From Limisphaerales bacterium (lineage in GTDB: Bacteria; Verrucomicrobiota; Verrucomicrobiia; Limisphaerales; AAA164-E04): a stretch of 64,000 nucleotides of DNA. The stretch covers positions 1-64,000 of the forward strand of contig JAMASS010000005.1 in the NCBI GenBank assembly GCA_024761205.1, in the 5' to 3' direction. A program made the translations under genes and the position numbers. Positions 1-64,000 of the stretch are shown one piece after another; the first letter of the stretch is position 1; every line of letters starts with the position of its first letter. The notes beneath the pieces were generated by a model, which saw nothing but the letters and a program-made list of their open reading frames with translations, searched no databases and had not been told where the DNA came from.

Positions 1-2
1 CT

Positions 3-212
3 CGCGCACGGGAAACTCTTTACTTCTACGGCCCCCAACGACAGGAAGAGGCGAAGGCGGACATCGAGGAATTCCGCGTTTCCGATCTTCACAAAATGGG
101 CCAGGCCACGCTGGAGGAAGTGAACGCAGCTAGGGAGCGGTCTCTGGAGGCTCGAATCGCTGAACTAGACGCCGAGTTTGACGCTGGGGAAGCAGCTGCC
201 GAAACTCCCTAG
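3..212 (+). CDS. C-terminal end of an unknown protein (5' truncated by window)
   Basis: An open frame enters at the left edge and ends at the TAG at 210-212, giving about 69 residues. The tail is strongly charged and probably helical, with many Glu, Ala and Arg, and has no membrane segment. No domain is recognisable in this short piece. A strong rho-independent terminator 50 bases further on supports it as the real end of a transcription unit. Function unknown; the rest of the gene lies outside the window. Confidence 0.55.
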   Translation, partial: RARETLYFYGPQRQEEAKADIEEFRVSDLHKMGQATLEEVNAARERSLEARIAELDAEFDAGEAAAETP

Positions 213-262
213 AGTCATGCGGACTCGGGGGCATTGAACCGCCCGCTCTTCTCAATCTTCCA

Positions 263-294
263 GCCAAGCTTTCCCTTGAAGCTTGGCTTTTTTG
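263..294 (+). terminator. Rho-independent terminator
   Basis: A perfect 9-bp stem (GCCAAGCTT at 263-271 pairing with AAGCTTGGC at 279-287), a 7-base loop and a run of six T at 288-293. It follows the truncated plus-strand gene directly and is the cleanest terminator near the left edge. Confidence 0.85.
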
Positions 295-338
295 TTGGTT
301 AGGGTTTTGGGGGGCGGCAACTTTCCGGCGTTGCCGTG

Positions 339-1251
339 TTACGCCAGGAATGCTTTGACGGGTTGATGGTTTTCCATGCCCCTCAAGCAGAAATCCAGGC
401 CGCAGAAACGGAACGACAGGCGCGAATGATTGATGCTCAGACAGTGAAGGATTGTTGCTACGCGTCGTGGACATGGACCGGGTTGATCGACGACGTGAAA
501 GCCCAACTCGTCCGTCGCACCCATTTGAAAGGCGGCTTTTAATGCCGCCCCGGCGAACCTCATGGTGAAGGTTTGCGGATGATGGTCACGGCCTTGGGAG
601 CGACCAAAAACCGCGCTGGCTTCCACCATCGGTGTGCGCCCGAATTCGCCACCCCAGACGACGAGCGTTTCATCCAACATCCCGCGCTGTTTCAGGTCGT
701 GAATCGATGCCGCGCCGGCTTTGGTCGGTTTGTCGACACTGTGTTCGGATACCTCCTCCAACGCCACAGTGATGACCCCCAACCCCGCGGGATAAAGTTG
801 AACGCCCGTGGACGCTGTGCTCAGCCAATCGACGCGTCAGCAAGCAACTGTTCGCAAATCTCGCCTTGGCATCGCCAGGCTTTGCGCCATGCACATCCAA
901 GGTTTTGCGATTCTCACCCGAAAGGTTCATCAATTCCGGCACGTGCGCTTGTAGGCGAAAGGCCATTTCGTAAGCGTTGGTGCGCCCGGCGATTTTGGAG
1001 CCGCCCGCAACATCAAGCCGCTGTTGATTGAGTTCGCAGATGACATCGAGCGAATCGCATTGCGCCCGCCTCGTAGCCGTCCAGGATTGGAGACGTGCAA
1101 GATGGTGTCTCCTACGAGCGAAACGACACGCCTTGGTGGCTTGAGGGAAGGAAGCCGGAACTCCACAAGGCCGCGACACCATTGAGACTCCCGCCGCTCT
1201 TGAGCACGACGAAGGACGGCAAGTCACTAAATAGCTAATCGTTGCGATCAC
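339..1251 (-). pseudogene. Decayed DUF1501 (sulfatase-like) protein gene
   Basis: On the minus strand several frames together spell the C-terminal half of a DUF1501 protein, a secreted family abundant in Planctomycetes and Verrucomicrobia. Frame 339-782 contains the hallmark stretch HDLKQRGMLDETLVVWGGEF followed by GRTPMVE, RDHHPQTFTM and an ATDELGFH-like part. Frame 670-1251 carries AYEMAFRLQAHVPEL and a Leu/Arg-rich segment that belong upstream of it. A third frame (930-1166) has GDTILHVSNPG. No single frame covers the domain and the N-terminal half is missing, so at least two frameshifts and a truncation are needed. It is the first of a run of broken genes to about 3,190. Confidence 0.82.
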
Positions 1252-1255
1252 AGCG

Positions 1256-1476
1256 GTAAAAATTTCCTCCTGACGGATTCTAAGTCCAACCGATGAAGCT
1301 TTTTCACAAGCGGCTCGAGTGTTTTAGTCGTGATGTTGATAATAAAAGCGGCAGGGAAGTCCTTCGTGCCGGAACCAACGAATGGCCTCTCGAACTCCGT
1401 CGGTCACTTGGTCACCAACATAGCGCACGCCGTCCATATCCAACAGCAGTCACTTGATGGTTCCGTTCAGTTTCAT
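1256..1476 (-). pseudogene. Decayed HAD-superfamily IIA hydrolase fragment
   Basis: Starting from an ATG at 1476 on the minus strand, the frame reads MKLNGTIK, hits a TGA, then continues LLLDMDGVRYVGDQVTDGV and REAIRWFRHEGLPCRF. A one-base shift is then needed to go on with FIINITTKTLEPLVKKLHRL. This matches the N-terminus of HAD-IIA phosphatases (LDLDGVLYVG..., then the NTT motif), the family of phospholysine phosphohistidine phosphatase-like enzymes. Only about 75 residues remain, with a nonsense codon and a frameshift. It is too short and broken to be listed as a gene by ORF length. Confidence 0.75.
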
Positions 1477-2130
1477 CACCGACGCCACTCGCTTTAATTA
1501 TAATATAGTTCACTAGACCGACCTGACAAGGACATCTCCGGAGGCGGGCAATCTGATTTAGAAACGGGGAATTACCGAGTGTCATTGGAAATGGTACAAC
1601 CACAGCGTACTTCCCCACACGAGGCAGGCCAAAGCAGTGAGGTGGAGCAAGTCGCCCTCCAGTCTCGCTTTCTCCCGCCCAAGGAGACTCTCCCGTCCCC
1701 GGACCGAGAAATCTCCGAAGCGAGAACCCGAACTGACCGCGGCGAAAACCGCAGCCCCCGGCAGCGCTTTCACCATCAAAACCGCCGCTGCACCCCGGGG
1801 CTCGAAACTCGGCTGGAACTGGCGCTGCGAAAGGTTCAACACTCCTTGGAAAAATCCCATCGACCAACACCAAATCAAGGACCTCAGCCTCGCGTCGGCC
1901 GCCGAGCGCGTCGGCGAGGCGTGCCATAACACTCAACGGATCCAACGAAACTCCCCCCCGCCCGGGATCCCAGCCCCTTCGGCAGCGTGCTCAACCCAGC
2001 AGCGCCATAAAATCTCATTCCAATTGACCGCTCTATAGACCGAACCCGGCTCAGGGTTTCCCCACCTTTGTTGCGAACGGACAAGGACTTGCGTTTCACT
2101 CACGATTCTGTTGGCGTTAGTGCTCGATAG
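1477..2130. other. Gene-free stretch with no recognised gene
   Basis: This 650-base stretch lies between two relics. It contains overlapping open frames of up to 177 codons on both strands, but their products are Arg/Pro-rich and low in hydrophobic residues, which suggests chance open frames. No family was recognised in any frame. Given its neighbours it may hold a further gene too decayed to identify. Confidence 0.4.
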
Positions 2131-2560
2131 ATGAAATCGACCCCTGTGATCCGCCAAGTGCTAAGGAGTAGCGTCACCACCACTTAGCGCCGACACAAAA
2201 AACCACGCGCCGCCGTTACCGCAGTCCTCCGAGATGACACAGCGGACAGGGCACTTTTGTTCATCAAGCGAAGCCAAAAAGATGGCGACCTTGGTCCGGA
2301 CATCTCGTCTTCCCCTGCGGCCAGATTGAGGACTCGGGCCCTCAGCAGCGCAGCGGCAACGTGCGAGACCCGAGAAGAGTTAGGACTCACCCCCCACCAG
2401 ACGACTCCCTAGGGCATCTCGAGACACTCACCGGCGCACGCTTCCTATTGTCGCCTCGGCCTACATTTTTCGCATCGATGGCGATCCGGTCTTCACTCTC
2501 AGCAACGAAGTTCAATCCGCTTTTGGGTTCCGCTCAATACCCTCATCGATCCCCATTGAC
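2131..2560 (+). pseudogene. Decayed NUDIX hydrolase (CoA pyrophosphatase-like)
   Basis: From the ATG at 2131 the frame meets a TAG at 2185, then reads RAAVTAVLRDD...ALLFIKRSQKDGD, as in the N-terminus of CoA-type NUDIX hydrolases. One base is then missing: the neighbouring frame continues GHLVFPCGQIEDSGP, the start of the NUDIX box. The box is finished in yet another frame as ATCETREELGLT. After about 2,450 the sequence IVASAYIFRIDGDPVF and then FWVPLNTLIDP needs two more shifts. A premature stop and about four frameshifts make it a clear pseudogene. The catalytic REXXEEXG core (RETREELG-like) is still visible as ETREELG. Confidence 0.8.
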
Positions 2561-2587
2561 AAACACGCTACACACTGAAACCCGTCA

Positions 2588-3185
2588 AAAAATGGTTGAA
2601 TGCTTGCCTTGAACACTTTCAGGGCCTCGATTGCATGATCGGCAAACAACCGGACGTCGGCATACTCCTTGTCCGCCACGTCCGCTGATTCGACCGGTAG
2701 ACCGCGATTGGGTTTCTGCGTTTACACTGAGTTCTCCCGATGAAGCCACTGATTCTCCGTAAGCGAGTAATGCGTTGACCGACATGGATGCACGGGGGGA
2801 CAAACCAGCCATGAGCGTTGTCCAAGGGACGATGGAAGACTTTTCCCAGCGACAAGGCTTTGCAACCGTGGGCCTTAAAAATGGATATTGAAGGTGACGA
2901 TGCCCACTGCATCCCGTTCCGCCCAAGACAGGTAGTCGACAAGACAATTGTGAGCCGGCCAAAACCCCGGTCATCAACGCCGCACGAGAAGCGGCACAGG
3001 TCGGCACCATGCAATAAGCCTCTCAAACACCGTTCCCGGACGCAGCGAGTCGATCGGATATGCGGTGAATGGATGTGTTGCTGACATAAACAACCCAGCT
3101 CGGGCCGCAGATCATCAACCACTAGAAACAGAACGTTAGGACGCGCCTCGGCGATCGTCGCTACTTCCAAAACAACCGTCAACAA
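2588..3185 (-). pseudogene. Decayed sulfatase gene (iduronate-2-sulfatase-like)
   Basis: The minus-strand frame from 3185 begins with a hydrophobic leader and then EARPNVLFLVVDDLRPELGC, the metal-binding start of type I sulfatases. The reading then shifts: the overlapping frame 2585-3010 carries CAASRAALMTGVLAG, which contains the sulfatase signature with the formylglycine cysteine (CxxSR). Further shifts are needed for the remaining parts, and everything after about residue 200 is gone. Secreted sulfatases of this kind are amplified in PVC bacteria. This is the last member of the relic run at the left end. Confidence 0.8.
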
Positions 3186-3259
3186 ACGCAGATCGGCCAG
3201 TAACGCTGCCGGCCAATTCAGTTTTCATCATCACAATCTCGATTGACCTGGTTGTTAAT

Positions 3260-4198
3260 TCAAAAGCGCTTGCGGGCCACCACCACCAAATTGTCGGCAA
3301 GACCACACCTACCCAATAGCGCTTCCGTTCCATTATACAACCACCGCAACGGCGCCAACCACCAAGAGTGTTTCCAGCCTGTCGTTTTCTTCAGCAGCTT
3401 CGCTCGATCGACGTCCGGAATCCGAGCCTCCCGACGTCGCAGGTCCTGTAGGATCACAATCGGATTGAACTTCATCGTCGTCCCGCTAACGACCTCCAAG
3501 CCGGGAACCCGCTCGACAAACTCAATCAAGGTACGCCGAGAAAAATAGTTCACATGATCCGGCATGACATAGCGATACTTCACACCAAGAATTCGCGTGG
3601 CAAGGCTCTCTCGGTTTGGTACCAACACAAAGCAAAATCCACCCCGTTTCAACACCGTAGCCGCCTTGCGCAAGAACGGAAGCGGATCCGTTAAATGCTC
3701 GACGACGGCCCAAAATGTCACTGCATCGAACCGCTGATCCCCAAATTCGTGACTCAAGAACGATCCTCGAATCACTTTCACTCCCTTTGATTCGCCATAA
3801 TCCAAGGCCGGCCCCGAGACATCCATCCCCACCCCTTCATAGCCGCCGAATTCCCCCAAGCGAAACAGAAAGGCGCCCGTCGAGCACCCAATATCCAGAA
3901 TGGCTCCCCCCTGACACCACTGGCGAAAGTAACCTATCTCCCGTTTGAACCGAATCGGCGCGTAATCACTCTCCCGCTTGTCCGGGGAGAGATAGAAGTG
4001 CACCCCTAACCGATCATAAAACTTTCCCGATGCCAGATCCGCCTCCACCGGATTCACGTAGAAGATATCGCATTGCAAACATCGCCCCACATGAAGATCG
4101 CCCTTGTGCCACATCGCCTGGCTGCGATGCCCCCCGCACCCGGGACACACTCGGGAAATCCAGCCGTCTACCTCTCTTAATGAGGGCGCTTCTTCCAT
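3260..4198 (-). CDS. Class I SAM-dependent methyltransferase with N-terminal zinc ribbon
   Basis: About 312 residues from the ATG at 4198; a GTG at 4204 overlapping the upstream stop is an alternative. The N-terminus has two CxxC pairs (CPGCGGH near residue 20 and CLQCD near 40), as in methyltransferases that carry a small zinc-binding domain. The Rossmann SAM site follows as AILDIGCSTGAFLFRLGEFG around residue 100, then a Asp-containing motif II and FDAVTFWAVVEHLTDP (motif IV) around 150. The substrate is not predictable; relatives act on sugars, lipids or small metabolites. It is the last gene of the minus-strand set dtd-phosphoesterase-methyltransferase, with a 1-base overlap to the phosphoesterase if GTG is used. 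Confidence 0.82.
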   Translation of the reverse strand: MEEAPSLREVDGWISRVCPGCGGHRSQAMWHKGDLHVGRCLQCDIFYVNPVEADLASGKFYDRLGVHFYLSPDKRESDYAPIRFKREIGYFRQWCQGGAILDIGCSTGAFLFRLGEFGGYEGVGMDVSGPALDYGESKGVKVIRGSFLSHEFGDQRFDAVTFWAVVEHLTDPLPFLRKAATVLKRGGFCFVLVPNRESLATRILGVKYRYVMPDHVNYFSRRTLIEFVERVPGLEVVSGTTMKFNPIVILQDLRRREARIPDVDRAKLLKKTTGWKHSWWLAPLRWLYNGTEALLGRCGLADNLVVVARKRF

Positions 4199-4203
4199 GT
4201 CCA

Positions 4204-5058
4204 CTAAAAACGAAAGACCTCCGCTGGGTAGACCTCCGCCGTGTTCACGCCGGCGTCACGTCGCTCCTGAGGATATCCTAAGCAATGCGACACATAACGA
4301 ACGCCATCAATCACTCGATCTCGATTTCTGTGTTGATGACCGTGAACGTGAACTAAGGAATTCAGTCGACGGATTTGGCGTTCCAAGCCGGCAGTACCCG
4401 CCACTCGACTAAAATTAAAACGCGGTGCCCGATCTCCACCTTGGCGACCAAACCTTGCCTTCTCAGTGGTCGAGCTAAAGATCAGTTCCCGTCGCGGCAA
4501 AAAATGACTGAAAGAAATCGTCGGCAAAGCCTGGCTTGTAATCAGCAGCGGTTCGTTCTGTTCCAGAAAAAACCGCGCCGGATGGGTGACGTAATCCGGC
4601 CATCGAATCCGTTGCCGATCGGCCCACATGGATAACGATCCGTCCTCACCCTGCTTGGGCAGAAACAAACTGTCGGGAGACTCTTCCGGCTCCGCGTACC
4701 AGGACAACAATGGGACGATCACCGCAGCGTTGCGTCCCTCATGATCCTGAACCACCGTTGGTTCTGTCAACACGCCCAGCCTTTCGCAAAGGGCCCTCAA
4801 TACCTCAAGCCGCTGCACCGAGTTTGCCGACTCCTCCGAGCTGACCCAAAGGTCGTGATTTCCTGGCACAAAGAACACGAACTCAAAGGCATCAACCAAA
4901 GCCTCCAACACTTGAGCGACACACTCCGGGTCAGAAGCCACATCACCGGCCAACAAAAGGATTTCGTCTCGATGGTCCCCATCACAGAGCGTATGCAACC
5001 ACTCGCGGTTTTCCCGAATATCCGCGTGAAGGTCGGAGATAGCGACAACCTGAGACAT
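4204..5058 (-). CDS. Calcineurin-like metallophosphoesterase
   Basis: About 284 residues from the ATG at 5058 (GTG at 5064 possible). The metal-binding blocks of the family are in order: ISDLHAD at the N-terminus, LLAGDVASD, VPGNHDLW, and near the C-terminus VHVHGHQHRN. It should be a cytoplasmic two-metal phosphohydrolase; no signal peptide is seen. The substrate cannot be read from sequence. It starts 24 bases after the stop of dtd and runs into the methyltransferase, so the three genes probably form one transcript. Confidence 0.88.
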   Translation of the reverse strand: MSQVVAISDLHADIRENREWLHTLCDGDHRDEILLLAGDVASDPECVAQVLEALVDAFEFVFFVPGNHDLWVSSEESANSVQRLEVLRALCERLGVLTEPTVVQDHEGRNAAVIVPLLSWYAEPEESPDSLFLPKQGEDGSLSMWADRQRIRWPDYVTHPARFFLEQNEPLLITSQALPTISFSHFLPRRELIFSSTTEKARFGRQGGDRAPRFNFSRVAGTAGLERQIRRLNSLVHVHGHQHRNRDRVIDGVRYVSHCLGYPQERRDAGVNTAEVYPAEVFRF

Positions 5059-5081
5059 GCCCACACCAATAAGACCGCCGG

Positions 5082-5534
5082 CTACTCTTGCCTCTTGGAA
5101 TCGATCATAATCGTGACGGGACCGTCATTGATCAGACTCACTTGCATATCCGCCCCAAACTCTCCGGTCGGAACCGAATGACCGAGCCTAAGCTCCAACT
5201 CCCGGATGAACTTTTCGTACAAGGGAATCGCCACCTCCGGAGTAGCAGCTCGAATATACGAGGGACGATTCCCTTTCTTAGTGCTGGCATGAAGGGTAAA
5301 CTGACTGATCATCAGAACATTCCCCGAGACATCAATAAGTGACAAATTCATCTTCCCGTCATTGTCGCTGAAGATTCGCATCTGAACGATCTTGCTGCAA
5401 AGCCATCGAACATCCTCCTCCGTGTCCTCTCCCTCGATGCCAAGGAACAATAACAACCCACAGCCAATTTCTCCACGCACCACCCCATTGATCTCCACTC
5501 TGGCTTCCCTGACACGTTGTAGCAGTACTCTCAT
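5082..5534 (-). CDS. dtd: D-aminoacyl-tRNA deacylase
   Basis: 150 residues, the normal length for Dtd, which hydrolyses D-amino acids (and glycine) from mischarged tRNAs. The start MRVLLQRVREARVEI, the core motif SQFTL (in MISQFTLHAST) and the C-terminal NDGPVTI are the family hallmarks that build the active site across the homodimer. No signal peptide; cytosolic. It is the first gene of a minus-strand trio with the phosphoesterase and the methyltransferase. Confidence 0.95.
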   Translation of the reverse strand: MRVLLQRVREARVEINGVVRGEIGCGLLLFLGIEGEDTEEDVRWLCSKIVQMRIFSDNDGKMNLSLIDVSGNVLMISQFTLHASTKKGNRPSYIRAATPEVAIPLYEKFIRELELRLGHSVPTGEFGADMQVSLINDGPVTIMIDSKRQE

Positions 5535-5675
5535 ATCACCGTATCACAGGCGTAAGAAACCATCTGCTTCATACCTTGTGATCTTCGAAAGCAAGACAGT
5601 CTGGCACCCACACAACAGCAAGCAAAGCGGATATTTTTTCGTGGAATAAAACCTTGATTGCGGTATCATTCGGCC

Positions 5676-6632
5676 ATGCAAATATCATTAGGCAACCGGC
5701 CTGGTCCATCCCGGACCGAAAAATCACCCCGGAATCCACCTACGTCAATCGCCGAGAATTTCTCCGCCAACTCGGATTCGCCGGCACGGGACTTCTTGCT
5801 ACCTCGATGGTAGGATGTTCCCAAAATGACTCGTCGGTCGTCCCCACAATCACTCAAGACGTCCAAAAGTTCTACGGCAAAGGGCATTCTCACCCTCGGA
5901 ACGAGGAGTTAAACCCCAACTGGCAGCTGACCAACGAAAGAACAGCGGCCACCTACAACAATTTCTACGAGTTTACGCTGGGTAAGGATCAAGTCCACCG
6001 CATGGTCAGTACTCTGATAGTATCGCCGAGGGAAATCGACATCACCGGCGATATCAAGAAGCCTCAAAAAATCGATGCCCCTCGAAGAACGCGCCTACCG
6101 GTTTCGCTATGTTGAGGCTTGGGCCATGGTCATGCCTTGGACCGGATTCCCCCTGAACAAACTCATCGAGCGATTGCAGACCTGCCCAGAAACTAAGCTC
6201 GTCCGCTTTGAAACCTTTAACCCTTCCAGCAAAGCCCCCGGCATGACGGACCTATCCTACCCATGGCCCTACTTTGAAGAGCTCACCCTGGCTGAAGCCA
6301 TGAATCCGTTAACCTTTGTGGTGACTGGGACCTATGGAAAACCGCTGCCCAAACAACACAGCGCACCCCTGCGTATCGTGGTCCCGTGGAAGTACGGCCA
6401 CAAGAGTATCAAATCGCTCGTCCGTATTGAATTCGTAGACAAACAACCCAAGACCTTTTGGGAGGCATTATCGCCGATCGAATACCCCTTTGAATCCAAT
6501 GTCGATCCCTCCATCCCTCATTCGTGTTGGCCGCAGACGACCGGACGCACGATCGATACGGGTAATCGGGTCAAAACGAAGCTCTACAACGGCTACGCAA
6601 ACTACGTTTCGGACCTCTACCGGAAAGTCTAG
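5676..6632 (+). pseudogene. msrP: Broken msrP (YedY-type molybdoenzyme, methionine sulfoxide reductase)
   Basis: The product matches the periplasmic Moco protein MsrP, which repairs oxidised methionines. An ATG at 5676 fits the family start but needs one extra base to join the frame IIRQPAWSIPDRKITPES. Then follows a twin-arginine signal (NRREFLRQLGFAGTG) and the conserved YNNFYEFTLGKD. Near 6,070 about eight residues are missing and the frame shifts, continuing as PLEERAYRFRYVEAW from 6078. At the position of the Moco-ligating cysteine (RCVEAW in the family) the codon is TAT at 6108-6110, giving Tyr. The C-terminus (VPWKYGHKSIKS, NGYANYVSDLYR) is well kept. No msrQ partner gene follows. Two frameshifts, a deletion and a lost metal ligand indicate a dead gene. 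Confidence 0.88.
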
Positions 6633-6654
6633 CGCCTCCGCTGCTCGCCACAAC

Positions 6655-8061
6655 ATGCCTATTCCTGTCATCACCGTCGACGAGATGCGCTCATGGGAGG
6701 CGGCCACCTGGTCTGCCGGCATTCTTGAAGCCGCCGTCATCGATCAAGTCGGCCAAGCCATTGCCAACTGGCTTTTACCAAGAACTCGTTCCTCGGACTC
6801 CATCCTTGTGGTCGCCGGCAGGGGACACAACGGTGACGATGGCCGCACCGCAGCGAAATACCTTGTGGAAAGGCAACCATCCATCATCGAAATTAGCGAT
6901 CCGGCAGCGGATATCCGCCATCTGGAGGAGGCACTCACAAGGCATCCGACCGTCATCCTGGATTGCTTATTCGGCATCGGCATCAACCGAGATTTATCAC
7001 CTCAATGGTCAGCTATCGTTGACCGCATCAACCGGAGCCCCGCAACAATGATTGCGATTGATGTCCCCTCCGGCTTAAACGCTCAAACCGGACGCCCAAT
7101 GGGCAGTTGTATCGAAGCGGATTACACGCTGACCGTGGGCGCTGCGAAATCTGGAATGCTGGCTCCTTCAGCTCAACCCTTCGTGGGCTACATTCGCGTT
7201 CTTCACGACGTCGGCCTGACCGGCCTTCCCGCCCGTCACGAGATACTCTTCAGCCAGAGCGACGATTTTAGACACGTCCCGCCTCCAAGACGCGCCAGGG
7301 ATCACAAAGGTAATTTTGGGCGACTCGCCATCGGGGCTGGAAGCGTCGGCTATCACGGTGCCGCAGTCCTCGCTGGTCGAGGCGCCATGCGGGCGCAGCC
7401 GGGGCTCATCACCCTTTCAACCGCTCCAGACTGTTACTTCCCGGTTGCCGCCCAATTACAACAGGTGATGGTCAACTCATTCGGAAAAGACTGGCAGCCA
7501 CACCCCAAATCTAGCGCATTGCTATTCGGTCCCGGGTTGGCCGCTCCCAACCTTCCCAGTTTCCTGGTGGACACATTGACAGATTACTGGCGCATGGCTG
7601 ATTTCCCCGTGCTAGTTGACGCATCCGGCCTAGACTGGCTCCCCAGAGGTGACACCCACACCGACTATCCTCGGGTGATAACGCCTCACCTCGGAGAAGC
7701 CGCACGCCTTCTGGACCGTCATCCTAGGGATGTGAACGAAAACCGAGTCGAGAGCCTCCGTGAGCTTTCAGCGCAATTTGGCGGGTGTTGGGTAGTCTTG
7801 AAAGGTGCTCACAGCCTCGTCGGGCGCCACCAAGGGCCAGTCTTTGTCAATGCAACGGGAAATCCCGGACTTGCTCAAGGTGGAAGCGGAGACGTCCTCG
7901 CTGGCTTTCTAGCCGGTTTGATCGCCCAACCTCGATGTCAGGCAGATATTGAAACGACGCTCCGATTGGGTGTTTGGAAGCACGGGGAAGCGGCCGATCA
8001 ACTACAGTGGGAACGGAACAACTGGACAATCGAGGACCTCCCTCAAGCAATCCACACCTAG
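6655..8061 (+). CDS. nnr: Bifunctional NAD(P)H-hydrate epimerase / ADP-dependent NAD(P)H-hydrate dehydratase
   Basis: 468 residues from the ATG at 6655; the open frame extends further upstream but overlaps the msrP relic. The N-terminal YjeF_N epimerase half has VVAGRGHNGDDGRTAAKYL (residues ~60-80) and DCLFGIGINRDL. The C-terminal CARKD dehydratase half has HKGNFGRLAIGAGSVGYHGA, VDASGL, ITPHLGEAARLL, VLKGAHSLV and the nucleotide-binding GNPGLAQGGSGDVLAGFLAG. The enzyme repairs hydrated NADH and NADPH. The epimerase loop reads NGDDG where NGGDG is usual, a small departure. Cytosolic. Confidence 0.93.
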   Translation: MPIPVITVDEMRSWEAATWSAGILEAAVIDQVGQAIANWLLPRTRSSDSILVVAGRGHNGDDGRTAAKYLVERQPSIIEISDPAADIRHLEEALTRHPTVILDCLFGIGINRDLSPQWSAIVDRINRSPATMIAIDVPSGLNAQTGRPMGSCIEADYTLTVGAAKSGMLAPSAQPFVGYIRVLHDVGLTGLPARHEILFSQSDDFRHVPPPRRARDHKGNFGRLAIGAGSVGYHGAAVLAGRGAMRAQPGLITLSTAPDCYFPVAAQLQQVMVNSFGKDWQPHPKSSALLFGPGLAAPNLPSFLVDTLTDYWRMADFPVLVDASGLDWLPRGDTHTDYPRVITPHLGEAARLLDRHPRDVNENRVESLRELSAQFGGCWVVLKGAHSLVGRHQGPVFVNATGNPGLAQGGSGDVLAGFLAGLIAQPRCQADIETTLRLGVWKHGEAADQLQWERNNWTIEDLPQAIHT

Positions 8062-8165
8062 CCCCACCCAAGGCACCCCTTTATTCATCACCAACACAGA
8101 ATCATCTTAAAATTTCGTACAATTTTTTTCCTTTACGGAATCTTCTTTGCTATCAAACTCGCGAA

Positions 8166-9140
8166 ATGCAAAGGGTTAAGGCCTATATCGCTGTACTGAT
8201 TTGCCTGCTATTCGGATTCAACGCATCAATCGGAAGAGCAGAGATTTTCGAGTTGGAGAACGGCAATACACTAGAAGGCACCTTATCGATCCTGGACGAA
8301 GACGGCTTCATCGTCCGCCAAACGAATGGCGACTTTTCCAAACGTACAGAACTCGTTTACCTGTCACAGAAGACCCTTAAAAGACTGGCGCAAAACCCCA
8401 AGTACACTGAGCTAGTGACCCCGTTCATCGATCTGCCGGAAGAAGATATACCCCCGCCGGAAATCATCGTTCGACAGCCCGAGCGCCTCACGCGCGAAGA
8501 GGGACGCATCTCTTTTCTTTCCACCTTCTGGACACCTATTGGCCTCCTCTTCATCATAGCTTGCTATTTGGGCAATCTTCTAGCGGCCTATGAAGTGGCC
8601 GTCTATCGGGGCCGTTCGGTTCCCCTCGTGTGCGGCCTTTCCGTAATCCTTCCGGTCGTGACCCCCATTATCTTCCTGTCTCTGCCTGCCGCTGAAGGTT
8701 ACTATGCCGACCATTCTGCTGTGGATGATGAGGACGAAGTTCCCGTTGAAGCCGCCACCCCATCGTCTCCGACACCCAGACCTTTAGCCAACTTGGGAGC
8801 GACGACAGCAGGACCGTCCAAACTGAGTCTCAAGCAATCCGCCGTCCCCAAGAAGAGAGCCGGCGTTGTAACGCCCACAACCCACACACGCAATGACACC
8901 GAGTTCAATCGACATTTCTTCGAAACCACGTTTTCTGAGTTCTTCCGCGTTGTTCCCACACCCGCGATTAAGGATATGGTCCTTGAATTCAAAGGGATCA
9001 AAAAGGAATTCATCGCCAAGCGTGTGACCCGAATCTCAGCCAATGAAATCCACATTCAACTCCTAGCTGGAAAGAAAGAGATGTCCTTAGGTTTCGGTGA
9101 AATCGTCCAAGTCAGAGTGCGGCACAAAGACGACAAATAA
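8166..9140 (+). CDS. Exported membrane protein of unknown function
   Basis: 324 residues starting from the ATG at 8166, which places a signal peptide (MQRVKAYIAVLICLLFGFNA, cleavage probably after GRA) at the N-terminus. A small beta-type segment follows (EIFELENGNTLEGTLSIL...), reminiscent of the SHD1-like or LSm-like short domains at the start of PVC exported proteins. Two membrane segments lie at about residues 120-180 (PIGLLFIIACYLGNLLAAY and VILPVVTPIIFLSL). A Pro/Ser/Thr linker leads to a conserved-looking C-terminal domain of about 80 residues ending in a charged tail. No catalytic motif recognised. It sits between nnr and fmt. Confidence 0.75.
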   Translation: MQRVKAYIAVLICLLFGFNASIGRAEIFELENGNTLEGTLSILDEDGFIVRQTNGDFSKRTELVYLSQKTLKRLAQNPKYTELVTPFIDLPEEDIPPPEIIVRQPERLTREEGRISFLSTFWTPIGLLFIIACYLGNLLAAYEVAVYRGRSVPLVCGLSVILPVVTPIIFLSLPAAEGYYADHSAVDDEDEVPVEAATPSSPTPRPLANLGATTAGPSKLSLKQSAVPKKRAGVVTPTTHTRNDTEFNRHFFETTFSEFFRVVPTPAIKDMVLEFKGIKKEFIAKRVTRISANEIHIQLLAGKKEMSLGFGEIVQVRVRHKDDK

Positions 9141-9351
9141 AGCTGCGCGCAGGCGTCATCCATACCCACTTCGTCCACGTCCCCCGCAGAAGCTTGGCAC
9201 GGTCCGAGCCGGCACGATGGGTTTCACAACTACGAAGCGCACGAAGATGATCTTAACAAGGACCTTGCCTTCACCGTCTTCGTGCCCTGTGCGGTGCATT
9301 CAAACCCTCGCGACAAGGAATCAAGCACGACCAATTCCACACTGACCGACC

Positions 9352-10383
9352 ATGAAAACAATGCGCACTGTTTTTCTGGGAACGGCAGAATTGGCGCGTC
9401 ACTCGCTCCAAGCCCTAGTTCGCTCGCCACAAGTCGAGTTGCTAGGTGTTGTCAGCCAACCGGACAAAGCCAAGGGCCGGCAACTGCGTCAGGTGCCCTC
9501 CGCTGTCAAAGTAGAAGCTCTCAAACACTCCCTACCCGTCTGGCAGCCGTCTCTCTTAAGAAAAGACACGAGGTTAATCGAGCATCTAAACTGCCTTGAT
9601 ATTGATGTCATTGTCGTCGCTGCCTACGGCCAAATTCTGCCAGCCTCCGTACTCGAGATTCCAAAATTCGGATGCGTCAACGTCCACACCTCCCTCCTTC
9701 CCCGTTACCGAGGCGCTGCACCGATCCAATGGGCCATCCTCAATGGAGATCGGGAAACTGGCGTGACCATTATGAAAATGGATGAGGGCCTCGACACAGG
9801 CGATATCCTCACACAAATGAAAACACCCATACACCCCATAGAGACGGGGGGCGAATTGCATGATCGCCTCGCCGAACTCGGCGCGAATCTCCTCGTTGAC
9901 ACACTTCCCAAATATCTTCGCGGCAATCTGTCGCCAGACCCTCAAGATCCAGAGAAAGCCACCTACGCCCGAAAACTCTCCAAGAGCGACGGCCAAGTGA
10001 ATTGGACACGCTCAGCCATCGAACTCGCCAACCAAATCCGCGGGCTTAATCCCTGGCCTGGCACCTTCAGCCACCTTAGCCGCGGAAGCGATTCCCGATT
10101 AATCAAGTTCTGGCGGGCCGAGCCTCTATCAGGTGATGACGCAGAACCCGGAACCGTCATCTCTGCTTCGCCCACAGGCGTTATCGTCGCCTGCAGCAAA
10201 GGACATCTGCGCCTGACCTCCCTTCAAAGGGAGGGAGGAAAACGCTTGGAAGCCGGACCGTTCCTAGCTGGTTTTCCCATCAAGCTTGGAAACAGATTTG
10301 CAAACAGCCACGATCGGACGACCGTAATTGCATCTCAGCCACGACCGCAAGATGACCAACATTCCGACTTCCCGGCAAATTGA
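9352..10383 (+). CDS. fmt: Methionyl-tRNA formyltransferase
   Basis: 343 residues, slightly longer than the usual 310-320. It formylates initiator Met-tRNA using 10-formyl-tetrahydrofolate. The N-terminal transferase domain shows RTVFLGTAELARHSL, the folate-site motif VAAYGQILP and SLLPRYRGAAPIQWAI, which contains the HTSLLPRYRG signature, followed by MDEGLDTGDIL. The C-terminal OB-like domain covers roughly residues 205-305. The extra length is a polar tail after about residue 315. No peptide deformylase gene lies next to it. Confidence 0.95.
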   Translation: MKTMRTVFLGTAELARHSLQALVRSPQVELLGVVSQPDKAKGRQLRQVPSAVKVEALKHSLPVWQPSLLRKDTRLIEHLNCLDIDVIVVAAYGQILPASVLEIPKFGCVNVHTSLLPRYRGAAPIQWAILNGDRETGVTIMKMDEGLDTGDILTQMKTPIHPIETGGELHDRLAELGANLLVDTLPKYLRGNLSPDPQDPEKATYARKLSKSDGQVNWTRSAIELANQIRGLNPWPGTFSHLSRGSDSRLIKFWRAEPLSGDDAEPGTVISASPTGVIVACSKGHLRLTSLQREGGKRLEAGPFLAGFPIKLGNRFANSHDRTTVIASQPRPQDDQHSDFPAN

Positions 10384-10815
10384 AGCAGCTATCCGTACGT
10401 TTTCCAAAGTGACCTGTGTTTCCCGAATTCCGTTGAAGGACCTACTAACTTATGCGCGGGTCCGGCCTAAGCATTACCACAACGCTGTCGGATCCCCATC
10501 TCAGCGGATTCCTCTAGACTTATGGGTAACGCCTAGAGTCCCTCATCGCAGACGAAGGAATCGTTACTTAGATCACCAGCTAGAATACCAAAATGGAATG
10601 ACAAGACCTGCGAGTGCCCCGGGGACTTAATCTTGACATGCCCACAGGCAGCCTTAACGATCTCAAAATGTTACTTGGCCTATTCCTCACGAGCTTATGG
10701 CCGGGCCTTGCTTGATGCCTTCTGAAACAAGCGTGAAGTCCTCCGGATTTCTGTCTTCCGACCGTACGAACAGACCACACTTTTTGAGATAAAAGATACA
10801 CGCAGATCGTCGATC
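10384..10815. other. Stretch without a recognised gene
   Basis: The 432 bases after fmt hold a 100-codon frame that starts inside fmt (10,328-10,630) and others on the minus strand. None shows a recognisable family and the products are rich in Arg, Pro and His. Given the relics elsewhere it may be an old gene remnant, but I cannot name one. The promoter for the EVE gene should lie at its right end. Confidence 0.35.
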
Positions 10816-11232
10816 ATGAACAAATACTGGCTCGTGAAACAAGAACCAGAGACCTACTCATGGTTCGATTTCGTCAAAGAAGGACAGTCCGAATGGGACG
10901 GAGTTCGCAACTATCAAGCACGGAACAATCTGCGCTCCATGACCAAAGGAGATCTCGTCCTCTTTTATCATTCCGTGAAAGGCAAGGAAGTCATGGGCAT
11001 CGCCAAAGTGATACGCGAAGCCTATCTGGATCCTACGGCCAAGGAGGGCGATTGGTCATGCGTGGACCTAAAGCCAGTCAAGGCTCTTAAACAACCCGTG
11101 TCTCTGAAAACGATCAAGGAAGATGCACAACTCAACGACATGCCCCTGGTCAAACATTCGCGACTCTCAGTCATGCCCATCACTGCCAAGCATTTCAAGC
11201 GCATCCTCAAGCTGGGGCGCACGTCAATCTAA
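10816..11232 (+). CDS. EVE domain-containing protein
   Basis: 138 residues, the usual size for the stand-alone bacterial EVE (PUA-like) protein. The start NKYWLVKQEPETYSWFDF and the motif WDGVRNYQARNNLR are characteristic, as is GDLVLFYHSVKGKEVMGIA. EVE domains bind modified nucleobases in DNA or RNA; the bacterial stand-alone version has no settled role. Cytosolic. The next gene starts 52 bases downstream on the same strand. Confidence 0.92.
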   Translation: MNKYWLVKQEPETYSWFDFVKEGQSEWDGVRNYQARNNLRSMTKGDLVLFYHSVKGKEVMGIAKVIREAYLDPTAKEGDWSCVDLKPVKALKQPVSLKTIKEDAQLNDMPLVKHSRLSVMPITAKHFKRILKLGRTSI

Positions 11233-11284
11233 ATCGAATCAATCGGATCAGCCCCAGCTTTGCCACCCACTCTGGGATCACGAT

Positions 11285-11950
11285 ATGCGCCAAATTGAGG
11301 GCATTATTTTTGACATGGATGGCGTCATCGTCGATAGCGAGCCGCGCCATCAACAAGCCTTTAACGCAGTGTTTGAGGCGATGGGTTATGCTGATACTCA
11401 CGGCATGGTATTTGAAGATTATCTCGGTCGATCAGACAAGATTCTCTGGGAAGATTTCATCGCCAAGCATCAGCCGCAACAGACCCTGCAAGAATTATTG
11501 GCCTGGCGGCAGGAACGCTTCATAGAAATCATTCAGCAGGAACAGCCTCTCTTCAAAGGAATCCCCAAGTTGATCCGAAGCCTAGCCACTCAATACCCGC
11601 TAGCTGTGGCCTCCGGCTCGCTCCATCCCGTGATTGACGCCGTATTGGCGCTTCAGGACCTTCGGCCCTATTTCTCCGCCGTTGTCAGCAGCTGCGACGT
11701 CCCTCACGGAAAGCCCAATCCCGACATTTTCCTCAAAGCAGCGGCTGAGATCGAGACCTCCCCGGAGAAGACCTGCGTGATCGAAGATTCGGAAGCCGGT
11801 GTTGAAGCGGGCGTCAGGGCCGGGATGCATGTTGTCGCCATTACCAACTCACTTCCCCGGGAGCAACTCGCTGCTGCTCACAAAATAGTGGATTCCTACG
11901 ATGAATTCCGCTGCTACCTGCAAGAACTACAGCTTCCGGCGTCGGTTTAG
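11285..11950 (+). CDS. HAD-superfamily phosphatase/phosphomutase (beta-phosphoglucomutase-like)
   Basis: 221 residues from the ATG at 11285. All four HAD motifs are present: IIFDMDGVIVDSEP (nucleophile and acid/base Asp), VASGS around residue 105, the Lys in HGKPNPDIF, and CVIEDSEAGVEAG with the metal-binding Asp pair. A helical cap between residues 15 and 80 puts it in the subfamily of beta-phosphoglucomutase and phosphoglycolate phosphatase. The exact substrate is not predictable. Cytosolic; probably co-transcribed with the EVE gene. Confidence 0.88.
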   Translation: MRQIEGIIFDMDGVIVDSEPRHQQAFNAVFEAMGYADTHGMVFEDYLGRSDKILWEDFIAKHQPQQTLQELLAWRQERFIEIIQQEQPLFKGIPKLIRSLATQYPLAVASGSLHPVIDAVLALQDLRPYFSAVVSSCDVPHGKPNPDIFLKAAAEIETSPEKTCVIEDSEAGVEAGVRAGMHVVAITNSLPREQLAAAHKIVDSYDEFRCYLQELQLPASV

Positions 11951-12018
11951 CGAGCAACTTGACGACAGAAGGCTCAAAATTAACGATAACCGGATTCCAG
12001 AATCATTCGTTTTCCTGA

Positions 12019-12049
12019 CTCTTCGTGCCCTCGGTGCTCTTGGTGGTTG
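12019..12049. repeat. Short 9-base-period sequence between convergent genes
   Basis: On the minus strand the sequence is built of near-repeats of 9 bases (ACCACCAAG, AGCACCGAG, GGCACGAAG). A related pattern (TACGAAGCG, CACGAAGAT) is seen around 9,220 upstream of fmt. Such AC-AAG-rich intergenic motifs recur in several environmental bacterial genomes. Its function is unknown. Confidence 0.4.
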
Positions 12050-12067
12050 GTTCACGATTCCCAATCC

Positions 12068-13111
12068 TCACAAGGCACCGGCAATGGATTTCAGATCCCG
12101 GATGAAATCCTCCACATCCTCTTCCGTCGTATCCCAAGAACACATCAGACGACAACCGCCTTCACCAATGAAGGTGTAGAATTGCCAACCCCGCTCGTGC
12201 AGCGCCCTGATCCCTGTCTGAGGCATCTCGACAAATACGGCATTCGCCTGCTGCGGGAACATCACCCTCAATCCGGGCATTGAGTCAATCGCGTCATGGA
12301 GCCGCTTCGCCATGGCATTGGCGCGGCCGGCATGTTTGAGCCAAACGCCATCCTGCAACATCACCACCCAAGGCGCCGCTAAATAGCGCATCTTGGAGGC
12401 GAGCTGCCCGGCTTGTTTGCAACGGTAATCAAACTCGGCAGCCAAGTCGCGGTTGAAGAAGACCACGGCATCGCCGACGGGCGTCCCGTTCTTCGTCCCC
12501 CCAAAACATAAAACGTCTACCCCGGACTGCCAGGTAATCTCTTTGGGTGCAACATTGAGTGAGGCGACGGCATTGGCAAATCGCGCACCATCCATATGCA
12601 ACTTGAGGCCCAAGTACTTAGCACGGCAGCCGATGGCCTGCAGCTCGTCGACAGTATAGACCGTGCCCAGTTCCGTCGACTGAGTCACAGTAACCACCTT
12701 AGGTTTAGGATAATGGATATCGGTCCTTCGCTTCACGCACTCCTCGATCGCGTCGGGAGACATTTTGCCGTTCTCGCCCGTCACCAGCAGAACCTTGGTG
12801 CCATTCGAGAAAAACTCCGGCGCACCGCACTCATCCCTCTCCACGTGGGCATAATCGTGACAAAGGATGCTATGATAAGACTGGCACAACGACGCCAGCG
12901 CCAATGAATTTGCCGCCGTTCCGTTGAAGACAAAAAAAACCTCGCAATTGGTCTCAAAGACCTCCCTGATCTTATCCGCCGCCCGTTGAGTCCACGCATC
13001 ATCACCATAGCCGACCGCATGCCCGGCATTCGCCTCCTCCAGCGCCGTCCACGCCTCGGGACACACCCCGGCATAGTTGTCACTCGCAAAGTGCCTCAAC
13101 TTCTTACTCAT
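12068..13111 (-). CDS. ltaE: Low-specificity threonine aldolase
   Basis: 347 residues, normal length for this PLP enzyme, which splits threonine or allo-threonine into glycine and acetaldehyde. The N-terminus HFASDNYAGVCPEAWTALEE fits the family. The PLP-binding lysine lies in LCFGGTKNGTPVGDAVVFF at about residue 205, and the phosphate and substrate-binding parts FVFNGTAANSLAL and LKLHMDGARFANAV are intact. It stands alone on the minus strand, facing the HAD gene. Cytosolic. Confidence 0.93.
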   Translation of the reverse strand: MSKKLRHFASDNYAGVCPEAWTALEEANAGHAVGYGDDAWTQRAADKIREVFETNCEVFFVFNGTAANSLALASLCQSYHSILCHDYAHVERDECGAPEFFSNGTKVLLVTGENGKMSPDAIEECVKRRTDIHYPKPKVVTVTQSTELGTVYTVDELQAIGCRAKYLGLKLHMDGARFANAVASLNVAPKEITWQSGVDVLCFGGTKNGTPVGDAVVFFNRDLAAEFDYRCKQAGQLASKMRYLAAPWVVMLQDGVWLKHAGRANAMAKRLHDAIDSMPGLRVMFPQQANAVFVEMPQTGIRALHERGWQFYTFIGEGGCRLMCSWDTTEEDVEDFIRDLKSIAGAL

Positions 13112-13224
13112 TCCAACAATACGTCAAATCCTCGGAAACCAATGACTTGAAATACGAACCATAAAACATCTCGCAGCAAGCCATTACGAGCATCAGACTA
13201 GCGGGACAAACGAAAAGGAAGAAT

Positions 13225-13644
13225 CTAGTGATCGCAATCCTTCTTGGCCTGTTTCTCATAGCCGTATTCAATGGCTAGAAACCGCTGCCGTTCAGACTCA
13301 CACCGACTCAGTTTGGCCGCCTGTTCGGCGGAGAGAAAAGGCACCAGCCGAGCACGGCAATTCTCAATGGCCTTGGACGCCTCACCCAGTGCCAGTTGGT
13401 GAATCTCACCTAGGTCATCACAGGTGCTCTTAATCACCGGTTGAATCTCCTTGATCTGACGGTCCGAAAGTTGCAACTCCCGAGCCAGGTACGACGTCAT
13501 CCGTTGCGACAAGCTTTGCTTGCACGGCGGCTTCAGCTGAGCCTCTTTCGTTGACTTCGCAGTAATCATTGATCCGGAAATTGCCCCCGCCCCAAAAACA
13601 ACGGCAAACGCCAACACACCCTTCACATATAACCAAGACCTCAC
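13225..13644 (-). CDS. Membrane-anchored periplasmic protein, Spy/CpxP-like
   Basis: 139 residues from a GTG at 13644 that overlaps the stop of the preceding gene (GTGA), a translational coupling. A hydrophobic N-terminal segment (YVKGVLAFAVVFGAGAISG) acts as anchor or signal. The rest is helical with a LTS-type motif region: ARELQLSDRQIKEIQPVIK followed by FLSAEQAAKLSRCESERQRF. This arrangement, helix with LSxxQ then FLxxEQ, is seen in Spy/CpxP/RcnB-like and heavy-metal-sensor periplasmic proteins. Four cysteines are present. It is the third gene of the sigma-factor operon and probably a periplasmic sensor or effector of that system. Confidence 0.75.
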   Translation of the reverse strand: MRSWLYVKGVLAFAVVFGAGAISGSMITAKSTKEAQLKPPCKQSLSQRMTSYLARELQLSDRQIKEIQPVIKSTCDDLGEIHQLALGEASKAIENCRARLVPFLSAEQAAKLSRCESERQRFLAIEYGYEKQAKKDCDH

Positions 13645-13931
13645 GGTGCCAAAGAAAGCTGAATACTTGAATTCACAACGGTCGCGGCCTCCGAATGCTG
13701 CCCCGCATCCCCCATGTAGGACCACACGAAACACAACAACGCTAACAAACAAGAATAAACCATAGCCCAACTCAGCATACGATGGATCACCACATCCTCT
13801 CCCTGACTCTTTTGCATTCGCAACCGAGCCAAGACACGCTGCTCCAACCCGGCCGGAAGGGCTTCCGTCGGCTCAGGCACTCGCGAGGCTGCCTTTAACA
13901 GACATTCCAGCTGATGGTCGATATGACTCAT
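13641..13931 (-). CDS. Small single-pass membrane protein, putative anti-sigma-like
   Basis: 96 residues from the ATG at 13931; a TTG at 13949 is also in frame. It starts inside the end of the sigma-factor gene and overlaps it by 59 bases. The cytosolic N-terminal part (MSHIDHQLECLLKAASRV..., 55 residues) precedes one membrane segment (MLSWAMVYSCLLALLCFVW) and a short outer tail. The size, topology and position directly after an ECF sigma gene fit a minimal anti-sigma factor, but no ASD or zinc-binding HxxxCxxC motif is seen. Function therefore inferred from context only. Confidence 0.65.
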   Translation of the reverse strand: MSHIDHQLECLLKAASRVPEPTEALPAGLEQRVLARLRMQKSQGEDVVIHRMLSWAMVYSCLLALLCFVWSYMGDAGQHSEAATVVNSSIQLSLAP

Positions 13932-14514
13932 GTTTCTCTTCAAACTCAATCTGTCGCCAAAGCTTCCTCAGCTTCTGGCGCGCTCGAAACGCACGAACCT
14001 TGATCACCGGTTCACTCCAGCCGGTCACTTGCTGGACTTCTTTGACCGTACGTTCTTCCAAGTACATCAATTGGATCAGCAGGCGGTCTTTCGGATTCAG
14101 ACGGCTCACTAACAATTCGACCACCTCACGAGCAGCCAATGATTTCGAAGGATGCAAATCGGCCTGCGTCCGATGCAGCGTTTCTATCACGTGACATTCT
14201 TCTTCGCTCATATCAGCCCACCGCAATTCGGGCCTCACCTTCTCAGCCTTGATCTGATTCAGACACGTGTTCACGGTAACCCGGGAAACCCAATGCTCCA
14301 GCGGAGCCTTACCCGAATAAGTTTCCAATCGAGTAAAAATCTTCAAGAAGACCATTTGTGTCAGATCCTCTTCTTGTATCCGCCGCACCCGGTAAGAACG
14401 GACCAGCCTAATAACGAGCGGATACAAATGCTCCATGAGTGCTACAGCGGCAGCCTCACTGCCCTGCTTCACTCGCTCGACACATGCCTTTACATCCAAT
14501 GCTTCCTCCGCCAT
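13873..14514 (-). CDS. ECF-family RNA polymerase sigma factor
   Basis: 213 residues. Region 2 is visible as YPLVIRLVRSYRV...EDLTQMVFLKIFTRLETYSG with the conserved region 2.2/2.3 part ending in a WVSRVTVNTCLNQ-like 2.4 segment. Region 4 follows as LNPKDRLLIQLMYLEERT and VKEVQQVTGWSEPVIKVRAFRARQKL, a helix-turn-helix. It directs core polymerase to a small regulon, usually including its own operon. The two downstream genes overlap it and each other. The substantial 59-base overlap with the next gene suggests tight co-translation. Confidence 0.92.
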   Translation of the reverse strand: MAEEALDVKACVERVKQGSEAAAVALMEHLYPLVIRLVRSYRVRRIQEEDLTQMVFLKIFTRLETYSGKAPLEHWVSRVTVNTCLNQIKAEKVRPELRWADMSEEECHVIETLHRTQADLHPSKSLAAREVVELLVSRLNPKDRLLIQLMYLEERTVKEVQQVTGWSEPVIKVRAFRARQKLRKLWRQIEFEEKHESYRPSAGMSVKGSLASA

Positions 14515-14784
14515 TTGCCAGCTGCGTATTCAGGCACCCTCATCGGATGATGACAAGAAGAAACCCCGGCGGTTACAGTCGGCCGAGCCGCCGGAGGAGG
14601 GGGTAAAGCAGCCAATCAATCTTCCCCGTAGAGCCAAATTAACCGACGCCATGATACAGCGACCCCGCCAAAAGACTCGCGCCCATGCAGCAACGCCGCC
14701 TTCCGCTGATCCGCCAATGCATCGCCCGCCGCATCGCTTCGCCCTCGGATTCCCCGTAACCGGATTCAAGCGGCAACCCGAGGC

Positions 14785-15708
14785 TTACTCCGCTCGGAAA
14801 AAACAGGCAGACCCTACAGCTGCGAACCCAGCACTTGGCCCAGATGCCCCCGGCACGAGACTATACGGACCCTCAGCCTCGGACGACCAATAAAGCGTCC
14901 CTTCGAACTCGACTTCTACGGCGCCCTCGCTCACTGTTATTCCTCGGATGCCAGGCTTGGGAAATCCTCGCTGCAACTCCAGCGCACGCTGCTGCCCCTG
15001 TGCCCGCTGCGCTGACGACAACCATTCCTCTTCAAGAATCTCAATGGCTTCTGTGATCAATTCAAGACCTGATTGCCATCCTGCTTCCTGCCGCCCACCC
15101 TGCACTAATTGTTCGATAAGATCCTCTCCTATTGCTTGTGCATTAGCTTGTGCTTGCGTCTTGGCCAGAAGAATCCAGGCGTAGGATTCAACCTTATTCT
15201 CGGGAACCCCTCGCCCGTACAAATACAAGAAACCCAAGTTATATTGCGCTGAAGGTTCTCTCTGATTGGCCGCCTTGCGATACCACTTCGCCGCTTCAGC
15301 ATCATTCTTGAGAACGCCGGCGCCGTTGTAATACGCCTCGCCGAGACCACTCTGCGCTCTGGCATCCCCTTGATCGGCCGCTTTGCGATACCACCTGACC
15401 GCTTCGGCATAATTCTTGGGAACCCCCAGCCCACTGGCATACAGGTAGCCAAGGAAGAATTGCGCCCCGGCATCCCCTTGATCGGCCGCCTTGCGATACC
15501 ACTTCACCGCTTCGGCGTCATTCTTAGGAACGCCGGCGCCTAAGACATAAAACGCGGCAAGGTTGCTTTGCGCCGGCGCATTGCCAGCCTCCGCCGCTTG
15601 ACGAAGCGCCTCAATATCCACTGCTGCAAATGCAGCCGTTGTCAGAAAGAACAATCCCGCCAAAGCGGATGAATGAATGCCGATATTAAAAATAAAACTC
15701 TCTTTCAC
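14785..15708 (-). CDS. Exported Sel1-repeat (TPR-like) protein
   Basis: 307 residues from a GTG at 15708, chosen because it puts the signal peptide (FNIGIHSSALAGLFFLTTAA) at the N-terminus; the frame is open to 15786. Four Sel1-like repeats of 36 residues follow: each has the form AQxxLGxxYxxGxGVPKNxAEAVKWYRKAADQG. They fold as helical pairs and act in protein-protein contacts. After them comes a helical region and a C-terminal beta-type segment of about 60 residues (VEVEFEGTLYWSSEAEGPY). No enzyme motif. It is the first of a cluster of exported accessory proteins placed between the sigma operon and the MraY-like gene. Confidence 0.85.
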   Translation of the reverse strand: MKESFIFNIGIHSSALAGLFFLTTAAFAAVDIEALRQAAEAGNAPAQSNLAAFYVLGAGVPKNDAEAVKWYRKAADQGDAGAQFFLGYLYASGLGVPKNYAEAVRWYRKAADQGDARAQSGLGEAYYNGAGVLKNDAEAAKWYRKAANQREPSAQYNLGFLYLYGRGVPENKVESYAWILLAKTQAQANAQAIGEDLIEQLVQGGRQEAGWQSGLELITEAIEILEEEWLSSAQRAQGQQRALELQRGFPKPGIRGITVSEGAVEVEFEGTLYWSSEAEGPYSLVPGASGPSAGFAAVGSACFFRAE

Positions 15709-15934
15709 GCGCAACGCATCTAACCATAAGCTCCCGCTGCCGTCAATTTTCCAGCTACAATATCGGCTGACAAGCCTGCCAGCCAAAGAACAGGCCGCAA
15801 AAAATCATAAAAAAGGCTTACCGTGATTCCGTTCTCTGATAAGACAGATGGCAAACGGCCCGGTGCGTTTGCGTTTGCAATCGCCTTTCCGGGGAAGCAA
15901 CAGTCGAAACAGTAAAGAGGAATCAGCAAGTCAG

Positions 15935-16762
15935 ATGAACACAACAATACTTCAACGAAACAAAGCCCTCTTCGCGGGCTTCATCATAGCGCTGGCCGGT
16001 CTGATCGGCCTTCCTCTCAACTCAAAGGCGACAAGCGCTCCAATACCAAGCGTTCCAATACCAAGCATTCCATTGCCAAAACTACCAAATCCATATTGGG
16101 TTGGAGTTACGGCGGCTGCAACATTGGCTATAAAACTTGCCACTTGGGGTGAGCAAAAGGCTGAGGTAGATAGCTGGGTCAGCATATTCAACTATGCCGA
16201 TGAGGAATCAGGAAATTACTTTGGCATCGATTTTGGACGTCGTGCCAAAGTGACACCTTTAAAAGAGACCTATGAGACGTGGCACGAAGTCTTTGATTAC
16301 AACGGCAATTACCTTATGGGTTATTGGACAGATGCGGAATCCACTTGGAGACCGACAGAACGTTATTACAGCTTCACGACCGGAGGCGATGGATACCATT
16401 ACTTCCACTACTGGAAAACCTCCTACTGGATGCATCACTACCACTCCAGTTCTGGCACCAATCCGCCCGATCCTATGCCCTATAGGTTTTCAGCAACCAT
16501 TAGATGTCACAAAGCCAATGTGAAGTATAGTGAGGATAGTGGCTTAACCATTACACCTCAAGATAGACCGAAGAAATACAAATACCGTCTCCCAGCCAGA
16601 CGCGACGGTTATAGAGCGGTTAGACTCCTCAAATATGGTGAGGAAATGCTCTACACTCCGGAAGCAATCGGCTCGTATCGACTTTTTTGGAATGCTGATC
16701 ATTTCATCGGCATACCATACAAAGACACAGAGGTCGTTACTGATTTCCCCTATTTGCCTTAG
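15935..16762 (+). CDS. Secreted protein of unknown function
   Basis: 275 residues from the ATG at 15935; a purine-rich AGAGG lies 14 bases upstream. A signal peptide (MNTTILQRNKALFAGFIIAL...) leads to a short Pro repeat (SAPIPSVPIPSIPLPKLP). The mature part is strikingly aromatic, with many Tyr, Trp and His: HYFHYWKTSYWMHHYHSSS near residue 170. A beta-rich extracellular fold is likely. No family recognised. It is followed after 32 bases by another unknown membrane protein and the two are probably one operon. Confidence 0.7.
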   Translation: MNTTILQRNKALFAGFIIALAGLIGLPLNSKATSAPIPSVPIPSIPLPKLPNPYWVGVTAAATLAIKLATWGEQKAEVDSWVSIFNYADEESGNYFGIDFGRRAKVTPLKETYETWHEVFDYNGNYLMGYWTDAESTWRPTERYYSFTTGGDGYHYFHYWKTSYWMHHYHSSSGTNPPDPMPYRFSATIRCHKANVKYSEDSGLTITPQDRPKKYKYRLPARRDGYRAVRLLKYGEEMLYTPEAIGSYRLFWNADHFIGIPYKDTEVVTDFPYLP

Positions 16763-16794
16763 TAACGGCTAAACCCAATCAGGAGATTTGAGGC

Positions 16795-17961
16795 ATGAGT
16801 GACAAAACCGACAAAAAAGGCGAAGGCACACGAGTTTGGGTTTTACTTGTGCTTCTTTCGCTTGTCGGTCTGGTGGTGGGCATCAGGAGTTGTTCCCCCG
16901 ACCAGCCGAAGGAGGCGGCCGTCGAATCCGTTGAGCCGGAGGTGGCGGTCGCCACCAAACCGGTTGCAACAGACGACAGCGCCTGGCAGAAGATGCGGGA
17001 GCAGCTGAAAATCACACCGGATAAGCGGGAGGCAGACTGGAAGGCCAACTTTCCCTTCAAGGAAACTTACCATCCCACACTCAAATTCGATCCCGCCGCC
17101 ATGTTTGATCCGAACGACCCGGACACCTGGGAAGGTAAAAACTTTAACAAGTTCCAGCCGCTCATTGAGACACACGGATTCATGAAGAACTTCCACAACA
17201 ACGAGCGGCGTTTCAGCAAGGGCTTTCAGGACTTATATCACATTCTTGAGGAATACGGCCGCCATGAAAACCCGGAGGCAATGGCCAGTATTTTTGAAAC
17301 CCTTAGCGATTATCACTGGGAGGCGTCACATCCGCCCGACACTGTCGCAATGAGGAAGAAATACATTGATGAGGAAGGCAAACTATACAATCCGCTGACC
17401 GGAGAGCGTCTTTTCAAGATGGTGCCTATTACAGCAACCCGCAATCTTCAGGGTGAAGAAATCCCGCCCCTTACCTGGGGGCAAATGGCAGAGAGAAGCG
17501 CCAGAGGCATCGTCGGCCATTTGATGTCGGACAGAACATGGCCGATAAAGGAAGGCATGCTGGAGGAGGAGGCGATAGCCTTGCGGGATCGCATTATTGC
17601 GGAGATTGATCCGGCGGATGTTCCGGGAGGCGATGCCTTTGCTTATGATGAGCAGTATGAGCTCGAATTGAAGCCGGGCGATTCTTTGCTGGTGCCCTAT
17701 GAGGGCTGGATAGAGGCGTATTGGAAGTTTATGGAGGAGAAGTTGCCGCCCATTGTGGAGATCGGTCGTCAGGAGCAAGCCGAAATGGCCGCCCGGGCCT
17801 TTCTGGATTTTCTGAAAAGAAATCCTCTCCCACCTAAGATGGCACGAGAAAGGCTCCGGCACTTGGAAAACCTTCCCAATCCTCCCACCGGGGAGGGGCA
17901 TCAAGCCGTCCTTGAGTATTTGAGGAGTTTGGGGAACCAGCCCACACCCACTAGTCAATAG
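16795..17961 (+). CDS. Membrane-anchored protein of unknown family (paralogue of the 30,634 relic)
   Basis: 388 residues. A single N-terminal membrane segment (TRVWVLLVLLSLVGLVVGI) is followed by an acidic linker and a large, probably periplasmic, helical domain. Landmarks: WKANFPFKETYHP near residue 82, RRFSKGFQDLYHILEEYGR near 140, ASIFETLSDYHWEASHPPD, PPLTWGQMAERSARG and SLLVPYEGWIEAYWKFMEE. The same landmarks in the same order occur in the interrupted gene at 30,634-31,845, so this is a small paralogous family. No known domain. The spacing of 32 bases to the secreted protein upstream suggests co-expression. Confidence 0.75.
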   Translation: MSDKTDKKGEGTRVWVLLVLLSLVGLVVGIRSCSPDQPKEAAVESVEPEVAVATKPVATDDSAWQKMREQLKITPDKREADWKANFPFKETYHPTLKFDPAAMFDPNDPDTWEGKNFNKFQPLIETHGFMKNFHNNERRFSKGFQDLYHILEEYGRHENPEAMASIFETLSDYHWEASHPPDTVAMRKKYIDEEGKLYNPLTGERLFKMVPITATRNLQGEEIPPLTWGQMAERSARGIVGHLMSDRTWPIKEGMLEEEAIALRDRIIAEIDPADVPGGDAFAYDEQYELELKPGDSLLVPYEGWIEAYWKFMEEKLPPIVEIGRQEQAEMAARAFLDFLKRNPLPPKMARERLRHLENLPNPPTGEGHQAVLEYLRSLGNQPTPTSQ

Positions 17962-18026
17962 ACCTTTGGTCGTTTCGCATCCCATCCGCCCGCTCCGCTT
18001 TTCCGGGGTGGGCTTTTCTTTTGCTG

Positions 18027-19067
18027 ATGGCAGCGGATTCTGCGAAGCTGGTTGAGTCGTATGTTTTTCCAGCCTCGGTCATGGCAACCGACTTTCCCAA
18101 CTGGCTTTACAGTTTGATCTTCGCCGGGGCGGCTTTAGCCAGCGCCGGCAGTGTTCGCTTCTGGACCGAACGCGCCCGAGCATGGGGACTTCTGGATCAG
18201 CCAGGCCACCGCAAAATTCACGCTAACCCGATTCCTTTGGCGGGCGGGCTTATCGTGACCACCGGGCTGCTTGCCCCTCTTTTTTTCGCCATCGTCCTCA
18301 TGAATGTCTCCCTTTTGGGTGACTCCCTCACGGCACTCTCGACTTACGGATTGGAACAGCGATCACTCCAACTTGGCACTCTAATCACCGGTGCGGTCGG
18401 TCTCTTGATCCTGGGAATTGTCGACGATCTCAAGGCGCTGTCTGCCGTCACCAAATTCGGGATTCAATTCCTAATAGCGACCGCCGTTACTTTGACCGGA
18501 ACGCGAATCACACTCTTCATGCCCGAAGCTATTGTGAGCTACGCGATCACCATTCTCTGGATATTGACCCTGGTCAATGCCTTCAACTTCACCGACAACA
18601 TGAATGGGCTCTGCACGGGGCTCGCCACCATCAGCGCGTTTGTCTTCGGGATTCATGCGGCACTTCCGGGCCACTATCTGGTCGCCTCACTTGGATTCCT
18701 CATCGCCGGGGCTCTGGCCGGATTTCTCCCCTTTAACTTTCCGAAGGCCCGAGCATTCCTGGGCGATTCCGGAAGCCACTTGACCGGATATTTGATCGCT
18801 GTCCTTGGCATCCTGCCTCACTATTATCATGAAGTCGGTCAAAGCAAGATTGTCGTGGTCTCGCCCTTACTAATTGTTGGCGGCGTCTTGGCCGACATGG
18901 TTTGGATCGTTGCCTACCGACTCAGGCACAAGAGACCCCTCTACATTGGCGACACCAACCATCTCTCCCATCAACTCGTAAAAAAAGGTTTCACCGAACA
19001 ACAGTCCGTCAAAATGCTCTGGTTGCTGCATGCACTGATCGCGGTGAGTTCCTTTCTTTTGCTTTGA
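18027..19067 (+). CDS. MraY/WecA-family undecaprenyl-phosphate sugar-phosphate transferase
   Basis: About 346 residues from ATG 18027 (ATG 18081 is an alternative start). A multi-pass membrane enzyme of the polyprenyl-phosphate HexNAc-1-P transferase superfamily. Family motifs are all present: DQPGHRKIHANPIPLAGGL, LGIVDDLKALS with the catalytic Asp pair, NAFNFTDNMNGLCTG, and FLGDSGSHLTGYL. The NAFNFxDNMNGL form and the lack of MraY-specific neighbours favour the WecA/TagO-like branch, which starts O-antigen, teichoic-type or capsular glycan. It converges on the rng-mre operon. Confidence 0.87.
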   Translation: MAADSAKLVESYVFPASVMATDFPNWLYSLIFAGAALASAGSVRFWTERARAWGLLDQPGHRKIHANPIPLAGGLIVTTGLLAPLFFAIVLMNVSLLGDSLTALSTYGLEQRSLQLGTLITGAVGLLILGIVDDLKALSAVTKFGIQFLIATAVTLTGTRITLFMPEAIVSYAITILWILTLVNAFNFTDNMNGLCTGLATISAFVFGIHAALPGHYLVASLGFLIAGALAGFLPFNFPKARAFLGDSGSHLTGYLIAVLGILPHYYHEVGQSKIVVVSPLLIVGGVLADMVWIVAYRLRHKRPLYIGDTNHLSHQLVKKGFTEQQSVKMLWLLHALIAVSSFLLL

Positions 19068-19088
19068 ATAAACCCATTAAAATGAAAA

Positions 19089-19116
19089 AGCCCTCGCCAG
19101 GGATAAGGTGAGGGCT
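19089..19116 (-). terminator. Terminator of the mreB-rng operon
   Basis: A 10-bp stem (AGCCCTCGCC at 19089-19098 with GGTGAGGGCT at 19107-19116, one G-T pair) and an 8-base loop. On the minus strand it is followed by CTTTTTCATTTT, so it best ends the transcript of rng. It may also slow plus-strand transcription from the MraY-like gene. Confidence 0.8.
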
Positions 19117-19144
19117 GGAATCAATCGCTATTTAGAAGGATCGA

Positions 19145-21136
19145 TCAAGACTGGATCTGACTGGCCAACTCGCGATTTGTTCGCAAGTCTAGGATCTTGA
19201 ACTCCTCGGCATGAAAGTTGGGATCGGACCGGAAAGATAGTTTGCCAAAGTACTGTTTCTCGAGTCCGATGATAAACTTCTCGTCCTCGTTGCGCAGCCG
19301 GTTGTAGATGGTTGGGTTGACCACGATCATCAGTTGGTAATCCGATTTGTCACGCTCGCGTCTCTTTAAGATCTCGCCGACCTTCCGTTGAATCTCAACA
19401 CTCATGGTCAGCGAACTCTTTACATGCCCCCGTCCTTGGCAGTAAGGACAGTCATCATAAGCCGTGGCCTTCATACTCTCCGAGTGCCGTTGCCGCGTCA
19501 TTTCCATCAGGCCGAGTTGAGAAATCGGCAACACATGAGTCTTTGCCTTGTCATTTCGCAGACATTCCTTCACTCGCTGATAGACGCTTTGTTGATCCTT
19601 CCGAGACTTCATGTCGATAAAATCCAAAATGATGAGCCCTCCCATGTTCCGCAGTCGCAATTGGCGGCAGATCTCCTCCGCAGCCGCCAAATTCACTTTG
19701 CAGATGGCGGAATCCGAATCCTCGTCCGAGCTCTTATGCCGCCCAGTATTCACATCAATTGCCACCAATGCCTCGGTTTCATCAATGACGATATAGCCAC
19801 CGCTCTTTAGATAAACTTGCCGGGAAAAGGCGCTCTCGATCTGACGTGAGATTCCGAAACGATCGAAAATCGGCTGCGACTCTCGATAATACTTAACCTT
19901 CCTTGCGGAGCGCTCGGAAATCTGCCCGATCTTGTTTCGAATCCGATCATATTCGCTGGCTGTGTCGACCACGATCCGTTCAACATCTTCCGTCAGGAAA
20001 TCCCTCACGGTTCGCTCCACAAGATCCGGTTCCTTATACACACACTGCGGCGTCGGTTTCGAATTGATTGTCTCACGAATCTGTTCCCACTCCTCCAGGA
20101 GAATGGCCAAGTCCCGCACAAAGTAGCGTGCCTTTTGCTCCTGGCCCGCTGTCCGCATGATCACTCCCATTCCCTCTGGCAAGGTCAGTTTCCTGACAAT
20201 CTGCTTGAGTCTTTGGCGTTCCACCTGCGATTCGATCTTACGCGAGATACCGCTTTGATCGGAAGTCGGCAAGAGCACGAGATAACGCCCGGGAATCGCC
20301 AGATTCGTCGTTACTCGAGGTCCCTTGGTTCCAATCGGTCCCTTGGTGACTTGAACCACAATTTCCGAGCCTACCGGATACAAACGAGGAACATCCTTGT
20401 GGGTGATCTTTGGTTCCTGTTGTTTCTTTGGTCCGCGCTCGACAATCTCAACCCCACTATCAAAGCTATTGGGGACGATGTCCCAGTAGTGAAGAAACGC
20501 GTTTTTACCGAAGCCAATATCAACGAACGCCGCCTTGAGATCATCCTCCAGGTTCTTGACCCGCCCCTTGTAGATGCTACCGACTTGGCGGTCGGCGCTT
20601 GTCCGTTCGATGTTGAAATTCTCAAGTCGGCCTTCAATCAGAATCGCCACCCGGGTCTCCAACGACTCCGAATTGACCACCAACTCCTTGTGAGACCGTT
20701 GAACCGGACGGATCATTCGTTTCACTTTTGAAATCACCGTGTCCGCGGCAACCCGCAGTGAACCGACAATTCCCTTCGGTTTTTCGTCCGGCACCAGCAC
20801 TGGCGCGAAGGACTCATCCTCCCTTTTACCGTCTCTCCGCTTTGAACGGTGCCCCCGCCTCGGTGACGTCCGCTGCGCAGTCTTGGCCTCCGCCTTGAGC
20901 TCGGCATTGGTGGCGTCCGGTGGCACGCCTGCCGCAATGTTCTCCGACCGCTGGATTTCCCGCGCATGGCGAGTCTGATCGAATACCAGCTCTTCATCGG
21001 GTTCTTTTTTCCCGATGGCAATGGCCCGAGCCTTGGCGGCCGCCCGGTTCGGATGTCGATTTCGGTTGGCTAGGCCGCCGCTAGGACGAAACCGCATACT
21101 GCCGCGTCGCCTCCCTGAAGATTTTCTTTCACTCAT
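19145..21136 (-). CDS. rng: Ribonuclease E/G family endoribonuclease
   Basis: 663 residues. The catalytic half has the S1 domain (GSIYKGRVKNLEDDLKAAFV, then DIGFGKNAFLH), the DNase-I-like site with Asp in LVAIDVNTGRHKS near residue 460 and LIILDFIDM near 505, and the zinc-link CPYCQGRGH near 565. It processes rRNA and mRNA. It differs from the 490-residue RNase G by a basic, low-complexity N-terminal extension of about 170 residues (Arg/Lys/Ala/Glu-rich), placed before the catalytic core rather than after it as in E. coli RNase E. It is the last gene of the mre operon, a linkage known in several phyla, 13 bases after rodA. Confidence 0.92.
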   Translation of the reverse strand: MSERKSSGRRRGSMRFRPSGGLANRNRHPNRAAAKARAIAIGKKEPDEELVFDQTRHAREIQRSENIAAGVPPDATNAELKAEAKTAQRTSPRRGHRSKRRDGKREDESFAPVLVPDEKPKGIVGSLRVAADTVISKVKRMIRPVQRSHKELVVNSESLETRVAILIEGRLENFNIERTSADRQVGSIYKGRVKNLEDDLKAAFVDIGFGKNAFLHYWDIVPNSFDSGVEIVERGPKKQQEPKITHKDVPRLYPVGSEIVVQVTKGPIGTKGPRVTTNLAIPGRYLVLLPTSDQSGISRKIESQVERQRLKQIVRKLTLPEGMGVIMRTAGQEQKARYFVRDLAILLEEWEQIRETINSKPTPQCVYKEPDLVERTVRDFLTEDVERIVVDTASEYDRIRNKIGQISERSARKVKYYRESQPIFDRFGISRQIESAFSRQVYLKSGGYIVIDETEALVAIDVNTGRHKSSDEDSDSAICKVNLAAAEEICRQLRLRNMGGLIILDFIDMKSRKDQQSVYQRVKECLRNDKAKTHVLPISQLGLMEMTRQRHSESMKATAYDDCPYCQGRGHVKSSLTMSVEIQRKVGEILKRRERDKSDYQLMIVVNPTIYNRLRNEDEKFIIGLEKQYFGKLSFRSDPNFHAEEFKILDLRTNRELASQIQS

Positions 21137-21148
21137 ACTAAATTATGC

Positions 21149-22345
21149 TCAATAGCTTCTACGATGTATGTAAATATTTTCCAACAGCCCGATCGACAGC
21201 AGGAAACACAAGACCGAAGACCCTCCATCACTCAGCAGAGGCAACGGCAGTCCCGTCACGGGCATGATTCTGATATTCATGCCGATATTGATGAACACAT
21301 GGCTAAACCAGAGCGTCACCACTCCAACGGCCATGGCCTTTCCCAATCGGTCTCGCGCGTTACAGGCCACGCGCCACCCGCTGAATATAAGGAGACCATA
21401 GAGGGCGAGAACACCGATGCTACCGACGAATCCTTTCTCCTCGGCAATCACAGAGAAAATGAAGTCATTGTGAGCGACCCCTCGAGGCAAATAGCCCAAG
21501 GTGTTCTGTGTTCCTTGCTGCCAGCCCTTACCGGCCCACCCGCCCGAGCCAACCGAAATAAGCGCCTGTTCAATGTTGTAAGAGAACTTACTTCGTTCTC
21601 GTTCCGCGGTTCTTCGCTCCTCTGATGTCGCATCGGAGGGAGCAAAGCTAAGTCCGAAATAAACTCTTAGCCGGTTCTTCTGGTATTCCTCCAATTGGAC
21701 AAATTGAAGACTCTCTGGAGCAAACAAAACATCAGCGACCGTTAAACCGACCACCGACACTCCAAGACCGATTACCCGCAACAAATAATACCAAGGGATG
21801 CCAGAGACAAACATCATGGCAAACCCAACCGGCAACAGCACGATCGCCGAACCCAAATCAGGTTCGATCAGGATCAATCCAAACGGAAGCAGCATCATCG
21901 CCAAGGCTTTGACAAACACCGCTGGCAAGCGGAGTTCATTCAGAGGACGACTCAGGAAGTTCGCTAACAAACAAATGAGCGCCAACTTGGCAAACTCCGA
22001 AGGTTGAAAATTAATGAAACCCAGAGGTATCCATCGCTGCACGCCAGCCACCGGTGCGAACAAAAATACGAGCAGCAAAAAGCCAATCGCAATCCAATAA
22101 AGCACCAAAGACCAGCGGGCAATCAAACGGTAATCAACCAGACAAATCGCCGCCGCCAACGCAGCACCCAAAACCGCAGCAAACAGCTGCTTCACATACC
22201 GCTCCTGGTACCAAGCCAAGGAATCCGTCAATAAGCGTCCCGAGGTCGCGCTGTAGATAAAGGCCGCCCCCATCAACACAAGCCCTAAAGCCACGATCAG
22301 CATGACCCACTCTATCTTCGGGTAAACTTTAGTTGATTGACTCAC
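21149..22345 (-). CDS. rodA: Rod-shape SEDS glycosyltransferase RodA
   Basis: About 398 residues from a GTG at 22345 (a TTG at 22357 is also open). A polytopic SEDS-family peptidoglycan polymerase working with PBP2. Motifs: GVQRWIPLGFINFQPSEFAK, PFGLILIEPDLGSAIVLLP with the essential Glu-Pro-Asp, and near the C-terminus MNIRIMPVTGLPLPLLSDGG. The coding region overlaps the end of mrdA, so translation is probably coupled. The large extracytoplasmic loop around residues 210-270 is rich in charged residues. Inner membrane. Confidence 0.95.
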   Translation of the reverse strand: MSQSTKVYPKIEWVMLIVALGLVLMGAAFIYSATSGRLLTDSLAWYQERYVKQLFAAVLGAALAAAICLVDYRLIARWSLVLYWIAIGFLLLVFLFAPVAGVQRWIPLGFINFQPSEFAKLALICLLANFLSRPLNELRLPAVFVKALAMMLLPFGLILIEPDLGSAIVLLPVGFAMMFVSGIPWYYLLRVIGLGVSVVGLTVADVLFAPESLQFVQLEEYQKNRLRVYFGLSFAPSDATSEERRTAERERSKFSYNIEQALISVGSGGWAGKGWQQGTQNTLGYLPRGVAHNDFIFSVIAEEKGFVGSIGVLALYGLLIFSGWRVACNARDRLGKAMAVGVVTLWFSHVFINIGMNIRIMPVTGLPLPLLSDGGSSVLCFLLSIGLLENIYIHRRSY

Positions 22346-24272
22346 TCGACTGAACAATCCTGGCCAGCGGTCGCTCCCGCTGGCTGACCTCGGCAGAAAA
22401 ATCGAGATCCCTCAAAAACTCATAAATCTCCTGGGCGACCGGAGCACAGCTCGTTCGACCAGAAATTCCGTCAACGACGAGCACCACCACGGCATAGCGA
22501 GGATCCTCAACCGGCGCGAACGACGCGAACCAAGTGTCTTTGATCTTCCGATTGTCGATCCGTTTATTGGTCTCCGCTGTTCCGGTCTTCCCGCCAATGC
22601 CGAATCCGCTGATTCGCGCCAGACCACCGGTGCCCTCCATTTCCGAACGCCTCATGGCCTCGTGTACCGCCTCAAACACCTCTGGCGAAGCAGCCAAATG
22701 ACCGCGAACAACACCCCGTGGATAGACCCGGCCGGTCCGATCCGTTAGTAACCCCTGGGGCTCAACTCGCGCGGCAATTCGGGGTTTGTAAACCGTCCCC
22801 CTATTGGCTACCGCAGACACCATCACCGCCATCTGCAAAGGCGTCACCGCCACCGCACCCTGCCCAATACAAAGATTCGCAGTTTCCCCTGGATGCCAAC
22901 CCTTCCGAACATCCTCCATGGTCGGAAACATGCCCCTCAATTCTTGATAGGGCAAAAGCCCAGTCGCTTGGCCCAGGAAAAATTGATTCCCCCATTTGAT
23001 CAGCGGTTCGATACCGACTTCAAGCCCATGATGAATAAAGTAAGGATTGCTCGATTTCGCCAAAGCTCGATAAAAATCAAACGATCCCCGTCCGGCAGTA
23101 TCCTTAATCAAGCGTCCTTTGACTCGAATATAACCGAGGCTCTTAAATGGTTTCCTGGGATCCAGTCCTCCATCCTCAAGCAGCGCCATAGCGACGATGA
23201 TCTTGAAGATGGAGCCCGGCGCGTAGATTCCGTAGGAAGCTCGATTAAGCAGCGGGCGCAGCGTCTGGTGGTTTAATTCTGCCCAACGCTCTTGAGACAG
23301 TCGCCCAATAAACTCATTCGGATCATATGTCGGGGCGGAGGCCATCGCGAGCACATCACCATTTCGAACATCCATGACCACGACCGAGCCCATCACCTTC
23401 GGCCTCACCCCGCGGAGCGCCGATTCCGCCACTTCCTGAATACGCCGATCCAAGGTCAAATAAAGATTATCCCCCGGCACTTCGGGAAGCCAAATGTGTT
23501 CGGCTTGCCGATACATGAGATTGTTAATCAACACCGACTTCCCGCCCGGCTCACCCCGCAACACGTTATCATAAATGAGCTCGATGCCTGTTCGTCCTCG
23601 GTAATCCGGCTGATGATAGCTAAACTTAAACTCCTCCTCCGCTTCCTTGGGATCCGCCTTCCGCAGATAACCAATCAGGTGAGCTGCCAGCGACCCGCCT
23701 GGATAGTGCCTCAAAGATTGCAACTCCAGGTCCACACCCGGAATACGAGCGCCCTTCTCAACAAACCGAGCCACCTGTCCCCGAGTCAAGTTGCGGATGA
23801 TCGGAAGTGGTGCATAGAGATTATCCTCGTAGTGGCGCTCAAATTTTTGCCGATCCAGCCGCATTGGCTGATCCACCAACGCGGTCACTTCAAACCAGAT
23901 ATTGCTCACCACCGTATAACGGCAGCGCAACGCCAACTCATTCAACTGCGCCTTGGAATAAGATCTCTTAGCTCGTTCCCTTTTGAAGGACCTTTGAAAT
24001 AGCGGACGCAACTCCTCCAAATAAAGGACAATGCCATAATTCGGCCGATTGTCCGCCAAAAGCCGGCCATTACGATCCAGAATCTTACCCCGAATCGCCG
24101 GCACCCGAATCGTTCGATATGACTGCACCTCGCGGAAACGCTCATATTTCTCGAAGGAAACAATCTGCACATTCCAAAGACCTCCCAGAAGAATGAGGAA
24201 TCCCAAGATAAATATCCAAAATAGCCAGTGCATTCTGGCATCAGATTCCTGTAATCGATCAACAGAATACAT
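22329..24272 (-). CDS. mrdA: Penicillin-binding protein 2 (elongasome transpeptidase)
   Basis: 647 residues, the usual length for class B PBP2. One N-terminal membrane anchor (LFWIFILGFLILLGGLWNV) is followed by the pedestal domain with RGKILDRNGRLLADNRPNYG. The transpeptidase domain has the active-site SxxK in APGSIFKI (near residue 350), SxN in KSSNPYF (near 400) and KTG in GGKTGTAETNK (near 560). It cross-links peptidoglycan during side-wall growth with RodA. mreD ends two bases before its ATG. Confidence 0.95.
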   Translation of the reverse strand: MYSVDRLQESDARMHWLFWIFILGFLILLGGLWNVQIVSFEKYERFREVQSYRTIRVPAIRGKILDRNGRLLADNRPNYGIVLYLEELRPLFQRSFKRERAKRSYSKAQLNELALRCRYTVVSNIWFEVTALVDQPMRLDRQKFERHYEDNLYAPLPIIRNLTRGQVARFVEKGARIPGVDLELQSLRHYPGGSLAAHLIGYLRKADPKEAEEEFKFSYHQPDYRGRTGIELIYDNVLRGEPGGKSVLINNLMYRQAEHIWLPEVPGDNLYLTLDRRIQEVAESALRGVRPKVMGSVVVMDVRNGDVLAMASAPTYDPNEFIGRLSQERWAELNHQTLRPLLNRASYGIYAPGSIFKIIVAMALLEDGGLDPRKPFKSLGYIRVKGRLIKDTAGRGSFDFYRALAKSSNPYFIHHGLEVGIEPLIKWGNQFFLGQATGLLPYQELRGMFPTMEDVRKGWHPGETANLCIGQGAVAVTPLQMAVMVSAVANRGTVYKPRIAARVEPQGLLTDRTGRVYPRGVVRGHLAASPEVFEAVHEAMRRSEMEGTGGLARISGFGIGGKTGTAETNKRIDNRKIKDTWFASFAPVEDPRYAVVVLVVDGISGRTSCAPVAQEIYEFLRDLDFSAEVSQRERPLARIVQSSESIN

Positions 24273-24274
24273 AC

Positions 24275-24826
24275 CTAACCCCGGCCCCTTTTGATCTCCA
24301 CTTCGGAACGAAAACGAGAAAAAGGCTCCTCCTCAAAGGTCAACTCTGCCTCCAACCAATCGAACAGCAGAAAAATGAACGGTGAAAGAATAACCCCACT
24401 GACTCCAAGAACCCCGACATGCAACACAGTTCCCCAACCGGCCACCGGACTCAATCCAAGGCCCCAGAGAATCCCCAGATTCAGCACCGGACTGAGGGTG
24501 GCAACAGTGCCACCCACGGCTGCCTGCGCCAGCGCCTGGTCACGCAGAATGACTCCTCGAAGTCGGACGACCACAACCGCAGCTAAACTCAAAGACAGCA
24601 AACTCGTCCCAAGCGGAGTCGTCGACAGACCATCCAGCAATATGCCGGAAAATGCAGCCAGAGCAACTGCTCCAAACAGATCCCCTCGTAACGCCGCATA
24701 GGTGACCAGCACCGGAAGGACATCAATCCGCGTACCGAAGATCCCCTCCCGTGTCAGCCCTCGCCCTTCGACAAAGGCCATGAGCATCGCCATCACCAAC
24801 AAAAGAATGAATGTCACGCGATTCAC
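24275..24826 (-). CDS. mreD: Rod-shape determining protein MreD
   Basis: 183 residues starting with GTG at 24826, overlapping the mreC stop (GTGA), so translation is coupled. About five membrane segments, for example TFILLLVMAMLMAFVEG and AVALAAFSGILLDGLSTT, fit the MreD topology. Sequence conservation in this family is low and the assignment leans on size, topology and its place between mreC and mrdA. It helps couple MreB filaments to the wall enzymes. Confidence 0.88.
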   Translation of the reverse strand: MNRVTFILLLVMAMLMAFVEGRGLTREGIFGTRIDVLPVLVTYAALRGDLFGAVALAAFSGILLDGLSTTPLGTSLLSLSLAAVVVVRLRGVILRDQALAQAAVGGTVATLSPVLNLGILWGLGLSPVAGWGTVLHVGVLGVSGVILSPFIFLLFDWLEAELTFEEEPFSRFRSEVEIKRGRG

Positions 24827-25659
24827 GGCTGCCCATCCTGTTCACGCTCGTCCTGATCAACGATCACCCATATATAATCCAAGCGATCCAGGTTGACTTG
24901 CAAACGGACCCGCGCCTCGGCATAAAGGCCAAAATCATAAGATTGGCTGTCAATGAGATGACCAATCGGAATGCCTTTGGGAAAGACGCCTCCGGCACCA
25001 CTAGTCGCCACCTCGAGCCCCGGTTTCAAAGGGGCATCACTCGGCAGATGCTTCAGTTCCACGATGCGATGATTGAGCACTCCATCCGCACTTGGCGTTA
25101 CGATCCCCGGATGCCCTGACTCCAAGAGCATCGCTGCCACCCGACAATTCGGATCCCCCAGCAAAGCCACCCGAGATTGATGGCCGGAAACAGCAATAAC
25201 TTTCCCAACCAAACCCTGATCGGTTAACACGGGATCATCCACCCCGATCCCCTGTTTTTCACCCGCATCCAGGACAATGCTCCGCCACCAATTGACCGGA
25301 TCCTCAACAACCACCCGAGCCAGCCGAAGATCCCACGATTGGCGGGCCCTCCACTGCACCATCGCCCGCAATCGGGCATTCTCACGGAAGACCTCACTAG
25401 CCTGAAACGATTGAAGACGAATCTTACGGTTCTCCCGGCGGAGCCGGTCAATCTCCTCCAGCAACTGTGAGCGGGGGGTTAAGTAAGCACTCGACCGGTG
25501 CCCCACCTGTTCCACACCATTGGCAACACCGACGAGGGGGAGATAGGCCCAGCCCACCAACCGCTTCAACTGATCGTTAAGCCGCGAGGGGAGCAGGACC
25601 AAAATCAAGCCCAATCCCAACACTATTAAACTATATACGACTTTAGGCCGACGTAACAT
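24823..25659 (-). CDS. mreC: Rod-shape determining protein MreC
   Basis: 278 residues from the ATG at 25659, which has a GGAG four bases upstream; a TTG at 25692 is open but less likely. One membrane anchor (VVYSLIVLGLGLILVLLP) is followed by a coiled coil around residues 60-95 (LLEEIDRLRRENRKIRLQSF) and the beta-barrel domain with GLVGKVIAVSGHQSRVALL and TSGAGGVFPKGIPIG, typical of MreC. It bridges MreB inside with PBP2 and RodA outside. It follows mreB at 33 bases. Confidence 0.94.
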   Translation of the reverse strand: MLRRPKVVYSLIVLGLGLILVLLPSRLNDQLKRLVGWAYLPLVGVANGVEQVGHRSSAYLTPRSQLLEEIDRLRRENRKIRLQSFQASEVFRENARLRAMVQWRARQSWDLRLARVVVEDPVNWWRSIVLDAGEKQGIGVDDPVLTDQGLVGKVIAVSGHQSRVALLGDPNCRVAAMLLESGHPGIVTPSADGVLNHRIVELKHLPSDAPLKPGLEVATSGAGGVFPKGIPIGHLIDSQSYDFGLYAEARVRLQVNLDRLDYIWVIVDQDEREQDGQP

Positions 25660-25692
25660 TCCACTCCAAACCGCTTCGGAGCGAACGCACAA

Positions 25693-26721
25693 TTAGGTTC
25701 GACTGGAAGAAGCCACACGTTTGAGGAACTGCAATTCCTGTAACACGCGACCGGTGCCCTCGGCGACCGCTGTCAGCGGGTCGTCACCAATATGGACTGG
25801 CAATCCCGTTTCATCCGCCACCATACGATCGATCCCTCGCAACAAGGCACCCCCGCCGGCAACGACAATTCCTCGGTCAACCAAGTCAGAAGCCAACTCA
25901 GGAGGACAACGTTCTAACGTAATACGAATTGATTCCAAAATACTCGTCAACGGCTCTTTCAGCGCTTCCCGAATCTCTTCCGAACAAATGGCCAAGGTCT
26001 TGGGCAATCCAGAACTCAAGTCCCGGCCCTTAACCTCCATGGTCAACTCCTCATCCAGCGGGAAAGCTGAACCTATACGGATTTTTATCTCTTCCGCAGT
26101 GCGCTCACCTATCATCAAATTGTAGGCACGCTTCATGTGGGCCACGATTGTTTCATCAAACTCATCCCCACCCACCCGGAGACTCCGGGCAAAAACAATT
26201 CCAGCCAGGGAAATGATGGCAATCTCACAAGTCCCACCTCCAATATCTACGATCATATTCCCCGCCGGCTCATGAACCGGCAACCCAACCCCAATGGCCG
26301 ACGCCATAGGCTGTTCAATCAAGTAAACTTCCCGAGCCCCCGCATGGGTGGCCGAATCCTTCACCGCCCTCTTTTCTACCTCGGTAATCCCCGAAGGAAC
26401 CGCAACCACAACTCGAGGCGCAATCAGTTTTCGAAAATGAACCTTTTGAATGAAATGCCGCAACATGGACTCGGTGATCTCAAAATCGGCGATCACTCCG
26501 TCCTTCATCGGCCGAATCGCCACAATATTGCTCGGCGTTCGACCTAACATCTTTTTAGCCTCATCACCGACGGCCAATACGTTGGTTGTCCCAGCCTGAA
26601 TCGCCACCACCGAGGGTTCGCGAAGCACAATGCCCTGATCTCGAACGAAAACCAATGAATTCGCCGTCCCAAGATCGATCCCAATATCATTCGAGAACAG
26701 GCCTTTAATTTGGGACAACAT
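25693..26721 (-). CDS. mreB: Rod-shape determining actin homologue MreB
   Basis: 342 residues from the ATG at 26721, matching the family start ([17 protein letters not shown]). The actin-fold phosphate motifs are intact: [25 protein letters not shown], and [15 protein letters not shown]. Other conserved parts are [15 protein letters not shown] and [16 protein letters not shown]. It polymerises on the inner membrane and positions the elongation machinery. First gene of the operon mreB-mreC-mreD-mrdA-rodA-rng; the promoter should lie in the 260 bases shared with the divergent gene at 26,981. Confidence 0.96.
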
Positions 26722-26980
26722 GAATGCAACTTGAAAAACAAAGCCGAGATAGACCACCCCACGCCCCAAGTCAAGCCATATCCCCCGCCAGCCATTGCAC
26801 CACTGTCTGAGAGACGGCAACACCATCACCCAAATGAGAGAACATCAACGGAATGTCCAGCGGAGACAATGCTTCCAGCTTGCCCCGGCTCCAACCCCTG
26901 AGAAACTGCCCCCAAACCGATGAAAAATAATCGCACCTCTCCTGTTGCTCTTGCCAAACTTCGTGTGGTAAATTCCTAGC

Positions 26981-27664
26981 ATGGAAGCAACGGACAAAAC
27001 AGCCATGTCGTCTACATCCCTTGCTGCCAAGCCGCAAACACACAACCCTCAAAGTGTTCGGATCATTCCAAGTTTCGGGAAGGCTCTGATCGTCGGAATG
27101 GTGATGGCGGGTCTTCTGCTCTCAAGCGATGCGGGACACATTTTATTCCAACCCGCGGTCGCTCATCAGGGGCATTCACCTGAGGCTGAACGCAGGGCGT
27201 GCGAGGACAGAGCACTTCGCAAGTCGGAAGCCCTTGAAGCCGATTACGATTTTATCTCAGGCATCTTACAGGACCAAAGAGACGCGAAAATCAGAGCGGC
27301 AGAAGACGCCTATGATATCCAAATGGAAGCGATCAGCGAATGGTCCACGATTTCAGCAGCAGGCATCTTGACCGCTTACACCATCTGCATGACGGCCGCC
27401 CTTGCTGCCAATGTGGTCAGCTTGGTTGCCATAGCGGCATGCTGGGGGACCAGAAACGCGGCCCTCTTCGCTCTTCACAAGCTGGTACAGTCGAAACGGA
27501 AGACAGCCGAGAATGTCAGAGAAGCCGCCCTTGATGCGGCATGGCGTTGGTATCACACAGCCATGAATCATTTAGGTACTTGGTATTTGGAAAGGAAAGA
27601 AGCCATTACAGCAGAGTTGAGTGATTGCCTTTTCAATGTTTATGAGCACGAAGCGTTTCACTAA
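26981..27664 (+). CDS. Exported or membrane protein of unknown function
   Basis: 227 residues. A hydrophobic segment around residue 35-55 (ALIVGMVMAGLLLSSDAG) looks like a signal or anchor preceded by a long polar N-terminus, so the true start may be the ATG at 27,005. A second hydrophobic stretch lies near 125-150 (AAGILTAYTICMTAALAANVVSLVAIAAC in shape). The rest is helical and charged (EADYDFISGILQDQRDAKIR). Six cysteines. No family recognised. Divergent from mreB and 39 bases before the next unknown gene, probably one operon. Confidence 0.65.
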   Translation: MEATDKTAMSSTSLAAKPQTHNPQSVRIIPSFGKALIVGMVMAGLLLSSDAGHILFQPAVAHQGHSPEAERRACEDRALRKSEALEADYDFISGILQDQRDAKIRAAEDAYDIQMEAISEWSTISAAGILTAYTICMTAALAANVVSLVAIAACWGTRNAALFALHKLVQSKRKTAENVREAALDAAWRWYHTAMNHLGTWYLERKEAITAELSDCLFNVYEHEAFH

Positions 27665-27703
27665 CCAACAACGGACAATCCTTAATCGACTTAACAAATC
27701 ACC

Positions 27704-28585
27704 ATGAGTAACAACAACAAGATTATTGCGGCGGTAGTCGTGATCACCGCGCTGGAGATCGTCACTTTCATGAGCATTGGCTTGGGAGATCGGGAGCAAG
27801 GCAACGCTCAAAATCCCCTTAATGACCTAGCCTCGCCACAAAACGGACCGGCAGCGGTCGTTTCCGAAAAGGGGCAAGAAACCGAGCCGGGTTGGATCAC
27901 ATCCCTTTTCTCAAACTTGTCCGATGAAATACTCGCTCCCATCCTTGTCGAGGCGGAACTGAAGTACGGCGAGGGAGTGGAGATCGACTGGGACGAGACC
28001 ATCGCCGACGCCGACGCAGTATTTAAGCTAGGGATTCAGGACTTCGAGTCGCAGGGTATTGACGTTACTCCGTCCCTTTTTCAGGGATTGGATGACTTCA
28101 GAAACATCACCTTGGAGAAAGCCATGAACGAAGCCCAAACGTTTTTTCAGGTCTTCACTCGAGGCAGCGACATCCGTAACGCTCGAAGGGAGGCGGAAGC
28201 CGACCGGAAGATAAAAGAGACAATTGCGTCCGCGGAGAAAAGATTTAAGGAAAGTCGTCACTGGACGAAAGAGGAACGGGAACGGAGGATGATCGAGAAA
28301 TATGGACTGGAGGGCTATTCCAAAATAAAATACGAAGCAGCAGTCAACTTCCGAAACCTGATAGCCGAGCATTGCCCTGAAACGTTGCCGATCGCGGACT
28401 CTGTGCTTGCCAAACAAGGCATCTTCTTCACGACCGAAGAAGAATCAGTAGAGCCTAATCAAGCAAAAAACGGCGCGATTGTGAATCCGTGGGACGACCC
28501 AGGATTTCTGGAATGGCTGAAATCGGAGCCGGTCCCTAACGACGCACCGGGGCCGGTCATCAACACGATCGTAAATCCGGAATAG
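27704..28585 (+). CDS. Membrane-anchored helical protein of unknown function
   Basis: 293 residues. One N-terminal hydrophobic segment (IIAAVVVITALEIVTFMSIG) anchors or exports it. The remainder is highly charged and mostly helical, with a predicted coiled-coil-like part near residues 160-200 (REAEADRKIKETIASAEKRF). The C-terminus is Pro/Asn rich (EPVPNDAPGPVINTIVNPE). No enzyme motif or known domain. Same style as the other anchored unknown proteins in this window (16,795; 30,634), though without clear sequence similarity to them. Converges on carB. Confidence 0.65.
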   Translation: MSNNNKIIAAVVVITALEIVTFMSIGLGDREQGNAQNPLNDLASPQNGPAAVVSEKGQETEPGWITSLFSNLSDEILAPILVEAELKYGEGVEIDWDETIADADAVFKLGIQDFESQGIDVTPSLFQGLDDFRNITLEKAMNEAQTFFQVFTRGSDIRNARREAEADRKIKETIASAEKRFKESRHWTKEERERRMIEKYGLEGYSKIKYEAAVNFRNLIAEHCPETLPIADSVLAKQGIFFTTEEESVEPNQAKNGAIVNPWDDPGFLEWLKSEPVPNDAPGPVINTIVNPE

Positions 28586-28700
28586 GCCGGAGAACCATTC
28601 GCCGGCGAGTCGTTCGTTGTTCACGGCAAGCCGCCCGGCGGGTTGACTGCTTTTCCGAAGTGAAGCGAAATACCGGCCTGGCATTCATTCGAGGCTATTT

Positions 28701-30524
28701 TCAGGCCAACCCCTGATGAAAATCTTGAAGCGCACTCACTGAGAAGCCGTACTGATTGATGGTTGAAATCGCCGACACGGCGGCTCTCGCACTTCCCAAA
28801 GTAGTGATAATCGGAACTCCACTGTAGACCGCCGTCGTCCGTATCTTGACTTCGTCATCTCGAGGGCTTTGTCCGGAGGGCGTGTTGATGACTAATTGGA
28901 TCTCTTTGTTCAGCAAAAGGTCTAAGGCATTGGGTCGGCCTTCCGATACCTTAGAAATTTCTCGAACTTCTAAACCCAGTTCACGCAACACGGCTGCCGT
29001 CCCGGAGGTAGAAACCAACTCAAACCCGAGACCGGCGAACTTCCGTGCCAGCGCACCGACATTAGGCTTATCGTAGTCACTGACACTAATAAAGACGCTG
29101 CCTTTGAGGGGGAGCGTAACCCCCGCTGCCATTTGCGATTTGCCAAACGCGACGCCAAGATTCCGGTCGATTCCCATCACCTCGCCGGTCGACTTCATCT
29201 CGGGGGAAAGCAGGATGTCTTGCCCGTGGAACCGATTGAACGGAAAGACCGACTCCTTGACGGTCCAGTAGCCGGGCTGAATCTCGTCGGTAAAACCCAG
29301 CGCCTCAAGCGTCTTGCCCGCCATCACTCGTGCTGCGAGTTTAGCCAGCGGAACTCCAATGGCCTTGCTAACAAAGGGCACCGTACGCGAGGCCCGCGGG
29401 TTGACTTCCAAAACATGGACGGCTTCATCCTTCACAGCATACTGCACGTTCATCAGGCCGACAATGTTCAGTCTCCGGGCCATGGCATGAGTGTGCCTCC
29501 GAATCGTCTCAACAACCTCCTCCGACAAATTGGGCGGCGGCAAAACCATTGCCGCATCACCGGAATGCACCCCGGCAAACTCAATGTGCTCCAACATGCC
29601 GACAACGACAACCGTACCCTCATCCGAGCCCTCAATATGACCCACATCAGCGATACAATCGACATCAACCTCAACAGCGTTTTCCAGAAACTCATCGACG
29701 AGCACCGGTCTCTCGGGAGACGCCTCCACTGCACTTCTCATGTAACGCCTGAGCTCGGCGTCCGAATAAACGATTTGCATCGCCCGTCCTCCAAGGACAA
29801 ACGATGGTCGCACCAACACTGGATAACCGAGCCTCCGCGCAACCGCGAGGGCCTCTTCCTCATTGGTCGCCACCCCATTTTCCGGCTGGCGGATTCCCAA
29901 GCCGCGAAGCATTTGGGCAAAGAGCTCTCGATCTTCGGCGATTTCGATGCTCTTTGGCGAAGTGCCGATGATCCGAACACCGTTATTCTCCAGCCCAATG
30001 GCCAAATTCAGAGGCGTTTGCCCTCCAAACTGAACGATCGCGCCCCAGCACTTCTCACGTTCATAAACGTGGAGCACATCCTCCAGTGTCAGCGGTTCGA
30101 AATATAGCCTGTCGCTCGTATCGTAGTCCGTCGAAACCGTCTCCGGATTCGAGTTGATCATGAGTGTTTCAAATCCATCTTCCCTTAATGCGAAAGACGC
30201 GTGGACACAGCAATAATCAAACTCAATCCCCTGGCCAATCCGATTCGGCCCGCCACCCAAAATCATCACTTTCCGGGCCTCGGACGGCACCACCTCATCG
30301 TCCCCCCGGTCATAAGATGAATAATAGTAAGGCGTATAAGCCTCAAACTCCGCCGCGCAGGTGTCCACCAAACGATAACTCGGCGCTAGTCCCATCCCTT
30401 TTCTCTCCTCGCGAATCCCAGACTCGCTGCGCCCCGTCAGCACGGCAATCTGCCGATCCGAAAATCCCAGAACCTTCGCCCTCTCCAACAATCCCGCCTC
30501 CAGCCTCTTCCTTCTTTCACCCAT
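28701..30524 (-). CDS. carB: Carbamoyl-phosphate synthase large chain, C-terminal part only
   Basis: About 607 residues from the ATG at 30524, against about 1,070 for full-length CarB. It begins inside the oligomerisation domain (GERRKRLEAGLLERAKVLGF; family residue ~480) and then has the second ATP-grasp synthetase half: ILGGGPNRIGQGIEFDYCCV, NSNPETVSTDYDTSDRLYFE, VQFGGQTPLNLA, RPSFVLGGRAMQIVY and VLEVNPRASRTVPFVSKAIG. The C-terminal MGS-like allosteric domain is complete (KGSVFISVSDYDKPNV to the end). The carboxyphosphate half is absent from the window; upstream lies an unrelated broken gene. Either the gene is split, as in some archaea and Aquificales, with the first half elsewhere, or it is truncated. 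The reading frame itself shows no damage, which favours selection. Confidence 0.88.
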   Translation of the reverse strand: MGERRKRLEAGLLERAKVLGFSDRQIAVLTGRSESGIREERKGMGLAPSYRLVDTCAAEFEAYTPYYYSSYDRGDDEVVPSEARKVMILGGGPNRIGQGIEFDYCCVHASFALREDGFETLMINSNPETVSTDYDTSDRLYFEPLTLEDVLHVYEREKCWGAIVQFGGQTPLNLAIGLENNGVRIIGTSPKSIEIAEDRELFAQMLRGLGIRQPENGVATNEEEALAVARRLGYPVLVRPSFVLGGRAMQIVYSDAELRRYMRSAVEASPERPVLVDEFLENAVEVDVDCIADVGHIEGSDEGTVVVVGMLEHIEFAGVHSGDAAMVLPPPNLSEEVVETIRRHTHAMARRLNIVGLMNVQYAVKDEAVHVLEVNPRASRTVPFVSKAIGVPLAKLAARVMAGKTLEALGFTDEIQPGYWTVKESVFPFNRFHGQDILLSPEMKSTGEVMGIDRNLGVAFGKSQMAAGVTLPLKGSVFISVSDYDKPNVGALARKFAGLGFELVSTSGTAAVLRELGLEVREISKVSEGRPNALDLLLNKEIQLVINTPSGQSPRDDEVKIRTTAVYSGVPIITTLGSARAAVSAISTINQYGFSVSALQDFHQGLA

Positions 30525-30527
30525 CAA
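30368..30527 (-). repeat. Source segment of a scrambled carB duplication
   Basis: Two short blocks of this carB 5' part, 30368-30386 (19 bases) and 30507-30527 (21 bases), recur exactly, in the same order and orientation, at 31907-31925 and 31937-31957. In the second copy the 120 bases between the blocks are reduced to 11. The copies flank the broken gene at 30,634-31,845. Confidence 0.85.
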
Positions 30528-30633
30528 AGGCCCAAATTAAACCCCGGAGAGACATCCCGACGCAATGCCGAACTCCCCGTTCCTTGCCCCGGTTTAAGGA
30601 GGGCGATTGGGGGAATCCCTCCCGGGTTGCCGC

Positions 30634-31845
30634 TCAATACCCGACGCCCGGCAGATTTGGCATTGTCATTCCCGGCGGCGGAATCATCTCTTGCGGGGCG
30701 GGTTTGACTTCGCCACGTTCGCGCATGGCCTCCACCTCCGCCAGCGTGGGCAGGTTGATGCTGCCATCTTTCTCCACGATCACCGGCACGCGCTCTCCCT
30801 GCTCGTTGATGAAGCTCACTTGCAAGTCTTCCCGCCACTTCACGGGGTCGCCGTCCTTGTCCACCAAGCGGCCGTTCTTCACACCCACCGGCGGGAAGAG
30901 CTCGGGCGCGACGGCTTTCAGGGAAGGGTCGCCCCGCTCGTAACTGATGCGGAATTGCCGGGTTTGTTCTGCCCAGTAGATTTCCGCCTGCTCATGCCAG
31001 CCGACATAAGGCACTAGCAACTCCTCCTCGCCGCTCAGCAAGCCTTGCGCTTCGTTCTTGCTTAATAATCCCGGGCTGCCATACCCCATCACATCGAGGG
31101 GCAGCTCTTCCATGCCTTCCATTTGCCTGACGAGCCGGCCGATGAGGCCGTTGGCCTCGGCTTCACCAGCGTCCGTTTCAAAGCGCGGTCGCAGCCATTT
31201 CCAACTTCTAAGATAGCTCCGCAGGCTTTCATGCGCGTTTTCCGCCACGTCGCCCCAGGTGAGGTAACTCAAGGGGTTCTTGCGCTCCTTCTTGCCCTCG
31301 CGCAAATAGTATTCATCAGGCTCATGTTCCAAAGCGGCATGGTAATAGTGGCGGAACATCCCAAAAGCACTGGCCATCTGCGCCGGGTTGTGCCCCCGGT
31401 CGTGTTCCTCTAGGATGCGGTAGAACTGCTCGAACTGCGGACTGAACCGCGTCTCGTCCTCAAAGAATGCTTTAAGTATGCTGTGATTGCCGCTCTCGGC
31501 GAAGCCCACGTTGGTTTCGGCCCCTCTAAAATGAATCTTCGGATTGAACTTCACCGAGGGATCGTGGATCGGTTTCCAAGGGAAGTTGGCTTTTCAGTTC
31601 GTCAGCCGCTGCGCCTCCGCCTTTTCGGCTTCTTCCCTCGCCCGGAGGGGATTCGTCAGCCGGTCATAAGCCCAGACTATCTCATGTTTGAGGGCCGATG
31701 TCTTGGCTCCCAGAGGCACCATCGGGTCCAGGAAAAAACGCACTCGGATCCCCAACCAACCGTGATAGCCGCCGCCAATGCTCAGCAAGAGCACAGCAAT
31801 AAAGGCCAGCAACCCAACGCCGATCAACCAATGCTTCTTCTTCAT
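30634..31845 (-). pseudogene. Nonsense-interrupted paralogue of the 16,795 protein
   Basis: The ATG at 31845 opens a frame with a membrane anchor (KKHWLIGVGLLAFIAVLLLS) that ends at a TGA at 31594-31596. The same frame continues without any shift to 30634, giving about 400 residues in total. Immediately after the TGA the protein reads KANFPWKPIHDPSVKFNP; the paralogue at 16,795 has W-KANFPFK at this place, so the stop most simply arose from a TGG tryptophan codon. Shared landmarks after that: RFSPQFEQFYRILEEHDRG, NPAQMASAFGMFRHYYHA, YLTWGDVAENAHESL and LLVPYVGWHEQAEIYW. The C-terminus differs and is Pro-rich. It occupies the space where the first half of carB would be expected. Confidence 0.8.
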
Positions 31846-31906
31846 CTCAGTCTGCTCCCTTTCTGAATCATCTGGCAGTAGATTCCCAGTTGAAATCCGC
31901 CACCCG

Positions 31907-31957
31907 CCAAACGATAACTCGGCGCCGGTCCCGCCGCTTCCTTCTTTCACCCATCAA
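31907..31957 (-). repeat. Shortened copy of the carB 5' segment
   Basis: 51 bases holding two blocks (19 and 21 bases) identical to carB at 30368-30386 and 30507-30527, with about 109 bases lost between them. It encodes a fragment LMGERRKR in frame with sequence further upstream, so it may mark the old junction of the missing carB N-terminal half. Confidence 0.85.
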
Positions 31958-32273
31958 CGAGCCGGATTGAAACGCCAAACCCCGCGCCGGCGCAAAAGAA
32001 AAACCTCCCGCCTCCCGAAGAAAACCGGCCGTCACTATCAGCCCCTCCGCCAAACCACGGTCCAAAAACCATATGCCATCCCGCTCCTCATGTGCTCGTT
32101 TTTCCGCCGTCATACAAACAGCAAATGGACCGCTCATAGCTGACCACACGCTTGCCGAGCCGCTGATCACCCCGGCGGCGCCCGCAAGGTGGAAACGGCC
32201 TCGGCCCGGAAGCTCAAACCGGACCGACCGCCAAAAGACCATCACGCCGACAATCATGAAACCAATGGTTCAA
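31958..32273. other. GC-rich intergenic stretch, no clear gene
   Basis: About 315 bases between the J-domain gene and the carB remnant. A minus-strand frame of 129 codons (31,868-32,257) is open across it and runs into the carB-like block, but its product shows no recognisable family; it does not resemble the missing part of CarB. I see no RNA gene or strong terminator. Confidence 0.35.
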
Positions 32274-32855
32274 TCATTTCAAACCCATCAGTTCCTTCCT
32301 CAGCCAAGCACAAATTTTGCGGTCAATTTTACGGCCGATGATCCAACCGATTGTTCCGCCAAAGATGGCGCCGGGGATGCCGCAGCAAATGACGATGATG
32401 CCAAAAAAGGCGGGGGGCTCCACGGGGTGATAGATGATCCCGAGAATGCCAATGAAGATCCAGCTGAAGGCGAAAACGGAGATGAATGCGAAGAGTGCGC
32501 CACTATTGATGATAGTTATACCGCAGACGAGGATGTGGGTGAATCTTTCGAGGAAGCTGACGATGTCAGGAACGTCCGGTTTCGGCGACGGTTCTGACTT
32601 GGTTGATTCCGATTGGCCTTGCCGAGGGCGGGAGCGCGGGGTTTCGCCGTGTTTCAGGTAGCGTTGGAGAATGTCATGGGCTTGATTGGTGGCTTGCATC
32701 CGTTCCTGCGCCTTGCGCTGCAAGTCGGGATTGGCGGCAAAGCGGTCGGGATGCCAGACCTGAACGAGTTGGCGCCAAGCTTTTTGGACTTGGGGCAAGG
32801 TGGCGCCCGGTTCTAATTCCAGCGTTTGGTAAGCGCGTCTGATTTCGTCCGTCAT
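32274..32855 (-). CDS. J-domain membrane protein
   Basis: 193 residues. Residues 1-70 form a DnaJ domain: RRAYQTLELEPGATLPQVQK, AWRQLVQVWHPDRFA with the HPD tripeptide that stimulates DnaK ATPase, then QATNQAHDILQRYL. A polar linker leads to two or three membrane segments (HILVCGITIINSGALFAFI, FSWIFIGILGIIY, FFGIIVICCGIPGAIFGG) and a basic tail. No Gly/Phe or zinc region, so it is a specialised type C J-protein that would recruit DnaK to a membrane site. Its neighbours are the interrupted anchored protein and the aminotransferase. Confidence 0.87.
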   Translation of the reverse strand: MTDEIRRAYQTLELEPGATLPQVQKAWRQLVQVWHPDRFAANPDLQRKAQERMQATNQAHDILQRYLKHGETPRSRPRQGQSESTKSEPSPKPDVPDIVSFLERFTHILVCGITIINSGALFAFISVFAFSWIFIGILGIIYHPVEPPAFFGIIVICCGIPGAIFGGTIGWIIGRKIDRKICAWLRKELMGLK

Positions 32856-32924
32856 GCGGGAGGGACCCTACACGGTTTGCCGTTCCGAGGGCAACAACGG
32901 GAAAGGGCGCCGGGGCGTTGCCCG

Positions 32925-34109
32925 TCAAGCGCTCAATCCGGCGAGGGCGGCGTCCAATTCCGCGTCGGTATTGTAGAAATGGGGCGAAAACCGGATGTAC
33001 TTCTGCCCGGACCGGACTTCGCGCAACGAGGCTCTCACCTTCATCTTTCCCAAAATCTCAAAGACGCCTGCAATGTCTCGCCGAGGATGAGTGATCGACA
33101 ACATGCCGCCCCATGCAGCGCCTGCCGCTTCGTCAACCACGGGCTCGTAGCCGGCCCTCCGAGCACCCTCGATCAAATAAGCGCGTTTCCGATTCAGCTC
33201 CGCCCCGATCGCCGACACTCCGATATCCAGAATCAACTTCACCGCCGTGTTCAAGCCGACCAAACCCAACAGATTCGCCGTGCCCGCCTCATACCGGCGC
33301 GCGCCCGGTCGAAACTCGAGTCGATCTCTCGCCACAAAACCAGGACAGTCCAAATTGTTCCATCCCCACCCGGTCGGCCGCAGTCGATCCTGCCACTCCT
33401 CAGACACATGGAGAACTCCCGCCGCACCCGGCCCCAACAACCACTTACGAGAGTCAGCGGCCATAAAATCCACCTGCGCTAGACTCGTGGGAAAGGCGCC
33501 GACTGATTGAATCCCATCAACGCATAAAGCGATGCCCCGTCCGTGCAACGCCCAACCAATGGTGTCCAAATCAATCCGAAAGCCCGAAAGATAATGGCAC
33601 GAAGCCAGCGCCACCAACCGGGTGCGTCCATCGACCTGCTTCAAAACATCATCGACTGAGATGCAGCCCAAACGGCTCACCTCAACAGACCTCACCTCCA
33701 CTTCTCGCGCCTGCAAAGCCAACCACGGATAGACATTCGAGGGGTAGTCATCCCGGTAAATAACCACATTGTCGCCTGCTCGAAAAGGGAAGCCGGCGGC
33801 GACCAGACTAAGCGCATTGCTGGTCGATCCGGTTAGCGCAACCTCATCGGGATCGACCTTGAGCAGATCGGCTACTGAACGCCGGGTGTCCTCGACAATC
33901 GAGCCAGCGGCGGTTTCCTGGTCACTCGACTGAGAGGCCGACAAATAGCCAGCCATTCGATCGGCAACTCGCCTCGGCAAAGGGCAAATTCCGGCGTGAG
34001 CCAAATAGACCTGTTTCCGAGCAACGGGAAATTCGGACTGGCGGAGTGATTCGTCCTTCAAGAGTTCAACAATCGAAGGCACCGGGGCATCCTTTGGTGT
34101 TGCCTTCAA
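32925..34109 (-). CDS. Class V aminotransferase (cysteine desulfurase/kynureninase-like)
   Basis: About 394 residues from a TTG that overlaps the upstream stop (TTGA); a GTG at 34082 is an alternative. PLP fold type I. Visible: VYLAHAGICPLPRRV at the N-terminus, LTGSTSNALSLVA (phosphate binding), CVDGIQSVGAFP (the Asp that pairs with PLP nitrogen), and the Schiff-base lysine in ADSRKWLLGPGAAGVL near residue 225. It lacks the mobile catalytic-cysteine loop of IscS/NifS, so desulfurase activity is doubtful; isopenicillin-epimerase-like or lyase activity is possible. Coupled to the GspF-like gene. Confidence 0.83.
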   Translation of the reverse strand: MKATPKDAPVPSIVELLKDESLRQSEFPVARKQVYLAHAGICPLPRRVADRMAGYLSASQSSDQETAAGSIVEDTRRSVADLLKVDPDEVALTGSTSNALSLVAAGFPFRAGDNVVIYRDDYPSNVYPWLALQAREVEVRSVEVSRLGCISVDDVLKQVDGRTRLVALASCHYLSGFRIDLDTIGWALHGRGIALCVDGIQSVGAFPTSLAQVDFMAADSRKWLLGPGAAGVLHVSEEWQDRLRPTGWGWNNLDCPGFVARDRLEFRPGARRYEAGTANLLGLVGLNTAVKLILDIGVSAIGAELNRKRAYLIEGARRAGYEPVVDEAAGAAWGGMLSITHPRRDIAGVFEILGKMKVRASLREVRSGQKYIRFSPHFYNTDAELDAALAGLSA

Positions 34110-35101
34110 AACTCAGTCTCATCAATGACACCCTCGTAGTATCCGACCCAGAAGGTGACGATTCGATAAGCGATCACTGCGACGATGAAGAAATAGATCA
34201 TCTGGGGCAACCAGACGGCAAACAACTGAAGCTTACGGAAGCCTTCTTCCTGATAGTGTGTCCTCAGCCGTTCGAGATTCTCGTCCAATCGCCCGCTGCT
34301 CTCCCCACCCTGGTAGAGACTCACAAACAAATCGGGAAAACAACGCAGATCGTTCAACAATTCACCCGGCGTCCATCCGCCCTCAATGGCTTGCTCAAAA
34401 GGGCCGACCGCTTTCTGAATCCGAGGAGAACCGCTCGCATCGGCCGCTAGGGCCCATGACCGCCCCATTGATGTCCCAGATCCCAAAAGCGACGCCAAGG
34501 CCAGACAGAGGCGAGACAAAGCCAAGGATCGCCGAGCGGCACCAAGGAGGGGAACAAAGGCAAACACACGTTCAATCAACGATCGGACGAAGAAGCCATG
34601 GGAACCTTGAGCGATATAGACGACAGCCAAGACGACCACGTAAATGGGGATCAACACCGACCCAACAGATCGAATGTAAGGACCCAACTCGCCGGTTGAG
34701 AATAGTTGGGGAAAAGGGCCGAGGAACACAGCGACGTGAACCACCAATATGGGATACATCATCCGGCGAATGACCTCACCCACTGCACGCGCCCTCTCGC
34801 GGTAAAATTCAGCGAGCAAACAAAAACAAATATCAAGCCGCCCACTTCGCTCCCCTGAATCCAATAGAGCTAGGTCAAAAGCCGGCAGCCAACCCCGGAT
34901 GCTGGCAGCCGATTCAGAAAAGGTAGACCCAGCTTCCAATCGCTCAATCAATCGGGCCACCGGTTGGCCCAGAGAGCGCGCCGCGCGCCCACGACTAAGG
35001 GATTCCAGACACTGAATGAGGCTGAGACCGGCCCTCGTCATAGTCCCAACCTGATGATAAAACTCCGCCCGTTTCTCGAGGTGCCGCGGCGTGACGATCA
35101 T
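34106..35101 (-). CDS. Type II secretion/type IV pilus inner-membrane protein, GspF/PilC family
   Basis: About 331 residues from the ATG at 35101; the open frame reaches 35,200 but would overlap trxA. It has two T2SSF repeats: FYHQVGTMTRAGLSLIQCLE with GERSGRLDICF, and later LCLALASLLGSGTSMGRSW with YQGGESSGRLDENL. Three membrane segments lie near residues 130-200 and at the C-terminus (LQMIYFFIVAVIAYRIV-like). GspF proteins assemble pilus or pseudopilus machines. No ATPase or pilin gene is next to it, so it is an orphan, wedged between trxA and the aminotransferase. Confidence 0.85.
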   Translation of the reverse strand: MIVTPRHLEKRAEFYHQVGTMTRAGLSLIQCLESLSRGRAARSLGQPVARLIERLEAGSTFSESAASIRGWLPAFDLALLDSGERSGRLDICFCLLAEFYRERARAVGEVIRRMMYPILVVHVAVFLGPFPQLFSTGELGPYIRSVGSVLIPIYVVVLAVVYIAQGSHGFFVRSLIERVFAFVPLLGAARRSLALSRLCLALASLLGSGTSMGRSWALAADASGSPRIQKAVGPFEQAIEGGWTPGELLNDLRCFPDLFVSLYQGGESSGRLDENLERLRTHYQEEGFRKLQLFAVWLPQMIYFFIVAVIAYRIVTFWVGYYEGVIDETEF

Positions 35102-35126
35102 GGATTCATGGCTGGCAACCAAACGA

Positions 35127-35459
35127 TCACCCAATCGCCGTGTCCAGGGCGGCTTTAAGATCAGATTTGCTCTTGAGCCCGACGTGTTGCTCCTGAACAT
35201 CGCCTCCCTTGAAGATTAATAGCGTTGGGATCGATCGAATGGAATACTTCACTGACAGGTCTTGATCGTTGTCAATGTTGACCTTGCCAATCTTGACTTT
35301 CCCATCGTACTCCCCAGCCAACTCATCAAGAACTGGCGCCAGCATTTTGCAAGGACCACACCATTCGGCCCAAAAGTCCACCAAAACCGGTTTGTCCGAT
35401 TGCAAGACTTCTTGGTCAAAATTTCCTGAGGTTAGACTGACGATATTATCTGCGGCCAT
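35127..35459 (-). CDS. trxA: Thioredoxin
   Basis: 110 residues from the ATG at 35459, the normal thioredoxin size. The redox site is VDFWAEWCGPCKMLAPVLDE, and the cis-proline lies in SIRSIPTLLIFKGGD. Cytosolic disulfide reductant. The stop is 25 bases before the GspF-like gene, so the three minus-strand genes are probably one transcript. Confidence 0.96.
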   Translation of the reverse strand: MAADNIVSLTSGNFDQEVLQSDKPVLVDFWAEWCGPCKMLAPVLDELAGEYDGKVKIGKVNIDNDQDLSVKYSIRSIPTLLIFKGGDVQEQHVGLKSKSDLKAALDTAIG

Positions 35460-35588
35460 ATTCGTGTACTGACAATTGGAATTAAGGTTTCTGTGCCATA
35501 GCATTCGCAACTTTCGGGACACCTACCAAGTGGAGTCCTCCTCTACCAAATCGGAACCCGTGCCGAAAGCTATCACACAAGGACCTGT

Positions 35589-35984
35589 TTAGCTACCGAG
35601 TAAAAACAGTTGCACCACGACGAGCACCGCCACAACGACAGCGGCAATCGCCAGCCCTTTGTCAGCACTACTAATCGTGGGAATGGAAAGCGACGCTCGT
35701 GGCACCATCGCGGGCGCCGGGCGCGGGGGGACACTAGCAGGGGGAGGAGCCACCGCCGCTTTAGGGGCCGCTGGAGCCGACGAAGGTAGTTTCTGAGTCG
35801 CCGCCGCAGGGGCAGGCTTCGCGCCACCAGCCGGGGCCGGCGCCGGAATCTTTACTGTGGGTGCCGCCGTGGGTTTCGGCGGCAGATTGATTCGAACCGT
35901 CTCTTTCTTCGGTTGAACTTTCGATGACGTGTTCGAGGGGGTATCACCGGCACCTTCGGGTTTTCCTGGAGTGTCTTCAGCCAT
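35589..35984 (-). CDS. Pro/Ala-rich protein with C-terminal membrane anchor
   Basis: 131 residues. A short conserved-looking motif KKETVRINLPPKPTAAPTVK is followed by a low-complexity Ala/Pro linker (about residues 40-100) and one C-terminal membrane segment (GLAIAAVVVAVLVVVQLFLL). This is a tail-anchored layout with the linker in the cytosol. Similar short proteins with the VRINLPPKP motif occur in Verrucomicrobia as far as I recall; their role is unknown. Confidence 0.7.
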   Translation of the reverse strand: MAEDTPGKPEGAGDTPSNTSSKVQPKKETVRINLPPKPTAAPTVKIPAPAPAGGAKPAPAAATQKLPSSAPAAPKAAVAPPPASVPPRPAPAMVPRASLSIPTISSADKGLAIAAVVVAVLVVVQLFLLGS

Positions 35985-36071
35985 AATTTTTGAACCTAGC
36001 CGGCGTCAAATACAGTGTCAATTATTTATGAATCATCCCTTCTCAACCCGCATCACGCCTAAGCAACGGGC

Positions 36072-37328
36072 CTATCGCCGATAGGCGCCAAGGTCCGGGG
36101 CATCCGGATTGACATCAGGCCCAAAGTAACGCAACACCACTAAAGGCTCAACATCACTCGTATTCTCGAAAACAACACCTGCTTGAGCAGTGCTTTCCGT
36201 GCAAAACACCTCATCCTCAGTCAACTCGTGGAACCGGATCAACTTGGGACAATCCAAACTTAAATGGTTCATCTTGCCTTTACCCTGAGTCGTGATCAAC
36301 CCGTAGGCGCCCTGATCCTTGATGGTGCATTTGACGCCGGGATCAATGGTCAATTCCTTGGCTGTAAAGTATTGTTTACGGTTGATCTTGCCGTAGACCA
36401 CCCACCGATCAATATAACCCGCATCCGCCGTATCTGCCACCGGGACCGGCTCCAAATAATGGTTGTCCTTAAACGTTGGGTCCACATTGGCCTCCCAATC
36501 GAGTTGCCCGATAATGAAATCCAAGTCTCGATGCTTGCTCTTTGGCATATCCTTTACCAGCAAGGACCACGGCACCTCTCGCCCTTCCACCAAAGACTGA
36601 AACATCCCAAACACATCCGATCCCCACTGGGGCTCATAGGTGCAAAAAGAGCCGGGAGCGTGCAAGATGCCCGGCCCGATCAACCAGCCCGTCCCGGGCC
36701 TGAGCCGATACGCTCTCGAGAGATCCAAAATGCCGTTGTCGCCTCGGTTCCAATTCTCCAAGCATTCTCTGACCTGCTTCTTGGTCGTTCCCGGCTCCAA
36801 CCCCATGAACGTGTAGGGAAAATTGTTGCCCACATTGTTGTGCTGCGGAGGGAAATAATACGATTCAGGCTTGCCCTCCTGCTTCACCAACTTGGCCCAC
36901 TTCTCGGATTGATGCATGTGATGGGGGATCGGGCCCATGTTATCGAAAAACTTCGAGTACACCGGCCACTTGCCATACTTACGCCAGATCCGTTTTCCGA
37001 TGAGGCCTGCTCCCGACTCCTGCACTGCCTGCTGAAGGGTAAACCGTTGTCTGCCAGCGACGACGTAGCTCAAACCTTCATCCGCCGTTCGATTCTCATT
37101 CGCAGCCGGCGTCGTTGACGCAAACCAACGCTCATCAATACCACCACGATTCAAACCAAAGGCATAAAGATCGTCGGGATGCAGTTTCAGCCGCTTCCCA
37201 GGTTGAAGAAAGGACCGCGGCACCCAACACGGGGCTAAGCGAAGCAAGCCCCCCGTATCCTCGAGTTGCGCCTCGACGATCTTTTTCACCTTAGACTTAA
37301 CGGTTCGCAGTGCAGTCACTGTGTTCAT
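36072..37328 (-). CDS. Cupin protein, mannose-6-phosphate isomerase-like
   Basis: 418 residues from the ATG at 37328. It has the bicupin look of type I phosphomannose isomerases: IPHHMHQSEKWAKLV carries the metal-binding histidines and glutamate near residue 140, PYTFMGLEPGTTKKQVRECL follows, and LRPGTGWLIGPGILHAPGS gives the second-motif histidine. A second cupin near residue 320-400 has MNHLSLDCPKLIRFHELTED. It is likely a sugar-phosphate isomerase or sugar-binding relative, but substrate residues cannot be checked here. Stand-alone gene. Confidence 0.75.
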   Translation of the reverse strand: MNTVTALRTVKSKVKKIVEAQLEDTGGLLRLAPCWVPRSFLQPGKRLKLHPDDLYAFGLNRGGIDERWFASTTPAANENRTADEGLSYVVAGRQRFTLQQAVQESGAGLIGKRIWRKYGKWPVYSKFFDNMGPIPHHMHQSEKWAKLVKQEGKPESYYFPPQHNNVGNNFPYTFMGLEPGTTKKQVRECLENWNRGDNGILDLSRAYRLRPGTGWLIGPGILHAPGSFCTYEPQWGSDVFGMFQSLVEGREVPWSLLVKDMPKSKHRDLDFIIGQLDWEANVDPTFKDNHYLEPVPVADTADAGYIDRWVVYGKINRKQYFTAKELTIDPGVKCTIKDQGAYGLITTQGKGKMNHLSLDCPKLIRFHELTEDEVFCTESTAQAGVVFENTSDVEPLVVLRYFGPDVNPDAPDLGAYRR

Positions 37329-37733
37329 AATAAACTCCCCACCACTCTCAAAAAACCTCGGGGACACTACCCGCCCGCCGCCAACACCCGCAAGCAGATT
37401 CTCTCTCGAACACAATCAAGAAAATCAACCCGACGAGCTTGAGCAAAGCACGGCTTCATTTCGAAGCAAGTTTTGAGCGAAACCATGATGAAGTTGCAAA
37501 CAACGATAAACTTGGATAATGCATGAAACTCAGAAATCCGGCAGTCATTTAATCCGCTGTCTTCACGGCCTCCCTAATGGGGCAAAATGTCCGAAGCGCA
37601 AGCCTCCTTCTCCTGTACACCCGCCACTGCAGCATGTAAATAGTTAGTTCTCGTGGATAAGTTGGACCTGCTGTAGGAATCCGTGGCGTAGCATTTATGC
37701 GGCAGCACCTTCAGTGACGGCAACTGCGGTGCG

Positions 37734-38972
37734 TTACGGGGTGCGGTTTCGTTGGCGCAAACGAAGCAGAAAAACCAGCAGCCCGCCCAAGAGTCCGGCC
37801 GTGACCACAAATCGCCACCAAGACCGCTGGCCATCGCCGCTTTTGGGTGCATCCCGGCTTCCGCCGTCCGCCGGACTTTCTTCCGAAACCGGGGCGGTTG
37901 CTTCCGTCGATTCGGAGGGAAGGGCCGCCCCGACGCTTCCAATCTGATCGTTGGTATCAACGTCCGCCGAACCGCCCTCTTCATCCGGCAATCCCGCCGC
38001 CGGCCCGGAAACTTTGGCAGAACTGAAATTGACAATCTCCGGAATCAAGGGCCACAGCTCGGGATATGGTTGTGGCAATCTAGGATAATGAGGATAGAAA
38101 TCGGGATCCGGGGTGTCCGTCTCAATGGATTTCAAGACCCGTTTCGCAAGATCTACAATGTTATAGCTGAGGTTGTCTGCAAAAAGTTTTCCCGGCACTG
38201 TTTCGGTAATAATTTTTTCGAGCATCGGGATTGCCGCCCGCGCTTTCGCTCCGTAACCGGCCAAGGCTTTGAGGGTATCAACGGTGTATTCTCCCGAGGA
38301 CAGCGCTTCCAGGAAGACGGGCAACGCCGCCTCGGACTGAATCCGCCCCAGAACTTTACTTGCTCTCCAAGACTCGGTTGGCAGCAGGTTTATCACCATC
38401 TGCTCAAAACGCTCCGAGCGATAGCCCATCATGACCATTCTTTCCAGAATCTCGGTCTTAAATACCCATTGAAATCCCGAACTGCTGTCCCGTTCTGCTT
38501 GGGTGACCAATAAATCTTCCAAACCCGGAACAGGGGGAGAGGACATGAGCAATGTAACGCAAGCGACACCTCGAATCCCCCCATCCTCGTCGTCCAACAA
38601 CGAAAGCAAGGCTCTTTGAAAGGCGTCGGTATCTTCAATCGGAAGATTCTCATAAAATTCTTCATTAAAACCCTCTTCTCCTGATCTGGCGGCTGCGAAT
38701 CCCAAGACCGCAAACGCCGAAGCTCCTACGGCCTCGCCTCGCAGTTCCGGAGATGCTGATTTTAATGCAATCGTGTGGAGTCTAATGTAATCAACAGGAT
38801 TATTCCACTCTACTGAAGGAGTATCAGGAGGCCCCATGTAAGCACCATCAAAAGTCCTTTTAAAAGTCTCAATCTTCTCCTTATCGGGGAGCTGGATAAA
38901 CTCTTCGACCGTGATGGCGGACAGGCTCGGCATCAGCAAACAAATGGCGAGAAAGACGGATGTTATTTTCAT
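37734..38972 (-). CDS. Exported HEAT-like repeat protein with C-terminal anchor (copy 2)
   Basis: 412 residues from the ATG at 38972. Signal peptide MKITSVFLAICLLMPSLSA. The central part is helical repeat in type: FQRALLSLLDDEDGGIRGVA, RFEQMVINLLPTESWRASKV and LAGYGAKARAAIPMLEKII resemble HEAT/PBS-lyase-like units. A disordered Ser/Asp/Glu-rich stretch (about residues 330-380) leads to a C-terminal membrane segment (FVVTAGLLGGLLVFLL) and a short Arg-rich tail, like a surface-anchoring signal. Closely related to the gene at 39,238; the C-terminal third is almost identical and the N-terminal third has diverged. Probably scaffolding; function unknown. Confidence 0.78.
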   Translation of the reverse strand: MKITSVFLAICLLMPSLSAITVEEFIQLPDKEKIETFKRTFDGAYMGPPDTPSVEWNNPVDYIRLHTIALKSASPELRGEAVGASAFAVLGFAAARSGEEGFNEEFYENLPIEDTDAFQRALLSLLDDEDGGIRGVACVTLLMSSPPVPGLEDLLVTQAERDSSSGFQWVFKTEILERMVMMGYRSERFEQMVINLLPTESWRASKVLGRIQSEAALPVFLEALSSGEYTVDTLKALAGYGAKARAAIPMLEKIITETVPGKLFADNLSYNIVDLAKRVLKSIETDTPDPDFYPHYPRLPQPYPELWPLIPEIVNFSSAKVSGPAAGLPDEEGGSADVDTNDQIGSVGAALPSESTEATAPVSEESPADGGSRDAPKSGDGQRSWWRFVVTAGLLGGLLVFLLRLRQRNRTP

Positions 38973-39155
38973 GGTATAGGTTGGTTTTGAATGCTGATGC
39001 TTTTTTCCATGGGCCACCCCAGCGACCACGGTGTCTCCCTTGTCACCAGGGGATCGTACTGATAGATTATGTTTCCGTTGAGGTAGATTTCATACGCGGG
39101 AAAGCCGTCGTGGTCCCCTCTAATCGAGTAGGTGTTCGTCTCACGATCAATCGTT
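38973..39155 (-). pseudogene. Duplicated 3' end of the large PPC-domain gene
   Basis: Read on the minus strand, the frame gives TIDRETNTYSIRGDHDGFPA, then YEIYLNGNIIYQYDPL and ends QNQPIP before a TGA. The intact gene at 40,494 ends TIDRDANTYSITGDHDGFPA...QNQPIR. It is a 60-codon orphan carried along by the tandem duplication. Like the original, its stop overlaps the ATG of the HEAT-like gene (ATGA). Confidence 0.85.
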
Positions 39156-40680
39156 CGTGGATAAGTTGGACCTGCTGTAAAAATCCGTGGCGTAGCATTT
39201 ATGCGGCAGCACCTTCAGTGACGGCAACTGCGGTGCGTTACGGGGTGCGGTTTCGTTGGCGCAAACGAAGCAGAAAAACCAGCAGCCCGCCCAAGAGTCC
39301 GGCCGTGACCACAAATCGCCACCAAGACCGCTGGCCATCGCCGCTTTTGGGTGCATCCCGGCTTCCGCCGTCCGCCGGACTTTCTTCCGAAACCGGGGCG
39401 GTTGTTTCCGTCGATTCGGAGGGAAGGGCCGCCCCGACGCTTCCAATCTGATCGTTGGTATCAACGTCCGCCGAACCGCTCCCTTCATCCGGCAATCCCG
39501 CCGCCGGCCCGGAAACTTTGGCGGAACTGAAATTGACAATCTCCGGAATCAAGGGCCACGCCGCGGGAGATGTTTCTTCTCCCGATCTGATTTTTCCATA
39601 CCACCTAAGCTCATTAGAATAGACATTGGGATCCGGGGTGTCCGTCTCAATGGATTTCAAGACCCGTTTCGCAAGACCTACACTATTATAATTGCCGATG
39701 CCTACCCAAAATTTTCCCGCCGTCTCCGGTTCGGTAATAATTTTTTCGAGCATCGGGATTGCCGCCCGCGCCTTCGCTCCGTAACCGGCCAAGGCGATGA
39801 AGGTAGACCCGGTGCTTTCTCCTGGGGATCCTCCCGAGGACAGCGCTTCCAGGAAGATGGGCAACGCCACCTCGGATTTCATCCACCCCAGAACTCTACT
39901 TGCTCTCCCAGACTCGGTTGGCAGCAGGTTCATCACCATCTGCTCAAAACGCTCCGAGCGATAGCCCACCATGGCCATTCTTTCCAGAATCTCGCTTTGT
40001 ATCTCGAGATTGTCTTCGCGTTCCAAGTGGGTGAGCAGCAAGTCTTCCATCCCCGGAACGGGAGGCGTAGAATGGACCAATGCCGCGAGGGCGGGAACCC
40101 GAGCATTCGAAATTTCGTCGTCCAACAACGAAAGCAAGGCCCTTTGAAAGGCGTCGGTGTCTGCCACCGAAAGATTATCATAAAATTCTTTAGCACGCTC
40201 TTTATCACCCTCTATTCCTAATACTCTTGAATTGAGGAGCATTACCCCTGGGACCACATAAAATGACCTGTCTGCGGCCGCTTCTCGCACTTCTGGAGAC
40301 GCTGATCTCATTCCAATCGTGAGGCATTGGAGATATTCCATAGGGTCATCTAGCGTCACCTGACTTTTATCAATTCCTCCAATATTGAAGAATTTGAGCA
40401 TTTCCTCATCGGGGAGTTTGGAAAACTCTTCGACCGTGATAGCCGACAGGCTTGGCATCAGCAAGTAAATGGCGAGAAAGACGGATGTTATTTTCATCGT
40501 ATAGGTTGGTTTTGGATGTCGATAGAGGTATCTGATTTACCCCAAAGCGATTTGGGAGCCTTTCCAGTTCGCAAGGGGTCGTACTGATACACCCTGGTTC
40601 CGTTAAGGTAGATTGCATACGCGGGAAAGCCATCATGGTCCCCCGTAATCGAGTAGGTGTTCGCGTCACGATCAATCGTT
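39156..40680 (-). repeat. Tandem duplication, copy 1 (upstream)
   Basis: The 1,525-base partner of 37652-39155; the 21-base length difference corresponds to seven codons in the HEAT-like gene. It joins the intact large gene at its upstream side, so this is the original and 37,652 the derived side, or the reverse by unequal exchange. Confidence 0.85.
39238..40497 (-). CDS. Exported HEAT-like repeat protein with C-terminal anchor (copy 1)
   Basis: 419 residues. Same plan as the gene at 37,734: signal peptide MKITSVFLAIYLLMPSLSA, helical repeats (LAGYGAKARAAIPMLEKII, RFEQMVMNLLPTESGRASRV), an acidic low-complexity linker, a C-terminal membrane segment and the tail RLRQRNRTP. Residues 20-60 differ strongly from copy 2 (FSKLPDEEMLKFFNIGG against FIQLPDKEKIETFKRTF). 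The ATG overlaps the stop of the large gene upstream, so the two are translationally coupled. Confidence 0.8.
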   Translation of the reverse strand: MKITSVFLAIYLLMPSLSAITVEEFSKLPDEEMLKFFNIGGIDKSQVTLDDPMEYLQCLTIGMRSASPEVREAAADRSFYVVPGVMLLNSRVLGIEGDKERAKEFYDNLSVADTDAFQRALLSLLDDEISNARVPALAALVHSTPPVPGMEDLLLTHLEREDNLEIQSEILERMAMVGYRSERFEQMVMNLLPTESGRASRVLGWMKSEVALPIFLEALSSGGSPGESTGSTFIALAGYGAKARAAIPMLEKIITEPETAGKFWVGIGNYNSVGLAKRVLKSIETDTPDPNVYSNELRWYGKIRSGEETSPAAWPLIPEIVNFSSAKVSGPAAGLPDEGSGSADVDTNDQIGSVGAALPSESTETTAPVSEESPADGGSRDAPKSGDGQRSWWRFVVTAGLLGGLLVFLLRLRQRNRTP

Positions 40681-42989
40681 ATGGTGATTGTGTAATTAAT
40701 CCGTGGACCAACGACAAGCGGATTGCTCACCTCGCACTTGCAGACAATTTCAAGTATTTTGGGCGACGAACCGGGATAGTTCGCCTCTATCTCCCTATCG
40801 CTCATATTACTACTCGTTGCGCGAGCAATCATAAACGGTGCGCCTAGCGTGGTGTCCGCCAAGGCCGCCGCTGTCAGGTTGCCCGCGGCGTCCAGCGAAG
40901 TGGCGGAATCAAACAATTTTGTCTCTCCAACGTAGAACAGGTGCCCGCTGTCCCCCCTCCCGTCGCCGTTCGTGTCGAAGGCGTCCGCAACCAGGCCATG
41001 GGGATTGTGGTCTCGGTCGGCAATCACCTTGAATTTTTGCTGCGTTCGGTAGGAACCATTCTCATTCCAGGTAGCCCGCCCTCCCGCCATCCGGTTGTCT
41101 CCTTTGAACACCCTATCGGTCCGGAAGGGGTTACGATCGTTCTCTGGATGGTCCACGTTATTGTGCGGGATGAAGGTGTTGATGGTCACTGAGTCCGTGG
41201 GCGGCGGGTCCAGGGGTTCAAGGAGGATTTCCAGAGTCGTCGGGTACCCACAATCCTGAATGTTGGTGACGGATGCAAAAACCCAGACTGGCAAGGGCCT
41301 CGCGGTGGGGTTTGTCAGAATGCCCAACACTTCCTCGTAGACGCCAAACTCGTCATCCTCCACGCAAGAAGGACTGACTGATTCGAACTCATCGTGCAGG
41401 GCATTGACATGATGGGTGCCTCTAAATCTTTGCCTCGGGGTGCCAACATCCCAATCGACCCGATCGTTGAAATCCGGGTCGGTATTCGGACTCGTCCAGT
41501 AGCAGTACTCTGCGGTGGTGATCCTGATTTTCACTCGCACGCGCTTCAACGAACACAATCCGTAAATCAATTTGTTGGCAAAGACGGATTGCTGACCATC
41601 TCCCGCGGTCACGCTCACTCCTTCCAGGGAACACGCACCAATGGTCCGCGTTGAGTTGGTGCTGGTTAAATTACCCCCACAATATGTGACGTCCACGGTT
41701 TCCAATACAAAGGGTAGCGGCCCGCTTGCCAATCTGGCGCTGGGCCCGCTTGCCAACCTGGCGCTGCTTTGACCCGAAGGGCCGGCGGCGGAGGCGTCCA
41801 GGGGGTTGCGGCCGGCGAGCACTTCCTGCATGTCGCTGGTTCCGTCGCCGTCGCTGTCCAACACGGGAGGGGCGGGAGGGGCGGGCGCTTGCCCTCCCAC
41901 ATTCACGGTAAAAGTCCGTGTAAAGGAGGACAGTGCTCCGGATGCGCTATTGTCGTTGACGATCAGGCTCACCCGAGCCGTGCCCCATCCGCCCGCCGCC
42001 GGAGAAATCCGCAAGGAACGCATTCTTCCAGTGCCGCTGAGAGTCAGTCCGCTTAGGGGCAGCAGCACGGCGTTGTCCGTACTCAGCGTTAGCGTCAGTG
42101 CCGAGATCGGATCGTCCGGATCATCCAGGGTAAAACGAACCGAGCGCGCCGGGACGTTGTCCGGAATCGTGACATCGGAAATCGCGCTGATCGTCGGTGG
42201 TTGGTTAAGGCTGCCGATGGGAGGCGGTGGTGGCGGCAGCAGCAGCGGTGGTGGTGGGTTGGGGTTGTCGTTCGGCGTGAAGCCGTAGTAAATATCGTAA
42301 TCACCGATGGCAGCGTTGTTATAGCCGCGGACTTTGACGGTGTAGGTGCCGGCGGCAACGGCGTGCCCGATGGCGAAGTTGTAGCCGTCGCCGCTGTCGT
42401 CGTCGTAAGTCAATTCATTGCCGAGACTATTCAGCAGGTAGCCGTAGGTGTCGATTCTGTCGTCGGTGTATGTGGTGTAAGCCCAGATGGTTCCCGCACA
42501 GGGAGCGGTGACGGTGTATGTCTCATCGTCGCCGGCCTCGTCAATGGAATCGTTGTAGGAATCGGAAGAAGCAACGCAAGGATTAGGGTTGGAAGTCGGC
42601 GGTGGCGGCGGCGGCGGTGGGTTGGGGTTGTCGTTCGGCGTGAAGCCGTAGCGGAGGGTGTAACTGCCGGTGTCGATGGAACAATAGTGGTTCACTTTGA
42701 CGTAGTAGGTGCCGGCGGTGACTTCGTGGGAAATGTTGAAGTTGTGGCCGGTGCCGCCGTCGTCGTTCCAGGTCAATTCGTTACCGTTGTCGTCGTATAA
42801 GCGGCCGTAGGTGTCGGTCTCGTCGCCGGTGTATTCGGTGTAAGCCCAGATGGTTCCCGCACAGGGAGCGGTGACGGTGTATGTCTCATAGTCGCCGGCG
42901 TAGTCGATGGAATCGGTTGCAGCCCTGTCAAAGGAGTTGCACGCAAGTGCTGGTGACGCAACCGGTAAAATTGAAAAGACGATTCCCAT
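40494..42989 (-). CDS. Large secreted protein with two PPC domains and Ig/calcium-type segments
   Basis: 831 residues from the ATG at 42989, which has GGAAAGAGAG just upstream; the frame is open to 43,172. After a short signal (GIVFSILPVASPALA) come two bacterial pre-peptidase C-terminal-like domains of about 110 residues, both with DETYTVTAPCAGTIWAY or a close variant and ending YGFTPNDNPNPPPP. Pro tracts separate them. Next is a Ig/cadherin-like domain (NQPPTISAISDVTIPDNVPA), a calcium-binding EF-type loop DSDGDGTSDMQEVLAGRNPL, and a C-terminal region of about 400 residues with many cysteines (YCGGN, CSLEGV, CKCEV) that vaguely recalls DUF3238. No protease or glycosidase motif. It heads the three-gene operon with the HEAT-like proteins and is probably surface-exposed. 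Confidence 0.8.
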   Translation of the reverse strand: MGIVFSILPVASPALACNSFDRAATDSIDYAGDYETYTVTAPCAGTIWAYTEYTGDETDTYGRLYDDNGNELTWNDDGGTGHNFNISHEVTAGTYYVKVNHYCSIDTGSYTLRYGFTPNDNPNPPPPPPPPTSNPNPCVASSDSYNDSIDEAGDDETYTVTAPCAGTIWAYTTYTDDRIDTYGYLLNSLGNELTYDDDSGDGYNFAIGHAVAAGTYTVKVRGYNNAAIGDYDIYYGFTPNDNPNPPPPLLLPPPPPPIGSLNQPPTISAISDVTIPDNVPARSVRFTLDDPDDPISALTLTLSTDNAVLLPLSGLTLSGTGRMRSLRISPAAGGWGTARVSLIVNDNSASGALSSFTRTFTVNVGGQAPAPPAPPVLDSDGDGTSDMQEVLAGRNPLDASAAGPSGQSSARLASGPSARLASGPLPFVLETVDVTYCGGNLTSTNSTRTIGACSLEGVSVTAGDGQQSVFANKLIYGLCSLKRVRVKIRITTAEYCYWTSPNTDPDFNDRVDWDVGTPRQRFRGTHHVNALHDEFESVSPSCVEDDEFGVYEEVLGILTNPTARPLPVWVFASVTNIQDCGYPTTLEILLEPLDPPPTDSVTINTFIPHNNVDHPENDRNPFRTDRVFKGDNRMAGGRATWNENGSYRTQQKFKVIADRDHNPHGLVADAFDTNGDGRGDSGHLFYVGETKLFDSATSLDAAGNLTAAALADTTLGAPFMIARATSSNMSDREIEANYPGSSPKILEIVCKCEVSNPLVVGPRINYTITITIDRDANTYSITGDHDGFPAYAIYLNGTRVYQYDPLRTGKAPKSLWGKSDTSIDIQNQPIR

Positions 42990-43687
42990 GAAAACTCTCT
43001 TTCCAAAGATTGGCGGAGTAGTTTGAGCGATGGTCGTATCGCAGTGGAAAAGTTGCTTGAGACGCTTGCGGAGGGGTTTCCCATCTCCGATGCAGCGGCG
43101 CGCCGTTCTGATTGATGAGTGCCAGAAGTGCGCAATGATGACTCCAAACAGGTTAATCTCCGTTAAGTTCAATATCGCTCAGCCATTTTGTGTATCTTTC
43201 TAGCAAGGTCAAGGGGAAGGCGGAGCGGACGGTTTGCCTGCATCACCTGCGGCAATTCGGGGCCTTTCACGCTGTATGCGGATGATTTTTCGCGGAAGAT
43301 GCCCGGCACGAATTGTGACGGCGGGCGTTTGCTGAAGGAGAGGGGATGGCTGTATCGGCTTTCCGGCGGACGACTTCCGAAGCCGGAGGGGGCGATCGGG
43401 TGGCCGAGCGGGGGGAGTCGATTGCTTCTAATAACGGCGCCAATCGACCGACGCATCGCGAATCCGGACGAAGGCCTCGGCCGCCGGGTGTTCTTGCTCC
43501 ACGACCGAGTCAAGCAGCTCTCATGGACGCAACGGACCGCAACGAGTTGTGGTGCAATCCGGCTGCCGTGAATGACCACTCACTTGTTCCGTGGTGAGGT
43601 TCGGGAGAGCTTGGAACAATTGCCATTGCGGATTTCGGGAAGACATTGTAGGCTGCTTTAAGGTCTCAAACCCCATTTTATACCGAT
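42990..43687. other. Upstream region of the surface locus, no recognised gene
   Basis: About 700 bases between divergent genes. Overlapping frames of up to 136 codons exist on both strands (43,169-43,579 minus; 43,188-43,571 plus), mirroring each other, so at most one is real. Neither product is recognisable and neither has a clear ribosome site. Promoters for the PPC gene (minus) and the GH42-like gene (plus) should lie here. Confidence 0.4.
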
Positions 43688-45772
43688 ATGTACTTTGGAG
43701 TGGATTATCATCCGGAGCATTGGGTCCATCCCTACGCAGGAACCCCAGAAAACCCCGAAGCACGGTGGGAAGAGGACGCTGCCCTCATGGTCGCAGCCGG
43801 TGTCAATGTAATTCGCGTCGGTGAGTACGTCTGGGGTTTATGCGAGCCAACGGAAGGACAATACGATTTCGAATGGCTCAAGCGGCTCATGGATGTCATG
43901 AAGAGCCATGATATCAACGTTGTTTTAACGACTCCCACTGCCGCTCCCCCCATCTGGCTATCCCGAAAGCATCCAGAAATTCTTCCAATTGACGAGCAAG
44001 GTGTAACCCTTCATGAAGGCACCCGCCACGCCGCCTGCTACAACAGTGATCTTTTTTGGAACTACTGCAAAAAGATCGTCAAAGCCATGGCTACTAGCTT
44101 GGGAGGCCATGACCAATTGATCGCTTGGCAGATCGATTCCGGCGTTGGCGGTCACACTACGGAATTTTCATTCAATGAAGGAACCAAGCGAGATTGGCAC
44201 GCCTGGCTTCAGGCAAAATATGAAACAATCGACCGCCTGAACGAGTGCATGGGAACCCGCTTCTGGGGTCAAATAGTTAGCGAGTGGAAAGATGTGCCTA
44301 TGCCCCGCGTTGCACCAACCGTGCACAACCCCGCACTGGTGCTCGACTGGATGCGGTTTTCCAGCGACACGATCGTGGCCTTCATCCGAATGCAAGCGGA
44401 ACTCCTCAAAGAGCTCACGCCAAATATCCCCGTCACCACCATGATGCGAGCCTTGTCCCGTCACTACGACCACTTCGATGTCGCAGAACAACTCGATTTC
44501 GTCTCCCTCGATAGCTACGCCACGATCAAATCCAAGGCAGCTGTCAACGCCATGGACATCGATATCCTACGATCGCTCAAAAAGCAGGACATTAAGACAC
44601 CCGACGGGAGCAATTACGGCTTCTGGGTCATGGAACAGAAGGCCGGAAACGTCAACTGGCAGGACGTCAACTCCTTAGTCCGTCCCGGGGTCGTCCGCCT
44701 TTTCACCTATCAACTGATCTCGCGCGGCGTTGACGGCGTCCTCTACTTCTTTTGGCGGCAACCCCGGATCGGATCGGAGAAATTCTACGGGGGCGTACTC
44801 AATCACCGCGGGAAGGGTGACAATCGGACCTATCTAGAGGTCCGTCAAATTGGCGAAGAATTGAAGTTGCTGAGCCCCGTGATCAAAGACACCAAAGTCG
44901 TCGCCGAAGCCTGTATTCTCTACACTCACGACAACGCCTGGACGCTCAAACAAAAAATGCAGCCCAACCGGCACTTCCACCTCTGGGATCATATGCTCAG
45001 CTTCTACAGTGCCTTCCATGATCGCAACATCCCCGTGGATTTCGCGCGTCCTACAGATGATCTGTCAAAATACAAACTCGTCGTGGCCCCGTCACTCCAC
45101 CAACTGGCCTGGGGCGAAGCCGACCGCCTAAAACTTTACGTGCAAAACGGCGGCATCTTGATTGGCACCTTCAACACGGGACTCGTTGATGAACACCATA
45201 TTGCTCCCGACGATGGCATGCCACTCAACCTAACGGACCTATTCGGCTTAGAAGTGATCGAATTCGACCCGATCCCTCCGGATGAAGAGAATCATCTGAA
45301 CATGAAAGGCGCCTTTCCAACCAGCCACCTTCACCCGGCTCAACTGTGGTGCGACGTGATTGAGCCTAAAGAATGCGAAGTCCTGGCGACCTTCTCCAAG
45401 GATTTCTATGCTGGCAAACCCGCTCTTACCAGCAACACTTTCGGCCTCGGCCGAGCGATTTATATCGGCACGATGAGCCACAGCCACTTTTACCTCGATT
45501 TGGTGACTTGGCTCCGCCAAATCAGCGGCCTGTCCGGTCTGCTCAAGGTCCCCGAAGGGGTCGAAGTCAGCCTGCGTCAAAAGGACGACACCAAACTTTA
45601 TTTCCTCCTGAACCATCAGAACTCATCCGTCCGCCTCCAATTTTACAAACCTGTTCACGACTTTCTCACTGGCAATACATTTCAAGGTGCCTATGATCTG
45701 CCTGCCCACGGCGTTTTAGTCATTGATGAACACCCAACACAAACCACTGCGAACCCAACGGCCCAGGCATGA
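43688..45772 (+). CDS. GH42-like beta-galactosidase family protein with altered acid/base motif
   Basis: 694 residues, normal GH42 length. The N-terminus MYFGVDYHPEHW with WEEDAALMVAAGVNVIRVGE and YVWGLCEPTEGQYDFEWL is typical of the TIM barrel. The family normally has WQIDNE(F/Y)G, whose Glu is the acid/base; here it is WQIDSGVGGH, with Gly152 in that place. The nucleophile is kept: FWVMEQKAGNVNW with Glu316. The trimerisation domain follows (DNAWTLKQKMQPNRHF, then KLVVAPSLHQLAWG). No signal peptide. It may use another acid (a Glu sits eight residues on, in TTEFSFNE), act on an activated substrate, or only bind sugar. The DUF721 gene overlaps its end by 47 bases. Confidence 0.87.
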   Translation: MYFGVDYHPEHWVHPYAGTPENPEARWEEDAALMVAAGVNVIRVGEYVWGLCEPTEGQYDFEWLKRLMDVMKSHDINVVLTTPTAAPPIWLSRKHPEILPIDEQGVTLHEGTRHAACYNSDLFWNYCKKIVKAMATSLGGHDQLIAWQIDSGVGGHTTEFSFNEGTKRDWHAWLQAKYETIDRLNECMGTRFWGQIVSEWKDVPMPRVAPTVHNPALVLDWMRFSSDTIVAFIRMQAELLKELTPNIPVTTMMRALSRHYDHFDVAEQLDFVSLDSYATIKSKAAVNAMDIDILRSLKKQDIKTPDGSNYGFWVMEQKAGNVNWQDVNSLVRPGVVRLFTYQLISRGVDGVLYFFWRQPRIGSEKFYGGVLNHRGKGDNRTYLEVRQIGEELKLLSPVIKDTKVVAEACILYTHDNAWTLKQKMQPNRHFHLWDHMLSFYSAFHDRNIPVDFARPTDDLSKYKLVVAPSLHQLAWGEADRLKLYVQNGGILIGTFNTGLVDEHHIAPDDGMPLNLTDLFGLEVIEFDPIPPDEENHLNMKGAFPTSHLHPAQLWCDVIEPKECEVLATFSKDFYAGKPALTSNTFGLGRAIYIGTMSHSHFYLDLVTWLRQISGLSGLLKVPEGVEVSLRQKDDTKLYFLLNHQNSSVRLQFYKPVHDFLTGNTFQGAYDLPAHGVLVIDEHPTQTTANPTAQA

Positions 45773-46145
45773 CGTTGTTAGTGCGGAAAAATCCAAAGCG
45801 TTAGCTGCATGGCGAGGAACCGAGACCACCGACGACGCCGAAAATCTTCGACACTACCATCCCAAGACCGCAACCGACTTAGCTCGGACTTTGATCAAGA
45901 CTCTAAGACTGGAACAACGGCAGTCGGAAACAGAAATTGTTCGGGTCTGGTCCGAATCCATTGACCCCGTGATCACGGCTCACGCCCAACCCACAGGCAT
46001 TCGCAACGGCACTCTTTTCGTCACCGTCGATAATAACACGTGGCTCCACGAAATCGTTCGCTATCGAAGAAAAGAGATTCTCGACCGACTGCAAAACAGC
46101 TTTGGCAGCAAGACGATTCAACGCATCTCCTTCCGAATCGGTTAG
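45726..46145 (+). CDS. DUF721 protein, DciA-like helicase loader candidate
   Basis: 139 residues from the ATG at 45726, inside the end of the GH42-like gene. The C-terminal 90 residues match the DUF721/DciA layout: EIVRVWSESIDPVITAHAQP, then GTLFVTVDNNTWLHEIVRYR and KEILDRLQNSFGSKTIQRIS. In most bacteria without DnaC, DciA loads the replicative helicase DnaB. The polar N-terminus is family-typical. The overlap with a glycosidase gene has no obvious functional meaning. Confidence 0.85.
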   Translation: MNTQHKPLRTQRPRHDVVSAEKSKALAAWRGTETTDDAENLRHYHPKTATDLARTLIKTLRLEQRQSETEIVRVWSESIDPVITAHAQPTGIRNGTLFVTVDNNTWLHEIVRYRRKEILDRLQNSFGSKTIQRISFRIG

Positions 46146-46159
46146 CCCCAACACATCAC

Positions 46160-46805
46160 CTACGGCAGGTTAAACGCGGCTCCCTTCACCAGCGACGACA
46201 ATCTCGATCTCGCTTCCTAGAAAACGGGCCTGTGTGAACGCTGCAGCAGAAATCGTTTCTAAGCGCAAATCGTTGTGATAGGGATCATGGTGGAAGAAAA
46301 CAACTTTTCACCTTTGCAACTGCGAGAGTCCGAACGACATCATCGACACAACCGTGTCTGCAACCCTGGTGATCTGGATATTATTCAGTCGCATCATACT
46401 GAGCATCCATGATAGCCACATCAGCGCCACGGGCGGAATCGATCAATTCCTGATTGGGATTGTCCCCATCAATCGGCGACGCAGCATCCTGGTTCCCTTC
46501 AGTACCAAGCAAGACCGATTCATTGCCGGGTAGGTGAACGATGACAGCCCTCATTTCCCTCCAAACGATAACCAGTAGAACCCCGGGGATGGTTGAGCGC
46601 CATCATCTGCACATCAACACCGCCCAAGGTCATTTGATCCGAACTGAATTCATTGATCGTCACACTACCCAACATTTTGTCCATCTGGATCAGAAAGTGC
46701 GGACTCTCCATCTATTCGCACAGAATCCTCTCAAGATCCCGCTTCGCCCTCTCATGTCCATAGATTCGGATATCGTTCTCAGGCCGATAAGCAGAGGCAA
46801 AAATT
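46160..46805 (-). pseudogene. Decayed metallo-beta-lactamase-fold hydrolase
   Basis: On the minus strand the frames give FASAYRPENDIRIYGHERAK, then a TAG, then ESPHFLIQMDKMLGSVTINE and MALNHPRGSTGYRLE. A shift leads to DGDNPNQELIDSARGADVAI, MDAQYDATE, a TAA, and PDHQGCRHGCVDDVVRTLAV, then FFHHDPYHNDLRLETISAAA. The pieces fit an MBL-fold hydrolase: the ALNHPxG, DAQYD and HxxxxxHD-like late metal sites are all there. The N-terminal HxHxDH part is missing. Two in-frame stops and several shifts make it a pseudogene. It lies tail to tail with the DUF721 gene. Confidence 0.82.
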
Positions 46806-47206
46806 CATCTGTCAGGGACCCAACAACCAAATGCACAGAGAGGCAAAAGGTCGATCAAACCAGCCAAGCCACCAAGTTTACCCAAGACCAACGACTATTC
46901 GCCATCAAGAAAAACACACACCGCCACTTCGGCAAAGATGAGGACCACCGCTTGTTAGACCAACCGCCGCATGAGTGATTGCTTCCACACAGAGATTCAG
47001 AACGCGCTAACACTCAAAAATCGCCACTAGCAGGAAAAACACCATTCCCAAAGATGTCAGTCCGGCTTGCCTCAAACCACATCGGAAAATTCGGTGCTTG
47101 CCTCTCAAAGTGAACCTTGCTACAACAAAGGAGTAACTTCCGCTGGCTCAGATTGATATAATTCGTCCGGTGGATGAGAAGAAGAGTGTAATATTGCTAA
47201 ACTAAT
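46806..47206. other. Upstream region with no recognised gene
   Basis: About 400 bases between the MBL relic and the next plus-strand gene. A frame of 145 codons partly covers it on the plus strand but it is antisense to the relic and looks like a chance frame. The N-terminal part of the MBL gene would be expected here but I cannot find it. The promoter of the gene at 47,207 should lie at the right end; a TAATAT-like element sits just before its start. Confidence 0.4.
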
Positions 47207-48271
47207 ATGATGAAAACTAATAGTGCGTGCGCGCTTGTGGCCTTAGTGGTGGCTTCCCTAACTGCCAACGCAGTAACGTTCGACAAGAATAGCCCAATCC
47301 CTACTGTGAAAGCAATTAAGGCGATAGCAAAGGCAGTACCCGTTGTTGAGCTCCCTGCTAAAGCAGCTGAAATCGTTAAAGCAGCGCCAGAAGAGATTCG
47401 CGAGAAGGTAGCAACCCGAACCTTACGAGTTTTCCTCCAAGGACACCATTCATTGGCGCCGAGCTTAGTCGGTGCTATTGCGCGAGTAGCCCCAGAAACG
47501 GCGCCCACAGCCACTGCCGAGGCAATTCGCCTCTTCCCGGAAAGCGCTTACAGTATCACTAAAGCGGCTGTTGCCACCACGCCAAAGCATGCTGTGCTGA
47601 TTGCTCTGTGGGCTGCATCTGCTGCTCCAGACCGATCACGATCCATCGCTAACGCCGTTCAAAGAGCGATTCCGACTCGGGCATCTCAGTTCATGGCTGT
47701 CCTCCAAAGCCTTGAATCTAGAGAACGGGTTGATTCAACATCGCTTGCAGTGGCTACCGAGAAGGTTGGAATTGGTTCATTCTCTAGCAAAACACCGGCT
47801 GACGTGACGAACGCAGTTTTGAACACTCTGGACGAAACTGACCAGCAGCAGATCTTCGCAGGTGTGAAACAGATAGTAGTACAAGAGCCTGTGATTGATC
47901 CAAACACCGGCCGGCAAGCGACGAACCCTGACGGTACGCCAAAGACGGGAGTGGCTGTGGTATTCCAAATCGATGATGCAGTGCAGATGGAAATTCAGAA
48001 TTTTCAAGGACAGGAGGTAACGGGCTTGGATGGCCCCCGGAATTTCCAAGGACAGGAAACCGACCTAGACATCCCCAGGAGTTTTCAAGGACAGGAGGTA
48101 ACGGGCTTGGATGGCCCCCGGAATTTCCAAGGACAGGGAACCGGCCCGGACATCCCCAGGAGTTTTCAAGGACAGGAGGTAACGGGCTTCGACAGGATCA
48201 TTCGTAGTCTTTTGAAAAGCCCCGACAACAAGTTTATGGAGGAGATAATCATTCAAGATTACGTAAAGTAG
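47207..48271 (+). CDS. Exported Ala-rich protein with C-terminal 27-residue repeats
   Basis: 354 residues (ATG at 47207 or 47210). Signal peptide MKTNSACALVALVVASLTANA. The first 170 residues of the mature part are Ala/Val-rich helical repeats with a pattern such as AIARVAPETAPTATAEAIRL and SITKAAVATTPKHAVLIALW. A middle segment (KQIVVQEPVIDPNTGRQATN) leads to about 2.4 copies of a 27-residue unit made of FQGQEVTGLDGPRN and FQGQETDLDIPRS-like halves. Such a Gly/Gln/Asp-rich tail suggests an elastic or binding region. No known domain. A strong terminator follows. Confidence 0.7.
   Translation: MMKTNSACALVALVVASLTANAVTFDKNSPIPTVKAIKAIAKAVPVVELPAKAAEIVKAAPEEIREKVATRTLRVFLQGHHSLAPSLVGAIARVAPETAPTATAEAIRLFPESAYSITKAAVATTPKHAVLIALWAASAAPDRSRSIANAVQRAIPTRASQFMAVLQSLESRERVDSTSLAVATEKVGIGSFSSKTPADVTNAVLNTLDETDQQQIFAGVKQIVVQEPVIDPNTGRQATNPDGTPKTGVAVVFQIDDAVQMEIQNFQGQEVTGLDGPRNFQGQETDLDIPRSFQGQEVTGLDGPRNFQGQGTGPDIPRSFQGQEVTGFDRIIRSLLKSPDNKFMEEIIIQDYVK
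48001..48191 (+). repeat. 81-base tandem repeat inside the Ala-rich protein gene
   Basis: The sequence TTTTCAAGGACAGGAGGTAA recurs at 48001, 48082 and 48163, exactly 81 bases apart. Each period has a second, weaker copy of TTTCCAAGGACAGG in the middle, so the true unit is about 40 bases, doubled. All copies stay in frame and encode FQGQ-containing peptides. Confidence 0.9.
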
Positions 48272-48290
48272 AGATTCACATTGGTTCTCG

Positions 48291-48323
48291 AAAAGCCCTA
48301 CCCGGAAAGGGTAGGGCTTTTTT
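48291..48323 (+). terminator. Rho-independent terminator
   Basis: A perfect 13-bp stem, AAAAGCCCTACCC at 48291-48303 with GGGTAGGGCTTTT at 48309-48321, and the 5-base loop GGAAA, followed by further T. It lies 20 bases after the stop of the Ala-rich repeat protein. The A and T tracts on both sides would allow it to work in both directions. Confidence 0.92.
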
Positions 48324-48431
48324 GATGGATATAGACGAGTCCCAGCACTGATGCGAATCGCTTTTGAACGAACCAGTTGCCTGATCGCGAAAGGCAATCC
48401 GCTCACCTGCAACTGAAAAAAAGGAGCTGCT

Positions 48432-49565
48432 TTGATTGATAAACACGTGGTTCAGCATCGGGTGATTGTTGTTACCCTATTAGCTGTCTTCAGCATCGGA
48501 ATCACGAAGCTGCTGGGAGCGTCACCTTCCAGTTTGCAGCTCAAGACTCACCTCGAGGTATTGAATCGTATTGATCCGAGACTCTATCACCAGTCATCAA
48601 AGGTACGTCAACTCGTGAACGACTCTCTTGACGCGCTTCAAGGAGAACCTAGATTCGTCGAATTGGCTCTCCGATTTGGCATCACGAATAGAACCGCGTC
48701 TTTTTTACTGATCGCGGACAGATTCCCCAATCATGCAGCTAGTACCCGCGCTGTCGCCTATCTGCTTGACACTGGAGCCACGGGAACGATCCAAGAGCAT
48801 CTTGAACAAAATCCAAACTCGCCATTGTCACAAACACTGGGGCGGACCACTTCAGCAAAAGCTTTCGATATCATCGTTCCACTCCTTTTCAATGAAGATC
48901 TCAATCGTTCGTTGGCCAATACTCTCCTCTCCGATCTCTGCCGACAAAAAGAAGGCGCCAAACGGCTGCTCCAGGAGCTCAGCCAAGCCCCATTCAAAGA
49001 CGTTGAAGGCATCGCCGAAAAAGCGCTAGCTCTCGTTCGACAAACCCCCTGGACCGACCTTAAGACGGGCTATGAGGCACTCTTCCCCTCCTCCCCAAGC
49101 CTTCCCGACGTTTCCCTTGATCGAAGCGAGCTCATCGCAAAGAAGGGAAACATGGAGCGAGGAAGGGAGGTCTTCAGAGACGCCCAGAATACCTGCCTCA
49201 ATTGCCATAAAGCTGAAGGAATGGGGAGCGACGTCGGTCCGGATCTGTCGGAGATTGGGAAAAAACTGGGAAAGGATGCCCTCTATGAGGCCATCCTGAA
49301 TCCCAATGCCGGAATCTCATTCGGCTATGAAGGTTGGGACATCATTCTCGAATCCGGAGACGAACTCTCAGGAATCATCATTAGCGAACAAGAAGACCAG
49401 CTAACTCTGCGAAACTTACTCGGAGATCCCGTCATCATCCCCAAGAAAGACATTTTTGAGAAACATCAGATGACTTCCTCCTTGATGCCTGGAGGTTTGG
49501 GCCAAGTCATCAACCGCACTGATCTCGTTGACCTTGTTGAGTACCTTAGCCAATTGGGGAATTAG
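48432..49565 (+). CDS. Exported c-type cytochrome-like protein (TIGR02603-type haem-binding domain)
   Basis: 377 residues. The start is TTG at 48432, supported by AAGGAG at 48421-48426 five bases upstream; no ATG gives the signal segment. A hydrophobic N-terminus (VIVVTLLAVFSIGITKLLGA) is followed by about 200 helical residues without a known family. The C-terminal 140 residues are the haem-binding domain typical of PVC bacteria: RGREVFRDAQNTCLNCHKAE with CxxCH near residue 255, VGPDLSEIGKKLGKDALYEA, NPNAGISFGYEGWDII and the LMPGGL-like methionine region near the end. Probably periplasmic electron transfer linked to an oxidoreductase elsewhere. Confidence 0.85.
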   Translation: MIDKHVVQHRVIVVTLLAVFSIGITKLLGASPSSLQLKTHLEVLNRIDPRLYHQSSKVRQLVNDSLDALQGEPRFVELALRFGITNRTASFLLIADRFPNHAASTRAVAYLLDTGATGTIQEHLEQNPNSPLSQTLGRTTSAKAFDIIVPLLFNEDLNRSLANTLLSDLCRQKEGAKRLLQELSQAPFKDVEGIAEKALALVRQTPWTDLKTGYEALFPSSPSLPDVSLDRSELIAKKGNMERGREVFRDAQNTCLNCHKAEGMGSDVGPDLSEIGKKLGKDALYEAILNPNAGISFGYEGWDIILESGDELSGIIISEQEDQLTLRNLLGDPVIIPKKDIFEKHQMTSSLMPGGLGQVINRTDLVDLVEYLSQLGN

Positions 49566-49566
49566 C

Positions 49567-51504
49567 CTAGTCCCGTTCAGCCGCCTCGGTGTATTCATCA
49601 ACGGCCTGCTCCCACTCCATTGTCACCTGTTCAAGCTCCTCTTTCTTCTCCATTTCCTCGCGCCGTAGAGCCTTAGCCGTTTCGGGTTCACGGTAGATCG
49701 CCCGATTCGACAATTTCCCCGCCAACTCAGATAGGCGCCCTTCAATCTCAATGATTCGCTGCTCATAAATTTCCACCCGTTGCTGGTGTGTCTTCAGTAG
49801 CTGAGATCGCCTTTGCCGTTCCTGAGCTTCGAGCCGTCTCCGTTCCTTGGGCGATAATGAAACGGTTTCAGGTGCTCGGTTGGGATTGGCTGAAGGAACA
49901 TCCCTGGCCCCAACATGAAGTCTTTCCGATTCCGACCGTTTCTCCAAGTAGTAGTCGTATTCACCGTGATACTCGATCAGTTTACCAGCTTCGACATGAA
50001 TGACGAATTGGGCCAGCGAACGCAAAAAGCGGGTATTATGACTCACAAAGACCAGCGTCCCTTCAAATTGGCGGAGAGCAAAGACCAAAGCCTCAACACT
50101 ATCAATATCCAAATGAGTCGTCGGCTCGTCCATCAGCAATAGATTCGGTGGATTCAAGAGCAGCTTGACGAGCGCCAAACGACTCTTCTCTCCCCCGCTT
50201 AACACCCGGACCGGCTTAAACACATCATCACCACGAAACATGAAACAGCCTAAAACATTCCGGGCGTAAGTCTCCGTTACCGATGTCACCGACTCCAGAG
50301 CTTCCGCCAAAACCGTGCGCTTCTCATCAAGCATATCCACCCGATGCTGGGAATAATAGCCGAGCTCGATATTCGGTCCCAAGATTCTCTCACCTGCCTG
50401 CACCGTTTCCACACCCGCCAACAATTTCAGCAAAGTCGACTTCCCGGCGCCGTTGGGACCTACCAGCCCGATCCGCTGCCCTCGCTCCACCTCGAAGTCC
50501 AGCCCCTGGTACACTTCAATCGGTCCATAGGCATGGGCCACTGCTTTCAGTCGAATCACCCGCAAACCACTCCGTTTTGGTTGAGGAAACGAAAACTGAA
50601 TCGCTCGCTCCTTGCTTAAAGGGGCCTCAACCTTGTCCATTCGCTCAATCTGTTTGAGCTTACTCTGCGCCTGCCGCGCCTTGGTATTCTTGGCCCGGAA
50701 CCGGTTCACAAATAACATAAGGCGATGAATCTCCTTTTGCTGATTCTTATAGACCGCCAGCGCCTGCTCCTCAGCCGCGCTCTTCTGTTCCAGAAAATCG
50801 TCGTAATTTCCTCGATACTTTCGCAGCTCGGCTCTTCCAACATCCACAATCATATCCGCCACGGAGTTCAAGAATTCGCGATCATGGGAGATCAGGAAAA
50901 TCGCGCCAGCGTATTTCTGTAAATAGCTTTGCAACCACAACAACGAAGGTAGATCCAAGTGATTCGTCGGCTCATCCAGCATCAAAAGATCGGGCTCTTG
51001 AACTAAGAGGCGGGCCAGATGGACTCGCATGATCCAACCTCCGCTGAGATCTCTTGCCGGGCGACGTAAATCCGATTCCTTAAACCCCAGTCCTCGCAAC
51101 ACCTTCGCAGCCTTGGCTTCCAGTCGGTAACCATCCAGCTCCTGAAATCGCTGATGAGCGTCCTCCACCGACATCCCCAATTCCGAAGCCTGGAGAGATT
51201 CATCAATAACAATTCTCCGCAAGACGGTATGCTCGTCGGTGATACCAGTCGCTAGTTCCAGCACTGTCTCATCTCCCACCGCAGCCGTTTCCTGAGGCAG
51301 ATACCCAAGGATGGTGCCCCTTTGTCTCCAGATCTCACCGCTATTGGGCTCGATCTGGTTCAGCACCATTTTGAGGAGCGTGCTCTTCCCCGCTCCATTG
51401 GGCCCGACCAATCCAATTCGATCCCCGCGGTTCACCTGCAGCGACGCCTCGGAAAGCAGTACTTTCGGGCCAAACGCCTTACTAATTCTCGAAATGGTCA
51501 GCAT
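49567..51504 (-). CDS. ABC-F family ATPase
   Basis: 645 residues from the ATG at 51504. Two ABC domains without membrane parts: Walker A GLVGPNGAGKSTLLK at residue ~30 and again at ~345, signature motifs LSGGWIMRV and LSGGEKSRL, Walker B MLDEPTNHLD and LMDEPTTHLD. Between them lies the ABC-F linker, helical and Lys/Gln-rich (KNQQKEIHRLMLFVNRFRAK). The C-terminus is a charged coiled coil (RRLEAQERQRRSQLLKTHQQ), as in Uup/EttA-like proteins. These act on ribosomes in translation stress. Its stop meets that of the haem protein gene. Confidence 0.93.
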   Translation of the reverse strand: MLTISRISKAFGPKVLLSEASLQVNRGDRIGLVGPNGAGKSTLLKMVLNQIEPNSGEIWRQRGTILGYLPQETAAVGDETVLELATGITDEHTVLRRIVIDESLQASELGMSVEDAHQRFQELDGYRLEAKAAKVLRGLGFKESDLRRPARDLSGGWIMRVHLARLLVQEPDLLMLDEPTNHLDLPSLLWLQSYLQKYAGAIFLISHDREFLNSVADMIVDVGRAELRKYRGNYDDFLEQKSAAEEQALAVYKNQQKEIHRLMLFVNRFRAKNTKARQAQSKLKQIERMDKVEAPLSKERAIQFSFPQPKRSGLRVIRLKAVAHAYGPIEVYQGLDFEVERGQRIGLVGPNGAGKSTLLKLLAGVETVQAGERILGPNIELGYYSQHRVDMLDEKRTVLAEALESVTSVTETYARNVLGCFMFRGDDVFKPVRVLSGGEKSRLALVKLLLNPPNLLLMDEPTTHLDIDSVEALVFALRQFEGTLVFVSHNTRFLRSLAQFVIHVEAGKLIEYHGEYDYYLEKRSESERLHVGARDVPSANPNRAPETVSLSPKERRRLEAQERQRRSQLLKTHQQRVEIYEQRIIEIEGRLSELAGKLSNRAIYREPETAKALRREEMEKKEELEQVTMEWEQAVDEYTEAAERD

Positions 51505-51719
51505 AAAACGACAGGAGTCTGCGATGAGTGCTCGACGGGAGCAAGCGTACAACACCACAATCAGTAAGACGCCATCCCCAAGGTCTTTAAGGCACCCATG
51601 AATTCATGTTGAAGACAAAAAGAGACAGATGTATAGTGCGGGCACAGAATCTAGCTCAGAGAACTCAACCAAACAACCGGCTCGAGCCACCCACCCTTTC
51701 ATAGCAACCATCGCAATCA

Positions 51720-52679
51720 ATGTTTCGCAGCAACTCATCGCCAGGAGCCGTTCTTCGATCCGCATTCCTAACACTGTCACTCAGTTTGTTGAGCGTCGGC
51801 TGCTCACTCAAAAAAATCGCGATCAATCAGATCGGCGACACACTGGCTTCCACAGGCACAACTTTCGCCTCGGAAAACGATCCGGAACTCGCTAGGGATG
51901 CGATTCCGTTCACCTTGAAACTCGTGGAGACTGTTCTTGCGGAGGCACCCAATCACGCCCGCCTCCGGACGTCCGCAGCTGCCTACTTCACACAATACGC
52001 CTATGGTTTTATTCAACTTGAAGCGGACTATATTGAAGCTGAAGACTACGAGCAGGCCGAACAAATGCGTGGACGGGCCAGAAACCTCTTTCTCAGAGCA
52101 CGAGACCACGGGCTTGCCCAGATCGAGATTAAGAGACCCGATTTCCGCGCTCAGTTAGCCGAGTCACCGCGTGGCGCCGTCGCTGCCTTCAAAAAGGACT
52201 CGGTCGAGACCCTCTACTGGACTGCGGCCGCCTGGGCATCGGCGATTACCCTCGGAAAGGACGATCCCTTCCTCATAGCAGAGCTTCCACAGGTGGAGGC
52301 GCTGATTGATCGCGCCTTAGAGCTGGATCCGGGCTGGAGAGACGGCGCAATCCACAATTTTTTGATCACCTATGAAATGAGCCGCCAAGATACCAGCGGC
52401 GACAAAGAAACCAGCGCTAGAGCCCACTTCAAAGCCGCGGTAGAAGCCAGCCAGGGTCGGTTTCTCTCGCCATACATCTCTTTAGCCGAAGCCGTTTCCG
52501 TGCAGATACAGAATCACCGTGAGTTCCAGTCCCTGTTGAACCAGGCACTAGCCATTGACATCAATGAATATCCTGAAGCGCGATTAGTCAATTTGTTGAT
52601 GAAAAAGCGGGCACTCTGGCTCCTTTCTCAACTTGATGAACTCTTTTTGATGGAAGAAAGCGAAATCCTCAATGAATAA
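51720..52679 (+). CDS. TRAP-transporter-associated lipoprotein, TatT-like
   Basis: 319 residues. Lipoprotein signal with lipobox LLSVGC, so membrane-bound through Cys28. The mature protein is entirely helical with TPR-like pairs; FTQYAYGFIQLEADYIEAED followed by an ARNLFLRARDHGLAQIE part matches the TatT family (periplasmic trimeric TPR partner of TRAP systems). Its gene overlaps the DctP gene by 8 bases, which supports the link. The family is best known from Treponema pallidum Tp0956, whose partner binding protein is Tp0957; this looks like the same type of TRAP system with an associated lipoprotein (TPAT). Confidence 0.85.
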   Translation: MFRSNSSPGAVLRSAFLTLSLSLLSVGCSLKKIAINQIGDTLASTGTTFASENDPELARDAIPFTLKLVETVLAEAPNHARLRTSAAAYFTQYAYGFIQLEADYIEAEDYEQAEQMRGRARNLFLRARDHGLAQIEIKRPDFRAQLAESPRGAVAAFKKDSVETLYWTAAAWASAITLGKDDPFLIAELPQVEALIDRALELDPGWRDGAIHNFLITYEMSRQDTSGDKETSARAHFKAAVEASQGRFLSPYISLAEAVSVQIQNHREFQSLLNQALAIDINEYPEARLVNLLMKKRALWLLSQLDELFLMEESEILNE

Positions 52680-53703
52680 TCCCGGCTCTCGTCCCATAAG
52701 CTCCCTCATACGATCCTCCTCTGCGCTCATCTTGATAGGTCTTTTGGTTCAACCACCTCCGGCTGAGGCTACTCAACGAATCCGCTTGGGTACCTTAGTC
52801 CCCAAAGGATCCTCCTATTACAACGAAATTAACAAAATGGGCCACGAATGGGCCAAAGCGACCCGCGGGAAAATCTCGCTTACCATTTACCCCGATGGCC
52901 GGATGGGAAGCGAGGCTCAGATGGTCAGAAGAATGCGCGTTGGCCAACTTCAGGCGGGTTTTCTTTCAGCGGTGGGCCTCACGGAAATTGAACCCGCCGT
53001 ATCCGGTCTCCAAAACCTTCCCCTCATGTTTGACTCGCTAGAAGAGGTCGACCACATCGGTACCCAACTACAACCTTTGCTGGAAAAGCAACTGGAAAAG
53101 AAGGGATTTAAGGCTTTGTTCTGGTTCAATGCAGGTTGGGTGTATTTTTTTACGAAATCACCGATCTCCACCCCAGACGATCTTAGAAAATTAAAGATTT
53201 TCAGTTGGGCCGGCAGTCCGGAGGTCGTCGATATCTATAAAAGCGCCGGATTTAACCCCGTGCCCCTTGAAACCAAGGATATTTTGACCGGACTTCAAAC
53301 GCGCCTCATCACCGCAGTACCGATGCCCCCCCCTTACGCCAACGCCTTTCAAGTGGACAAAAAAGCCCCCCACATGCTGGACCTCAATTGGGCACCCTTA
53401 GTCGGCGCTGCCGTCGTCATCACCAAGGCCTGGAATCGACTCGATCCGGAGACCAAGACAGAGGCGCTGAAGATCGCGAAGGAAACCGAGAGCAGAATCC
53501 AGAAGATCGGCAGAGAAGAGGAAACGAAATCAATCGCCGCCATGAAAAATCGCGGCCTCAAGGTCCACGAAATATCTGAGGAAACCAGAGCCCAATGGAA
53601 GCAAGCGGTGAAAGAGATCTATCCGCAAATTCGAGGCAAGATCGTGCCCGCTGACATTTTCGACCGCGTGAGTGTTTGGTTAGAGGAATATCGTCAGCAA
53701 TGA
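52672..53703 (+). CDS. dctP: TRAP transporter solute-binding protein (DctP family)
   Basis: 343 residues. Signal peptide (SLIRSSSALILIGLLVQPPP, cleavage near AEA) followed by IRLGTLVPKGSSYYNEINKM. Typical family elements: YPDGRMGSEAQMVRRMRVGQ, LQAGFLSAVGLTEIEPAV and the helix with PDDLRKLKIFSWAGSPEVV. The canonical ligand-carboxylate Arg of the DctP family is not obvious where expected (RKLKIF is present), as in TPAT-type binding proteins thought to take hydrophobic ligands. The ATG of the permease overlaps its stop. Confidence 0.92.
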   Translation: MNNPGSRPISSLIRSSSALILIGLLVQPPPAEATQRIRLGTLVPKGSSYYNEINKMGHEWAKATRGKISLTIYPDGRMGSEAQMVRRMRVGQLQAGFLSAVGLTEIEPAVSGLQNLPLMFDSLEEVDHIGTQLQPLLEKQLEKKGFKALFWFNAGWVYFFTKSPISTPDDLRKLKIFSWAGSPEVVDIYKSAGFNPVPLETKDILTGLQTRLITAVPMPPPYANAFQVDKKAPHMLDLNWAPLVGAAVVITKAWNRLDPETKTEALKIAKETESRIQKIGREEETKSIAAMKNRGLKVHEISEETRAQWKQAVKEIYPQIRGKIVPADIFDRVSVWLEEYRQQ

Positions 53704-55580
53704 CGGAAGCATCGTCCACGCCTCAAGATTCGATTCCGCAACAAAATCGGACCTTATCCATGGCCAGCAGGGCGTTCTCCTGGATGGAAAACGCCCTGCT
53801 GATCGCGGGAATCTCCCTCATGATTGCAATCCCGCTCTGTGAACGGCTTCTTCGCCAGTTCACCGATACCGGCATCTCGGGAGCTCCAGAGTTCGTTCAG
53901 CACCTGTCCCTTGTTATCGCCATGGTTGGTGGTGCGGTCGCTGCTCGAGAAGATCGCCTCCTGGCCATTTCGACCGTTTTTCAGTTTACCACGCCACGTT
54001 GGACAGCATACATCAAAGTCTTTTCCAACTCCTTGGCCGCTGCCATCACTGCCTCCCTGAGCATTGCTAGCATCGAGTTAATCAGCATTGACCGAGAGGC
54101 CGGCAGCCTCATCGCCTACGGCATCAAGATATGGATGGTACAGTTGGTCATTCCCTTCGGCTTCGCTGCGATCACTGCGCGAATTCTGTGGAACACCTCA
54201 GATCGTTGGCCCCACCGAATCAGCGCCCTAAGTGGCGCCATTGCCTTGCTCTGCTTAACTTGGCACCCTCCAATCGCCCCCGAAAATCTCTGGCTTCCGG
54301 CCATCATCCTTCTGGCTATCGCCACGCTCCTGGGGGCGCCCATCTTTACCGCTCTTGGGGGCGCGGCCTTGATCTTTTTCTGGTCCAAACAACTCTCGAT
54401 TTCAATCGTTGCTGTCAGCCAATACTCTCTGGCTACGGAACCCATAGTTCCGACAATCCCCCTCTTTGCTTTGGCTGGCTTCGTCTTGGCCGAGAGCAAG
54501 GCCTCAGATCGACTTGTCTCGGTTTTTCAAAGCTTGTTCGGACAGTTTCGATCCGCCTCTTCTCTGGTTACTGTATTTGTCTGTGCCTTCTTCACTTCAT
54601 TTACCGGTGGCTCCGGCGTTACCATCCTAGCGCTCGGGCCCCTACTCATGTCGTTGCTGCTCGCCGCGAAGTGCCGTGAAAGCAGCGCTCTGGGTCTGCT
54701 GACTGGCGCTGGCTCTTTGGGCATCCTCTTCCCGCCCGCACTGCCCGTCATTCTCTACTTTATCGTGGCCAACGCAAATGGAGATGGCAGCCTCAGATTG
54801 GAGCAGATCTTTTTGGGCGGATTGATTCCGGGCTTACTCATGATTGGTTTGCTCGCTATCTGGGGTGCCAGGCAGCTTCCTCGTATTTCGAGCAAAAGAG
54901 CACATTTTTCAGCAAAGGCTGCCTGGAGTTCCATTCTTGTTGCGAAGTGGGAACTGTTGCTCCCGGTGGTTGCTTTGGGATCTCTTTTTAGTGGCATCTT
55001 CAGTACTCCGGTGGCGGCAGCTGCCGTCACAGCTCTCTATGCGATCATCATCGAGACTGCGATTCACCGGGATTTAAGCATCACGAAGGACCTTCCCCGA
55101 GTGTTCGTAAAGTGCGGCCTTCTGGTCGGAGGCATACTTCTGATCCTCGGCGTTGCGTTTGGGTTCACTAATTTCCTGATTGATGCTCAGATCCCGGACA
55201 AGGCAATCGAATGGGTTACGGCGACGGTTCATTCAAAATGGCTCTTCCTGCTCACGCTTAATCTCCTGCTTATCCTAGTTGGCTGCCTCATGGATATTTA
55301 CTCGGCGATTGTTGTCGTCGTTCCACTCCTCATCCCCTTGGGAGAGGCCTTCGGTATTGATCCAGTTCACCTTGCGATTCTTTTTTTGATCAATCTGGAG
55401 CTCGGCTATCTGACGCCTCCGGTAGGAATGAATCTATTCCTAGCCGCCTACCGTTTCGACAAACCCATTCTCGAAGTGGCTAGAGCGGCCATCCCCGTAT
55501 TGATTGTGTTCCTGATTAGTGTCGTACTCGTCACCTATGTGCCGGCATTGACAACATTTTTACCTCAGTTGCTGGAATAA
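53700..55580 (+). CDS. TRAP transporter permease, fused small and large subunits (DctQM)
   Basis: 626 residues from the ATG at 53700, overlapping the dctP stop (ATGA). Residues ~30-165 form the four-helix DctQ part (ENALLIAGISLMIAIPLCER, RQFTDTGISGAPEFVQHLSL). After a linker the DctM part follows with about twelve membrane segments; AATLLGAPIFTALGGAALIFF, FFTSFTGGSGVTILALGPLL and the C-terminal LELGYLTPPVGMNLFLAAYR are the family marks. It drives uptake with a sodium or proton gradient together with DctP and the TatT-like lipoprotein. Confidence 0.92.
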   Translation: MTEASSTPQDSIPQQNRTLSMASRAFSWMENALLIAGISLMIAIPLCERLLRQFTDTGISGAPEFVQHLSLVIAMVGGAVAAREDRLLAISTVFQFTTPRWTAYIKVFSNSLAAAITASLSIASIELISIDREAGSLIAYGIKIWMVQLVIPFGFAAITARILWNTSDRWPHRISALSGAIALLCLTWHPPIAPENLWLPAIILLAIATLLGAPIFTALGGAALIFFWSKQLSISIVAVSQYSLATEPIVPTIPLFALAGFVLAESKASDRLVSVFQSLFGQFRSASSLVTVFVCAFFTSFTGGSGVTILALGPLLMSLLLAAKCRESSALGLLTGAGSLGILFPPALPVILYFIVANANGDGSLRLEQIFLGGLIPGLLMIGLLAIWGARQLPRISSKRAHFSAKAAWSSILVAKWELLLPVVALGSLFSGIFSTPVAAAAVTALYAIIIETAIHRDLSITKDLPRVFVKCGLLVGGILLILGVAFGFTNFLIDAQIPDKAIEWVTATVHSKWLFLLTLNLLLILVGCLMDIYSAIVVVVPLLIPLGEAFGIDPVHLAILFLINLELGYLTPPVGMNLFLAAYRFDKPILEVARAAIPVLIVFLISVVLVTYVPALTTFLPQLLE

Positions 55581-55683
55581 ATCTGTCATGGTATTTTCTC
55601 AATTGTAACTGTAGAGTGACCTTGTCGCCGGACCTGAATCCCTAGGCTTATAGGAATTGCAGAGCCAACTTACCAACCCCTCA

Positions 55684-56415
55684 ATGATCGCGACCACTCA
55701 ATACACGTGCAAACTAGCGACCACGGCACAGGACATCGAAGCGGCACAAGAACTTCGTTTTCAGGTGTTCAATATGGAGATGGATAAGGGGTTCGACCAC
55801 TCATATCTCACCCATCTCGACCAGGACCGCTACGATCCAATCTGCAGCCACCTAGTCGTTCGGGATTTGGAAACAGGAAAAGTTGTCGGAACCTATCGAC
55901 TCCAAACCGGAACAACCGCGGAACAGCACCTCGGCTACTACAGCGAACAGGAGTTCGACTTTCAAACTTTCGAGCCACTGCGCCACAAAATCCTCGAGTT
56001 GGGAAGAGCCTGCATTCATCAAGACCATCGAAACCTATCGGTCCTCAACCTGCTGTGGAAACAAATTGCGCAGTTCGCAAAATCCAATCAGCTAAGATTT
56101 CTTATCGGCTGTAGTTCGTTAACGAGCCAAGACCCTAATTACGGCTTGCGAGCCTTTGAATTGCTCTCCCGCAGCCACCTAGCGCACCCCAGCCTCCAAA
56201 CCCGGCCGAAGCCCAGTTTTGAATGCGTTGCTAACGAATATTTTTATCCTCAGACCCCGATAAAAATCCCGAAACTTCTCAGAGCATATCTTTCACTGGG
56301 CGCCAAAGTTTGCGGTCCTCCCGCAATCGATCAAGGGTTCAAGACCATCGATTTTCTGACAATTATGGATCTCCACTCCCTCGCTCCCAGGGTTTGGCGC
56401 CGATATCTCAGCTAG
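55684..56415 (+). CDS. GNAT-fold N-acyltransferase, OlsB/hemolysin-like
   Basis: 243 residues from the ATG at 55684. The sequence follows the ornithine-lipid/acyl-ACP N-acyltransferase pattern: AAQELRFQVFNMEMDKGFDH at the start, YDPICSHLVVRD, GKVVGTYRLQTG, and ILELGRACIHQDHRNLSVLN, where the conserved ExGR-x-C/A-x-H segment lies. Then FAKSNQLRFLIGCSSL and a C-terminal helical part with KIPKLLRAYLSLGAKVCGPP. It likely moves a fatty acyl chain from ACP onto an amine, for example in aminolipid synthesis. The second-step acyltransferase (OlsA-type) is not next to it. Cytosolic or membrane-associated. Confidence 0.85.
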   Translation: MIATTQYTCKLATTAQDIEAAQELRFQVFNMEMDKGFDHSYLTHLDQDRYDPICSHLVVRDLETGKVVGTYRLQTGTTAEQHLGYYSEQEFDFQTFEPLRHKILELGRACIHQDHRNLSVLNLLWKQIAQFAKSNQLRFLIGCSSLTSQDPNYGLRAFELLSRSHLAHPSLQTRPKPSFECVANEYFYPQTPIKIPKLLRAYLSLGAKVCGPPAIDQGFKTIDFLTIMDLHSLAPRVWRRYLS

Positions 56416-56894
56416 CGCCATTTCACAGGGCAGTCTCTAGGGACTCCTCAGACTCATCCCCCATCGCCTGTAAATAGCCGGTGGTCTCCCTACATCGTTG
56501 CCCATCACCTAAAAGCAAGAATTCGGACTGAATGGTCTCGGCATATTCCAGTGCCGGCGCCTTCCCTGGTGCAAGAACTCGATCTCTAGCCAAACAAGAT
56601 AGACACCCTGCTTGAGCAGCTCACTTCATCAGCACCAGAGAAAACTAATGCCTCAGCTTAACGCCGTGGCCCAATCCCGCACCCGCACCTATACGCCCAC
56701 TTGTTGCCGGCATCTGAGTGCTGATTGTAATGGGCCGTCACGAGAGAACAGAGCCGTCCAACGCAATCTCAAATCCCAACGATGGAGACCCGGTGGTTCA
56801 AACGAACCCTTAGTTCTCAGCCCTCAAATCATCGGCAAATCCCTCATTCCTGCATCACTCAAGACATGCGGACGAATTCATCTGCCCAGAGAGA
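56416..56894. other. Stretch between the acyltransferase and a relic, no clear gene
   Basis: About 480 bases with only short frames. It may contain the missing N-terminal part of the decayed FG-GAP gene that begins at about 56,895, because relics of that family usually lack clear borders, but I cannot recognise any motif in it. No terminator or RNA gene seen. Confidence 0.4.
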
Positions 56895-57660
56895 CATGAG
56901 CGGGGGTGTCGGCTGCCTGACATCTTATACCATCAATGTGGGTCAAAACATCCTTTATCGAAACAATGGGAACGGCACCTTCGAGAACGTCGCCGAAGGC
57001 ACTGGCCTACATCAAGCCTTCGATAGCGGACCCGGTGCCGCCCGACTTTGACAGTGAGGGCTAGGTCGACATCTACGTCGCCAACGACACGATGCTGAAT
57101 CAATTCCGGATCAACCAAACCGATGGCACCTTCACGAACCAAGCCCTAATCCGTGGCTGTGCATCAACGACATGAGGCAAAACGAGGTCGAGATGGGAGT
57201 CGGCGTCACCGATCTCAACCAAGGCAGTTGGTGGAATTCCTTCGTGACACACCTTGTAAGCAAGTCCAACACGCTCTATCTAAATGCCACCGACTATTTT
57301 CGCGATGAGATTCGACCCGATGGTCCCGAGGTGATGAGCTAGCCCTTTACCGGATTCGACATCGTGTTTGTCGATTCCAACAACAATTCTATCCTGAACA
57401 TCTACATCGTCAACGGACGGGTCAAATATAACCCGAAGATCCACACCCTCAACGATCTCTATGCCGAACCCAATCCACCGGATTTCATTCCGGGTTCTCC
57501 ATGGAACCGTCTCCACGCCTTGGGTGACGTTGTCAAAATCGAATCGGGAGATCAGGTTCAGTTTCACCTGCTTCAAACCGGCCCTGGCTATTATTCCAGC
57601 CAAAACCCACGACTTCATTTTGGGCTTGGCAGTAACCCGACGATTCAAAACCTCTCTTTG
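56895..57660 (+). pseudogene. Decayed CRTAC-type FG-GAP/ASPIC-UnbV protein gene
   Basis: The plus strand reads TSYTINVGQNILYRNNGNGT and FENVAEGTGL, then needs a shift to DFDSEG, a TAG, and VDIYVANDTMLNQFRINQTD with GTFTNQALIRGCA. Further shifts give KSNTLYLNATDYF and FTGFDIVFVDSNNN. The end is KIESGDQVQFHLLQTGPGYY with SSQNPRLHFGLGSNP, the ASPIC-UnbV module. Motif order is the same as in intact CRTAC-like proteins, including those at 59,264 and 62,981, but about five shifts and stops separate the pieces. Confidence 0.83.
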
Positions 57661-58016
57661 CGAAGCATGGAGAATTCCTCCATGCCGCCCCAACCTCTCC
57701 GCCGCTGTGCCTCCCATTGGCAAACCGCCGCCGCTTTGACGGCCGGTTTGACCAACCGTGTGCTGGAAGGGCGTCCAGAGGGGGAGGGAAAATCGCCTCA
57801 AGGAACAACCGCTGGACTTACTAGCCACAGCTCGTGCCGCCGAGCGGAGGGCTTTGATCTTACAGCCAAAAAAATGGACCTTGCCGCCTTAGCGAGCGAG
57901 CAGCGGCTCAAGCCGCCCGCCGCCGCCCATCCTCGAAAAGCCCGAAAAATCTCAGCCGCCTCATGATGGCCATCTCTATTTTGGCGAGAAATCCGGGCTA
58001 GCTCATCACGCCACGA
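57661..58016. other. Stretch after the FG-GAP relic, no recognised gene
   Basis: About 355 bases up to the end of the cysteine desulfurase gene. The frame of the ASPIC-UnbV piece stays open through it to 57,966, but the product turns Arg/Ala/Ser-rich and shows nothing familiar. No clear terminator is seen. Confidence 0.4.
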
Positions 58017-59141
58017 TCAAACACGGGCCTGACGATCCACCTGCACCGACGCTTCAACGAGAGCCTCCCAATCTTTCTCCGTCGTCTCTGGTCCGCCGCT
58101 GCACCGAATCACTCGACTCGACTCCCCGGGTGTACACTGCATCGCCTCAAGCACGTGCGAGGGCTTCTCCTTACCACTGGCGCATGCCGATCCGGTTGAA
58201 ACCGCAAAGCCAAGCCGATCCAACTTGACCACCCAACGAAAGCGACAATCACAATCGGGCATCACCAACGATGTGGTGTTCCAGAGCCGGGCAGCAGACC
58301 GACCGATCACCCGGGCATCGGGAATCTGCTTCCGAATCAAATTCTCGATTCGTCGCTGAGACTGTTGCCGAGAGGCGATCCACTCGGCATTTAACAACAT
58401 CTCCCGTTCCTCCAACGCCGCGATCATAGCCAACACACCCGCTACATTTTCGGTTCCCGCCCGTCTCGACATCTCCTGTGGCCCGCCAACCATCAGCGGA
58501 GTCACCGTTGCGGACGTTGGACACTTCAGGAAACCAACACCCTTTGGGCCGCCAAATTTGTGGGCGCAACCAAACAACCAATCACATTGTCCGAGCCCAT
58601 CAGCCGGCAGCTTTCCAAGCCATTGAGCCGCATCACAAAAAAAAGGAATTATCCGCTCCTGGCACCAGTCTCGGATGGCCTCCCACGGCTGCAACACACC
58701 GGTCTCATTATTCGCCGCCATCACCACAACAAGGGCAGGTGGATTCACCTGGGTTTCCAACCATTCCAGCCGCACCACACCATCCGAAGTCACGGGAATC
58801 CGCCGGACTCGACCTCGAAGATGAGTCTCGGCCGCTTGAATCACGCACGGATGCTCAATTGCCGAGACCCAAACCACTGCCGACTCCGGTAGCTGCCGGG
58901 CATAATGATGGAAAACCAGGTTGCTTGCCTCCGTGGCACCGCTCGTCCAAATCAAATCCAACGGCAGACAACCTAGACGAGCTCCGAGGGTCTCCCGCGC
59001 CTCCGCCAGCGCTCGGTCCGCCCGAATCCCTATCCGATGAGGGCTCGACGGATTCCCCGGAAACTGCTCAACCGCCGCCAACCAAGCTTCGCGGCTGGCA
59101 TCGCTCAGCGGCGTGGTGGCGTTGTAATCAAAATAGTGCAT
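58017..59141 (-). CDS. Cysteine desulfurase (IscS/NifS family)
   Basis: 374 residues. PLP fold-type I, with YFDYNATTPLSDASREAWL at the start, WTSGATEASNLVFHHYARQL, SAIEHPCV, ANNETGVLQPWEAI and the Schiff-base Lys in CAHKFGGPKGVGFL near residue 195. The catalytic loop Cys is in VSTGSACASGKEKPSHVLEA, near residue 320, close to the NifS pattern. It extracts sulfur from cysteine for Fe-S clusters or thio-modified tRNA. No iscU or mnmA gene is next to it. Divergent from the FG-GAP gene, 122 bases apart. Confidence 0.93.
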   Translation of the reverse strand: MHYFDYNATTPLSDASREAWLAAVEQFPGNPSSPHRIGIRADRALAEARETLGARLGCLPLDLIWTSGATEASNLVFHHYARQLPESAVVWVSAIEHPCVIQAAETHLRGRVRRIPVTSDGVVRLEWLETQVNPPALVVVMAANNETGVLQPWEAIRDWCQERIIPFFCDAAQWLGKLPADGLGQCDWLFGCAHKFGGPKGVGFLKCPTSATVTPLMVGGPQEMSRRAGTENVAGVLAMIAALEEREMLLNAEWIASRQQSQRRIENLIRKQIPDARVIGRSAARLWNTTSLVMPDCDCRFRWVVKLDRLGFAVSTGSACASGKEKPSHVLEAMQCTPGESSRVIRCSGGPETTEKDWEALVEASVQVDRQARV

Positions 59142-59263
59142 TCCACGTCACCGCTGATCATGTCCCCCTTCTTCCCCCACCTCAATCACAAACAGTGTTG
59201 CCGGGGGCTCGCTACTCGCCTTATGCTCAACCATCGCGGTAACGATACAGGACTTCCCGACAA

Positions 59264-62200
59264 ATGAATCATCTATCCAAAAATCGCGCGCCATTTCGGA
59301 GGGCTCTCAATGCGATTCAATGGATCTTCATTTCGTCCCTTCTTCTCCGAAGCGCAAACGCAGTCGACTGGGAGGATCACGAAGGTTACCGACTCGCTCG
59401 GCTTACAACACCAGCAGAAAGCCAACCCGGCTTCACGACCATTTCCCCGGAAAAAGCCGGAATCCGCTTCCGTAACGATCTTGCTGATCATCGCTCATTA
59501 GAGAGACGGGGACTCCTCAGCGGTTCCGGCGTCGCCGCTGGAGACGTCGACGGAGACGCCTTGCCTGACCTCTATTTCTGCGGACTCGATAACCACAACC
59601 AACTTTACCGCAATCTGAGCAACTGGACCTTCGAGGAAATCCCCCCTACCGGAGGCATCGACTGTAACGGCACTGACGCCACTGGCGCCGCCTTCGCCGA
59701 CATGGACGGGGACGGGGATCTCGATTTGATCGTGTCCGCTCTGGGCAATGGCACACGCCTTTTCACCAACGACGGCCAAGCACACTTCACCGAAACCACC
59801 GCAACTGCAGGCATCGGTTCGCAACTGGGAAGTATGTCCCTCGCCATCAACGACATTGATGGCGATCAAGATCTTGATCTCTACGTCGCTAATTTTCGTC
59901 CCACAACCATCATGGACGAAGCGTCCACCCGCTTCTCCGGCCGCAATATCAACGGCATCCCAACCGTCACCCACATCAACGGCCAACCAACCACATTACC
60001 TCAATATACCAACCGGTTCATCATTTCGCCCACACGGAAGATCCTTGAGCTCGGTCAAGTCGACCAATTGTTCCTCAATGACGGAACGGGAAAATTCTCG
60101 CTGCTTTCCTTCACCTCGGGAAAATTCCTTGATGAAGACGGCCAGCCGCTCAAAGAACCGCCGAGGGATTGGGGCCTCGCCGTTCAGATGCGTGATTTCA
60201 CAGGCGACGGCGCACCGGACATTTATGTCTGTAATGACCTCTACACGCCCGATCGTATCTGGATCAATCGTGGAGACGGCTCCTTTCGGGCAATGGCCAA
60301 TTTAGCCCTGCGAAATACTAGCACCTTCTCCATGGGTTCGGATTTTGCCGACATCGATCGCGACGGAGACCTCGATTTTTTTGTCGTCGACATGCTCAGT
60401 CCCGATCACCGCAAACGTCATGTCCAAGTAGCGATGTCCCCACCCCCACCCCATCCTGTCGGGCAGTTTGATCACCGCCTTCAGATCCTGCGCAACACTC
60501 TTCAACTCAATCGAGGCGACAACACCTACGCAGAGATCTCCCAACTCAGCGGCGTTGAAGCCACGGATTGGTCTTGGGGCCCCATTTTTCTGGATGTCGA
60601 CCTCGATGGCTACGAAGACATTCTGGTCACCAACGGCCAACTTAGGGACTACCAAAACATTGATCACGCCATGCGCATGGAAGCGATCCGCCAAGAGCGG
60701 AAGATCTCGCTCGCAGAATTTCGCGAACTGACCAGCCAATACCCCAACCTCAGCACCCCGAATATCGCCTATCACAACCAAGGTGATCTCACCTTCCGGG
60801 ACGTCAGCACCGCCTGGGGATTCGACAAGCACGGCATCTCACAAGGCATGGCACTGGCCGACCTCGACAACGACGGCGATCTTGACATCGCACAAAATAA
60901 CTTGAACGACCTGCCAACCTTGCTGCGAAACAATGCCTCGCGCCCGCGAACTCGCGTTCAATTGAAGGGACGTCCGCCAAACACACGGGGCATCGGCGCT
61001 CAAATTGAAGTGACTGGCGGACCAGTCCGCCAGTCCCAAGAAATTCTCAGCGCGGGCCGCTATATGTCCTCCGATCAGCCCGTGCGCTCATTTGCTGCCG
61101 GATCGGCCGAAGCAACCTTATCCATCAGTGTCACCTGGCGCTCCGGAAGAGTAACGACTATCAAGGACATCCCCGCCAACACACTGTGCGAGATTCAAGA
61201 GCCCGACAGAGGTCAAGAAACCAAAACCACAGATCACAACTCAAATATCAGCAAGCCTCTCTTCCAAGGCGCAAGCTCCTGGCTTGACCATCATCACTTT
61301 GATGAACCCTTCAATGATCTGGAGCGCCAGCCTCTGCTACCCAATCGATTGAGCCAAGCCGGACCTGGATTAACATGGACCGATCTCAACAGCGACGGCT
61401 GGGACGATCTAGTCATCGGCACCGGCCGAGGCGGAACCATTGCCGCCTTTGAGAATCAAGGCGGCAAAGCCTTTCGTCCCAGGCAAAACCGCATCACCCG
61501 CCAGCCCTCAGCCCGTGACACAACCGCCATTCTTCCTTGGGAGACGTCAGAACTCCTGATCGGCTTCAGCAACTACGAAGACGGCTCCCCGGCAGGAAAC
61601 GCCCTAACCGCTTTCAGTTGGCTCAAAGACAGTCCCCGCACCATCCTAAATTCGAAACCTTCCAGTATCGGTGCTCTTTCAACAGCTGATTGGGATCAGG
61701 ACGGAGACCTCGATCTCTTTATTGCCGGTCGAGTTTTACCAGGGCGTTATCCCGTGGCCGTAGACTCAATGCTTCTCAAAAACCACAAAGGCAATTTACA
61801 GATCGCTCACACCTTTGAGGAACTTGGTCTCGTTACTGGATCGATTTTCTCCGACCTCACCGGAGACGGTCGGCCTGAGTTGATTGTGACTCGAGAATGG
61901 AACACGCTGAAAGTCTTCACTGGAAACATGGACTCCCCGCAAGATGTGACGGAACAATGGCGACTCGATCGGCTCTCCGGATTCTGGAATGGCATCGAAG
62001 CCGGAGATTTCAACAATGACGGACGCATGGATTTGGTGGCGTCCAACTGGGGGCATAATCACAAGTATGAGCTCGCAGCGTCACAGCCGCTTCGTCTCTA
62101 CTATGGCGATCTCAACAACGACGGACAATGGGATCTCGTCGAGTCCTATTACCACCAATTGCTAGATCAAGAACTTCCAGTGCGGTCTCTGAGAACAGTG

Positions 62201-62971
62201 GGACTGGCGCTGCCCTCAATTCGTCAGCGACTTCGCACGTTTCAGAACTACGCGGACAAAACAATCCTATCCATCTACGGCGCCCTGCTAGATAGCGCCA
62301 ACAGCCTCAGCGTGAATCATTTGGCACATACCGTCTTTCTCAATCAAGGCCAACATTTCACCGCTGAGCCCCTGCCGACTCTGGCCCAAACGACGCCCGC
62401 CTTCGGAATTGCTGTCGCTGACTTTGACTGTGACGGAAATGAAGATCTATTCCTCTGCCAAAACTTCTTCGCCACCGCCCCCGGCACTCATCGCTACGAC
62501 GCCGGGCGCGGCCTCCTCCTCCTGGGTGATGGATCCGGTGAATTCGCCCCCATACCCGGCCACCTCAGCGGGATCAGCGTTTACGGCGAACAACGGTCGA
62601 CAGCCACCGCTGATGTGAACCACGATGGTCGCACGGACTTGGTGATTTCGCAGAATGGTGCGGCAACCAAATTGTTCTTAAATCAATCGCCCAAACAAGG
62701 GCTCCGCATCCGCCTGAAGGGACCCCGCAATAACCCGAACGCCATCGGATCGCACCTTCGGCTTGTTAGCCAAACCCATAGCGGACCAACGCGGGAACTC
62801 CACCGTGGTTCAGGCTGGCTAGCGGTCAACAGTCCCTGCCAAGTTCTCGCTCGAACAGCCAATGAGTCCGAAGTTTGGGTGCGTTGGCCGGACGGCCACG
62901 AGACAATCACACCCCTCCCAGACGAAGTATCGGTCATCACGATCGATTCCTCCGGCCAGATCCTACCCTAG
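59264..62971 (+). CDS. Large secreted FG-GAP/VCBS protein with two ASPIC-UnbV modules
   Basis: 1,235 residues. Signal peptide within FRRALNAIQWIFISSLLLRS-ANA. A first beta-propeller is built of FG-GAP repeats with the calcium loop DxDGDGDLD, for example AAGDVDGDALPDLYFCG, FADMDGDGDLDLIVS, INDIDGDQDLDLYVANF and FADIDRDGDLDFFVVDM. An ASPIC-UnbV-like module sits at about 570-645 (VQLKGRPPNTRGIGAQIEVT). A second propeller follows (WTDLNSDGWDDLVIGTG, TADWDQDGDLDLFIAGR, VADFDCDGNEDLFLCQ), and a second ASPIC-UnbV-like end (IRLKGPRNNPNAIGSHLRLV, then WVRWPDGHETITPL). Such proteins are abundant in PVC bacteria; they probably bind ligands outside the cell. The following gene is a close relative. Confidence 0.92.
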   Translation: MNHLSKNRAPFRRALNAIQWIFISSLLLRSANAVDWEDHEGYRLARLTTPAESQPGFTTISPEKAGIRFRNDLADHRSLERRGLLSGSGVAAGDVDGDALPDLYFCGLDNHNQLYRNLSNWTFEEIPPTGGIDCNGTDATGAAFADMDGDGDLDLIVSALGNGTRLFTNDGQAHFTETTATAGIGSQLGSMSLAINDIDGDQDLDLYVANFRPTTIMDEASTRFSGRNINGIPTVTHINGQPTTLPQYTNRFIISPTRKILELGQVDQLFLNDGTGKFSLLSFTSGKFLDEDGQPLKEPPRDWGLAVQMRDFTGDGAPDIYVCNDLYTPDRIWINRGDGSFRAMANLALRNTSTFSMGSDFADIDRDGDLDFFVVDMLSPDHRKRHVQVAMSPPPPHPVGQFDHRLQILRNTLQLNRGDNTYAEISQLSGVEATDWSWGPIFLDVDLDGYEDILVTNGQLRDYQNIDHAMRMEAIRQERKISLAEFRELTSQYPNLSTPNIAYHNQGDLTFRDVSTAWGFDKHGISQGMALADLDNDGDLDIAQNNLNDLPTLLRNNASRPRTRVQLKGRPPNTRGIGAQIEVTGGPVRQSQEILSAGRYMSSDQPVRSFAAGSAEATLSISVTWRSGRVTTIKDIPANTLCEIQEPDRGQETKTTDHNSNISKPLFQGASSWLDHHHFDEPFNDLERQPLLPNRLSQAGPGLTWTDLNSDGWDDLVIGTGRGGTIAAFENQGGKAFRPRQNRITRQPSARDTTAILPWETSELLIGFSNYEDGSPAGNALTAFSWLKDSPRTILNSKPSSIGALSTADWDQDGDLDLFIAGRVLPGRYPVAVDSMLLKNHKGNLQIAHTFEELGLVTGSIFSDLTGDGRPELIVTREWNTLKVFTGNMDSPQDVTEQWRLDRLSGFWNGIEAGDFNNDGRMDLVASNWGHNHKYELAASQPLRLYYGDLNNDGQWDLVESYYHQLLDQELPVRSLRTVGLALPSIRQRLRTFQNYADKTILSIYGALLDSANSLSVNHLAHTVFLNQGQHFTAEPLPTLAQTTPAFGIAVADFDCDGNEDLFLCQNFFATAPGTHRYDAGRGLLLLGDGSGEFAPIPGHLSGISVYGEQRSTATADVNHDGRTDLVISQNGAATKLFLNQSPKQGLRIRLKGPRNNPNAIGSHLRLVSQTHSGPTRELHRGSGWLAVNSPCQVLARTANESEVWVRWPDGHETITPLPDEVSVITIDSSGQILP

Positions 62972-62980
62972 CAGCTTTTC

Positions 62981-64000
62981 ATGCATGCGCCCTCCAAACA
63001 ACGATCCAAAACCTTCGCATCATTGACTCATCTCGCCGCAACTTCACTGGGACTTGGGTTAATTGTGGTCGAGCCCCGCTCTGAGGGACTGAACTGGAAG
63101 AACATTGGTGAACATCGGGTGGCTCGACTTGATGTCGACGCCACCGGCAAGACCGGCTTTGAATCATTAGGCTCAGAAACAACCGGAATTACCTTTCGCA
63201 ATCAGCTGACCGATCAACAAGTCGCCGAAAACCGCATCAGGGAAAACGGGTCTGGCGTCGCCTTAGGCGATATCAATGCAGACGGCAGAACAGATATATA
63301 CTTTTGCTGTTTAGACGGACCCAACGTGCTGTACCGGAACGATGGCGACTGGGCGTTCACGGATATCACCGCAGGCTCCGGCGTGGCCTGCCCGAATCAG
63401 TATTCGACCGGCGCCGCCTTCGCCGATTTCGACGGTGATGGCGACCTTGACCTCACCGTCACCAGCATCGGTGGTGGCGTGCGCGTTTATCATAACAACG
63501 GTGAAGGTCGGTTTCGCCTCGATACTGTCTCCACCTTGATCCCTCAATACGGTGCGACCTCGATCGCAATCGCCGACATTAACAATGACGGAGACCTTGA
63601 TCTCTACGTCACCAACTATCGAACCTCCACCGTCCGTGATGGCCAAGATGACGTCACTGCCGAGATCAAACGCATCAACGGTGAAATCGTCGTGACGCCA
63701 GAAAATCGTTTCGAGGGCCGCACCGCACCGGGCGGCAGCGTCACGATCATCGAGCGGGGCGAACCAGATATTCTGTACATCAACCGCGGAAAGGGAGTCT
63801 TCATCCCCGTCCCTTGGAATAGCGGTGCTTTCATTGACATCCGCCAGCAAAAGCTATCCCAGGCACCACGAAACTGGGGACTCAGCGCCCTCTTCCACGA
63901 CCTCAACGACGATCAACATCCGGAGCTCTACGTCTGCAACGATTTTTTCTTCTCGCTGGACCAAGCGTATTTCAGTCGCGGCGGAAAACAATTCCAGCAG
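62981..64000 (+). CDS. Secreted FG-GAP/VCBS protein (3' truncated by window)
   Basis: Open from the ATG at 62981 to the window edge, 340 codons. A leader with hydrophobic stretch (LTHLAATSLGLGLIVVEPRS) precedes NWKNIGEHRVARLDV, which parallels DWEDHEGYRLARL in the preceding gene. Calcium-loop FG-GAP repeats follow: ALGDINADGRTDIYFCCLDG, FADFDGDGDLDLTVTSIGGG and IADINNDGDLDLYVTNYRTS. It is a tandem paralogue of 59,264, nine bases downstream, and surely of the same class; the ASPIC-UnbV module would lie outside the window. Confidence 0.9.
   Translation, partial: MHAPSKQRSKTFASLTHLAATSLGLGLIVVEPRSEGLNWKNIGEHRVARLDVDATGKTGFESLGSETTGITFRNQLTDQQVAENRIRENGSGVALGDINADGRTDIYFCCLDGPNVLYRNDGDWAFTDITAGSGVACPNQYSTGAAFADFDGDGDLDLTVTSIGGGVRVYHNNGEGRFRLDTVSTLIPQYGATSIAIADINNDGDLDLYVTNYRTSTVRDGQDDVTAEIKRINGEIVVTPENRFEGRTAPGGSVTIIERGEPDILYINRGKGVFIPVPWNSGAFIDIRQQKLSQAPRNWGLSALFHDLNDDQHPELYVCNDFFFSLDQAYFSRGGKQFQQ

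What the first reader, a model, noticed from the sequence alone, without database searches (positions are those of the whole stretch)
37652..40680. 1.5-kb tandem duplication of a surface-anchored HEAT-like gene
The unit includes the last 60 codons of the large gene upstream, so the junction is visible at about 39155. The anchor third of both copies is almost identical, while the N-terminal third has diverged. This pattern is expected if the anchor region is homogenised by gene conversion or under strong constraint and the N-terminus is under diversifying selection, as in variable surface proteins.
Basis: seen in the sequence. Interest (0 to 1): 0.7.

Follow-up and report, generated by a model that had tools for sequence, protein, structure and literature searches.

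The report
Tandem HEAT-like genes, partly homogenised
A bacterial membrane protein gene sits next to an older, partly rewritten copy of itself; the end half of the two copies has been made nearly identical by recent recombination while the front half is old and very different, which is a fairly ordinary gene-duplication pattern and not shown to be a variable surface antigen.

Summary
On the minus strand, unit A (39156-40680, 1,525 nt) and unit B (37652-39155, 1,504 nt) lie head to tail. Each carries the last ~61 codons of the upstream 892-aa gene plus a HEAT-like gene (419 and 412 aa, 70% identical). Synonymous divergence falls in steps along the gene: dS 0.84 (aa 26-166), 0.08 (aa 167-312) and 0.012 (aa 313-419). 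The 85 nt from the stop codon into the 3' flank differ at only 2 positions. The near-identical end therefore reflects recent recombination, probably gene conversion, not protein constraint. The N-terminal part is not positively selected (dN/dS 0.56); it is simply old. The only dN>dS signal is in the middle and linker (dN/dS 2.1). The orphan tail of the large gene in unit B keeps its frame with dN/dS 0.36, which hints that both tails diverged while functional and were later joined or cut down. "Surface-anchored" is unproven: a signal-peptide, solenoid, linker, transmembrane layout and no sorting motif. The whole ~6-kb locus is absent at the same site in two genus mates, so it is accessory. A toxin/immunity-like orphan-module reading is possible but weak.

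The parts
39156..40680 (-). Unit A: last ~61 codons of the large gene plus HEAT-like gene A plus 3' flank (1,525 nt)
   Evidence: repeat search and alignment
37652..39155 (-). Unit B: orphan tail of the large gene plus HEAT-like gene B plus 3' flank (1,504 nt)
   Evidence: repeat search and alignment
39238..40497 (-). HEAT-like gene A, 419 aa; its ATG overlaps the stop of the large gene (ATGA). Signal peptide ~1-19, helical solenoid ~22-290, disordered linker ~305-387, transmembrane helix ~388-416
   Evidence: ORF; model (mean pLDDT 61); weak HEAT_2; signal peptide read from the sequence
37734..38972 (-). HEAT-like gene B, 412 aa, 70% identical to A
38969..39154 (-). Orphan tail of the large gene (61 codons plus stop): no in-frame stop, no indel, no start codon at its beginning; dN/dS 0.36 against the intact tail
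40494..43172 (-). Large upstream gene, up to 892 aa: predicted secreted, two 121-codon direct repeats (DVUA0089/PPC-like), TSP3 repeat, C-terminal DUF3238-like domain
37652..38055 (-). Homogenised 3' end of unit B (partner 39156-39559): exact runs of 223, 74, 40 and 36 nt, extending into non-coding DNA
37416..43687 (.). Accessory ~6.3-kb stretch absent between the same two flanking genes in two genus mates; exact edges not definable

Best explanation
An accessory operon of one secreted multidomain protein followed by a probably co-translated, membrane-anchored alpha-solenoid (HEAT-like) protein now carries a second, older version of [tail of the large gene + HEAT gene] directly downstream. The two modules diverged a long time ago (high synonymous divergence in the tail and N-terminal region), most likely while both large-gene tails were still functional. 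That means either two divergent alleles were joined by recombination, or a longer duplication later lost the body of its second large gene. Afterwards recombination between the adjacent copies (gene conversion) overwrote the 3' part, from about codon 167 to the end of the unit: most recently the linker, transmembrane helix and 3' flank, earlier and patchily the middle. Shown: the duplication, the steps in dS, identity in non-coding flank, the intact orphan frame. Inferred: the history, gene conversion as the mechanism, and the function (probably an extracytoplasmic protein-binding scaffold working with the large secreted protein).
For: dS falls from 0.84 (aa 26-166) to 0.08 (167-312) and 0.012 (313-419); contrasts of the first with the other two P 1e-10 and 2e-15. 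Four-fold sites differ at 1 of 64 in the anchor, and the 85 nt from the stop codon into the 3' flank differ at 2. Homology stops exactly at the unit edges. The tail has dS 0.68, not different from the N-terminal region (P 0.58), and dN/dS 0.36 with no stop or indel. Simulating a tail that was dead from the start gives no stop and so low a ratio in 2-6% of runs, against 73-86% if both tails were functional. The locus is missing at the same place in two genus mates. The predicted fold is a helical solenoid with disordered linker and C-terminal helix.
Against: Only two sequences exist, so conversion cannot be tested against an outgroup. The 2-6% result for the dead-tail model is suggestive, not decisive, and depends on a simple substitution model. 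dS near 1 is poorly estimated. The near-identical stretch could in principle be an assembly effect, because one exact run is 223 nt.
Confidence: 0.6

Rival explanations
1. In situ tandem duplication of exactly this 1.5-kb unit, followed by ordinary divergence of the N-terminal part and repeated gene conversion of the 3' part; the tail in unit B was dead from the start.
For: Simple; units abut with no insert and ~1 nt of shared sequence at the junction. Homogenised 3' end.
Against: The orphan tail has no stop or indel in 61 codons and dN/dS 0.36; joint probability (no stop, low ratio) 0.02-0.06 under this model.
Confidence: 0.25
2. Variable surface antigen: the N-terminal region diversifies under positive selection while the anchor is kept constant.
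For: N-terminal protein identity is low; there is a dN>dS signal in aa 167-312 (dN 0.177, dS 0.083; neutral simulation P 0.009).
Against: N-terminal dN/dS is 0.56. No third copy or silent cassette in the genome. No sorting signal and no other protein with the same anchor. Genus mates lack it.
Confidence: 0.08
3. Polymorphic-toxin-like orphan module: the DUF3238 C-terminal domain is an effector, the HEAT-like protein its immunity partner, and unit B a displaced effector tail with its old immunity gene.
For: The layout resembles orphan cdiA-CT/cdiI modules (PMC3150448). Imm-HEAT immunity proteins are described (PMC3482391). Overlapping genes, accessory locus, purifying signature in the orphan tail.
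Against: DUF3238 has no known toxic activity and no paper in the library mentions it. The orphan tail is 61 codons, not a whole domain. The HEAT protein appears exported and membrane-anchored, unlike the mostly cytoplasmic immunity proteins. No padloc hit; no delivery or processing motif was identified.
Confidence: 0.1
4. Assembly artefact: one locus with two alleles from a mixed population was laid end to end, or the 3' ends were collapsed to a consensus.
For: 92-contig draft, possibly a metagenome bin; one exact run of 223 nt.
Against: The units differ in ~30-50% of positions over much of their first half. Each carries its own differences inside the homogenised end. The large-gene tail occurs once complete and once truncated at a sharp junction. 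The contig is 226 kb and estimated contamination is 0.3%.
Confidence: 0.05

Closest known systems
Tandem duplicates under partial gene conversion (concerted evolution)
   Same: Adjacent paralogues with a block of near-identity that ignores coding/non-coding borders next to strongly diverged blocks
   Different: The unit also carries a truncated, still open piece of the neighbouring gene with a purifying-like signature
Orphan cdiA-CT/cdiI and rhs-CT/rhsI modules (PMC3150448)
   Same: Fragment of the 3' end of a large secreted-protein gene followed by its small downstream partner gene, placed behind the intact pair
   Different: No CdiA, Rhs or VENN features identified; only 61 codons of tail; partner protein appears exported and membrane-anchored; C-terminal domain is DUF3238 of unknown activity
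Imm-HEAT immunity proteins (PMC3482391)
   Same: HEAT-type solenoid encoded directly behind a large modular protein
   Different: Those are described next to Tox-REase-7; most immunity proteins are cytoplasmic, whereas this one has a signal peptide and TM helix
DUF3238 (PF11579; PDB 3c5p, BAS0735)
   Same: Tail motif GDHDGFPAY and flanking strands match (E 4e-5; Pfam 21.4 bits, cut-off 21.1)
   Different: Here it is the C-terminal domain of a large secreted protein; the known structure is a short protein of unknown function

Membership tests
HEAT-repeat proteins (HEAT_2, PF13646) | Score over the curated Pfam cut-off | tested here: not met
   18.8 and 16.2 bits against 27.7
HEAT-repeat proteins (HEAT_2, PF13646) | Array of paired helices forming a solenoid | tested here: inconclusive
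   ~17 short helices in aa 22-304, pLDDT mostly 65-89 there; Foldseek matches are HEAT/ARM/alphaRep proteins but E is at best 0.019
Tandem duplicates with gene conversion | Near-identity at synonymous and non-coding sites in one block, high dS in another | tested here: met
   dS 0.012 versus 0.84; 2/85 differences in the flank
Tandem duplicates with gene conversion | Paralogues within a genome more alike than orthologues between genomes in the converted block | not testable with these tools
   No orthologue found
Variable surface antigen | Positive selection or cassette switching in the exposed N-terminal part | tested here: not met
   N-terminal dN/dS 0.56; no silent cassettes in the genome
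Sortase/exosortase-type surface anchor (PEP-CTERM, LPXTG, GlyGly-CTERM and similar) | Recognised C-terminal sorting motif | tested here: not met
   No NCBIfam hit up to E 1; anchor has W-W-R plus TM helix plus basic tail; no other protein in the genome clearly shares it
Polymorphic toxin/immunity orphan module | Fragment of the 3' end of the large gene plus partner gene behind the intact pair | tested here: met
Polymorphic toxin/immunity orphan module | C-terminal domain is a toxin | not testable with these tools
   DUF3238 has no known function; needs expression tests

The most novel reading that the evidence does not exclude
The large gene encodes an effector with a DUF3238 toxin domain, the HEAT-like membrane-anchored protein is its envelope-side immunity partner, and unit B is an orphan tail/immunity module; the dN>dS in the middle of the solenoid marks the binding surface.
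Probability: 0.1. Interest if true: 0.6.

Novelty: new member of a known kind. Interest (0 to 1): 0.27.

Why it matters
Mainly as a clean worked example. It shows how to tell gene conversion from constraint and from diversifying selection with only two copies, using synonymous and flanking non-coding sites. If the orphan-module reading were right, it would give a first functional idea for DUF3238 and an unusual exported HEAT-type immunity protein.

Tried and rejected
Relatives of the HEAT protein: none in 57 near relatives except a generic HEAT protein in G054 (32% identity over 167 aa); none in 288 other genomes of the phylum, in genome contigs or in viral contigs. The peptide patterns used in the two collection scans were short and partly from the signal peptide, so their negatives are weak. 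Relatives of the large gene's C-terminal domain: none in 19 relatives, genome contigs, viral contigs, plasmids or phages; DUF3238 occurs in 1 of 289 genomes of the phylum, this one. Model of the DUF3238 domain: pLDDT 43, not used. Exact insertion edges: not definable, because the genus mates' intergenic stretches do not align with the window or with each other. Mobile-element remnant at the island edges: neither edge is repeated elsewhere in the genome. Variable residues as a helix-surface pattern: no enrichment at polar helix positions. An E. coli record was fetched without need and not used. The organism was not identified by name.

Full report
Observation. The repeat search and an alignment of the two stretches confirm a head-to-tail duplication on the minus strand: unit A 39156-40680 and unit B 37652-39155, meeting without an insert. 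Each unit begins with the last 61 codons of the upstream gene (40494-43172), continues with a HEAT-like gene (A 39238-40497, 419 aa; B 37734-38972, 412 aa; 70% identical) and ends with the same 3' flank. The repeat is far beyond chance: one exact run of 223 nt, with further exact runs of 74, 49, 42, 40, 37, 36 and 31 nt.

Identity profile. Windows of 50 nt are 96-100% identical over most of the last ~490 nt of the units, 82-96% over most of the middle, 44-70% over most of the region after the signal peptide, and 86-94% over the signal peptide. Counting synonymous and non-synonymous changes separately (Nei-Gojobori): aa 26-166 dN 0.47, dS 0.84; aa 167-312 dN 0.177, dS 0.083; aa 313-419 dN 0.021, dS 0.012. 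In the anchor, 1 of 64 four-fold sites differs, and 2 of the 85 nt that run from the stop codon into the 3' flank differ. Protein constraint cannot keep synonymous and non-coding sites identical, so recent recombination between the copies, most simply gene conversion, is the better reading. The dS steps are strongly supported (P 1e-10 and 2e-15 for the first region against the second and third, 0.04 for the second against the third).

Selection. The N-terminal part gives dN/dS 0.56: an old divergence under weak constraint, not diversifying selection. The middle plus linker gives dN/dS 2.1 (bootstrap P(dN>dS) 0.99; neutral simulation P 0.009), and its ratio of amino-acid-changing to silent codons (40:3) differs from that of the N-terminal part (74:23, P 0.02). 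With two sequences and a mosaic history this is a lead, not a demonstration. The changes are not concentrated on polar helix positions.

The orphan tail. In unit B the tail of the large gene has no start codon at its beginning, yet keeps an open frame with no indel, and its stop overlaps the start of gene B as in unit A. Its dN/dS against the intact tail is 0.36 and its synonymous divergence (0.68) is not distinguishable from that of the N-terminal region (P 0.58). Simulations in which the tail was dead from the start reproduce both the missing stops and the low ratio in 2-6% of runs; with both tails functional it is 73-86%. This mildly favours a history in which the modules diverged while both were parts of functional genes and were then joined, or in which a longer duplication lost the body of its second large gene.

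Protein architecture. Pfam gives only sub-threshold HEAT_2 hits. The AlphaFold model (two sequences, mean pLDDT 61) shows helices from 22 to ~304, a disordered stretch of ~70-80 residues and a long C-terminal helix at 388-416. Foldseek lists HEAT/ARM/alphaRep structures, none significant (best E 0.019). With an N-terminal signal peptide (read from the sequence) this predicts a single-pass membrane protein with the solenoid outside the cytoplasm. No sorting motif was recognised and no other protein in the genome clearly has this tail, so 'surface-anchored' is not shown; if the cell has an outer membrane, the likely site is the periplasm (inference).

Context. The large gene reads as a secreted protein with a DVUA0089-type region, a TSP3 repeat and a C-terminal domain matching DUF3238 and PDB 3c5p. 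In two genus mates the flanking genes (36072-37415 and the GH42 gene 43688-45772) are direct neighbours, 519 and 348 nt apart, without any of this. The locus is therefore accessory in the genus, gained here or lost there. No orthologue was found in any collection searched, with the limits noted under Tried and rejected.

Comparison. It behaves like a tandem duplicate under partial gene conversion. It also looks, in layout only, like the orphan modules of CDI and Rhs systems (PMC3150448), and HEAT-type immunity proteins have been described (PMC3482391). The toxin activity that would define that class cannot be tested here and other features are missing, so it is kept as a rival.

Verdict.

Noticed in passing
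42234-42552 and 42597-42915: Internal tandem repeat of 363 nt (121 codons) in the large gene, 76-90% identical by block, in the region of the DVUA0089/PPC-like match, with proline-rich linkers.
   Followed up: partly
37416-43687: About 6.3 kb between a gene without Pfam match (cupin-like by eye) and a GH42 beta-galactosidase gene that are direct neighbours in two genus mates.
   Followed up: yes
43173-43687: ~515 nt with no recognised gene and no other copy in the genome; overlapping ORFs of 127 and 136 aa on opposite strands; the one tested has no Pfam match.
   Followed up: partly
L021 (G001:C1:1761360-1763429): The GH42 gene of the genus mate with a single contig has one in-frame TAA, so it may be a pseudogene or hold a sequencing error.
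   Followed up: no
59264-62971: 1,235-aa protein with FG-GAP repeats and an ASPIC/UnbV domain; a weaker PliI-like match (lysozyme inhibitor, E 2.5e-7) in its second half.
   Followed up: no
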